The notes under the pieces are model-generated. The model was not told where the DNA came from and searched no databases. It saw nothing but the letters and a program-made list of their open reading frames with translations. Positions 1 to 32,666 of a stretch of 32,666 bases of DNA are shown here, piece after piece (positions within the stretch are counted from its first letter, which is position 1; every line of letters begins with the position of its first letter). Source of the stretch: an uncultured Oscillospiraceae bacterium (GTDB lineage Bacteria > Bacillota > Clostridia > Oscillospirales > Oscillospiraceae); contig CALXDL010000014.1 in NCBI GenBank assembly GCA_944387055.1, forward strand, positions 1 to 32,666. The letters run 5' to 3'. The translations under genes and the position numbers were made by a program.

Positions 1-1
1 C

Positions 2-79
2 ACGATCGCTCTGGCGCCTCACGAGGGGCCTGGCACGACCGTACGGCTAGAGCTCCCCATCGGCGGGCCAGGCGCGTGA
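2..79 (+). CDS. walK: Sensor histidine kinase, C-terminal fragment (probably WalK)
   Basis: Only the last 25 codons are inside the window; the 5' part lies to the left. The frame ending at TGA 77-79 reads GPGTTVRLELPI shortly before the stop. That is the G2-box and final strand of a HATPase_c kinase domain, where ATP is bound for autophosphorylation. The genes that follow (YycH-like, YycI-like, then walJ) are the usual partners of the essential cell-wall kinase WalK, so that identity is inferred from context. The fragment alone proves only a histidine kinase. Confidence 0.7.
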   Translation, partial: TIALAPHEGPGTTVRLELPIGGPGA

Positions 80-126
80 AAGCCCGTCCGCCATATCAAG
101 GCCCCACTGCAAAGGAGGTCATCCCC

Positions 127-1422
127 ATGGGCACAGTCCGGCACAGGCGCCGCGATCTCATCCAAAACATCTCCATCGTCCTGCTCTCCCTCTCTGCGGT
201 GGCCTTGTTCCTGCAGACGCAGCTGGTCGCCCGTCCAGATGGTCAGGATGGATACCTGGACCGGCTGGGTGCCTCCTCCACGTCTGCCGCTGACAGCGCG
301 GTCACAGATCTCCGGGCCCTTGCCGCACCAGTGCGCGTGGCCGTCTCCGGTGCTTACGGCCGGTATGGCGACATCTCTCTTTCTACCACAGATGACGCCT
401 TCTCCTCCGGGAGCAGTTCGCCGGGCATGCTCCTGGCATCTGCGCTGGGAACGGCCCAGCAGCGCACGGTCTCCGATGGCACGCAGTTCCTCGCAGCTCT
501 GAGCCGTCCCTCGATCTACTATGATTTCCTCTCTCCGCTCCCCCTGTCCATCCTGGCGGATCTGGTGGGCGCGGAATTGGAGGACGACACTGCCTTCCGC
601 CGTCTGGTCCTCTCTGTCGGAGAGGATCAGGGCGTGCGCCTATATCTCTGGGATGGCGGTGCTTCCTTCGCACAGTGTGACGTAGGCCTCTCCGCCGCTC
701 AGTTGGAGCAAGCCGTGAGCACCTACGAATTGGGCAATGCCTTCTTCGCTTTCGACCGGGCAGACCAGTGGGAGGACCGGGACGCCGTGGAGGCCTGCTC
801 CCTGTTCTTGGAGGGAGATCTGCCCAATTTCCAGACGCTCACTGCTGTCTCTGCTTTGACAGACTCCTCCAGTCTCTTGGCCTCTATGGGGTTCAATCCC
901 AGCACCAAGTTCCGCTACACGGAGTCCAGCGGTACAGAGGTCATCTCTGACGGGGACCGGACGCTGCGGATCCGCACGGACGGTACGGTCTTCTATCAGA
1001 GCGGCGGCGACCCGGCCCTGACGATCGCCGCCTCCGGCGAAGTCCCCACCATCATCGAAGCCGCCGTGGGCTGTACGGGTCTCGTGTCCCAACTGTCCAG
1101 CGGCATGATCGGCGATGCCTCCTTTTATCTGGAGAGCGTACAGCAGACCGGGAACACCTTTATCATCCGATACGGCCTGCAGATAGGCGGCGTCCCGATC
1201 CGTCTCTCCAGCAATTATGCTGCAGAGGTCATCCTGACAGGTACCGCCGTCTCCTCGATGATGCTGACCCTGCGGCAATATACGGCTTCCGCAGACACCT
1301 CTCTTTTGCTGCCTCTGCGGCAGGCCCTGGCCATCGCCGCCCTCGACCCGGGCCGGGAGCTCTCTATCGGTTATGCCGACAGCGGGGCCGCATCTGTCAG
1401 CGCTGTTTGGCTGCTGGACTGA
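127..1422 (+). CDS. yycH: YycH-like regulator of the WalK sensor kinase
   Basis: This 431-aa protein has a short basic N-terminus (RHRRR), one membrane segment (roughly residues 10-27, ISIVLLSLSAVALFLQ) and a long extracytoplasmic part with no catalytic motif. In Bacillus, YycH and YycI are single-pass proteins that bind WalK outside the cell and tune cell-wall hydrolase expression. The call rests on size, topology and position directly after the kinase; sequence similarity to the Bacillus proteins is low. ATG 127 is chosen because AAAGGAGG lies 8 nt upstream. An in-frame GTG at 76 overlaps the kinase stop codon but has no ribosome site. Confidence 0.6.
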   Translation: MGTVRHRRRDLIQNISIVLLSLSAVALFLQTQLVARPDGQDGYLDRLGASSTSAADSAVTDLRALAAPVRVAVSGAYGRYGDISLSTTDDAFSSGSSSPGMLLASALGTAQQRTVSDGTQFLAALSRPSIYYDFLSPLPLSILADLVGAELEDDTAFRRLVLSVGEDQGVRLYLWDGGASFAQCDVGLSAAQLEQAVSTYELGNAFFAFDRADQWEDRDAVEACSLFLEGDLPNFQTLTAVSALTDSSSLLASMGFNPSTKFRYTESSGTEVISDGDRTLRIRTDGTVFYQSGGDPALTIAASGEVPTIIEAAVGCTGLVSQLSSGMIGDASFYLESVQQTGNTFIIRYGLQIGGVPIRLSSNYAAEVILTGTAVSSMMLTLRQYTASADTSLLLPLRQALAIAALDPGRELSIGYADSGAASVSAVWLLD

Positions 1423-1462
1423 TCCTCTATCCTGGGAATGTCTCGGAAAGGAACGGTGCCCC

Positions 1463-2272
1463 TTGGAAGGATACCGCCTGAAAAATATCATCATATCGAT
1501 CTTGGTGCTGCTCAACGGATGTCTGCTGCTCTCCCTGTGGAACTGGATATCTGCGGAACACAGCGCCCAGCAGCAGGTGACCGAGCAGTTGGTCGCGCTG
1601 TTCGCCGCCGATGGCGTTTCGTTGGATCCGGACATCATCCCCTCACAGTCTCCTCCGGCCAGCCTGACGCTGACACGGGACGATGCACAAGAACGGGAGC
1701 TCGCCTCCTATTTCCTGGGGAACGGTCTCTCCCGTTCTGAACTGTCCGGAGGTGTGCAGACCTATGATGGGAGCGATGGGGCCGCTGTGTTCCAGGCTGA
1801 CGGCAGTTTCGAGATATCGGCCGGATATCTCCCCGTGGAGGACCCAGAGGCGTTCTGTGCAGATTTTTGCAGGCAGTTCGGCTATCAGGATCTGACGTTC
1901 TCTTTGGAGGATGGCAGCGGCAGCGCTGCCGCCGTCCAGTATTTCGACGGCTTTCCCGTAATCAATGCCACGGTCACCTTTTCTTTCGACGCAGGCACGC
2001 TGGTGACTGTCACGGGCACGCACCTTCCGGAGACCGTTCAACCGGTGAGTCCCAGCAGCCAGCCGCTCTCTGCCGCAGCTGCCCTCAACGCGTTCTTGTC
2101 TGCCCGCCGGGAGACGGGAGCTGTCGTGCGCTCTGTGCTCGCTGTGGATCTTTGCTATGAGCTGCAGAGCTCCACTGCTGTCCCCATGACGCTGACACCC
2201 AGTTGGCGTATCTCTACGGATACCGTCACATATCATGTCGACTGCATCACCGGCGCTGTGACCCATGGATGA
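1463..2272 (+). CDS. yycI: YycI-like regulator of the WalK sensor kinase
   Basis: This 269-aa protein has one N-terminal membrane segment (about residues 7-24, KNIIISILVLLNGCLLLSLW) and an outside domain, the topology expected of YycI, the partner of YycH on WalK. It lies 40 nt after yycH and is likely cotranscribed. The start is a TTG at 1463 with GGAAAGGA about 10 nt upstream. The reading frame is open back to 1373, but that part overlaps yycH and has no ribosome site. Product assignment depends mainly on topology and gene order. Confidence 0.55.
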   Translation: MEGYRLKNIIISILVLLNGCLLLSLWNWISAEHSAQQQVTEQLVALFAADGVSLDPDIIPSQSPPASLTLTRDDAQERELASYFLGNGLSRSELSGGVQTYDGSDGAAVFQADGSFEISAGYLPVEDPEAFCADFCRQFGYQDLTFSLEDGSGSAAAVQYFDGFPVINATVTFSFDAGTLVTVTGTHLPETVQPVSPSSQPLSAAAALNAFLSARRETGAVVRSVLAVDLCYELQSSTAVPMTLTPSWRISTDTVTYHVDCITGAVTHG

Positions 2273-2320
2273 TGGCTTATTCCTCCCTCTCCGTTTTATG
2301 TCTGCGCGCTCAGGAATGGT

Positions 2321-2349
2321 TTGCATTTCCTTTTTGAGTATGATATAGT
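2321..2349 (+). promoter_or_regulatory. SigA-type promoter for murA
   Basis: TTGCAT (2321-2326), a 17-nt spacer and TATAGT (2344-2349) form a good vegetative promoter in the 227-nt gap before murA. The predicted leader is about 145 nt. It separates murA from the walK-yycH-yycI transcript. Confidence 0.7.
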
Positions 2350-2499
2350 ATCGATGCGCGGGATCCTTTTCGAAAAGATATTTCCCAGATCACCGCTGCT
2401 TCCGGGTATGAAGCGGCGCAGGCCGGGTAAACTGGTCCCAGACGGGAAAGTCAGGTGCCGCCACGAAAGAAAATGCTCCTTTGAAGTGAGGGTTTCAGT

Positions 2500-3798
2500 T
2501 TGACGAAGTATATCGTTCAGGGGGGAAGGCCCCTGTTTGGCGAAGTGGAGATCAGCGGCGCCAAGAACGCTGCCGTTGCCATCATCCCCGCCGCATTGAT
2601 GGTAGATGGGACGTGCCGCATCGAGAACGTCCCGCAGATCTCTGATGTGACGCTCTGCCTCCGTATCTTAGAACAGCTCGGTGCCAGTATCCGCACCATC
2701 GACCGCCACACAGTAGAGATCGATTCCAGCCGGATCCGTTCCACACGGACCTCCTACGAGCTGGCTCGGAAGATCCGGGCCTCTTATTACCTGATCGGCG
2801 CGTTGCTTGGCCGTTTCGGTCAGGCTGAGGTCGCCATGCCTGGCGGCTGCAACTTCGGCGTCCGCCCCATCGACCAGCACGTCAAGGGTTTCACCACTCT
2901 GGGTGCCAAGGTGGTGGTGGAGGGCGGCTTCATCCATGCCTCCGCAGAAAATGGCCGGCTGAAGGGCGCCAATATCTATCTGGACGTGGTGTCAGTGGGC
3001 GCCACCATGAACATCATGATGGCCGCGGTCATGGCACAGGGCAATACAGTCATCGAGAACGCCGCCAAAGAGCCCCATATCGTGGACTTGGCCAACTTCC
3101 TCAACTCCATGGGCGCCAACATCCGCGGCGCCGGTACGGACACCATCAAGATCCAAGGTGTAGACCGTCTGCGGGGCGGCAGCTATGCCATCATCCCCGA
3201 TCAGATCGAGGCAGGCACCTATATGGCCGCGGTGGCCGCCACCGGCGGACAGATCTTGGTGAAGAACATCATCCCCAAGCATATGGACTGCATCACTGCC
3301 AAACTGGTGGAGATGGGCGTGGAAGTGGAGGAGCACGAGGACACCCTCCTGGTCCGCCGGACCGGCAAGCTCCAGAAGACCAACGTCAAGACCCTGCCCT
3401 ATCCTGGGTTCCCAACGGATATGCAGCCCCAGATCACCTCCGTCCTCTCTCTGGCTGAGGGCACGTCTCTCGTGACGGAGAGCGTTTGGAACAACCGTTA
3501 CCGTTACGTCGATGAGCTCAAGCGCATGGGCGCCAGCATCCAGGTGGATGATAAGACTGCTGTGGTAGAGGGCGTGGACCATCTCACCGGCGCGCCGATC
3601 CAGGCCTGCGATCTGCGGGCAGGCGCGGCGTTGGTCATCGCTGCCCTGGCCGCTCACGGAGAGAGTGAGATCAGCTGTGTGCAATACATCGAGCGGGGCT
3701 ATGAAGATATCGTGGAAAAGCTCCGAGGGCTTGGTGCCAATATCCGTTCCGTGGAGGTGCCCGGCGAGATCGAAGAGCTGGAAGCGCATATCGGATGA
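2500..3798 (+). CDS. murA: UDP-N-acetylglucosamine 1-carboxyvinyltransferase (MurA)
   Basis: MurA catalyses the first committed step of peptidoglycan synthesis: enolpyruvyl transfer from phosphoenolpyruvate to UDP-GlcNAc in the cytoplasm. The 432-aa length is typical. Lys22 of the GAKN motif, Cys117 in MPGGCNFG (the active-site residue attacked by fosfomycin) and Asp307 in FPTDMQPQ are all present at the expected positions. Because Cys and not Asp is present, classical fosfomycin sensitivity at the target is expected. The start is a TTG with GTGAGGG about 6 nt upstream. The gene has its own promoter and terminator, although it sits between wal-cluster genes. Confidence 0.96.
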   Translation: MTKYIVQGGRPLFGEVEISGAKNAAVAIIPAALMVDGTCRIENVPQISDVTLCLRILEQLGASIRTIDRHTVEIDSSRIRSTRTSYELARKIRASYYLIGALLGRFGQAEVAMPGGCNFGVRPIDQHVKGFTTLGAKVVVEGGFIHASAENGRLKGANIYLDVVSVGATMNIMMAAVMAQGNTVIENAAKEPHIVDLANFLNSMGANIRGAGTDTIKIQGVDRLRGGSYAIIPDQIEAGTYMAAVAATGGQILVKNIIPKHMDCITAKLVEMGVEVEEHEDTLLVRRTGKLQKTNVKTLPYPGFPTDMQPQITSVLSLAEGTSLVTESVWNNRYRYVDELKRMGASIQVDDKTAVVEGVDHLTGAPIQACDLRAGAALVIAALAAHGESEISCVQYIERGYEDIVEKLRGLGANIRSVEVPGEIEELEAHIG

Positions 3799-3890
3799 AG
3801 GCTAGCCGGTCCCGATACGAGGCCTGCGGCATTCTCTGCTGGACAGCTGTCCCGGCGCCTACTGGCCGCCGGATGACCCTTTTATCTACC

Positions 3891-3949
3891 AGGCGTCCGC
3901 TGGGGAGGATGGCGACCTAAGTCGGCGTTCTCCCGGGCGGACGCCTTTT
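3891..3949 (+). terminator. Rho-independent terminator after murA
   Basis: AGGCGTCCGC (3891-3900) pairs with GCGGACGCCT (3937-3946), with a further GGGGAG/CTCCC pairing inside, and a T tract follows (3946-3949). It ends the murA transcript 28 nt before walJ. Confidence 0.75.
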
Positions 3950-3976
3950 ACGATCCCATGGAAACGAGGTTTTTGG

Positions 3977-4780
3977 ATGATCACCCTACATACCCTCGCC
4001 AGCGGTTCTTCCGGGAACGCCCTGCTGTGCGTGTGCGGAGAGACCCGCCTCCTGGTGGACGCAGGCATCTCCTGCCGCCGTATCACTACGGCCTTGGCGA
4101 GACTTGGCCTCAGTCTGGACTGCCTGAGTGCTGTCCTCGTCACTCACACGCATGCCGATCATATCGCCGGGCTCCAGACATTGCTCAAGCGCTGTGACGT
4201 GCCGCTCTGTGCCAGCGAGCGGACGGTCCGCGAGCTCCGCCGGCGCTACGCCGGGATCGAAGCGCGGACCCACGATCTGGAGCTGTGTGCTCCGACTGCG
4301 ATCGGCAGTTGTATGGTCACCCCCTTCCCTCTCTCGCACGACGCTCCAGGCGCCTGCGGCTATCGGATCGACACTGCCGGCGGCAGCCTTGGCATCCTGA
4401 CGGATTCCGGCTATGTCACCGAAGAGGCGGCCGACCTCCTGCCTGGTGTGGACCTGGCAGTGCTGGAGGCCAACCACGATGTGGAGACTTTGTGCAGCGG
4501 CCCGTATCCCTACTCTCTCAAACGGCGCATCCTGGGGGCCGAAGGCCACCTCTGCAATGAGGATGCCGCCCGCTTCGCTGTGACCCTGGCGGAGGCCGGC
4601 GCCTCGGAGATCATATTGGCCCATCTGAGCAGAGAGAACAACACGCCCGCCATGGCCTATCGCACCGTCGCTCTGGCGCTCTCTGCCGCTGGCCTCGCGC
4701 CGGTGCTGTCCGTGGCACCTAGAGACTGTCCGGGCCCGCCCCATAGGGTCACTGGCAGGAGGTCCGCATGCAAAAAGTGA
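3977..4780 (+). CDS. walJ: Metallo-beta-lactamase-fold hydrolase WalJ/YycJ
   Basis: This 267-aa cytoplasmic MBL-fold protein carries the metal-binding motif HTHADH at residues 57-62, further ligands in LSHD and TDSG, and the typical N-terminal LASGSSGN. The YycJ family is thought to be a nuclease-like enzyme linked to cell-wall control and DNA replication or repair; its true substrate is not settled. The start at 3977 has an ACGAGG ribosome site. The 3' end overlaps rlmH by 13 nt, so the two are translationally coupled. Confidence 0.9.
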   Translation: MITLHTLASGSSGNALLCVCGETRLLVDAGISCRRITTALARLGLSLDCLSAVLVTHTHADHIAGLQTLLKRCDVPLCASERTVRELRRRYAGIEARTHDLELCAPTAIGSCMVTPFPLSHDAPGACGYRIDTAGGSLGILTDSGYVTEEAADLLPGVDLAVLEANHDVETLCSGPYPYSLKRRILGAEGHLCNEDAARFAVTLAEAGASEIILAHLSRENNTPAMAYRTVALALSAAGLAPVLSVAPRDCPGPPHRVTGRRSACKK

Positions 4781-5250
4781 CGATCCTCTGTGTAGGGAAG
4801 CTGAAGGAGCGCTTTTATATGGACGCAGCGGCGGAATACAGCAAACGCCTGGGCCGCTTCTGTAAGCTGGAGCTCCTGGAACTTCCCGAGGAGCGGCTGC
4901 CCGAGGCTCCCTCTCCCGCTCAGATCGATGCCGCGCTTGCCAAAGAGGCCGCAGCTATCCGCAGCAAGCTCCCTGCGCCGGCGCTCCTCATCGCCCTGTG
5001 TGTAGAGGGGCAGATGCGCTCCAGTGAGGAGCTGTCCCGCCAGATGACTGACTGGGCCGCTCAAGGGATCAGCCATCTGGTGTTTTTGATCGGCGGTTCT
5101 TTCGGCCTGCACCCTTCCATCAAAGTCCAGGCAGCGGAAAGACTCTCTATGTCCCCTATGACGTTCCCCCATCATCTGGCCCGGGTGATGCTGCTGGAGC
5201 AGATCTACCGGGCGTACCAGATCGGTGCCGGGAGCAAGTACCATAAATGA
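4768..5250 (+). CDS. rlmH: 23S rRNA pseudouridine-1915 N3-methyltransferase (RlmH)
   Basis: RlmH is a SPOUT-class enzyme that methylates pseudouridine 1915 in helix 69 of 23S rRNA, using S-adenosylmethionine on assembled ribosomes. The 160-aa length fits. Family hallmarks are visible: the SAM-binding LIGGSFGL loop (from residue 107) and the C-terminal LSMSPMTFPHHLARVMLLEQ stretch, followed by IYRAYQIGAGSKYHK. The start at 4768 has AGGAGG upstream and lies inside the end of walJ, a common clostridial arrangement. Confidence 0.95.
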   Translation: MQKVTILCVGKLKERFYMDAAAEYSKRLGRFCKLELLELPEERLPEAPSPAQIDAALAKEAAAIRSKLPAPALLIALCVEGQMRSSEELSRQMTDWAAQGISHLVFLIGGSFGLHPSIKVQAAERLSMSPMTFPHHLARVMLLEQIYRAYQIGAGSKYHK

Positions 5251-5277
5251 CGTGTTTCGAGCGAGGAGGCTGATAAG

Positions 5278-5589
5278 ATGGACGAGCGGACGGGACCTGT
5301 CTGGGCCCGGGCAGATCGAGACCTTCTGGAGAAGTGGCCCAAAGGGCCAGATGGCCAGCCTGAGCAGGCTGCGAAGCTGGACATCCAGTGGGAGCTGGAC
5401 AGTATGGCCGATATCACGCTCTCTTTATTAGAGAGCTGCGGGATCCCCGCGTTCAAGAACGGCTCTCTCGGCAAGGTCCTGGGCGGCTTCGCCTCTCAAG
5501 GGGTGGAGCTCTGGGTACCTGCCTCCCGGCTGGATGAAGCCCGGGCTTTGCTGCAAGCGGACGTGACGCCGGAAGACGGCGCGGAATGA
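5278..5589 (+). CDS. DUF2007-like small protein
   Basis: This 103-aa soluble protein has a C-terminal half that fits the DUF2007 ('putative signal transducing protein') pattern: a helix (ADITLSLLESCGIPAF), a glycine-rich turn (GKVLGGFA), a strand (VELWVP) and a helix (DEARALL). The molecular role of the family is unknown. The N-terminal 40 residues (WARADRDLLEKWPKGPDGQ) are probably an extension. It lies 27 nt after rlmH and 18 nt before the phosphohexomutase, each with an AGGAGG site, so all three are probably one transcript. Confidence 0.7.
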   Translation: MDERTGPVWARADRDLLEKWPKGPDGQPEQAAKLDIQWELDSMADITLSLLESCGIPAFKNGSLGKVLGGFASQGVELWVPASRLDEARALLQADVTPEDGAE

Positions 5590-5607
5590 ATAAGGAGGAA
5601 CGCTCTT

Positions 5608-7335
5608 ATGGATTTCATGAAAGAATATCGGAAATGGCTGGACAGCCCTGCTCTGTCCGCGGACGAGCGGGCGGAGCTGGGGGCCATCGCCAATGACCCC
5701 AAGGAGATCGAAGCCCGCTTCTACGGTCCGCTGGAATTCGGCACTGCCGGCCTCCGGGGCATCATGGCCGTGGGCCTGCACAACATGAACATCCATGTGA
5801 TCCGCTGGGCCACCCAAGGCTTCGCCCAGGTCATCTGCGCGGAAGGTGAAACGGGCAAACAGCGGGGCGTGGCCATCTGCATGGACTGCCGGAACCACTC
5901 CATGGAGTTCGCTCGGGCCGCGGCGGAAGTCTGCGCCGCCAACGGCATCCACGTGCGCATCTTCGAGTCTCTCCGTCCCACACCGGAGCTGAGCTTCGCC
6001 GTGCGCGAGTATCACTGCCAGGCGGGCATCAACGTCACTGCCAGCCACAATCCCAAGGAGTATAATGGCTACAAGGTCTATTGGGAAGACGGCGCTCAGC
6101 TGCCCCCCCACCACGCCGATGCCATCGCCGCTGCTTTGGAGAAGATCGACGTGTTCGATGGTGTGAAGAAGATGGACTATGACGAGGCAGTCAAGGCCGG
6201 GCTCATCGAGGTCTTGGGGGATGAGACGGACCGGAGGTTCATGGCCAACGTCACTGCGCAGATCCTCGACAAAGAGACTGTGGCCAAGGTGGCGGACACC
6301 TTCAAGCTGGTGTACACGCCCTTCCACGGCTGCGGGTACAAGCTGGTGCCGGAGGCTCTGCGGGCCCTGGGCATCAAGCACCTGCTCTGCGAGCCCAAAC
6401 AGATGGTGATCGACGGCGACTTCCCCACCGTGGTCTCCCCTAACCCGGAGAACCCGGAGGGTTTCTATCTTGCCATCGACCTGGCCCGGCAGAACGATGT
6501 GGACTTCATCCTGGGTACCGACCCGGACAGCGATCGGGTCGGCATCATGATCCGGGACCACAGCGGTGCGTACCGCCCTGTCACCGGCAACCAGACCGGC
6601 GTGCTGCTGCTGGACTATCTGATCGGCGCCATGCGCCGCTCCGGCAAGATGCCGGAAAGACCTGTGGCCCTCAAGACCATCGTCACCACAGAGATGGCTC
6701 GGAGGGTCGCCGAAGCCAACGGCGTCACCTGCTATGACACGTTCACCGGCTTCAAGTTCATGGCGGAGAAGAAGAATGCGCTGGAGGCCGCCGGTGAGGG
6801 CAAGGTCATCTTCTCCTATGAGGAGAGCTACGGCTATATGCTGGGAGACTACGTCCGGGACAAAGACGCCGTCACCGCCTCCATGCTGCTGACCGAGATG
6901 GCCGCCTGGTATGCCGCCCAGGGCATGACGCTCTTCGACGCCCTGGAGGGGCTGTATGAGAAGTACGGTCACTACGCCGAGAAGACCCACAACCTGGTGA
7001 TGCCCGGCCTGGACGGCCTGAAGGACATGGCGGAGCTGATGAAGCGCCTCCGGGAAACGCCCCCGACGGAGATCTCCGGCGTGAAGGTCGTTACCCGGAA
7101 GGACTACACCGACGGGTCGGTGGTGGACTGCGCCACCGGCGAAAAGAGCACCATGGAGCTCTCCGGCTCCAATGTGCTGCGCTTCGAGCTGGCAGACGGT
7201 ACCTCCATCCTGGTACGTCCCTCCGGCACGGAGCCCAAGATCAAAGTCTATATCCTGACCCAGGGTGCGGATGCTGCCGCCTGCTCTGCCAATCTCGCCA
7301 AGTATGGCCAGTGGGTGGAGACGTTGCAGAAGTAA
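5608..7335 (+). CDS. pgcA: Phospho-sugar mutase (phosphoglucomutase/phosphomannomutase)
   Basis: This 575-aa alpha-D-phosphohexomutase interconverts sugar 1- and 6-phosphates in the cytoplasm, feeding UDP-sugar and cell-envelope synthesis. All four signature loops are present: the phosphoserine loop TASHNP with Ser146, the magnesium loop DPDSDR (305-310), the sugar-binding EESYGYM (405-411) and the phosphate-binding RPSGTEP (537-543). Length and motifs match Bacillus PgcA, which acts mainly on glucose phosphates; a phosphomannomutase role cannot be excluded. The start at 5608 has AAGGAGG upstream. Confidence 0.93.
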   Translation: MDFMKEYRKWLDSPALSADERAELGAIANDPKEIEARFYGPLEFGTAGLRGIMAVGLHNMNIHVIRWATQGFAQVICAEGETGKQRGVAICMDCRNHSMEFARAAAEVCAANGIHVRIFESLRPTPELSFAVREYHCQAGINVTASHNPKEYNGYKVYWEDGAQLPPHHADAIAAALEKIDVFDGVKKMDYDEAVKAGLIEVLGDETDRRFMANVTAQILDKETVAKVADTFKLVYTPFHGCGYKLVPEALRALGIKHLLCEPKQMVIDGDFPTVVSPNPENPEGFYLAIDLARQNDVDFILGTDPDSDRVGIMIRDHSGAYRPVTGNQTGVLLLDYLIGAMRRSGKMPERPVALKTIVTTEMARRVAEANGVTCYDTFTGFKFMAEKKNALEAAGEGKVIFSYEESYGYMLGDYVRDKDAVTASMLLTEMAAWYAAQGMTLFDALEGLYEKYGHYAEKTHNLVMPGLDGLKDMAELMKRLRETPPTEISGVKVVTRKDYTDGSVVDCATGEKSTMELSGSNVLRFELADGTSILVRPSGTEPKIKVYILTQGADAAACSANLAKYGQWVETLQK

Positions 7336-7350
7336 GCCCCTGCTCAATTC

Positions 7351-7391
7351 AAAAAGCAGCGCCCATCCCGAAAAGGATGGGCGCTGTTTCC
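7351..7391. terminator. Bidirectional terminator
   Basis: CAGCGCCCATCC (7357-7368) and GGATGGGCGCTG (7375-7386) form a 12-bp stem with a CGAAAA loop. TTT follows on the plus strand and a run of five A's precedes it (7351-7355, giving U's on the minus strand). It can end both the mutase transcript and the convergent SnoaL-like gene. Confidence 0.9.
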
Positions 7392-7410
7392 TGCGTTTCT
7401 CGGGACTTTC

Positions 7411-7830
7411 TCAAAACCACGCCGCCTGTCCTCCCAGGAACTTCGGCTCCGGACCGTCCCGATAGGGGTCGTAGCGCCCCAAGTTGCAGCCAAACTCCTG
7501 GAGGCGGGCGATCTTCCCCTCCGCTGTCCAGCGGATCAGGGACATGCCTTCGAACACCTCCCGGCGGCCGTCGTCCATGCGGTCGGCGAAGGTCCACTCC
7601 ACCACGGTCTGATCCCCCCTGTGGAAGAACTGGCGGATCTCCCAGCGTTCCACTGTCCCCCGGCGGTTCCACTCCGTGAACCACCAGGCGATCTTGTCCG
7701 CACCGTGATATTCCGGCCCCCAGCTCTCGATGTACACCGCATCCTGATCAAACAGGTCCCGGAGACCCGTATCCCGCTTCGTGCACCACATATCGAACCA
7801 CTGCTGCACGCTCTGCTCCCGCTGTTCCAT
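7411..7830 (-). CDS. SnoaL-like / NTF2-fold protein
   Basis: This 139-aa protein fits the nuclear-transport-factor-2-like (SnoaL) fold: an N-terminal helix (VQQWFDMWCTKRDTGLRDLF), then DAVYIESWGPEYHGADKIAWWF, then alternating strands ending in WTAEGKIARLQEFG. Members bind small hydrophobic ligands, and most bacterial ones, like this one, have no assigned substrate. The start at 7830 is chosen because GGGGAGGAACGC precedes it. The frame is open to 7938, but that extension is low-complexity and lacks a ribosome site. It is monocistronic and converges on the mutase. Confidence 0.7.
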   Translation of the reverse strand: MEQREQSVQQWFDMWCTKRDTGLRDLFDQDAVYIESWGPEYHGADKIAWWFTEWNRRGTVERWEIRQFFHRGDQTVVEWTFADRMDDGRREVFEGMSLIRWTAEGKIARLQEFGCNLGRYDPYRDGPEPKFLGGQAAWF

Positions 7831-8017
7831 GCGTTCCTCCCCCTCTTTCCGCTCCTCGTTCCATCGGCAGCTCCCGGGCCTATCCTGGTGGGCTACCGCC
7901 ATCCTGGATGTGCCAGCCACCTCTCCCTGTGCTGTCATAGGAGATGAGGCCTATCTTATCATAGGCAGCAGGCCTGGGGCCTGTCAATGCCCTGCTCGAT
8001 TGCTTTGCAAAATATTC

Positions 8018-8045
8018 TTGACATATATCCAAAACGATATATAAT
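8018..8045 (+). promoter_or_regulatory. Consensus SigA promoter of the DUF134-nifX pair
   Basis: TTGACA (8018-8023) and TATAAT (8040-8045) are separated by 16 nt, a perfect consensus pair. The local sequence is strongly AT-rich compared with its surroundings. Two near-identical repeats overlap it, which suggests that such a strong promoter is kept under repression. Confidence 0.9.
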
Positions 8046-8062
8046 AGACATATGTTCAAAAC
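8020..8062 (+). repeat. Tandem operator-like repeats over the promoter
   Basis: A 16-bp unit, GACATATATCCAAAAC (8020-8035), recurs as GACATATGTTCAAAAC (8047-8062) with two mismatches, one starting in the -35 box and one right after the -10 box. A 20-bp inverted repeat, ATATATC-N6-GATATAT (8023-8042), is nested between the boxes. The most likely reader is the DUF134 helix-turn-helix protein encoded next (autoregulation); this is inference. Confidence 0.6.
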
Positions 8063-8077
8063 AAAGGAGGGACCTCT

Positions 8078-8440
8078 ATGCCACGCAGCGCCAAATGCCG
8101 CCGGGTATGCCAGATGCCTGCCCACTGCCGGTTCTCTCCGGAGCGCCCCGCTGACGGTGAAGCCATAGCACTGGCGGTGGAGGAGTATGAGGCGGTGCGG
8201 CTGGTGGACTACCTGGGACTCGACCAGGAGGCCGCCGCCGCCCAGATGGGAGTGGCCCGTACGACGGTCCAACGGATCTATGCCCAGGCCCGGCGTAAAC
8301 TGTCGGTCTTCCTGGTGGAGGGCCGGCCACTCCAGATCGGCGGCGGCAGTTATTCTCTTTGTCCCCAGGAGGGCCGTCAGGGCTGTGGCAGGCTCTGTGG
8401 CCGGTGTCCCTCCCGACATGGAAAGGAAGCATCTTCATGA
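8078..8440 (+). CDS. DUF134 (UPF0251) DNA-binding protein
   Basis: This 120-aa protein has the UPF0251 layout: an N-terminal MPRSAKCRRVCQMP segment, an EEYEAVRLVDYLGLDQ helix and a sigma-70 region-4-like helix-turn-helix (about residues 45-75, EAAAAQMGVARTTVQRIYAQ). Cysteines at 7 and 11 plus four near the C-terminus (95, 103, 107, 110) could bind metal or an iron-sulfur cluster. The family is almost always next to NifX/NifB-like genes, as here. It is probably a metal- or redox-sensing regulator of the pair. AAAGGAGG lies 9 nt before the start. Confidence 0.88.
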   Translation: MPRSAKCRRVCQMPAHCRFSPERPADGEAIALAVEEYEAVRLVDYLGLDQEAAAAQMGVARTTVQRIYAQARRKLSVFLVEGRPLQIGGGSYSLCPQEGRQGCGRLCGRCPSRHGKEASS

Positions 8441-8832
8441 AAATCGCAGTCACTTATGAAAATGGGCAGGTCTTCCAGCACTTTGGCCACACGGCGCGAT
8501 TCAAGCTCTATGACGTGGAGGACGGTGCGGTCGTCTCCTCCCAGGTAGTGGACACCAATGGCAGCGGTCACGGAGCCCTAGCGGGTCTCCTGACGTCTCA
8601 TCAGGTGGACTGCCTGATCTGCGGCGGTATCGGGGGAGGTGCTCAGATGGCATTGGCCGAGGCGGGGATCCGACTCTATGCCGGCTGCAGCGGCGACGCA
8701 GATCAGCGGGTGGCAGAATTGCTGGCGGGCACGCTGGTCTCCGCTGACGCGGCCACCTGTGACCATCACCATGGCGAAGGCCACAGCTGCGGAGACCACG
8801 GCTGCGGCGGTGACCACAGCTGCAGTCATTGA
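8437..8832 (+). CDS. NifX/NifB-family (dinitrogenase iron-molybdenum cofactor-like) protein
   Basis: This 131-aa protein has the NifX-like fold: MKIAVTYENGQVFQHFGH at the start, then CLICGGIGGGAQMALAEAGI. Nitrogenase relatives carry Fe-S or FeMo-cofactor precursors, but single-domain versions in non-diazotrophs have an unknown cargo. No nif gene is visible here. The last 24 residues (CDHHHGEG onwards) hold seven His and four Cys, a strong metal-binding tail. The start at 8437 overlaps the DUF134 stop codon (ATGA) and has GAAAGGAAG upstream, so translation is coupled. The frame is open to 8359, but that part is out-of-frame shadow of the regulator gene. Confidence 0.87.
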   Translation: MKIAVTYENGQVFQHFGHTARFKLYDVEDGAVVSSQVVDTNGSGHGALAGLLTSHQVDCLICGGIGGGAQMALAEAGIRLYAGCSGDADQRVAELLAGTLVSADAATCDHHHGEGHSCGDHGCGGDHSCSH

Positions 8833-9071
8833 CGCGGTCCTGCTCTGGACCATGAGGCGGCCGGTCCAGGAGTGCCCTCGCATGGGAGGGGCGGTCAGGC
8901 TCGATCGTTCCAGCTTCAAACCGCGTCACAGGAGGGCCGCCCGACTGGCCTCTTGGCCGGTGGGTCCTCGTGCCGTACGCATCACCGCAGGCAAGGCCTC
9001 GGTGTAGGGCGGATCCACTTCGCCAGAGCTTTTTAGACCCAGAGGACGGTGCGGCCAAAAGCCGTGAGCCG
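8833..9071. other. Gene-free stretch after the nifX-like gene
   Basis: Between the nifX-like stop codon and the terminator at 9072 I see no coding frame with a ribosome site, no repeat and no recognisable RNA. It is probably the long 3' end of the DUF134-nifX transcript. Confidence 0.5.
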
Positions 9072-9108
9072 AAAAGGACGGCGCGCTACACAGCGTGCCG
9101 TCCTTTTT
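9072..9108 (+). terminator. Rho-independent terminator
   Basis: AAAAGGACGGCGCGCT (9072-9087) pairs with AGCGTGCCGTCCTTTT around an ACAC loop, with one G-T wobble, and ends in TTTTT. It closes the DUF134-nifX transcript ahead of the dismutase. Confidence 0.9.
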
Positions 9109-9214
9109 AGACGATGTCTAGGGACTCGCCCGTTCCGTTTTGCCGGATACCGGACTGGCGGCCCGCATATACTGGAGGAAGGGACCTCAGATCAGATCAG
9201 AAAGGATGTTTCCC

Positions 9215-9859
9215 ATGGAATCTCACTATCCATTCACTTTGCCGCCCCTCCCCTATGCCTATGATGCGCTGGAGCCTGAATTGGACGGACGTCTCATCCA
9301 TTTCCACCACGACAAGCACTTCGCCGCCTATGTGGACCGGCTCGATCGGATCCTGGCTCAGGCGCCTGCCTACCAGAGCTGGTCTCTGGAGCAGCTGTGT
9401 ACAGACTGGCCATCGCTCCCCTGTGCCATCCGGCAGGACGTGCGGAACAACGCCGGAGGTGTCTACAATCATGACCTCTATTTCCGCACTTTACATCCCC
9501 TGCCCGTCACCTCACCGGGCGTGGCACTGCGGGCGGCCATCCAGCGAGACTTCGGCGGCACGCCGGAGCTGAAAGCAGCCATGCGCAGCGCGGCCTTGGC
9601 GCAATTCGGTTCCGGCTGGGCCTGGCTGACGGAAGACTGCGACGGCCGGCTCGCTGTGTGCCGTACGCCCAATCAGGACACCCCCCTGCCTCTGCAGCCT
9701 CTGCTGGGCTGTGACGTATGGGAGCACGCATACTATCTCCAGTACCAAGACCGCCGTGGAGATTACTTTGATGCCTGGTGGCGGCTGATCGACTGGCCGG
9801 AGATCTCACAGCGATATGAACAGTATCTGAGCCAGCGGCCCCATTACCCCGACCCCTGA
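9215..9859 (+). CDS. sodA: Superoxide dismutase (Mn-type)
   Basis: This 214-aa cytoplasmic enzyme of the Fe/Mn superoxide dismutase family converts superoxide to hydrogen peroxide and oxygen. The four metal ligands are in place: His31 (FHHDKH), His86 (YNHDLY), Asp167 and His171 (DVWEHAYY). The glycine four residues before His86 (GGVYNH) and the glutamine in TPNQDTP (Gln154) follow the manganese-type pattern, not the iron-type. No signal peptide is visible. ATG 9215 has AAAGGA 8 nt upstream; the open frame before it lacks a ribosome site. Its presence suggests tolerance of brief oxygen exposure. Confidence 0.93.
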   Translation: MESHYPFTLPPLPYAYDALEPELDGRLIHFHHDKHFAAYVDRLDRILAQAPAYQSWSLEQLCTDWPSLPCAIRQDVRNNAGGVYNHDLYFRTLHPLPVTSPGVALRAAIQRDFGGTPELKAAMRSAALAQFGSGWAWLTEDCDGRLAVCRTPNQDTPLPLQPLLGCDVWEHAYYLQYQDRRGDYFDAWWRLIDWPEISQRYEQYLSQRPHYPDP

Positions 9860-9937
9860 GACCCGGCAGAGCTCCGCGCGCCACAGGACGCGCGGTCTCC
9901 GCCGTGAAATTTTGGGACAGGCAGGGCAGAAAATCCG

Positions 9938-9969
9938 TTGACAAGGCGAGGCCTTTCCGTTAATATAAT
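9938..9969 (+). promoter_or_regulatory. Promoter of the pyrimidine operon
   Basis: TTGACA (9938-9943) is followed after 17 nt by TAATAT (9961-9966), which runs into TATAAT (9964-9969). The predicted leader is only about 30 nt. There is no room for a PyrR-binding loop with terminator and antiterminator, so control, if any, must act at the promoter or elsewhere. The spacer carries a short inverted repeat, AAGGCGAGGCCTT. Confidence 0.8.
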
Positions 9970-10004
9970 ATGTCGAATGAAAACGCATAGGAAGGAGCGC
10001 GAGC

Positions 10005-11291
10005 ATGGGTCTTTTGTTGAGCGGCGGGGCTGTCTACCAGGATGGCGCTTTCCATAAGCTGGATGTGCTGGAAGAGCAGGGCCGTATTGTTTCCATTTCC
10101 CCCACGCTTCCCCGGGAAGGTGTTTCCGTCGTTGAATTGCATGATATGCTGTTGGTGCCAGGTTTCGTCGATGTCCATGTCCATCTTCGACAGCCTGGCT
10201 TTTCTTATAAGGAGACCATCGCCTCCGGGACTCGGGCGGCAGCTGCCGGCGGATATACGGCGGTATGTGCCATGCCAAACCTGGATCCGGTCCCGGACAC
10301 GCGGGAGCATCTGCGCACGCAGCTGGATCTCATCCGGCGGGACGCCAAAGTCCATGTATATCCGTACGGTGCTATCACCCAGGGCGAGCAGGGCGGTGCG
10401 CTGGCAGATCTGGAGGGGCTCGCTGCGGAAGTGGCCGGCTTCTCCGACGACGGCCGTGGCGTCCAGGACGAAGCGCGCATGCGTGCCGCCATGGTGCTGG
10501 CCAAGTCGCTGGACAAGCCCATTGTCGCCCACTGCGAGGACGAGTCCCTGCTGGCCAAGGGCTGGTGCGTCCATGACGGCGCTTACGCCCGCGCGCACGG
10601 CCTCACCGGCAATGCCTCTGAAAGCGAGTGGCGCCAAGTAGGACGGGACATCCGGCTCGTCCGGGAGACCGGGTGCCGCTATCACGTGTGCCACGTCTCC
10701 ACCAAGGAATCCGTGGCTCTGATCCGTGCTGCCAAGGCAGAGGGCCTGCCGGTCACCTGCGAGACCGGCCCCCATTATCTGATCTTGTGCGACGAAGAGC
10801 TCCAGGATGAGGGGCGCTTCCGCATGAATCCCCCCATCCGCTCGGCCGCCGACCGGGACGCCCTCTTGGAAGGCCTGCTGGACGGGACCATCGACTGCAT
10901 CGCCACAGACCACGCGCCCCACAGCGCGCAGGAGAAGTCTGGTGGTCTGGCCCACAGCCTCAACGGCATCGTCGGGCTGGAATGCGCGTTCCCGGTGCTC
11001 TACACCCAGCTGGTAGAGCCGGGCATCGTCCCCTTGGCCACGCTGGTGGAAGCCATGTCTGTGCGGCCCCGGCGCATCTTCGGTCTGCCCGGCGGATCCA
11101 TCACGGTGGGGGCTCCCGCAGACCTGACGGTCCTGGACTTGGATCGTCCCGGTATCATCGACAGCGCCCGCTTCCGTTCCCTCGGCCGCGCTACGCCGTT
11201 CGACGGCTGGGGCGTCAGCGCCGCTGTGGCGCTGACGGTGTGCGGCGGTGAGCTGGTCTATGCGGATCTCAGAGAGGAGGACACCCTGTGA
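10005..11291 (+). CDS. pyrC: Dihydroorotase (PyrC)
   Basis: PyrC reversibly cyclises N-carbamoyl-aspartate to dihydroorotate, step three of UMP synthesis. The 428-aa length and motifs fit the class I bacterial enzyme: DVHVHLRQPG with zinc ligands His58 and His60, then CAMPNLDP, and DHAPHS (302-307) near the C-terminus. AAGGAGCG precedes the ATG. It is the first gene of the operon and overlaps pyrK by 4 nt (GTGA). Confidence 0.96.
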   Translation: MGLLLSGGAVYQDGAFHKLDVLEEQGRIVSISPTLPREGVSVVELHDMLLVPGFVDVHVHLRQPGFSYKETIASGTRAAAAGGYTAVCAMPNLDPVPDTREHLRTQLDLIRRDAKVHVYPYGAITQGEQGGALADLEGLAAEVAGFSDDGRGVQDEARMRAAMVLAKSLDKPIVAHCEDESLLAKGWCVHDGAYARAHGLTGNASESEWRQVGRDIRLVRETGCRYHVCHVSTKESVALIRAAKAEGLPVTCETGPHYLILCDEELQDEGRFRMNPPIRSAADRDALLEGLLDGTIDCIATDHAPHSAQEKSGGLAHSLNGIVGLECAFPVLYTQLVEPGIVPLATLVEAMSVRPRRIFGLPGGSITVGAPADLTVLDLDRPGIIDSARFRSLGRATPFDGWGVSAAVALTVCGGELVYADLREEDTL

Positions 11292-12028
11292 AACGATCGC
11301 TCTTCACCATGGAGCACGCCCGGCAGCTGACCAGTGACACGTACGAGCTGGTCCTCTCTGGCGATACCTCTGCCATCACCGCGCCGGGACAATTCGTCAA
11401 CATCGAGTTGCCCGGCAGATTCCTGCGCCGCCCCATCTCTGTGTGTAACTGGACGGAAGAGGGCGCGCTGATGCTGCTGGTGAAAGTGGTGGGCGACGGC
11501 ACGCGGCAACTGGTGCGCTGTGTCCCCGGTACGGAGCTGGACGTGCTCAGCGGACTGGGCAACGGCTTCGACCTGACCCAGGCAGGCCAGCGGCCCATCC
11601 TGTTGGGCGGCGGCATCGGCATCGCGCCCCTCTACGGCCTGGCCCTGCGGATGCTGGATGCCGGCTGCACGCCCACTGTGGGGCTGGGGTTCCGCTCCCA
11701 GGCAGACGCTTTCTATCTCCAGGAATTCGCTGCCCTCGGCTGCCGCTTGCTGGTGGCGACAGAGGACGGGTCTCTTGGCACCCGCGGCTTCGTGACAGAC
11801 ATCGCCCGCAACGTGCCGGAGTGCGACTACGTCTTCTGCTGCGGACCCACTGCGATGCTCAAGGCCATCCATGCCCTTCCCCAGTTCATCAGCGGCCAGT
11901 TCAGCTTCGAGGCCCGCATGGGCTGCGGCTTCGGCGCCTGCGTGGGCTGTTCCGTCCCCACCGTCCACGGCACCAAACGGGTGTGCAAGGACGGTCCCAT
12001 CCTGTTCAAGGAGGAGATCGTATGGTAG
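11288..12028 (+). CDS. pyrK: Dihydroorotate dehydrogenase electron-transfer subunit (PyrK)
   Basis: PyrK carries FAD and a [2Fe-2S] cluster and passes electrons from PyrD to NAD+, making a PyrD2K2 heterotetramer. In the 246-aa sequence the FAD-binding part (RFLRRPISVCNW), the nucleotide-binding GGGIGIAPL loop and the C-terminal cluster cysteines 213, 218, 221 and 233 (CX4CX2CX11C) are all visible. The start is a GTG overlapping the pyrC stop, with GAGAGGAGG upstream. It overlaps pyrD by 7 nt, so the two subunits are translated in step. Confidence 0.96.
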   Translation: MKRSLFTMEHARQLTSDTYELVLSGDTSAITAPGQFVNIELPGRFLRRPISVCNWTEEGALMLLVKVVGDGTRQLVRCVPGTELDVLSGLGNGFDLTQAGQRPILLGGGIGIAPLYGLALRMLDAGCTPTVGLGFRSQADAFYLQEFAALGCRLLVATEDGSLGTRGFVTDIARNVPECDYVFCCGPTAMLKAIHALPQFISGQFSFEARMGCGFGACVGCSVPTVHGTKRVCKDGPILFKEEIVW

Positions 12029-12939
12029 ACCTCTCTGTCTCTCTGGCAGGCGTCTCCCTAAAGAACCCTGTGATCCCCGCTTCCGGCACCTTCGGCTACG
12101 GCCGGGAGTATGCGGAGCTCTATGATCTCAATATCCTGGGGAGCTTTTCCTGGAAGGGCACCACCGGTGAGCCGCGCCTCGGGAACCCCCAGCCCCGTAT
12201 CGCTGAGACGGAGGGGGGGATGCTCAATGCCGTGGGCCTCCAGAATCCGGGCATCGACGCCGTAGTGGCGGAGGAGGTCCCTCATATCGCCCAGCTCTTC
12301 CAAGGTCCTGTGATCGCCAACATCGGCGGTTTCTCCCTGGAAGAATACGCTGACAACTGCCGTAAGCTGGAGGGCTGCCCCCAGGTGGCCATCCTGGAGG
12401 TGAACATCTCCTGCCCCAATGTCCACGCGGGCGGACAGAATTTCGGCTCCGACCCCAAGAGTGCTGCGGCAGTGACGCGAGCCGTGAAGGCCGCTACCAA
12501 GAAGCCGGTCTTCATGAAGCTCTCCCCCAATGTGACGGATATCGCGGACATCGCCAGAGCCTGCGCCGACGCCGGGGCCGATGGCATCTGCCTCATCAAC
12601 ACTCTCCTGGGCATGCGCATCGACCTCAAGACTCGCCGGCCTCTCCTGGCCAACCGCACCGGCGGCCTCTCCGGCCCCGCCGTGTTCCCCGTGGCGGTGC
12701 GGATGGTGTGGGACGTATACGAAGCGGTGAGATTGCCTATCATCGGCTGCGGCGGCGTCAGCTCCGCCAGGGACGTATGCGAGATGATGCTCGCCGGTGC
12801 GTCCGCCGTGGAGATCGGTGCGGCCAACCTGCGAGACCCCTATGCCTGCAAGACCATCATCGAAGGACTGCCCGCTGTCTGTGCACAGCTGGGCGTTTCC
12901 AAAATCTCTGAATTGACTGGAGGCGCGCACCATGATTAA
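12022..12939 (+). CDS. pyrD: Dihydroorotate dehydrogenase B catalytic subunit (PyrD)
   Basis: This FMN enzyme oxidises dihydroorotate to orotate (305 aa, class 1B, NAD+-linked through PyrK). The active-site base is Cys131 in NISCPN; the substrate-binding KLSPNVTDI and the FMN-phosphate glycine-rich loop IIGCGGVSS are present. The start ATG 12022 follows AAGGAGGAG inside the end of pyrK. The frame is open upstream to 11821, but that part is only the shadow of pyrK. Confidence 0.96.
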
Positions 12940-13633
12940 AGACGTCATCGTCGCTCTGGATTTCCCCACACGGGAGGAGACCCTCTCCTTCCTCGATCAG
13001 TTCCCCGCTGGGAGCAAGCCCTTCGTGAAGATCGGTATGGAGCTGTTTTATGCCGAGGGGCCGCAGATCGTCCGGGACATCAAGGCCCGGGGCCACAAGA
13101 TCTTCCTAGACCTCAAGCTCCATGACATCCCCAACACAGTCAAGCGGGCCATGGCGGTCCTCAGCCGCCTGGACGTGGATATGGTGAACCTCCACGCCGC
13201 CGGCGCTGGGGAGATGATGCGCGCCGCGCTGGAGGGGCTGACCCGGTCGGATGGGACCCGCCCTCTGCTCATCGCCGTCACCCAGTTGACCTCCACTGAC
13301 GCCAAGGCCCTCAAAAACGAGCTGCTGATCGATGTTCCCATGGCGGAAACGGTCCTATCCTATGCCAAGAACGCCGCAGACTCCGGATTGGACGGCGTGG
13401 TGTGTTCCCCGCTGGAAGCGGCCCTGGTAAAGGAGCGGTGCGGCGCGGACTTCGTCACCGTCACCCCCGGCATCCGTTTCGCGGACTCTGCCGCCGGTGA
13501 CCAAAAGCGCATGATGACTCCCGAAAAGGCAGGCAAGTCCGGATGCGATCTCATCGTGGTGGGCCGTCCCATCACCCAGGCAGAGGACCCAGTGGCGGCC
13601 TACCAGCGGGCAGTGACGGATTTCCTGGGATGA
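12932..13633 (+). CDS. pyrF: Orotidine 5'-phosphate decarboxylase (PyrF)
   Basis: PyrF decarboxylates OMP to UMP, the last step of the pathway, with no cofactor. This 233-aa TIM-barrel protein shows the catalytic LDLKLHD motif (Asp60, Lys62, Asp65), the substrate segment ALDFP and the phosphate-binding TPGIR and VVGRPIT loops. It overlaps the pyrD end by 8 nt, with CTGGAGG as ribosome site. It is followed by a 58-aa membrane protein gene and not directly by pyrE. Confidence 0.96.
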
Positions 13634-13654
13634 CGACCGGGCGGAGGTATCCCG

Positions 13655-13831
13655 ATGAACGATCATAAGAGCCGCTGGACGGACCTCTGTCTCGCCGCGT
13701 TCCTTTTTGTCTTAGTCCTCGCTTTCGGCGTCTTTTTTACACTGCAGCTTCCCCTTGGAACTGTGGAGAGCGCCATCTTATATCTGTCCGCCACCGTAGC
13801 TGTGAGCGCTTTTCTCATCGTGCGGAAATAA
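13655..13831 (+). CDS. Small two-helix membrane protein in the pyr operon
   Basis: An unrecognised 58-codon gene: a charged start ([10 protein letters not shown]), one hydrophobic segment ([19 protein letters not shown], residues 12-30), a short polar turn, a second segment ([16 protein letters not shown], residues 41-56) and a final RK. GCGGAGG lies 7 nt before the ATG, 21 nt after pyrF and 50 nt before pyrE. Ribosome site, operon position and clean membrane topology argue that it is real. It may act as a small membrane regulator or anchor, but nothing in the sequence shows a function. Confidence 0.7.
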
Positions 13832-13881
13832 CGGCGAACACATCCCTTCCGATAAATCATGGATCACAGGAGGATCTTCAT

Positions 13882-14523
13882 ATGAACCTGGAACAGACCA
13901 TCGCCCATGACCTGCTCTCCATCGGAGCGGTCTTCCTTCGTCCTGACGAGCCCTTCACCTGGGCCAGCGGCATCAAGAGCCCCATCTACTGCGACAATCG
14001 CCTGACTCTCACCACTCCCGCCGTCCGTACCCATGTGGAGGAGGGTCTGGTGGACCTCATCTGCAAGCACTACCCCACTGTGGAGGTCCTGATGGGAACC
14101 TCCACTGCCGGCATCGCCCATGCCGCTATCGTGGGACATCTCATGGGTCTGCCCATGGGCTATGTCCGCTCTGGCAACAAAGACCACGGCCGCCAGAACC
14201 GCATCGAGGGCAAGCTGGAAGCCGGCCAGAAAGTCGTGGTAGTGGAGGACCTGATCTCTACGGCGGGAAGCTGTATCGAGGTGGTGGAAGCCCTGCGGGA
14301 GGCTGGCGCCGAAGTACTGGGCGTCGCGTCCATCTTTACCTATGGTCTCCAGAAGGGCTTGGACCGGCTGGCAGCTGCGCATGTCACCAACTTCAGCCTT
14401 TCCAACTTCGACGCAGTATGCCAAGTGGCTGCGGACGAGGGCAAGATCCGTCCGGAGGATATCGCCCGCCTCCAGAAGTTCCGTGCGGATCCCTCTGACG
14501 AGAGCTGGATCACGTCGAAATAA
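13882..14523 (+). CDS. pyrE: Orotate phosphoribosyltransferase (PyrE)
   Basis: PyrE joins orotate to PRPP to form OMP. The 213-aa protein has the type I PRPP-binding signature [12 protein letters not shown] (residues 119-130), [16 protein letters not shown] near the N-terminus and the flexible-loop RSGNKDHG segment with the catalytic lysine. CAGGAGG stands 8 nt before the start. It is part of the pyr transcript; a gap of 153 nt without genes or clear signals follows before pyrB. Confidence 0.95.
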
Positions 14524-14676
14524 ATTCCGCTCCGCTGCGCTTCCGACTACCGCCGAAAACTCCGCCCGCTCCATCCTTTTCTCCTTTCCCCTCCGCACGT
14601 CGTGCGCCGGGGACCCCGACACATAGATCCCGCTCCGGCGGCCATCCCTCCAATCCCCCTTTGAAAGGAGTCTACC

Positions 14677-15597
14677 ATGCCCAGAAATCTCATCGATATC
14701 ACAGATCTCTCCGTGGCGGAGATCGACGAACTGATCGCCACTGCGGAGGACATCATCGCCCATCCTGCCAAATATCAGGATGCCTGTGCCCACAAACAGC
14801 TCGCCACGCTCTTCTTCGAGCCCTCCACCCGTACTCGCCTCTCCTTCGAATCTGCTATGCTGGCTTTAGGCGGCAGCACCTTAGGCTTTTCCGAAGCCAG
14901 CTCCAGCTCCACAGCCAAGGGCGAGACCGTCGGTGATACGATCCACACCGTCAGCTGCTACGCCGACATCATCGCCATGCGCCACCCCAAGGAGGGCGCC
15001 CCTTTCGCTGCCGCGCAATACAGTGAGGTGCCCATCATCAATGCCGGTGATGGCGGACACAACCACCCCACGCAGACCCTCACGGACCTGCTTACGATCC
15101 ACCGGGAGAAGGGGCAGCTGGATGACTTCACGATCGGTTTCTGCGGCGATCTGAAGTTCGGCCGCACCGTCCACTCTCTGGTGACCGCCCTCAGCCGGCA
15201 GACCGGCATCCGGTTCGTGTTCATCTCCCCCGAAGAACTGAAGATGCCTGACCATATCAAGGAGAACGTGCTTGCGAAGCGGGGCCTGGCCTATGAAGAG
15301 ACTGCCAGCCTGGAGGACGCCATGCCTGCACTGGACGTGCTGTATATGACCCGCGTCCAAAAAGAGCGCTTTTTCAACGAAGCCGATTATATCCGCTTGA
15401 AGGATACTTATGTGCTGGATCCGGAGAAGCTGGTGCCTGCCAAGAGCGATCTGTGTATCCTCCATCCCCTGCCTCGCGTGAATGAGATCACAGTCGCCGT
15501 AGACAAAGACCCCCGGGCCTGCTACTGGAAGCAAGTGAAGAACGGCAAATTTATCCGCATGGCCCTCATCATGAAGCTGCTGGATATCCGTGTTTGA
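14677..15597 (+). CDS. pyrB: Aspartate carbamoyltransferase catalytic chain (PyrB)
   Basis: PyrB condenses carbamoyl phosphate with aspartate, the committed step of the pathway. The 306-aa chain has the carbamoyl-phosphate motif STRTR (50-54), the lysine of the mobile loop (STAKGET, Lys81), [10 protein letters not shown] and the aspartate-binding HPLPR. AAAGGAG precedes the ATG. It is followed 14 nt later by pyrI, so the enzyme is the E. coli-type allosteric dodecamer, not the stand-alone trimer of Bacillus. Confidence 0.96.
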
Positions 15598-15611
15598 GAG
15601 GAGAGGCATCA

Positions 15612-16037
15612 ATGAACATCGACAGCATCCAAAACGGTGTGGTCCTGGATCATATCCAGGCCGGCAAGAGCATGGACATCTATCGGTATCTGCGGCTGGA
15701 GGAGCTGGACTGCTCTGTGGCCATCATCAAGAACGTCCGCAGTGCCAGGATGGGCAAGAAGGACATCATCAAGATCGACTCTCCACTGGAGGTGGATCTG
15801 GACGTGCTGGGCTATATCGATCCCAACATCACCGTCAACATCATCCGCGACGGCGTACGCATCGAGAAAAAGCACCTGGAGCTCCCGCAGCGGCTGGTGA
15901 ACATCATCCACTGCAAGAACCCCCGCTGCATCACTGTGGCAGAGCCGCAGCTGGACGCCATCTTCCTGCTCAACGACGCGGAGAAGCACACGTATCGCTG
16001 CGCCTATTGCGACACGGAGAAGAACCGGACGTTCTGA
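15612..16037 (+). CDS. pyrI: Aspartate carbamoyltransferase regulatory chain (PyrI)
   Basis: PyrI binds the feedback effectors CTP and ATP and holds the PyrB trimers together through a zinc domain. The 141-aa sequence has the N-terminal nucleotide-binding part and four zinc cysteines, 101, 106, 130 and 133 (CKNPRC and CAYC). The start is ATG 15612, behind GAGAGGAGAGG; a TTG at 15594 lies in frame but overlaps pyrB and sits upstream of that ribosome site. It is the last gene of the operon. Confidence 0.95.
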   Translation: MNIDSIQNGVVLDHIQAGKSMDIYRYLRLEELDCSVAIIKNVRSARMGKKDIIKIDSPLEVDLDVLGYIDPNITVNIIRDGVRIEKKHLELPQRLVNIIHCKNPRCITVAEPQLDAIFLLNDAEKHTYRCAYCDTEKNRTF

Positions 16038-16124
16038 AAAAGGGCGGCCGCATCCTAGCGCACATCGACCCCCCACATATCGCGGTGTGGTCGGATCTCA
16101 TCGGCCGCAGTCCCTGGAAGGAAA

Positions 16125-16160
16125 CACCTGCGGAGGCCATAAGGTCTCCGCAGGTGCTTC
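16125..16160. terminator. Terminator of the pyr operon, shared with the RNHCP gene
   Basis: CACCTGCGGAGGCC (16125-16138) and GGTCTCCGCAGGTG (16143-16156) form a 13-bp stem with one mismatch around ATAA. The plus-strand tail is T-rich but interrupted (CTTCATTTATT). It lies between the convergent pyrI and RNHCP genes. Confidence 0.75.
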
Positions 16161-16162
16161 AT

Positions 16163-16564
16163 TTATTCCGCCGCCCGTCCCAGCCGGTCCAGAGGGAACG
16201 GCGGCATAGCCAAGGGCTTCACCGCCAGGCTCATCAGCAGCGTGGGGTCATCATCCGCCGCCACCCGGTTGGAGTGTAGCACACCGCAGACCTTGCAGCG
16301 GTGGATGATGGCCCATTCGCCGCCTTTGCGCACCCAGACGGCCACTGGCTCCATGGTACCGCCACAGTCGGCAGCCCGGTCACCCGGCTCATCGTCTAGG
16401 TGGACGCTGGAAAGGCAGTTGGGGCAGTGGTTACGGTGTTGGGTGCCGGCGGCCTGAGGCCCCACCGGCCAGCCGCAGACCCGGCAGGTGAACACATCCT
16501 GGCAGGGGTCCTGTCGGTGATCCGGGCGGTGCCGTTTCGGTTTTTGTGGGATCCGCTGGGACAT
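16163..16564 (-). CDS. RNHCP-domain zinc-ribbon protein
   Basis: This 133-aa soluble protein has the family-naming motif RNHCPNC (residues 44-50) with paired cysteines before (CRVC, 27 and 30) and after (C67; CKVC, 90 and 93). These should form two treble-clef or zinc-ribbon sites. The function of the RNHCP family is unknown; nucleic-acid binding is a reasonable guess. The basic N-terminus (PQKPKRHRPDHR) fits that. AAGGAGGAG precedes the ATG at 16564. Confidence 0.85.
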   Translation of the reverse strand: MSQRIPQKPKRHRPDHRQDPCQDVFTCRVCGWPVGPQAAGTQHRNHCPNCLSSVHLDDEPGDRAADCGGTMEPVAVWVRKGGEWAIIHRCKVCGVLHSNRVAADDDPTLLMSLAVKPLAMPPFPLDRLGRAAE

Positions 16565-16650
16565 GGGTATCTCCTCCTTGGTATCGTCTTTCTGCTCTCA
16601 GCATACCCCACTGCAGGCCAGTCATGCAACCGCCGGCTCGATCCAGAAAC

Positions 16651-16684
16651 AAAAAAGCGCCATGCGGTGATCCGCATGGCGCTT
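16651..16684 (-). terminator. Rho-independent terminator of the CD3324-like gene
   Basis: On the minus strand, AAGCGCCATGCGG (from 16684) pairs with CCGCATGGCGCTT (ending at 16655) around ATCA, followed by a T run (16654-16651). It is placed just after the CD3324-like stop codon. Confidence 0.9.
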
Positions 16685-16690
16685 GTGCTC

Positions 16691-16963
16691 TTATCCATTC
16701 CTCAGACGGGAGATGATCTTCCAGATGCTCTTCGGCGCCAGAAAGTACAGTTCCGCCAGCTGGTCCACAGAGGTCCCCTCCCGATAGCGCCGATAGATCT
16801 CCAGATTTCGGGCCAGGGTCTCCGCCTTGCGACCGTTGACCGCACCCCAAGGCTTGCGGTCCGTCTCCCGCCGGGGGATATACAGATACTCCCCGTCGAT
16901 ATACGCCTGGACCTGTTGGAGCAGGTCCGGCGGCAGCACATCGGCTGCTTTCATATAGCGCAT
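16691..16963 (-). CDS. CD3324-like helix-turn-helix protein
   Basis: This 90-aa protein matches the pattern of a small clostridial family known as CD3324: MRYMKAADVLPPDLLQQVQA, then YIDGEYLYIPRRE, then a C-terminal helix-turn-helix (about residues 60-88, GTSVDQLAELYFLAPKSIWK). The N-terminal part looks like a dimerisation module, so a DNA-binding regulator is likely; targets are unknown. TTTTGGAGGAG precedes the ATG. It is monocistronic, behind an unusually long structured leader and its own terminator. Confidence 0.8.
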   Translation of the reverse strand: MRYMKAADVLPPDLLQQVQAYIDGEYLYIPRRETDRKPWGAVNGRKAETLARNLEIYRRYREGTSVDQLAELYFLAPKSIWKIISRLRNG

Positions 16964-16996
16964 GATGCTCCTCCAAAACTCGTGTAATCTGGAATG

Positions 16997-17213
16997 AGCA
17001 GAGGCTATATACCAAATCCTGTTTGACGCGATAGCCTCTGCTATGCGTCAAACGCCGAAACACAATGGTCTAGTTGCAACTGAGTCCCCTCATTTCATAT
17101 TAGATCTCCAAGGGTGTCTGGGCAACACCAAACGGGAGGACACCGCCTCCCTTCACAGCCCAGTATCCTAATTTGCTCACAGGACCGACATGCACACACC
17201 TCACTTGGAAATC
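16997..17213 (-). ncRNA. Candidate structured leader RNA upstream of the CD3324-like gene
   Basis: A promoter at 17248-17220 would start a transcript near 17213 that runs about 250 nt before the start codon at 16963. In minus-strand order it can form a long-range helix (TCCAAG with CTTGGA, and GGTGT with ACACC, about 17208-17105). Inside this helix sit CTGGGC/GCCCAG and GGGAGG/CCTCCC stems. Then comes GTTTGACGC (17053-17045) with GCGTCAAAC (17029-17021), whose loop AGCAGAGGCTAT (17042-17031) is fully complementary to ATAGCCTCTGCT (17008-16997). This last part is a pseudoknot or a two-state switch 33 nt before the start codon. I match it to no known riboswitch. Confidence 0.5.
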
Positions 17214-17219
17214 GCCAAT

Positions 17220-17248
17220 AGGATATCATCTCCGAAAAAGGCTGTCAA
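17220..17248 (-). promoter_or_regulatory. SigA promoter for the structured leader and CD3324-like gene
   Basis: On the minus strand, TTGACA (17248-17243), 17 nt and TATCCT (17225-17220). The -35 is consensus and the spacing ideal. Confidence 0.7.
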
Positions 17249-17269
17249 GCCTGCAGGCGCGCGGAAGTG

Positions 17270-17315
17270 GCTACAAGAACACCGCGGAGCTTTCGCTCCG
17301 CGGTGTTCTTGTAGC
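17270..17315. terminator. Very stable 21-bp hairpin after the radical SAM gene
   Basis: A perfect 21-bp stem (17270-17290 with 17295-17315) encloses a TTTC loop, beginning GCTACAAGAACACC on the plus strand. It starts 1 nt beyond the radical SAM stop codon. There is no T run on the minus strand and only TTT on the plus strand, so it may protect the 3' end of the mRNA or act as an imperfect terminator. Confidence 0.6.
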
Positions 17316-17316
17316 T

Positions 17317-18186
17317 TTAAAGGCCCCGCCACTCCTCTGGGCGGAGACGGCTCAGGTCGTGCTCCGCTGCATCGATGGCGCGCAGCATAGCCTCCTTGTC
17401 CTGGTTCAGTGTCCCCTTGAGCGCCAGATAATTGCTGGCGTGGTTCATACGGAACACGCTGCCCGGGCTGTCCAGCCGTTCCACCAGCAGGCGGGTCTCC
17501 TCCAGCACCTGGGGCGGAGAGAGCAGCTGGAAGGAACCGTCCCGCACCCAGTCATAGAGCGGCGTCTCCTCCTCCACCATCAGCGTCAGCATGCCGATAT
17601 ACTCCGGGTCCATGGCATTGAAGGCCTCCGCCGTCTCGATGGCATGGCGTTCCAGCAGTTCCGGGCCGCCCAGGCCCGTGATGGCAGTGACGGACAGCGC
17701 GATGCCGCACCGGCGGACCTTCTGTCCCATCTCTACGATCTCTGCCGATAGATGTCCCTTATGCATCCGCTCCAGGACAGTGTCACATCCGGACTCCAGG
17801 CCCATATAGACCATGGTGAGCCCCTTCTCCCGCAGGGTCCGCAGCTCCTCCTCCGTACGGATCCGGATGGAGGAAGGGGAGGCATAGCACGTCACGCGCT
17901 CACACTCTGGGAAGAGCGTCCGGACGGTATCCAGGATGGTATACAGCTCCGAAGCCCTGCGGACCAGCGCATCTCCGTCCGCCAGGAAGACCCGGCCCAC
18001 ATGCCGATAGGTCTGGCGGGCCATCCGGAAGTCCTCCAGCACCTCTTCCAGCGGCCGGAGAGCAAAACGCTTCTCCTTGTACATGCTGCAGAAGGCACAG
18101 GTGTTGTGGCTGCATCCATAGGTCACTTGGACGATGAGACTGTACGCCTCGGAGGGGGGGCGGAACACGCGGCCGAAGTATCTCAT
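17317..18186 (-). CDS. Radical SAM protein with a CX4CX2C cluster motif
   Basis: This 289-aa protein binds a [4Fe-4S] cluster and SAM, as shown by GCSHNTCAFCSMYK: Cys25, Cys30 and Cys33, spaced CX4CX2C where the canonical spacing is CX3CX2C. YMGLESGCD and AITGLGG are radical SAM core strands. This spacing belongs to a recognised subgroup of Elp3/YgiQ-like radical SAM proteins without known substrate; no B12 or extra cluster domain is visible. The start at 18186 overlaps the aminotransferase stop (ATGA) with TGGAGAAG upstream, so the two are coupled. The open frame up to 18228 is shadow of that gene. Confidence 0.85.
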   Translation of the reverse strand: MRYFGRVFRPPSEAYSLIVQVTYGCSHNTCAFCSMYKEKRFALRPLEEVLEDFRMARQTYRHVGRVFLADGDALVRRASELYTILDTVRTLFPECERVTCYASPSSIRIRTEEELRTLREKGLTMVYMGLESGCDTVLERMHKGHLSAEIVEMGQKVRRCGIALSVTAITGLGGPELLERHAIETAEAFNAMDPEYIGMLTLMVEEETPLYDWVRDGSFQLLSPPQVLEETRLLVERLDSPGSVFRMNHASNYLALKGTLNQDKEAMLRAIDAAEHDLSRLRPEEWRGL

Positions 18187-19457
18187 ACGCCCAGCTTCTC
18201 CAGGGCCGCCATCTTCAGGCACGTGCACAGCACATCGATGGCCTGCTCCAGCTCCTCCACCGGGGGCAGAGAGGGCGCGATGCGGATGTTGCTGTCCTCA
18301 GGGTCCTTCCCATAGGGGAACGTGGCGCCGGCACCTGTCATGGTGACGCCTGCCTCTTTACACAGGGCCAGCGTCCGCTTGGCAGTACCAGGCATGGCAT
18401 TGAGCGAGACGAAATAGCCGCCCTTGGGCCGCCGCCAGGAGGCGATCTCCAGCGGTGCGATCTCGCGGTCCAGCGCGTCCACCACACAGCGGAACTTGGG
18501 AGCCATGATGGCAGCGTGCTTGCGCATCAGTTCCAGCGTATGGGCCTTATCTTTGAGATAGAGCACATGGCGCTGCTGGTTCACCTTGTCGAAGCTGATG
18601 ACCTGGACGGTGAGGAGCCTCTCCATGTAGGCCATGTTGGCTTCTGAGCAAGCGAAGCAGGAGATGCCCGCGCCGGGCAGCGTCACCTTGGAGGTGGAGG
18701 CGAACTCGAACACCATGTCGGCGTTCCCATACGCAGCGCAGGCACTGAGGATATCCGGGAACTCCACATACTCCCCCTCGAATTCGTGGATGCAGTACGC
18801 GTTGTCCCACATCAGCAGGAAATCCGGCGCCGCCGGCTTCATGGAGGCGATGCGGCGGATGGTCGCGTCAGAGTAGATGATGCCGTCGGGATTGGAGTAT
18901 TTGGGCACGTTCCACATGCCCTTCACTGCCGGATCCTGGATGGCCGCTTCCACGGCGTCCATGTCCGGGCCCTCATCGGTCATGGGGATGGTGATGAGCT
19001 CGAACCCGAAAGACTCGGTCACCTTGAAATGGCGGTCATAGCCGGGAGCCGGGCACAACCACTTCACCACCGGTTCCTTGCACCAGGGCCGCTCCGAGTG
19101 GAGCAGGCCATGGGTATAGGCTTTGGAAATGGTGTCGTACATCAGCTGTAAGCTGGCGTTCCCGCCTACGAACACCTGCTCGGGCTTGCAGCCCAGGATC
19201 TCCGCGAACAGCCGCTTGGCGGCCGGCAGGCCGGAGAGCTCGCCGTAATTGCGCACGTCGATGCCATCAGACACATAATCCTCAGGCCTCTGCATCAGCT
19301 GGAACATATCGCTCACCAGGTCCAGCTGCGCCTTTCCGGGCTTGCCCCGGGCCATATTCAGGCACAGGCCCTTGGCCTTTTCCTCCTCGAACGTCTTGCA
19401 GACGCGGGCGTACTCCGCTTTTCGCTCTTGTGCGGTCATCTTGGGATAGGCGGTCAT
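18183..19457 (-). CDS. Class I aminotransferase, probably aspartate aminotransferase (AspT_Ce type)
   Basis: This 424-aa PLP enzyme carries the Schiff-base lysine at 257 (STSKVTLPGAG) and the cofactor contacts KYSNPDG (Asn189) and MWDNAY (Asp218). The layout, with the N-terminal LNMARGKP and a SLQLMYD substrate segment, resembles the Ic-subgroup aspartate aminotransferases (AspT_Ce family). Other amino or keto acids remain possible. It would link aspartate, the pyrB substrate, to oxaloacetate. The start is 19457, with GGAAAGGAAG upstream; an in-frame ATG at 19481 lies before that site. It has its own promoter. Confidence 0.88.
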   Translation of the reverse strand: MTAYPKMTAQERKAEYARVCKTFEEEKAKGLCLNMARGKPGKAQLDLVSDMFQLMQRPEDYVSDGIDVRNYGELSGLPAAKRLFAEILGCKPEQVFVGGNASLQLMYDTISKAYTHGLLHSERPWCKEPVVKWLCPAPGYDRHFKVTESFGFELITIPMTDEGPDMDAVEAAIQDPAVKGMWNVPKYSNPDGIIYSDATIRRIASMKPAAPDFLLMWDNAYCIHEFEGEYVEFPDILSACAAYGNADMVFEFASTSKVTLPGAGISCFACSEANMAYMERLLTVQVISFDKVNQQRHVLYLKDKAHTLELMRKHAAIMAPKFRCVVDALDREIAPLEIASWRRPKGGYFVSLNAMPGTAKRTLALCKEAGVTMTGAGATFPYGKDPEDSNIRIAPSLPPVEELEQAIDVLCTCLKMAALEKLGV

Positions 19458-19506
19458 ATCGATCTCTTCCTTTCCACGCATTTTGGCTTTTCATCGGATC
19501 TGGTCC

Positions 19507-19535
19507 AGTATAACGAGTTTTTCGAGAACTTTCAA
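19507..19535 (-). promoter_or_regulatory. SigA promoter of the aminotransferase-radical SAM operon
   Basis: On the minus strand, TTGAAA (19535-19530), 17 nt and TATACT (19512-19507). The leader is about 45 nt. Confidence 0.8.
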
Positions 19536-19569
19536 GCTCTATTTCCCCGTCCTGTCTCCCTTTTCGTGT

Positions 19570-19605
19570 AAAAGGCGGCGTCCTCCGCCTGGACGGAGGA
19601 CGCCG
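19570..19605 (-). terminator. Rho-independent terminator of the cysteine-rich protein gene
   Basis: On the minus strand, CGGCGTCCTCCG pairs with CGGAGGACGCCG (12 bp, loop TCCAGG), followed by CCTTTT. It lies 17 nt after the stop codon of the cysteine-rich gene. Confidence 0.85.
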
Positions 19606-19621
19606 GATCCAGTATGTCTGC

Positions 19622-19972
19622 TCATTTGGCGCAGTTGCAGCCCTCGTCACCGGTGACGCATCCATCGCCCGCACAGGCGATGGTAGGGTCGCTGCTGGTG
19701 AACTCCACGCTGTAGCGCACAGGGATGGACAAGCAGACCTGCTGCGTCATCACCAGAGTGCAGAACGCGCCGGAGGCATCTGTCGTACAAGTGACAGTCG
19801 GTGTGCCCTGGCAGGTCGCTACCACTGTCCCGATCGTCGCCACAGGCCGCAGCGTCGCATACGCGCTGACGTCCGTGCATTGGAGGACGGTCTTGTCACA
19901 GCCGCGAGTACATGCTTCGTTTGGTGGATAGGGTGCGATCGGCTCATGCTCATAGGCCTCGTTGATACGCAA
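19622..19972 (-). CDS. Cysteine-rich protein of unknown function
   Basis: With the TTG start at 19972 (GAGGGA 6 nt upstream), this is 116 aa with 11 cysteines. A proline/acid-rich head (YEHEPIAPYPPNEA) precedes CTRGCDKTVLQC, then a beta-rich, threonine-rich middle (VATIGTVVATCQGTPTVTCTT), then QQVCLSIPVRYSVEF and a CAGDGCVTGDEGCNC tail. There is no signal peptide. Cys-rich beta proteins with an 'xCVxIPV' strand occur in spore-former genomes and a spore-surface role is possible, but I do not recognise the family. The upstream frame (to 20263) has shadow-like composition and is not included. Confidence 0.6.
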   Translation of the reverse strand: MRINEAYEHEPIAPYPPNEACTRGCDKTVLQCTDVSAYATLRPVATIGTVVATCQGTPTVTCTTDASGAFCTLVMTQQVCLSIPVRYSVEFTSSDPTIACAGDGCVTGDEGCNCAK

Positions 19973-20243
19973 AGTCGTTCCCTCGTTTCCTGGAGATTGC
20001 ACCCCGGGCGCTCCGCGCCTTATCGGGATGCGTTCCATCCTATGCGGCCGCCGGGCGCTGTGCGCCTGGTCCATCTGCATTTCATCCAGATGTCCGCCGG
20101 CAGGTACTGCCTGCGCCGCAGGGTCGCTGATACAGCCAGTCGCTCCGCCCGTCCTCTTTCTGTGCTCTCTGACGCGGCGGGCCGAGGCGCTGGCCAAGAG
20201 CGTGCCGTGCACCCTGCTGCCCGATATTCTCTGCGCAGGACTC
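19973..20243. other. Divergent intergenic stretch, no gene seen
   Basis: This is GC-rich sequence between the cysteine-rich gene and the MATE gene promoter. Frames are open on both strands, but none has a ribosome site or a plausible protein. A minus-strand promoter for the cysteine-rich gene must lie here; I see no clear SigA boxes, which would fit a sporulation sigma factor. Confidence 0.4.
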
Positions 20244-20271
20244 TTGCTTTTTCCACCGTCCATGTTAAGAT
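20244..20271 (+). promoter_or_regulatory. Possible promoter of the first MATE gene
   Basis: TTGCTT (20244-20249), a 16-nt spacer and TAAGAT (20266-20271). Boxes are moderate; the position 46 nt before the start codon is suitable. Confidence 0.45.
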
Positions 20272-20317
20272 ATGTTTAGGATCTTATCGGTTTCCGGTAA
20301 AGATGGGAGGAATGGAT

Positions 20318-21670
20318 ATGGAAGACCAGCAGGAGCAGAAGTATCAGCAGATGACACAGACCCCTGTCCCCCGCCTCATCGTACATCTGGCGCTGCCCTG
20401 CATCATCAGTATGCTGGTGACTGCGTTCTACAACATGGCGGATACCTTTTTCGTCGGTATGATGGACAGCGACAGCGCCACTGGCGCCGTGGGCGTGGTG
20501 TTCTCCGTCATGGCGGTCATCCAGGCCGTAGGCTTCTTCTTCGGTCACGGCAGCGGGAATTACATCTCCCGTGAATTGGGCAAGCACCATTTCGAAGAAG
20601 CTTCCACCATGGCTTCCACCGGCTTTTTCTACGCCCTGCTGACGGGCCTGGTCATCTGTGTGCTGGGCCTGATCTTTTTGACGCCGATGGCCACCTTGCT
20701 GGGCTCCACGCCTACTATCTTGCCCTACGCCAAAGATTATCTGCGGGTCATCCTTCTGGGCGCACCGTGGATGACGGCCTCTCTCGTGCTGAACAACCAG
20801 CTGCGTTTCCAGGGCAGTGCTGTTTACGGCATGCTGGGCATCACCAGCGGCGCAGTGCTCAACATCGGTCTGGATCCCCTGCTGATCTTCGTCTTCGACA
20901 TGGGCGTGGCCGGGGCCGCCTGGGCCACCATCATCAGCCAGTTCGTCAGCTTCTGCCTGCTGCTCGTCGGCTGTACCCGGGGCGGGAACCTCCGCCTCCA
21001 CATCTCCAAAGTGCGGTTCAAATGGGTCTATTTCAAGACGATCATCCAGGGCGGTCTCCCTTCCCTGGCCCGGCAGGGGCTGGCCTCCATCGCCACGATC
21101 TGCCTCAATCGCGCCGCAGGTCCCTATGGAGATGCGGCCATCGCAGCCATGAGCGTCGTGCAGCGGATCATGACGTTCGGCGCCTCCGCCATGATCGGCT
21201 TCGGACAGGGGTTCCAGCCGGTGTGCGGCTTCAACTTTGGCGCCCAGCTGTACGATCGGGTGAAAGAGGGGTTCTGGTTCTGCGTCAAGACCTCCACGGT
21301 CTTCCTCTTCGTGGTGGGCGCTCTGGGCTTCCTATTCGCTCCGGAGATCGTCGCCGTGTTCCGGGACAGTCCGGATGTCATCGCTTTCGGCGCCACCGCT
21401 CTGCGGTTCCAGTGCGTCACCTTCTGTTTCCAGGGCTGGATCACTATGTGCAACATGATGCTCCAGACCATCGGCCGCACAGTGCCTGCCACCTTCCTCG
21501 CCATGGCCAGACAGGGCATCTTCTTCATCCCGCTGGTCTTCATCCTCTCTGCGGCGTTGGGCTTCTTGGGCGTGCAGATGTGTCAGTCCGTCTCCGACCT
21601 GATCACGCTGCTGTGCGCCGTCCCCCTCCAGTGCCGCATCATGCGGGAGATGTCCCCGGCAAAGATCTGA
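20318..21670 (+). CDS. MATE-family multidrug/metabolite exporter
   Basis: This 450-aa membrane protein has about twelve hydrophobic segments in two MatE halves. The typical start PRLIVHLALPCIISMLVTAFYN-MADTFFVG is present (shown split), as is QGFQPVCGFNFGAQ in the second half, the MATE signature region. MATE proteins export cationic compounds against Na+ or H+ entry; the substrate cannot be read from sequence. ATG 20318 has GGGAGGA 6 nt upstream; an in-frame ATG at 20312 is an alternative. The long open frame before it is not coding. Confidence 0.92.
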   Translation: MEDQQEQKYQQMTQTPVPRLIVHLALPCIISMLVTAFYNMADTFFVGMMDSDSATGAVGVVFSVMAVIQAVGFFFGHGSGNYISRELGKHHFEEASTMASTGFFYALLTGLVICVLGLIFLTPMATLLGSTPTILPYAKDYLRVILLGAPWMTASLVLNNQLRFQGSAVYGMLGITSGAVLNIGLDPLLIFVFDMGVAGAAWATIISQFVSFCLLLVGCTRGGNLRLHISKVRFKWVYFKTIIQGGLPSLARQGLASIATICLNRAAGPYGDAAIAAMSVVQRIMTFGASAMIGFGQGFQPVCGFNFGAQLYDRVKEGFWFCVKTSTVFLFVVGALGFLFAPEIVAVFRDSPDVIAFGATALRFQCVTFCFQGWITMCNMMLQTIGRTVPATFLAMARQGIFFIPLVFILSAALGFLGVQMCQSVSDLITLLCAVPLQCRIMREMSPAKI

Positions 21671-21730
21671 GCCCTCTCCCCGGCAGCTGATCCCCCATGG
21701 TCTCCCCTCTCGTTAAAGATCAGACACCCA

Positions 21731-21759
21731 TTGACGGGGCAGTGGACCAGGAGTAGAAT
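21731..21759 (+). promoter_or_regulatory. SigA promoter of the split transketolase operon
   Basis: TTGACG (21731-21736), 17 nt and TAGAAT (21754-21759). It starts a leader of about 140 nt. Confidence 0.75.
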
Positions 21760-21774
21760 GGACATAGGTCTCAA

Positions 21775-21797
21775 GCTGCGCCGGTCAGCGGCGCAGC
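21775..21797 (+). other. Hairpin in the transketolase leader
   Basis: GCTGCGCC (21775-21782) and GGCGCAGC (21790-21797) pair around a 7-nt loop and are followed by CCTTTCTT, a weak terminator-like arrangement within the leader. A second weak hairpin (AGCTGGC with GCCAGTT, about 21858-21879) follows. No T-box or known riboswitch motif is visible. Confidence 0.35.
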
Positions 21798-21908
21798 CCT
21801 TTCTTGCTGCTGCGAGGACCGCGTCCCGGCGCAGAGCGAGCTCGAACAGGCGCAGCTGGCTGTAGGGGCCAGTTGACGTTCTATGAATAGGGAAAGGAAG
21901 AAGGACGG

Positions 21909-22742
21909 ATGGACGAAAGACGGATAAAAGAATTGGCAGCGGAGATCCGGTTGGAAACGCTGCGCGTGATCCATTCCAGAGGCTTCGGACACGTAGGCGG
22001 ATCCATGGACTTGGCCGACGTGATGGCGGTACTGTACGGTGCCGTCATGGAATACGATCCGAAGCAGCCGCGCTGGGAAGACCGGGATTGGCTCGTGATG
22101 TCTAAGGGACACGCGGGTCCGGTGGCATACGCCACGTTCGGTCTCATGGGCTATTATCCCAAGGAGGAAGCCTATACGCTCAACCAGCCCCACACCAAGT
22201 TCCCCAGCCATATGGACCGCAAGCTGACGCCGGGCGTCGATCTGACCACCGGCTCTCTGGGACAGGGCGCTTCTACGGCGGTCGGCGCGGCCCTGGGCAA
22301 CAAGATCGACGGACGGAAGAGCCGGGTCTATGCCATCCTGGGAGATGGTGAGCTGGATGAGGGCGAGATATGGGAGGCGTTCCACTTCGCATACGCCCAT
22401 AAGCTGGACAACCTGCTCTTCTTCGTGGACAAGAACGGATATCAGCTGGATGGTCCCACCGACGATATCCTGGCCCACAGCGACATCGCAGCCAAGTGCG
22501 CAGCGTTCGGCCTGTACACCCAGGAGATCGACGGACATGACGTAACGGCCATCTATGAGGCCATCCAGAACGCACAGTCCAAGAAGGGCGTTCCGTCCTG
22601 CATCGTGCTAGACACGATCAAAGGAAAGGGCGCGACGTTCGCAGAGCCGAAGCGTGAACATTCGTCCCAGCCCAAGGAAGAGCAGTGGGCAGAAGCTCTC
22701 GCTGCGGCGGAGCAGGCCCTGGAAACGATCAGGAAGGCATGA
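21909..22742 (+). CDS. Transketolase, N-terminal (thiamine diphosphate-binding) subunit
   Basis: This 277-aa half-transketolase has SKGHAGPVAYA, GSLGQGASTAVGAALG and the thiamine-diphosphate/Mg motif GDGELDEG (145-152) closing with NGYQLDG. With the next gene it makes an active enzyme that moves two-carbon units between sugar phosphates, supplying ribose 5-phosphate in anaerobes lacking the oxidative pentose path. Split-subunit enzymes also serve special sugars (for example apulose phosphate), so the substrate is open. AAAGGAAG precedes the ATG. Confidence 0.92.
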   Translation: MDERRIKELAAEIRLETLRVIHSRGFGHVGGSMDLADVMAVLYGAVMEYDPKQPRWEDRDWLVMSKGHAGPVAYATFGLMGYYPKEEAYTLNQPHTKFPSHMDRKLTPGVDLTTGSLGQGASTAVGAALGNKIDGRKSRVYAILGDGELDEGEIWEAFHFAYAHKLDNLLFFVDKNGYQLDGPTDDILAHSDIAAKCAAFGLYTQEIDGHDVTAIYEAIQNAQSKKGVPSCIVLDTIKGKGATFAEPKREHSSQPKEEQWAEALAAAEQALETIRKA

Positions 22743-22756
22743 GGAGGGCGGAAACG

Positions 22757-23731
22757 ATGGACGTGAAAGTAATCGGAAAACACGAGAAGGACGCCCGGGC
22801 CTGCCGAGACGCCCTGGCATTGACTCTGGACGAACTGATGGCGCAGGACAAGCGTATCTGCTATGTGGACTGCGACCTGATGAGCTGTGTGAACACGAAG
22901 CGGCTGCGGGAGCATTATCCGGAGCGCGCCTTCGAGGCGGGCATCGCGGAGGGGAACGCCGCCGGCGTAGCGGCGGGCCTGGCGGCCACGGGGAAGAAAG
23001 TGTTCTTCCACTCTTTCGGGACCTTCTCCTCCCGGCGCTGCTATGATCAGATCTATATGTCCGCAGCTTACGCAGGGCTGACCGTGCATGTGCTCGGCAG
23101 CGACGCGGGCGTGTCTGCGGCGTTCAACGGCGGGACGCACATGCCGTTGGAAGATGGTGCGATGTATCTGAGCATCCCCGAGAGCACGGTCTTGGATCCT
23201 GCGGACTATGCACAGTTGGAAAGCATCACGCGGCAGCTGCCCGGCATCGAACACGGTGTGACGTACACGCGGTTCGTGCGCAAGGGCGTGATACAGGTGT
23301 ATGAGGACGGGAGCACCTTCGAGATCGGTAAGGGTGTGGTGCTCCATGAGAGCGCGGCCGACCAGGCCACCGTCATCGCGTCCGGCATCTTGGTAGACGA
23401 GGCGCTCAAGGCGTGGGAAGCGCTGGCGGCTGAGGGCATCGCCGTGCGGGTGATCGACATGTTCACCTGGAAGCCGCTGGATGAGGACTTGGTGGAGAAG
23501 GCTGCCCGGGAGACCGGCGCCATCGTCACAGCGGAGAACCACAATGTCACCTGCGGTCTGGGGTCTGTGGTGGCCAACTGTCTGGCCCGGCGCTGCCCCA
23601 CCGTGCAGGAGTTCGTCGGCGTCCAGGATCGGTTCGGTCAGGTCGGCCCTCAGGATTTCTTGATGGACGAGTATGGCCTGCGGACCGCCGATATCATCTG
23701 CGCGGTCAAGCGCGTCATCGCACGGAAATGA
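22757..23731 (+). CDS. Transketolase, C-terminal (pyrimidine-binding) subunit
   Basis: This 324-aa partner has the pyrimidine-binding domain (FEAGIAEGNAAGVAAGLAATG, with the catalytic Glu, followed by FHSFGTF) and the C-terminal transketolase domain (IRVIDMFTWKPLD-type strand and the TAENHNVTCGLGS loop). It lies 14 nt after the N-terminal subunit, with GAGGAGGG upstream of ATG 22757. The pair has its own promoter and terminator. Confidence 0.92.
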   Translation: MDVKVIGKHEKDARACRDALALTLDELMAQDKRICYVDCDLMSCVNTKRLREHYPERAFEAGIAEGNAAGVAAGLAATGKKVFFHSFGTFSSRRCYDQIYMSAAYAGLTVHVLGSDAGVSAAFNGGTHMPLEDGAMYLSIPESTVLDPADYAQLESITRQLPGIEHGVTYTRFVRKGVIQVYEDGSTFEIGKGVVLHESAADQATVIASGILVDEALKAWEALAAEGIAVRVIDMFTWKPLDEDLVEKAARETGAIVTAENHNVTCGLGSVVANCLARRCPTVQEFVGVQDRFGQVGPQDFLMDEYGLRTADIICAVKRVIARK

Positions 23732-23745
23732 GCACTGGTGATAGG

Positions 23746-23776
23746 AAGAGGACTGCCATCTGGCAGTCCTCTTTTT
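23746..23776 (+). terminator. Rho-independent terminator of the transketolase operon
   Basis: AGAGGACTGCC (23747-23757) and GGCAGTCCTCT (23762-23772) form an 11-bp stem around ATCT, followed by TTTT. Confidence 0.93.
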
Positions 23777-23826
23777 CTGCGTCCGTTTTTCTTCCCGCCC
23801 CGGCAGCGCTCCACGCCTCCAGGTAT

Positions 23827-24933
23827 TCATACCAGCGTCAGGTCTCCGTCCTTCACCCATCCCGCTTTCCGGCAGAAATAGTTGATGAGCGGACAGAGCA
23901 CTGCTGGCAGGATGAAGGAGATCATCAGCAGGCCCAGCCAATCGAACGCTGTGGGCACGATGGCAGAAGCACCGTTGGCAAGGGCCGTCTCGCTCGGTGA
24001 GAGCCATCCAGTCCACACGCCCAGCTGCCCACACAGTCCACAGGTCCCCATACCGGAATTGATGGCCGCACCATTCATCTCCAATTGGAATAGACAGGTG
24101 GCAATCGGCCCCGTGATGGCGGAGGTCACCGTGGGTGCGATCCAAATGCGCGGGTTCTTCACGATGTTCGGCATCTGGAGCATCGAGGTCCCCAGCCCTT
24201 GGCTCACCAATCCGCCCCAGCGGTTCTCCGGGAAGCTCATCACAGCGAAGCCCACCATCTGGGCGCAGCAGCCAGCCACGGCCGCTCCGCCAGCCAGTCC
24301 CGTCAGTCCCAGGACCGAACAGATGGCCGCCGAGGAGATAGGCAGCGTCAGCGCCACACCCACCAGTACCGACACCAAGATGCCCATCCAGAATGGCTGG
24401 AGCGCCGTGGCCTGCATGATGAGCTGGCCGAAAGCGCTGGCCACGGCACCGATGGGCGGCGCGATGATCCACGCCGCGCCCACACCGATCAAGATGGTCA
24501 CGATGGGCGTCACCAGGATGTCCACCTTCGTCTCCTTGCTGACGGCCTTGCCGCACTCAGCAGCGATGATGGCCACGAACAACACCGCCAACGGTCCGCC
24601 TGCCTGGCCCAGCACGTTGCAGGCGTATCCCACTGTAGCCAGTGAGAAGAGCACCAGCGGGGGTGCCTGGAGCGCGTATCCGATCGCGACGGCCATAGCG
24701 GCGCCGCTCATGAAAGACGCCAGCCCTCCCACCGTATATCCGACTCCGTTGATGGAGACGATCTCCTCTGTCAGGATGGCGATGTGGAACTGTGTACCGA
24801 TGGTGTTGAGGATGGTCCCGATCAGCAGCGAACAGAACAGCCCCTGGGCCATGGCGCCCAGGGCGTCGATCCCATACCGTTTGGCAGAGAAGATGATGTC
24901 TTTGCGCGCCAGGAATGCGTTTACCTTTTTCAT
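23827..24933 (-). CDS. Orphan PTS-EIIC-like membrane protein (PTS_EIIC_2/PfoR type), candidate niacin transporter
   Basis: This 368-aa integral membrane protein is glycine/alanine-rich, with about ten hydrophobic segments, and ends in LINYFCRKAGW. It fits the PTS_EIIC_2 (PfoR-like) family: YGIDALGAMAQGLF near the start, AAPPIGAVASAFG, GGAAVAGCCAQMVGFAVMSF and NSGMGTCGLCGQ. There is no EIIA or EIIB domain, and no such gene is nearby, so sugar phosphotransfer is doubtful. The start at 24933 is preceded by a weak AGGGA. A strong promoter carries a NiaR-type operator over its -10 box, pointing to control by nicotinate; transport of niacin or a related precursor is my inference. Confidence 0.75.
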   Translation of the reverse strand: MKKVNAFLARKDIIFSAKRYGIDALGAMAQGLFCSLLIGTILNTIGTQFHIAILTEEIVSINGVGYTVGGLASFMSGAAMAVAIGYALQAPPLVLFSLATVGYACNVLGQAGGPLAVLFVAIIAAECGKAVSKETKVDILVTPIVTILIGVGAAWIIAPPIGAVASAFGQLIMQATALQPFWMGILVSVLVGVALTLPISSAAICSVLGLTGLAGGAAVAGCCAQMVGFAVMSFPENRWGGLVSQGLGTSMLQMPNIVKNPRIWIAPTVTSAITGPIATCLFQLEMNGAAINSGMGTCGLCGQLGVWTGWLSPSETALANGASAIVPTAFDWLGLLMISFILPAVLCPLINYFCRKAGWVKDGDLTLV

Positions 24934-24957
24934 TGGGATCCCTGCTTCCATATGATG

Positions 24958-25001
24958 AAGATGTGGTTTACAGGTGTCAAGACACCTGTAAACCACATCT
25001 T
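24958..25001 (-). promoter_or_regulatory. NiaR-type operator, perfect 21-bp inverted repeat
   Basis: The arm of 24958-24978 is exactly complementary to 24981-25001 with two bases between them. The core reads TACAGGTGTC-TT-GACACCTGTA on the minus strand, which fits the Firmicute NiaR operator pattern as I remember it (TACAGGTGT-N4-ACACCTGTA). The repeat overlaps the -10 box and transcription start of the EIIC-like gene, a classic repressor position. niaR itself lies 1.5 kb upstream. Confidence 0.75.
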
Positions 25002-25025
25002 ACCCGCCGGATCGCCATTTGTCAA
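24997..25025 (-). promoter_or_regulatory. SigA promoter of the EIIC-like gene
   Basis: On the minus strand, TTGACA (25025-25020), 17 nt and TAAGAT (25002-24997). The -10 box forms the edge of the operator palindrome, so repressor binding would block RNA polymerase. Confidence 0.85.
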
Positions 25026-25105
25026 CCCTTTCCGCCATCCACGGACGGCGAGAGGACATGGTCCGGCTTTATCCCATCAAAAAGGTCTGGAACGCTCGCA
25101 GCTGA

Positions 25106-26302
25106 TCAGCCCTTGTGCTCCTCCAGCCAGTCCATCGTGTACTGGAGATACAGGAGCAATCCGTTGAAGATGCCCTCCTCATCCATCTTGAACTTGCTGT
25201 TATGATGCGCCCACGCCGCGTCGATATCCGGATTGCCGACGCCCACCAGTGCCATACAGCCTTTCTCCGGTGCCGCATCGATGTAGGCAGACACGTCCTC
25301 CGCCACGGTCAGTGGATCGAAGGGATACACCGCATCCGCACTCAGGATCTTCTCCACGGCCTTGGCCGCCCGCTCGGAGCACACGGGATCGTTGATGACC
25401 GGGGCCACGATATCGCGATAGATCAGCTCTGCCGTCGCGTCAAAGGTCTCCGCCGTCGTTTCTGCGATATGGCGGATCTGCTCTTCGAATTTGCTGCGCA
25501 CGTCTGCCTGATAGGTCCGCGTGGTACCCTCCAGGACCGCATCTTCCGCGATGATGTTGCGCTGTGTACCGGCTTTCATGCAGCCGATGGTGATCACGGA
25601 ATTGCGCATGGGGCTGGTTTTGCGGCTCACGATCGTCTGCAGGTTCATCACGATCGCAGAGGCCGCCACCACAGCATCGATCCCCTCGTGAGGCATCGCT
25701 CCGTGGCTGGCCTTCCCCTTGACATGTATCTCGAAGAATCCGCAGGAGGACAAACGCGGACCCGGGTCCACAGAGATCTTGCCCACCGGGATCCCAGACC
25801 ACAGATGCTCACTGAAGACGCCATCCACGCCTTCCATGACGTTCGCATCCATCATCCACTTCGCGCCCAGGCCGTTCTCCTCCGAGGGCTGGAACAGGCA
25901 CTTGACGGTGCCGCACAGCTCTTCCCGGATCGACATCATAGCCTTGATAGATGCCAGCAGCATCGCCATGTGACCGTCGTGGCCGCAGGCATGCATCACA
26001 CCTTCATTCTCGGACTTGAAGTCCACCGAGGCCTCTTCCGTCACCTTCAGGGCGTCCATATCAGCGCGCAGCAAGATCGTCTTGCCGGGCTTCCCGCCCC
26101 GGATCGTCGCCAAGATGCCTGTCGTGTCCCCTACCTGGACATATTCCACACCCATCGCGTCCAGTTCCCGGCGGATCCGCTTGCTCGTCTCGTACTCTTC
26201 ACCGCTCAGTTCAGGGAAACGATGCAGCTCATGCCGCATATCCAGCATGTATCCCCGGACTTGCTCTGCCAATGTTCTGATGTCTGTTGTCATGACGCTC
26301 AT
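25106..26302 (-). CDS. M20D-family amidohydrolase
   Basis: This 398-aa cytoplasmic metallo-amidohydrolase of the M20D group (HipO/IAA-amino-acid-hydrolase-like) cleaves N-acyl amino acids or related amides. Visible motifs are LRADMDAL, the metal site ACGHDGHMAML (Cys106, His108), the catalytic-base segment FQPSEEN (Glu141, Glu142), SEHLW (His166) and the dimerisation-domain KGKASHGAMPHEGIDA. The substrate is unknown. The start at 26302 has AAAGGAGG. It is co-directional with niaR and the EIIC-like gene but has a separate leader; no NiaR operator is seen before it. Confidence 0.9.
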   Translation of the reverse strand: MSVMTTDIRTLAEQVRGYMLDMRHELHRFPELSGEEYETSKRIRRELDAMGVEYVQVGDTTGILATIRGGKPGKTILLRADMDALKVTEEASVDFKSENEGVMHACGHDGHMAMLLASIKAMMSIREELCGTVKCLFQPSEENGLGAKWMMDANVMEGVDGVFSEHLWSGIPVGKISVDPGPRLSSCGFFEIHVKGKASHGAMPHEGIDAVVAASAIVMNLQTIVSRKTSPMRNSVITIGCMKAGTQRNIIAEDAVLEGTTRTYQADVRSKFEEQIRHIAETTAETFDATAELIYRDIVAPVINDPVCSERAAKAVEKILSADAVYPFDPLTVAEDVSAYIDAAPEKGCMALVGVGNPDIDAAWAHHNSKFKMDEEGIFNGLLLYLQYTMDWLEEHKG

Positions 26303-26463
26303 TTTGCCTCCTTTTCGACTTTACACGATGATCATGGATGTGGACCGGAGCCCCCGCTGCTCTCACAGCGGCGGACTCCCATTTCCGGCATCTTCACTGG
26401 GCGTGCAGTGCATCGGGAGCTAAGCTCCCCAGAGACTGCCCCACGCCTATGCCACTCATTATA
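26303..26463 (-). promoter_or_regulatory. Leader and possible promoter of the M20D gene
   Basis: TATAAT (26463-26458, minus strand) with a weak -35 (TTTATT, 17 nt away) would begin a leader of about 150 nt. It can fold into two tandem hairpins: GGCGTG...CACGCC enclosing GGGAGC-TTA-GCTCCC, and one built on CCGCTG/CAGCGG with GGAG/CTCC. The leader may instead be the 3' region of niaR. I assign no known riboswitch. Confidence 0.4.
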
Positions 26464-26518
26464 CACGATTCGCCTGCAAGAATAAAGTATTTTTTCAACG
26501 TCTCCCGTCCCCGGAGGC

Positions 26519-27031
26519 TCAGCCTTCCAACAGGATGCCCATCGCCCGCAGGCTCTCCCGGACCCGTCGGAGCGCTCCCTCGTCCGGACAGGAGATGGTG
26601 TGGAGATGGATGCCCTCTGTCAAATCGGACAATGGCAGCGCCTCGGACTGGCGGCAGCGGACGAGGAACTGCTCCACCTCATAACGGTCAGATATCTGGA
26701 GCGGGCCAGTGAGCTGTCCATAGACAGGGTGTTCCACGATGACGTCCAAGACCGTGCAGCCTTGATCGACGATGGCATCCAGCTCTCTTTCGATCCAACT
26801 CCCATCATGGCGGACCGCGATCCGCCGCACCAACCCACCGGCTTCCCGCAAGATCACATAGCCCCGTGGCGTAGCGGAGATGTCTGTCCCCGCCGCCCGC
26901 AGCAGAGCTACGTCCCCAACGATGATCTGACGGCTGACGGAGAATTGCCGCGCCAAAGCCGCAGCGCTGACGGGGCGCTCGGCCTTTTGCAATATCTCTC
27001 GGATAGCCTCCCGGCGCTCTTCTGCGTGCAT
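26519..27031 (-). CDS. niaR: Nicotinate-responsive transcriptional repressor NiaR
   Basis: This 170-aa regulator has an N-terminal winged helix (AAALARQFSVSRQIIVGDVALL, shown in part as residues 24-44) and a C-terminal 3H domain (HPVYGQLTGPLQISDRYEVE, then LTEGIHLHT). Metal ligands His75, Glu83, His142 and His144 match the nickel ligands of Thermotoga NiaR with a constant offset of four. NiaR represses NAD synthesis and niacin uptake genes when niacin is plentiful. The start is 27031, with AAGGAGG 10 nt upstream; an in-frame ATG at 27061 has no such site. Its likely local target is the EIIC-like gene. Confidence 0.93.
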   Translation of the reverse strand: MHAEERREAIREILQKAERPVSAAALARQFSVSRQIIVGDVALLRAAGTDISATPRGYVILREAGGLVRRIAVRHDGSWIERELDAIVDQGCTVLDVIVEHPVYGQLTGPLQISDRYEVEQFLVRCRQSEALPLSDLTEGIHLHTISCPDEGALRRVRESLRAMGILLEG

Positions 27032-27123
27032 CCCTCGTTCCTCCTTCGTGGCCTCATCCACAGTCGATCACAGTCCCTCCCGCCGCTGTGGAGGGGAAGC
27101 GGCACTTCTCCGGCCATGCGTCT

Positions 27124-27471
27124 TCACAGCTCGGCCTCCCACTCTGCCTGGCGGAAGCCCACCAGGACCCGATCTCCGTCTACCAGGATGGGCCGTTTCA
27201 CCAGCATGCCATCTGCAGCCAGCAGATCCAGCTGCTCTTCCTCCGTCCTCGGTGGGAGCTTGTCCTTGATCCCCAGTGCCTTGTACTGCAGGCCGCTGGT
27301 GTTGAAGAACCGCTTCAAGGGGAGGCCGCTCTTCTTCCACCAAACGGACAGCTCTCCTGCGGTGGGCGCGTCCAGCTTGATATCGCGGACGGTATACGCT
27401 GCTCCTCGGGCGTCCAGGAACGCCCTAGCCTTCTGACAAGTGGTGCATTTCGGATAGCAAACGAACAACAT
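27124..27471 (-). CDS. ArsC/Spx-family thioredoxin-fold protein
   Basis: This 115-aa protein has the ArsC/Spx/YffB fold: FVCYPKCTTCQKARAFL with a CXXC pair (Cys9, Cys12), then a thioredoxin-like middle and KRPILVDGDRVLVGF near the end. The latter is the arsenate-reductase-family strand with its cis-proline. It could be an arsenate reductase, a redox enzyme or an Spx-type RNA polymerase regulator; without the Spx RPPI/Arg signature clearly visible I leave it at family level. AAGGAGG precedes ATG 27471. It lies 92 nt upstream of niaR and may be cotranscribed. Confidence 0.85.
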   Translation of the reverse strand: MLFVCYPKCTTCQKARAFLDARGAAYTVRDIKLDAPTAGELSVWWKKSGLPLKRFFNTSGLQYKALGIKDKLPPRTEEEQLDLLAADGMLVKRPILVDGDRVLVGFRQAEWEAEL

Positions 27472-27643
27472 GTCTGTCCCTCCTTAAGAATATCCATCAA
27501 AAATCGTGTCGGTCGTGTTTTCGACAGCGGGCGCCGACCGGCGGCGCTTATGATCAGGAGCCGAGATGTCCATCCATGTCCGTGCCTCCGATGCCTCCCG
27601 ATGCAGGCCGAGCGGCCTCTCGCGCATAGCTCCCTATTTTTTC

Positions 27644-27649
27644 AGTATA
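27644..27649 (-). promoter_or_regulatory. Extended -10 element before the ArsC-like gene
   Basis: On the minus strand TTTGC-TATACT gives TATACT with the TGn extension. No good -35 is seen 17 nt upstream, which extended -10 promoters do not need. Confidence 0.45.
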
Positions 27650-27754
27650 GCAAACTTGTCTGCCGGAGGGAAGTGCGGATCTGCATCGATCTCCCCAGGC
27701 CGCCGGACCCTCTCCTGGAGTCCCTTCCGTTTTCTGCGGCTGTGGAGGCGATCT

Positions 27755-27780
27755 GGCCCGATCCTCTCGGGCCTATTTTT
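27755..27780 (+). terminator. Terminator-like hairpin without an obvious upstream gene
   Basis: GGCCCGA (27755-27761) pairs with TCGGGCC (27767-27773), loop TCCTC, followed by TATTTTT. No plus-strand gene lies upstream, so it may end a short unannotated RNA or block antisense transcription. Confidence 0.6.
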
Positions 27781-27794
27781 GTGCAGATCTGCCT

Positions 27795-27823
27795 TTGCAA
27801 GGTCTCCTCCGTTTTGGTATGAT
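27795..27823 (+). promoter_or_regulatory. SigA promoter of the 79-aa protein gene
   Basis: TTGCAA (27795-27800), 17 nt and TATGAT (27818-27823). The leader is about 85 nt and ends in a T-rich run before AGGAGGAGG. Confidence 0.8.
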
Positions 27824-27913
27824 CATATTACGACGTGTGGCATTCGACTGCGTAAATCCAGTTGGAAGCTACAGGTCGTTGTTTTTTTATTTTTTTAGGA
27901 GGAGGTCCAAAGG

Positions 27914-28153
27914 ATGAAACGGATCAAAGCAGCCTGCATCTGCCAGACGCTGCACTTCATGCTGAAAGATGACGTGGCGCATGACGAAGCCGTAGCGCTG
28001 GTCGCAGAGGAAGTGGCCCGCTACAAACAAGGCTTGGAAAAACACCATGTCCAACACAAGATCGTAGAAGAACGTCCTCAGGCAGATGGCTCGATCGTCC
28101 TCAAGATCGTCAAGCAATATAACCAGAGTCCTGTGGGCGACTATCTGCAGTGA
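27914..28153 (+). CDS. Conserved-looking small protein of unknown function
   Basis: This 79-aa soluble, mixed-charge protein begins MKRIKAACICQTLHFML, continues with an amphipathic helix (AVALVAEEVARYKQGLEKH) and ends with a strand-turn pattern (QHKIVEERPQADGSIVLKIVKQYN). There are no membrane segments. A very strong ribosome site (GGAGGAGG) and a consensus-like promoter imply good expression. A terminator separates it from the MATE gene, so the two may be linked by readthrough. I do not know a function. Confidence 0.8.
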   Translation: MKRIKAACICQTLHFMLKDDVAHDEAVALVAEEVARYKQGLEKHHVQHKIVEERPQADGSIVLKIVKQYNQSPVGDYLQ

Positions 28154-28181
28154 AAACGGAATAGAGACTCGATATCTAAAG

Positions 28182-28227
28182 CGTGTAGCCAATGGCGTAG
28201 ATCCAGCTTTGGCTGCACGTCTTTTTT
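28182..28227 (+). terminator. Terminator between the 79-aa gene and the second MATE gene
   Basis: CGTGTAGCCAA (28182-28192) pairs with TTGGCTGCACG (28209-28219), one wobble, followed by TCTTTTTT. No promoter is obvious between it and the MATE start at 28248, which suggests partial readthrough or attenuation. Confidence 0.8.
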
Positions 28228-28247
28228 GTTTGGAGGCAAGAATATCC

Positions 28248-29639
28248 ATGGAAGCAAGATCCAATACCTTCTTAGAGACAGAACCCGTCGGCAAGCTGAT
28301 GTGCCGGTACGCGATCCCCTGTGTGATCTCTCTGCTGGTGGCCGCACTGTATAACATCGTCGACCAGATCTTTATCGCCAACGCCAGTTATCTTGGTTCT
28401 TATGGAAATGCGGCGAATACAGTGGTGTTCCCTCTGACTGTGGTGGCGCTCGCGATCGCCGTTTTGATTGGCGATGGATGCTGCGCATTCGTCAGCATCT
28501 GTTTGGGCAGAGACGAGAAAGAGCGGGCACATCGGAGCATCGGGAACGCCATCGTCCTCTGTCTCGCTGCCAGCATCCTCCTCACGGCCATCTATCTTAT
28601 TTTCCAAGAGCCGATCCTCACCATGTTCGGCGGCCGGGTGAATGCTGAGACGTTCCGCTATTCCAAAGAGTACTTTTTCTATATCTCCCTTGGTATCCCC
28701 TTCTATATGTTCGGCCAAGCGATGAATCCGATCATCCGTTCGGATGGGAGTCCTAAGTTCGCCATGTTCTCCACATTGCTGGGGGCGGTCCTCAACATCA
28801 TCCTTGACCCGATCTTCATCTTCCTCTTCCGCTGGGGCATGATGGGAGCGGCTGTCGCCACTGTGATCGGGCAGATCTCCACGGCCCTCCTCTCTGTTTG
28901 GTATCTTTGTCACATGAAGGCCGTCAGTCTCCAAACGGACAGCTTCCGCCTAAAGGGCGGTCTCATCAAACGATTCCTGATCCTTGGGCTGTGCAGTCTG
29001 CTCTCGCAGGTCTCCTTGGTCGTTTCCATGGCAGTGGTCAACAATATGATCCGCAAATACGGCGCTCTCGATCCTATTTTTGGCCAGGACCAATATGCCC
29101 AGATCCCCATGGCCGTCGTGGGGATCGTCATGAAGTTCTTCCAGATCGTGATCTCCATCTCCATCGGCCTCGCGGCCGGTTGTATCCCCATCGTGGGCTA
29201 CAACATCGGCGCAGGACACAAGGACCGAGCCCGGCGTCTGTTCACACACTTGCTCCTATCTGAGGCAGTCATCGGAGCCATCGCCTTTTTCATCGTCGAA
29301 TGTTTCCCGCAGCAGCTCATCTCCATTTTTGGAGCCGCCAACGAAAGCGTCTACTATACCGATTTTGCGGTCAGATCCTTCCGCATCTATCTGTGTATGC
29401 TTATCCTTGCCTGTATCAATAAAGGTACGTTCATCTATCTGCAGTCGCTGGGGAAAGCCCTGGCGTCCACACTGCTGTCGATGGTGCGGGAAGTCGTGTT
29501 CGGTGTGGGGTCCGCCCTGATCTTGCCGTTGTCCTTCGGCCTGGATGGCGTCTTATACTCCATGCCTGTATCAGACCTTTTGACGTTCGTGATCTCTTCT
29601 ATCTTGATCTTCTGTACCTATCGGGAACTGCGCACATGA
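28248..29639 (+). CDS. MATE-family exporter, second copy
   Basis: This 463-aa membrane protein has twelve predicted segments in two MatE halves. The start is typical (GKLMCRYAIPCVISLLVAAL, then YNIVDQIFIANASYLG) and the second half holds AAGCIPIVGYNIGAGHKDRARR. It is not a close copy of the MATE protein at 20318: the insertion QIFIANASYLGSYGNAANTV marks a different subfamily. The substrate is unknown. ATG 28248 has GGAGG 11 nt upstream, slightly far. It sits directly downstream of a terminator. Confidence 0.92.
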   Translation: MEARSNTFLETEPVGKLMCRYAIPCVISLLVAALYNIVDQIFIANASYLGSYGNAANTVVFPLTVVALAIAVLIGDGCCAFVSICLGRDEKERAHRSIGNAIVLCLAASILLTAIYLIFQEPILTMFGGRVNAETFRYSKEYFFYISLGIPFYMFGQAMNPIIRSDGSPKFAMFSTLLGAVLNIILDPIFIFLFRWGMMGAAVATVIGQISTALLSVWYLCHMKAVSLQTDSFRLKGGLIKRFLILGLCSLLSQVSLVVSMAVVNNMIRKYGALDPIFGQDQYAQIPMAVVGIVMKFFQIVISISIGLAAGCIPIVGYNIGAGHKDRARRLFTHLLLSEAVIGAIAFFIVECFPQQLISIFGAANESVYYTDFAVRSFRIYLCMLILACINKGTFIYLQSLGKALASTLLSMVREVVFGVGSALILPLSFGLDGVLYSMPVSDLLTFVISSILIFCTYRELRT

Positions 29640-29739
29640 TGGGGCGCGCGGCTTCCGGGTCCTTCGCGGTGGGGCGGAGCGGCCTAGTGCACCGCCGGGC
29701 CACGTGCACTGGGCACGATCCGCTCCTGCTCATATGATA

Positions 29740-29769
29740 GGGACCTGGCACCAGCCGGTGCCAGGTCCC
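29740..29769. terminator. 13-bp hairpin between convergent genes
   Basis: GGGACCTGGCACC (29740-29752) and GGTGCCAGGTCCC (29757-29769) pair perfectly around AGCC. No T tract follows on either strand. It lies between the MATE gene and the nitroreductase and probably protects or ends both messages. Confidence 0.5.
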
Positions 29770-29838
29770 CTGACCTCTTATGTGCTTATCTGCCTCTGTG
29801 GCCGCTGCCAGACCGGTCCCACCGGCTGGATGGCCTGG

Positions 29839-30351
29839 TCAAAGATACCGCACCATATCCTCCAGAGGCTTGCGGTCCGTGTGCAACCGGGAAGGATGGG
29901 CTCCATCCGCCGGATATCCCATGGGCAGCAGCGCGATAGGGACCAATCCCTCCAGCTCCGGGAACGCCGCGTGGAGCTTCTCCGGATCGAACATGCCCAC
30001 ATATGTGGTCCCCAGGCCCAGGTCTGCCGCCTGGAGCATCATCTGCGTGACAGCGATGGTGGCGTCGATCTCACCGTGGTTCTTGCCGTCATCCTCCCGT
30101 ACCCAAGCGTCAGCGGGGTCATAGGCCACCAAGAGCATCACCGGGGGATGGAAATGGGCGCCGGTGCAGCCGTCCACCTTCTCCAGTGCCCGGTCGCTCT
30201 GGAGCACGAAGATGCGCTGCGGCTGTTTGTTGTGCGCCGTCGGAGCATTGCGGCCTGCTTCCAGCACCTGGGTCAATTTCTCTGACTCCACAGGGCGGTC
30301 GCTGAACTTGCGCAGAGAATAGCGCTCTGCGGAGAGTCTTTCAAAATCCAT
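29839..30351 (-). CDS. Nitroreductase-family flavoprotein
   Basis: This 170-aa FMN-dependent oxidoreductase of the nitroreductase fold has the FMN-contact segments ERYSLRKF (residues 9-16) and APTAHNKQPQR (36-46). It also has an atypical middle (CTGAHFHPPVMLLVAYDP) and the family-typical ATIAVTQMMLQAADLGLGTTYVGMF (shown split by domain), ending in LLPMGYPADG. These enzymes reduce nitro, quinone or enone groups with NAD(P)H; the physiological substrate is unknown. The start is 30351, with AAGGAAGTGG upstream; 30372 is an in-frame alternative without a ribosome site. Confidence 0.9.
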   Translation of the reverse strand: MDFERLSAERYSLRKFSDRPVESEKLTQVLEAGRNAPTAHNKQPQRIFVLQSDRALEKVDGCTGAHFHPPVMLLVAYDPADAWVREDDGKNHGEIDATIAVTQMMLQAADLGLGTTYVGMFDPEKLHAAFPELEGLVPIALLPMGYPADGAHPSRLHTDRKPLEDMVRYL

Positions 30352-30435
30352 GTGGATCCACTTCCTTACCATATTTTAGATAGCCTGATGGTAGCACATC
30401 CTCCGCGCCGCCGCAACTATTTTTTCACCTTGTTT

Positions 30436-30972
30436 TCACCCCATCTGCTCCCAGTTCCTCTCCGCTAGGATCTGGTCGCAGAGTTCCCGGCGGCTGGTAT
30501 CATAGAACTCGATGAACTTGAGCGAATAGATGTCCGAGACGATATAGCGGTCACGTCCTTGCTGATAGATCGTCATGTAATCGTTCCCCACGTCGTAGAG
30601 GACGCCTTCCCAAGACACGGTGTTCTGTGTGCCGACCAAGAAGGTGGCCACGATGTACGTCCCCACATATTTCGCCAGCATCGCTTTCAGCGATCCCCGA
30701 TAGGCCTCTTCCACCGTCAACGGATCTGTGATCACCTCGCTGGGCAGCCCATTGCGGATATCCATGGTGCTGCCGGGCGGGAGCTGTCCGTCGGAGACCT
30801 GGAGGCCATCCATGGGCCTGCCCGCATTGGAGGCCATATGCTGATCCGCCGGCATAGGCTGGCTTCCCGCTGTGCCGCTGATCTCCTGGCTCCAATCCAT
30901 CGCTCCGGCTGGTGTCTGCACTGCCGCCGGCGCAGTGCGCTGCGTCCCGCGGCTGTTTTGGATCCGATACAT
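30436..30972 (-). CDS. gerQ: GerQ-like spore coat protein
   Basis: This 178-aa protein has a low-complexity N-terminal half rich in Gln, Pro, Ala and Met (residues 1-90) and a compact C-terminal domain (about 105-170). The latter fits the GerQ pattern: YVGTYIVATFLVG, SWEGVLYDVGNDYMTIYQQG, YIVSDIYSLKFIEFYD. GerQ is a coat protein cross-linked by transglutaminase and needed for germination hydrolase function in Bacillus. Similarity is moderate. The start is 30972, with AGAAAGGGTG upstream. The promoter region carries both SigA-like and SigK-like boxes, the latter supporting mother-cell expression. Confidence 0.6.
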   Translation of the reverse strand: MYRIQNSRGTQRTAPAAVQTPAGAMDWSQEISGTAGSQPMPADQHMASNAGRPMDGLQVSDGQLPPGSTMDIRNGLPSEVITDPLTVEEAYRGSLKAMLAKYVGTYIVATFLVGTQNTVSWEGVLYDVGNDYMTIYQQGRDRYIVSDIYSLKFIEFYDTSRRELCDQILAERNWEQMG

Positions 30973-30993
30973 AGAAACACCCTTTCTATACGT

Positions 30994-31053
30994 TACGTTA
31001 TGTCTGATAATAAGCATCTGTAGGATCATATCTATTATGTAATTATCAGCCAA
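30994..31053 (-). promoter_or_regulatory. Promoter region of the gerQ-like gene
   Basis: Minus strand: CATAACGTA (31002-30994) fits the SigK -10 (CATANNNTA), with an AC 17 nt upstream as -35. A SigA-like pair, TTGGCT (31053-31048), 17 nt and TATGAT (31030-31025), lies further up. An 8-bp inverted repeat, CTGATAAT (31004-31011) and ATTATCAG (31042-31049), frames the region. The choice between the sigma factors is open. Confidence 0.4.
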
Positions 31054-31162
31054 TAAGGCGCCCATGCCGTGCGCCTCCCTATCAGATCCGTGCGCCTCCT
31101 TTTTTGCCGTGCCCCGAATCTATCCTCAGCCCCGCAGAGGGCAAAAACAGGAGGTCAAACGT

Positions 31163-31426
31163 ATGCAGACACAAGAAGAGATCGATGCTATCCTGAATGA
31201 CACTATATGGTATGTCGCATCGTCGTCAATAAAACACGCCCCAGAGATCGGAGCCTATGTCAGCTATGACGTCGCAGCGTTCAGCTGCTCGAAACATGAC
31301 ATAGTTACGGTCGTCTGGGACGTGACGACGGACCGGAAGGCCGTCGTGCGTATCATTGATAAGCTCAACAAACACCGAGTGCCACCCGAGCATTTGTATA
31401 AAGCCATCCGCGATATGATACGCTGA
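31163..31426 (+). CDS. DUF6514-like small protein
   Basis: This 87-aa protein has an acidic N-terminus (MQTQEEIDAILNDTIWYV), a beta-rich middle (YVSYDVAAFSCSKHDIVTVV) and a C-terminal helix (VVRIIDKLNKHRVPPEHLYK, residues 60-79). The 'DVTTDR...IIDKLNKHRVPPEHL...IRDMI' pattern resembles DUF6514, a clostridial family of unknown function. The start is 31163, with CAGGAGG upstream; the open frame back to 31064 has no ribosome site. It is followed by a strong terminator. Confidence 0.65.
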   Translation: MQTQEEIDAILNDTIWYVASSSIKHAPEIGAYVSYDVAAFSCSKHDIVTVVWDVTTDRKAVVRIIDKLNKHRVPPEHLYKAIRDMIR

Positions 31427-31459
31427 TCTAGTATTCTGCTTCTACCTTTTCCCTATGCA

Positions 31460-31497
31460 CCCGGGCAGGGCTCCTTACCCCCTGCCCGGGATTTTTC
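31460..31497 (+). terminator. Rho-independent terminator
   Basis: CCCGGGCAGGG (31460-31470) and CCCTGCCCGGG (31480-31490) form an 11-bp stem followed by ATTTTTC. Confidence 0.93.
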
Positions 31498-31554
31498 TTA
31501 GCCTTAACATCATAATCGCTTCGGGCCACGAAACCTCGGGAAATTTGTCAGATA

Positions 31555-31594
31555 TTGTCCGCGCAAAATAAAGTGGTTATATTTTGATATCAAA
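31555..31594 (+). promoter_or_regulatory. Promoter with palindrome for the ribbon-helix-helix gene
   Basis: TTGTCC (31555-31560), 17 nt and TATATT (31578-31583). A perfect 12-bp palindrome, TTTGATATCAAA (31583-31594), covers the expected transcription start. RHH proteins bind such short palindromes, so autoregulation is likely. The sequence is AT-rich, unlike the rest of the window. Confidence 0.6.
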
Positions 31595-31605
31595 CAGGTC
31601 ACTTT

Positions 31606-31653
31606 ACGATACCACATTTGGTAATACTATGTCAAGAGACGGGGTGGTATCGT
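31606..31653 (+). promoter_or_regulatory. Inverted repeat that can hide the ribosome site
   Basis: ACGATACCAC (31606-31615) is exactly complementary to GTGGTATCGT (31644-31653). The second arm covers part of the GGGGTGG ribosome site and the first base of the TTG start. In RNA the 10-bp stem would block initiation; as DNA it could be a second operator. Confidence 0.5.
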
Positions 31654-31838
31654 TGAAGAAGAAAAAGGATGAGTTGGCTTTCACACTGCGCGTCTATCGC
31701 GAGGGCGTCCAGAAGCTCGACTATATCGCAGAGGCAAACGGGCGCAGCCGAAACAGTGAGATCAATCAAGCGATCAAACGATATATCGCTCAATACGAAA
31801 AGGTGAATGGGCCGATAGAGCTGGGAGAGGACGCCTAA
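31653..31838 (+). CDS. Ribbon-helix-helix DNA-binding protein
   Basis: This 61-aa protein has the Arc/CopG/MetJ fold: strand ELAFTLRVY (residues 7-15), helix REGVQKLDYIAEANG (16-30), turn RSRNS, helix EINQAIKRYIAQYEK (36-50). Such proteins are plasmid- or phage-type repressors or antitoxins. TTG 31653 is chosen because GGGGTGG lies 5 nt upstream and the conserved fold begins right after it. ATG 31629 is in frame (69 aa) but has no ribosome site. Low local GC and the phage-like neighbours suggest transferred DNA. Confidence 0.8.
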   Translation: MKKKKDELAFTLRVYREGVQKLDYIAEANGRSRNSEINQAIKRYIAQYEKVNGPIELGEDA

Positions 31839-31855
31839 CGCAGGCGTCCTCTCCC
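31823..31855. terminator. Hairpin spanning the RHH stop codon
   Basis: GGGAGAGGACGCC (31823-31835) and GGCGTCCTCTCCC (31843-31855) form a 13-bp stem. The TAA stop is in the loop. It lacks a T tract and lies between convergent genes, 7 nt from the endolysin stop. Confidence 0.5.
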
Positions 31856-31861
31856 CCTCTC

Positions 31862-32488
31862 TCACAGCGCCCCGTGGAACGTCCCATGATACCGGTGCAG
31901 CAGCGCGCACATCTGCTGCCGGGTCAGGGGCTCTGAGAGCTTCAGGTCCCCGCTCTCGTCTCCCTGCAGGATGCCGTTCTCCACAGCCCAGGCCACCGCC
32001 TCCGCGGCATAGGGCGCCGGTGTATTATCCATGATGACCTCCTTATCATAGGCAGGCCGTACGGCCCCTAGGATCTGCTGATTTTTCCGAGTCCGCTCCA
32101 TGACCTCGCCGCCATCGGAGTCGTTCCCCACAGCGGTGTTTCCCTCGATGGCCCGGACGCCGCCGGACAGGACAGCGGAGACGATCCCGCAGTGGTCCGG
32201 GCGTCCATCCCCGCTCCAGTCGTAGATCACCACGTCTCCGCGCTGGTAGCCGGATGTGACCCAACGGCCCGCGGTCTGGGCTGCCTGCATCAGCAGCGTG
32301 CAGGAGGCGGTCCGGGCGGGCAGCGCTACCCCCGCCTGGGCAAACACCCACATGACGAACATGACGCACCAGGGCTGGCCGTCCAGTCCGTACCAGGCGG
32401 CGTATTTGACGCGGTTGGATCCCGCTGGGGACTCCCTGGTCCCCAGCTCTCCACGGGCGATGTCAAGTAGTTCCTGTGCTGTTGCCAT
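31862..32488 (-). CDS. Phage-type endolysin: CHAP domain plus SLH-like wall-binding domain
   Basis: This 208-aa peptidoglycan hydrolase has an N-terminal CHAP-like cysteine amidase/peptidase domain: catalytic Cys41 in GQPWCVMFV, His99 in RPDHCGIVS and the acidic AIEGN segment. It ends with an S-layer-homology-like repeat (about 159-202, YAAEAVAWAVENGILQGDES, then LTRQQMCALLHRY) that should anchor it to the wall. The ribosome site is weak (CAGGCGGGC). It overlaps the holin-like gene by 26 nt. There is no signal peptide, so release through a holin is expected. Confidence 0.88.
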   Translation of the reverse strand: MATAQELLDIARGELGTRESPAGSNRVKYAAWYGLDGQPWCVMFVMWVFAQAGVALPARTASCTLLMQAAQTAGRWVTSGYQRGDVVIYDWSGDGRPDHCGIVSAVLSGGVRAIEGNTAVGNDSDGGEVMERTRKNQQILGAVRPAYDKEVIMDNTPAPYAAEAVAWAVENGILQGDESGDLKLSEPLTRQQMCALLHRYHGTFHGAL

Positions 32489-32666
32489 TGCCCGCCTGCG
32501 CTTTCTTTTCCGCCTGGGTGCCGAAGTAGAAGGCGATGACCACCGTGAACACGGTGAGGAACTGGTCCGTGGTCACGTGGCCTGTCACCGCCAGATAGGC
32601 GAACACGCCCGTGAGCACGATCGTCACGATGCTCTTGACGGTCAAAAGGTTGGCCGCCCGCTTTTT
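32463..32666 (-). CDS. Holin-like small membrane protein (5' end outside the window)
   Basis: The reading frame is open to the window edge (KKRAANLLTVKSIVTIVLTG and beyond), so the true start lies beyond 32666; a TTG at 32645 is in frame but would cut into the conserved N-terminal part. Two hydrophobic segments (IVTIVLTGVFAYLAV and LTVFTVVIAFYFGTQ) flank a short polar loop (GHVTTDQ), and the tail is charged then Gly/Asn/Ser-rich. Size, topology and overlap with an endolysin gene indicate a phage holin that opens the membrane for the endolysin; the family has no fixed name I can give. Confidence 0.75.
   Translation of the reverse strand, partial: KKRAANLLTVKSIVTIVLTGVFAYLAVTGHVTTDQFLTVFTVVIAFYFGTQAEKKAQAGNGNSTGTT

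What the first reader, a model, noticed from the sequence alone, without database searches (positions are those of the whole stretch)
23827..25025. EIIC-like orphan transporter under a NiaR-type operator: candidate vitamin B3 importer
Seen: a perfect 21-bp inverted repeat (24958-25001, core TACAGGTGTC-TT-GACACCTGTA) lies on the -10 box of a strong promoter 24 nt before a PTS_EIIC_2-type gene that has no EIIA/EIIB partner. A complete NiaR gene with all four metal ligands sits 1.5 kb upstream on the same strand. Known: NiaR represses NAD synthesis and niacin uptake genes in Firmicutes, and published regulon reconstructions include uncharacterised membrane proteins. I do not know whether this family is among them. 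Inference: this protein imports nicotinate, nicotinamide or a related precursor, which would move a 'PTS' family to a non-sugar role.
Basis: partly seen in the sequence, partly recalled or inferred. Interest (0 to 1): 0.85.

Follow-up and report, generated by a model that had tools for sequence, protein, structure and literature searches.

The report
NiaR-controlled niacin importer with EIIC fold
A gut bacterium that seems unable to make vitamin B3 from scratch carries a sugar-transporter-like membrane protein whose switch is the vitamin B3 sensor NiaR, so it is most likely a vitamin B3 importer, probably of a type already predicted but not shown to transport.

Summary
In detail: a perfect 21-bp inverted repeat lies on the -10 box, 24 nt before a PTS_EIIC_2 (PF13303) gene, with an intact niaR 1.5 kb upstream. 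The tie to NiaR is not accidental. Among relatives the operator is present in all 29 genomes with niaR and in 1 of 9 without (Fisher 1.8e-7). NadA was found in 0 of 37 genomes of the genus, PncB in 33; pncB has a NiaR-like site in 3-4 of 20 examined. Bacilli orthologs (42-48% identical) carry NiaR-like boxes in 6 of 13; 59 distant paralogs only at chance. So this is most likely a NiaR-repressed niacin importer with an EIIC-like fold and no phosphotransfer partner in the window, probably the NiaY family predicted in 2008; that identity could not be checked, and transport is untested. New here: arms outside the NiaR core covary (79% paired against 20-30% when slid) but not at pncB, nadB or Bacilli sites, which suggests that the operator doubles as a terminator-like hairpin.

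The parts
23827..24933 (-). PTS_EIIC_2 (PF13303) membrane protein, 368 aa, candidate niacin importer (NiaY-type)
   Evidence: Pfam 1.7e-87; AlphaFold model pLDDT 81.7 whose top four PDB matches are structures or models of PTS EIIC proteins, weakly scored
24958..25001 (.). perfect inverted repeat, 21-nt arms, 2-nt centre; NiaR operator plus covarying outer arms
   Evidence: covariation across relatives
24970..24989 (.). NiaR operator core ACAGGTGTCTTGACACCTGT
   Evidence: matches published type I motif (PMC7713382, PMC5343564)
24997..25002 (-). -10 box TAAGAT of the transporter promoter, overlapping the repeat
   Evidence: TATAAT-like hexamer common at this place in relatives
25020..25025 (-). 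-35 box TTGACA
   Evidence: exact TTGACA near this place in 71 of 80 operators scored
26519..27031 (-). niaR, niacin-responsive repressor (HTH_11 + 3H); listed ORF begins at GTG 27061, likelier start ATG 27031
25106..26302 (-). M20 amidohydrolase (TIGR01891) between niaR and the transporter; probably an insertion of this lineage, not part of the switch
   Evidence: outside the window's own copies only one distant match (29%, L233, not between the two genes) among the loci then held

Best explanation
The gene encodes a niacin importer (nicotinate more likely than nicotinamide) with the fold of a PTS EIIC permease but without phosphotransfer. When niacin is plentiful, zinc- and niacin-bound NiaR dimers sit on ACAGGTGTC-TT-GACACCTGT, cover the region just behind the -10 box and block a near-consensus promoter; when niacin falls, NiaR leaves and the importer is made. 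Imported nicotinate is trapped by PncB and feeds NAD, which this genus seems unable to make from aspartate. Shown by sequence: the operator, its tie to niaR, its presence on niaX, nadB and (in some relatives) pncB, no NadA found, PncB present, an EIIC-like fold in the model. Inferred: NiaR binding, direction of transport, substrate, lack of phosphotransfer, trapping. The protein is most likely the NiaY family named by Rodionov et al. 2008.
For: Next gene: EIIC in 88 (87 by match, L189 by reading its cut-off start), niaX in 24, nadB in 2, unassigned in 5 (L158, L193 at a contig end, L207, L215, L224). All 24 niaX loci have niaR within 73 nt of the operator centre. In the genus 24 genomes have a site with at most 2 mismatches and all 24 sites lie just upstream of the EIIC gene. 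niaR against site (TGTCNNGACA core, at least 13 of 18) in own-order genomes with an in-clade EIIC: 29 of 29 with niaR have the site, 1 of 9 without (G002, 56% complete); Fisher 1.8e-7, G038 dropped for short upstream sequence. NadA 0 of 37, PncB (TIGR01513) 33 of 37 genomes of the genus. pncB upstream regions: a site of 13-14 of 18 beside a -10 box in 3 of 20 examined, a weaker one (12) in a fourth. Bacilli orthologs, 42-48% identical over their length: strict core in 4 of 13 genomes, two more with one departure judged by eye, all 6 with niaR; distant paralogs 1 of 59, 0.40 expected. All 81 site-bearing rows fall in one clade of 98 (support 92), none of 74 rows outside (44 of the 81 were found through the operator). 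EIIC fold. No conserved His in 88 clade rows.
Against: No binding, expression or transport data. Five of the 13 Bacilli genomes have niaR but no recognisable site before the ortholog. Nine in-clade members of the own order have neither operator nor niaR, so the protein does not require NiaR. G030 (95% complete) has niaR but no EIIC gene found. Foldseek E-values are weak (0.018 at best; none under 0.001). Whether the family is the published NiaY could not be checked: the 2008 paper is not held. Regulation by NiaR does not by itself fix substrate or direction. Absence of NadA and niaR rests partly on incomplete MAGs. pncB sites of 13-14 of 18 are only a little above the 9-12 of the other regions.
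Confidence: 0.8

Rival explanations
1. It is an ordinary sugar PTS permease whose EIIA/EIIB lie elsewhere in the genome, and the NiaR operator is incidental or adjusts it to redox state.
For: Pfam name and an EIIC-like fold; paralogs in Bacilli are numerous. EIIA, EIIB, EI and HPr were not searched in the rest of the genome.
Against: Operator tied to niaR and kept across distant lineages; same slot as niaX; no EIIA/EIIB among the 19 window proteins scanned; no conserved His in 88 clade rows, whereas sugar EIICs use one (recalled).
Confidence: 0.07
2. It carries another NAD precursor or related compound (nicotinamide, nicotinamide riboside, quinolinate) or exports one.
For: NiaR regulation fits any NAD precursor; PnuC is also under NiaR in S. 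pneumoniae (PMC5343564, passage).
Against: QRPTase_C (NadC) passes the cut-off in only 2 of 37 genomes of the genus, at 8.6e-19 and 1.5e-5, so quinolinate would be of little use; PncB present; repression of an exporter by niacin makes little sense. PncA, PnuC and NadR were not searched.
Confidence: 0.2
3. The outer arms of the palindrome are a by-product of mutation (template switching that perfects quasi-palindromes), not a functional hairpin.
For: Known mutational process (recalled); arms also seen in 4 of 6 loci whose upstream gene looks divergent (uncertain orientation calls); arms persist (6.7 of 9) where no niaR was seen upstream.
Against: Arms depend on position: four pncB sites 1-2 of 9, one nadB site 4 of 9, six Bacilli sites and L008 1-4 of 9 paired, against group means of 6.6-7.6 of 9 at the EIIC operators; they are followed by a T-rich tract.
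Confidence: 0.35

Closest known systems
NiaY (predicted niacin transporter family, Rodionov et al. 2008; SEED label 'nicotinate-regulated transporter BH3254', recalled)
   Same: NiaR-regulated membrane protein of Bacilli and Clostridia; the NiaR-boxed ortholog group is uncommon in Bacilli (13 genomes met among the loci examined out of 299 sampled, a lower bound)
   Different: I could not compare sequences with the published NiaY; none of the passages I read says which protein family NiaY is
NiaX (ECF S component for niacin)
   Same: same operator, same place next to niaR in 24 loci
   Different: unrelated protein of roughly 180-205 aa; of 3 Pfam-scanned, 2 gave weak matches, below the cut-off, to the ECF riboflavin S component; named NiaX here from context; needs an ECF module (recalled)
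PTS EIIC permeases ChbC, PtsG, MalT
   Same: best structural matches
   Different: no EIIA/EIIB partner among window proteins scanned, no conserved His, different regulation
PfoR-like PF13303 paralogs of Bacilli (PfoR name recalled)
   Same: same Pfam family; shared glycines, prolines, Asn237 and Asn256
   Different: 25-35% identical over partial stretches; no NiaR sites beyond chance; differ at E126, K129, K133, D138, M251, Q253

Membership tests
PTS_EIIC_2 (PF13303) | Pfam profile over the gathering score | tested here: met
   294 bits against cut-off 28.9
NiaR | HTH_11 plus 3H domain with His-Glu-His-His metal/niacin site | tested here: met
   ligands from PMC7713382 (passages)
type I NiaR operator | palindrome with TGT-N4-ACA core, on targets of NAD metabolism, in genomes that have niaR | tested here: met
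   in vitro binding not tested
NiaY niacin transporter | NiaR regulation and occurrence in Bacilli and Clostridia | tested here: met
   by operator sequence only; published description from PMC5343564 (passage)
NiaY niacin transporter | sequence homology to the published NiaY (BH3254) | not testable with these tools
   2008 paper not held; B. halodurans not identified among the genomes sampled (best match to BhNiaR 56% among 20 loci)
NiaY niacin transporter | niacin uptake | not testable with these tools
   needs experiment
sugar PTS EIIC | EIIC fold | tested here: inconclusive
   top four PDB matches are structures or models of PTS EIICs, prob 0.63-1.00, but E 0.018-0.14
sugar PTS EIIC | EIIA/EIIB partner near by | tested here: not met
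   none in the 19 window proteins scanned; rest of genome not searched
sugar PTS EIIC | conserved catalytic His (recalled) | tested here: not met
   no column with His as commonest residue in 88 clade rows

The most novel reading that the evidence does not exclude
An EIIC-fold permease works without any phosphotransfer partner as a vitamin B3 importer, and its NiaR operator is at the same time the terminator hairpin of the preceding gene (typically niaR): the promoter's -10 box is the outer edge of the hairpin, so read-through RNA folds the whole stem and stops, while RNA started at the transporter's own promoter lacks the outer left arm and escapes. NiaR core and hairpin are separable: the pncB, nadB and Bacilli sites examined have the core without the arms, and G006, in which no niaR was found, keeps most of the arms but not the core.
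Probability: 0.4. Interest if true: 0.68.

Novelty: new member of a known kind. Interest (0 to 1): 0.52.

Why it matters
B3 transporters of the three known families were confidently found in only 25% of B3-auxotrophic genomes of a gut reference set (PMC6593275, passage). A transporter annotated as a sugar PTS component that is really a niacin importer would help fill that gap for Oscillibacter, Flavonifractor, Dysosmobacter and relatives, and would give the EIIC fold a non-sugar, non-PTS role. The covarying arms offer a testable case of one DNA element acting as operator, promoter edge and terminator.

Tried and rejected
Tried without result. NCBIfam gave no family for the transporter. PDB sequence search gave no meaningful match (best E 0.76, an antibody chain). 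Rfam and tRNA scans of the window: none. Viral fold library: no match with E under 1. Literature: none of the papers listed links PTS_EIIC_2 or PfoR to niacin in its listing (lists capped; one search was swamped by the enzyme PFOR, by the place name Niayes). One search found 4 papers for PF13303/COG3641/PTS_EIIC_2/'putative toxin regulator'; I saw passages of three, none on niacin. No held paper has 'BH3254' or 'nicotinate-regulated transporter'. PMC8925076 holds 'Niay' only as an author name. PMC6018154 (passages) calls NiaY and NiaP putative niacin transporters, no family given. B. halodurans was sought through its NiaR among 20 Bacilli niaR loci; best match 56%.

Considered and rejected: that the palindrome is chance; that the M20 gene belongs to the system; that NiaR has many strong targets in this genome (the two other sites have 3 mismatches, against one match of the control pattern); quinolinate as substrate.

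Limits of counts. The tree, the arm analysis and the operator set use the first 80 of the 119 scan loci plus relatives; the next-gene tally covers all 119. In one search the group labelled 'bacilli' (84 rows) contains three rows from Clostridia (L254 Clostridiales CCNA10, L258 Mogibacterium, L259 Blautia). A fourteenth in-clade Bacilli row (L327, G127, 40% identical, no site, niaR present) is not counted among the 13. In one search, 13 of 185 rows were dropped (short or identical) and 8 site calls were set by hand. The slide control used 79 of 81 operators (two with odd centres dropped). The -35 score covers 80 of 81. In one search the window itself counts as 'no niaR upstream' because only 1.4 kb of flank was held. 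The orientation of upstream genes is a GC3 guess. The covariation shuffles do not allow for relatedness; the sister-pair count does so only in part.

Full report
What is there. On the minus strand of the window run niaR (26519-27061 as listed, likelier start 27031), an M20 amidohydrolase (25106-26302) and a PTS_EIIC_2 membrane protein (23827-24933, 368 aa). Between the last two lies a perfect inverted repeat, arms 24958-24978 and 24981-25001, overlapping the -10 box (24997-25002) of a promoter with an exact TTGACA at 25020-25025. The repeat holds ACAGGTGTC-TT-GACACCTGT; TACAGGTGTCTTGACACCTGTA occurs once in the 2.12-Mb, 85%-complete genome. NiaR keeps the four metal/niacin ligands of BhNiaR (ligand numbers from passages of PMC7713382).

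Is it a NiaR operator? Published type I NiaR sites have TGT-N4-ACA (PMC7713382, passage), and in pneumococcus 5'-TACWRGTGTMTWKACASYTRWAW-3' was tested by promoter mutation (PMC5343564, abstract and passages). The next gene is this transporter in 88: 87 by sequence match and L189 by reading the first codons at the edge of the held DNA. In 24, from streptococci, other Lactobacillales and one Anaerofilum, the operator lies between niaR (within 73 nt) and a small membrane protein that from context is NiaX; of three scanned with Pfam two gave weak matches to the ECF riboflavin S component. Two (Blautia and a Lachnospiraceae MAG) precede nadB. Five are unassigned: L193 ends at the operator, L224 lies at the edge of its locus, and L158, L207 and L215 look unrelated. 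The same operator in the same place beside niaR thus serves two unrelated transporters.

Is the tie to niaR more than neighbourhood? In the window's genus (37 genomes) PF13303 was found in 32, the 3H domain of NiaR in 29, NadA in 0, TIGR01513-type PncB in 33. QRPTase_C passes the cut-off in only 2 of 37, at 8.6e-19 and 1.5e-5, far weaker than in the seven order members with clear NadC (2e-64 to 7e-59). Of own-order genomes whose EIIC falls in the clade, 29 of 29 with niaR have the site; of 9 without niaR only G002 (56% complete) has it (Fisher 1.8e-7; a site means a TGTCNNGACA core with at least 13 of 18 matches; G038 dropped because only 85 nt upstream were held). In the genus all 24 sites with at most two mismatches lie just upstream of EIIC, so NiaR there seems to govern little else strongly. 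But of 20 pncB upstream regions, those of G007, G028 and G029 carry a site of 13-14 of 18 beside a -10 box and G008 a weaker one, the other 16 scoring 9-12, which links the switch to nicotinate salvage.

How far does it reach? PF13303 was found in 96 of 299 sampled genomes of the class of Bacillus sp. ISL-34. Among the loci I examined, 13 Bacilli genomes carry orthologs 42-48% identical to the window protein. Four have the strict core upstream (G089, G113, G217, G306) and two a site with one departure, judged by eye (G097, G195), all 29-66 nt before the matched domain and all with niaR in the genome; five have niaR but no site; two have neither. In the distant paralogs the core occurs in 1 of 59 (0.40 expected). 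On a FastTree tree of 172 rows all 81 site-bearing rows fall within one clade of 98 (support 92) and none among the 74 outside. Eight of these site calls were set by hand and 44 of the 81 rows were found through the operator, so the independent weight rests on the relatives and the Bacilli rows.

What does the protein do? AlphaFold2 on 25 clade members gave mean pLDDT 81.7 and pTM 0.76. The first four PDB matches are ChbC, integrative models holding E. coli PTTBC and PtsG, and MalT, with probabilities 0.63-1.00 but E-values of 0.018-0.14: an EIIC-like fold, weakly scored. No column has His as its commonest residue, and the clade has its own conserved charged residues E126, K129, K133 and D138, which are not the common residues of the paralogs. 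That sugar EIICs depend on a conserved His is recalled. No EIIA or EIIB domain was seen among 19 window proteins. The simplest reading is facilitated or ion-coupled niacin entry followed by trapping through PncB. This is inference.

The palindrome is longer than the operator. In 81 distinct EIIC-linked operators (from relatives and the first 80 scan loci), positions 10-18 on either side of the centre, outside the pattern used to find them, vary freely yet stay complementary; position 11, for example, is paired in 72 of 81 with all four pair types (25.6 expected by shuffling). Over positions 10-18, 563 of 711 cells pair (79%) against 20-30% when the partner is slid by 1-4. In 35 non-overlapping sister pairs of proteins at least 75% identical there are 62 compensated double changes and 71 one-sided ones. 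Right of the stem follows a T-rich stretch: at least 5 T of 8 in 27 of 37 operators with niaR directly upstream, 11 of 30 with none seen, and 5% of background 8-mers. The -10 hexamer falls at positions 17-22, so a transcript from this promoter would begin near position 10 and lack the outer left arm; mean folding energy changes from -25.2 (read-through) to -11.8 kcal/mol. Operators elsewhere lack the arms: four pncB sites 1-2 of 9, one nadB site 4 of 9, six Bacilli sites and L008 1-4 of 9. Sixteen niaR-niaX operators have them too, most clearly at positions 11-13 and 15. G006, in which no niaR was found (85% complete), keeps 7 of 9 arm pairs around a ruined core (L344). I read this as a terminator hairpin of the preceding gene merged with operator and promoter. 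Against it: the window's own tract after the stem is weak (4 T of 8), arms persist where no niaR was seen upstream (6.7 of 9), and they are present in 4 of 6 loci whose upstream gene looks divergent, on uncertain orientation calls. A mutational origin is not excluded.

What is known. NiaR is reported to control niaX, niaY, niaP, pncA, pncB and nad genes (PMC7713382, passage); NiaY was found in five Bacilli and Clostridia genomes (PMC5343564, passage); NiaP, NiaX and NiaY are called the three known B3 transporter families (PMC6593275, passage); NiaY and NiaP are called putative niacin transporters (PMC6018154, passage). S. sobrinus is said to have NiaY (PMC12735969, section 3.1 read). The source paper (Rodionov et al. 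2008) is not held, and none of the passages that I saw says which protein family NiaY is. Distribution and regulation fit, so I put about 0.75 on this being NiaY. I therefore file it as a new member of a known kind, well supported, with an unproven transport function and a structural feature in its operator of which I saw no report; I looked only through the listing (3 papers, none opened) and the NiaR papers named above.

Noticed in passing
window 24958-25001 and the EIIC-linked operators of L009-L031, L128-L205, L331-L346: Arms outside the NiaR core covary (positions 10-18, 79% paired against 20-30% slid), followed by a T-rich tract: operator and terminator-like hairpin merged.
   Followed up: partly
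L344 (G006:C15): In a genome where no niaR was found the hairpin arms before the transporter persist (7 of 9 pairs) while the NiaR core is destroyed, a natural separation of the two functions.
   Followed up: partly
L373, L385, L386 (weaker L374): upstream of pncB in G007, G028, G029 (G008): NiaR-like sites beside the -10 box of pncB in a few relatives.
   Followed up: yes
L187 232-1931: Gene order operator-EIIC-niaR, so niaR itself would be under the operator (autoregulation) in this MAG.
   Followed up: no
window 25106-26302: M20 amidohydrolase (TIGR01891) between niaR and its target; no close copy at this place in the other loci then held.
   Followed up: partly
G014:C4:377036-377557: A divergent QRPTase_C protein (8.6e-19) in a genus that otherwise shows no clear NadC; may be a NadC relative of another role.
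   Followed up: no
L158 215-1245: PfkB-family sugar kinase gene of Bacillus sp. ISL-34 beginning right at a palindrome ACAAGTGTCTAGACACTTGT; probably unrelated to NiaR.
   Followed up: no
window 10005-15597: Pyrimidine-synthesis-like genes on the plus strand (dihydroorotase-like amidohydrolase, dihydroorotate dehydrogenase, OMP decarboxylase, aspartate/ornithine carbamoyltransferase), and two MATE transporters at 19880-21670 and 28086-29639.
   Followed up: no
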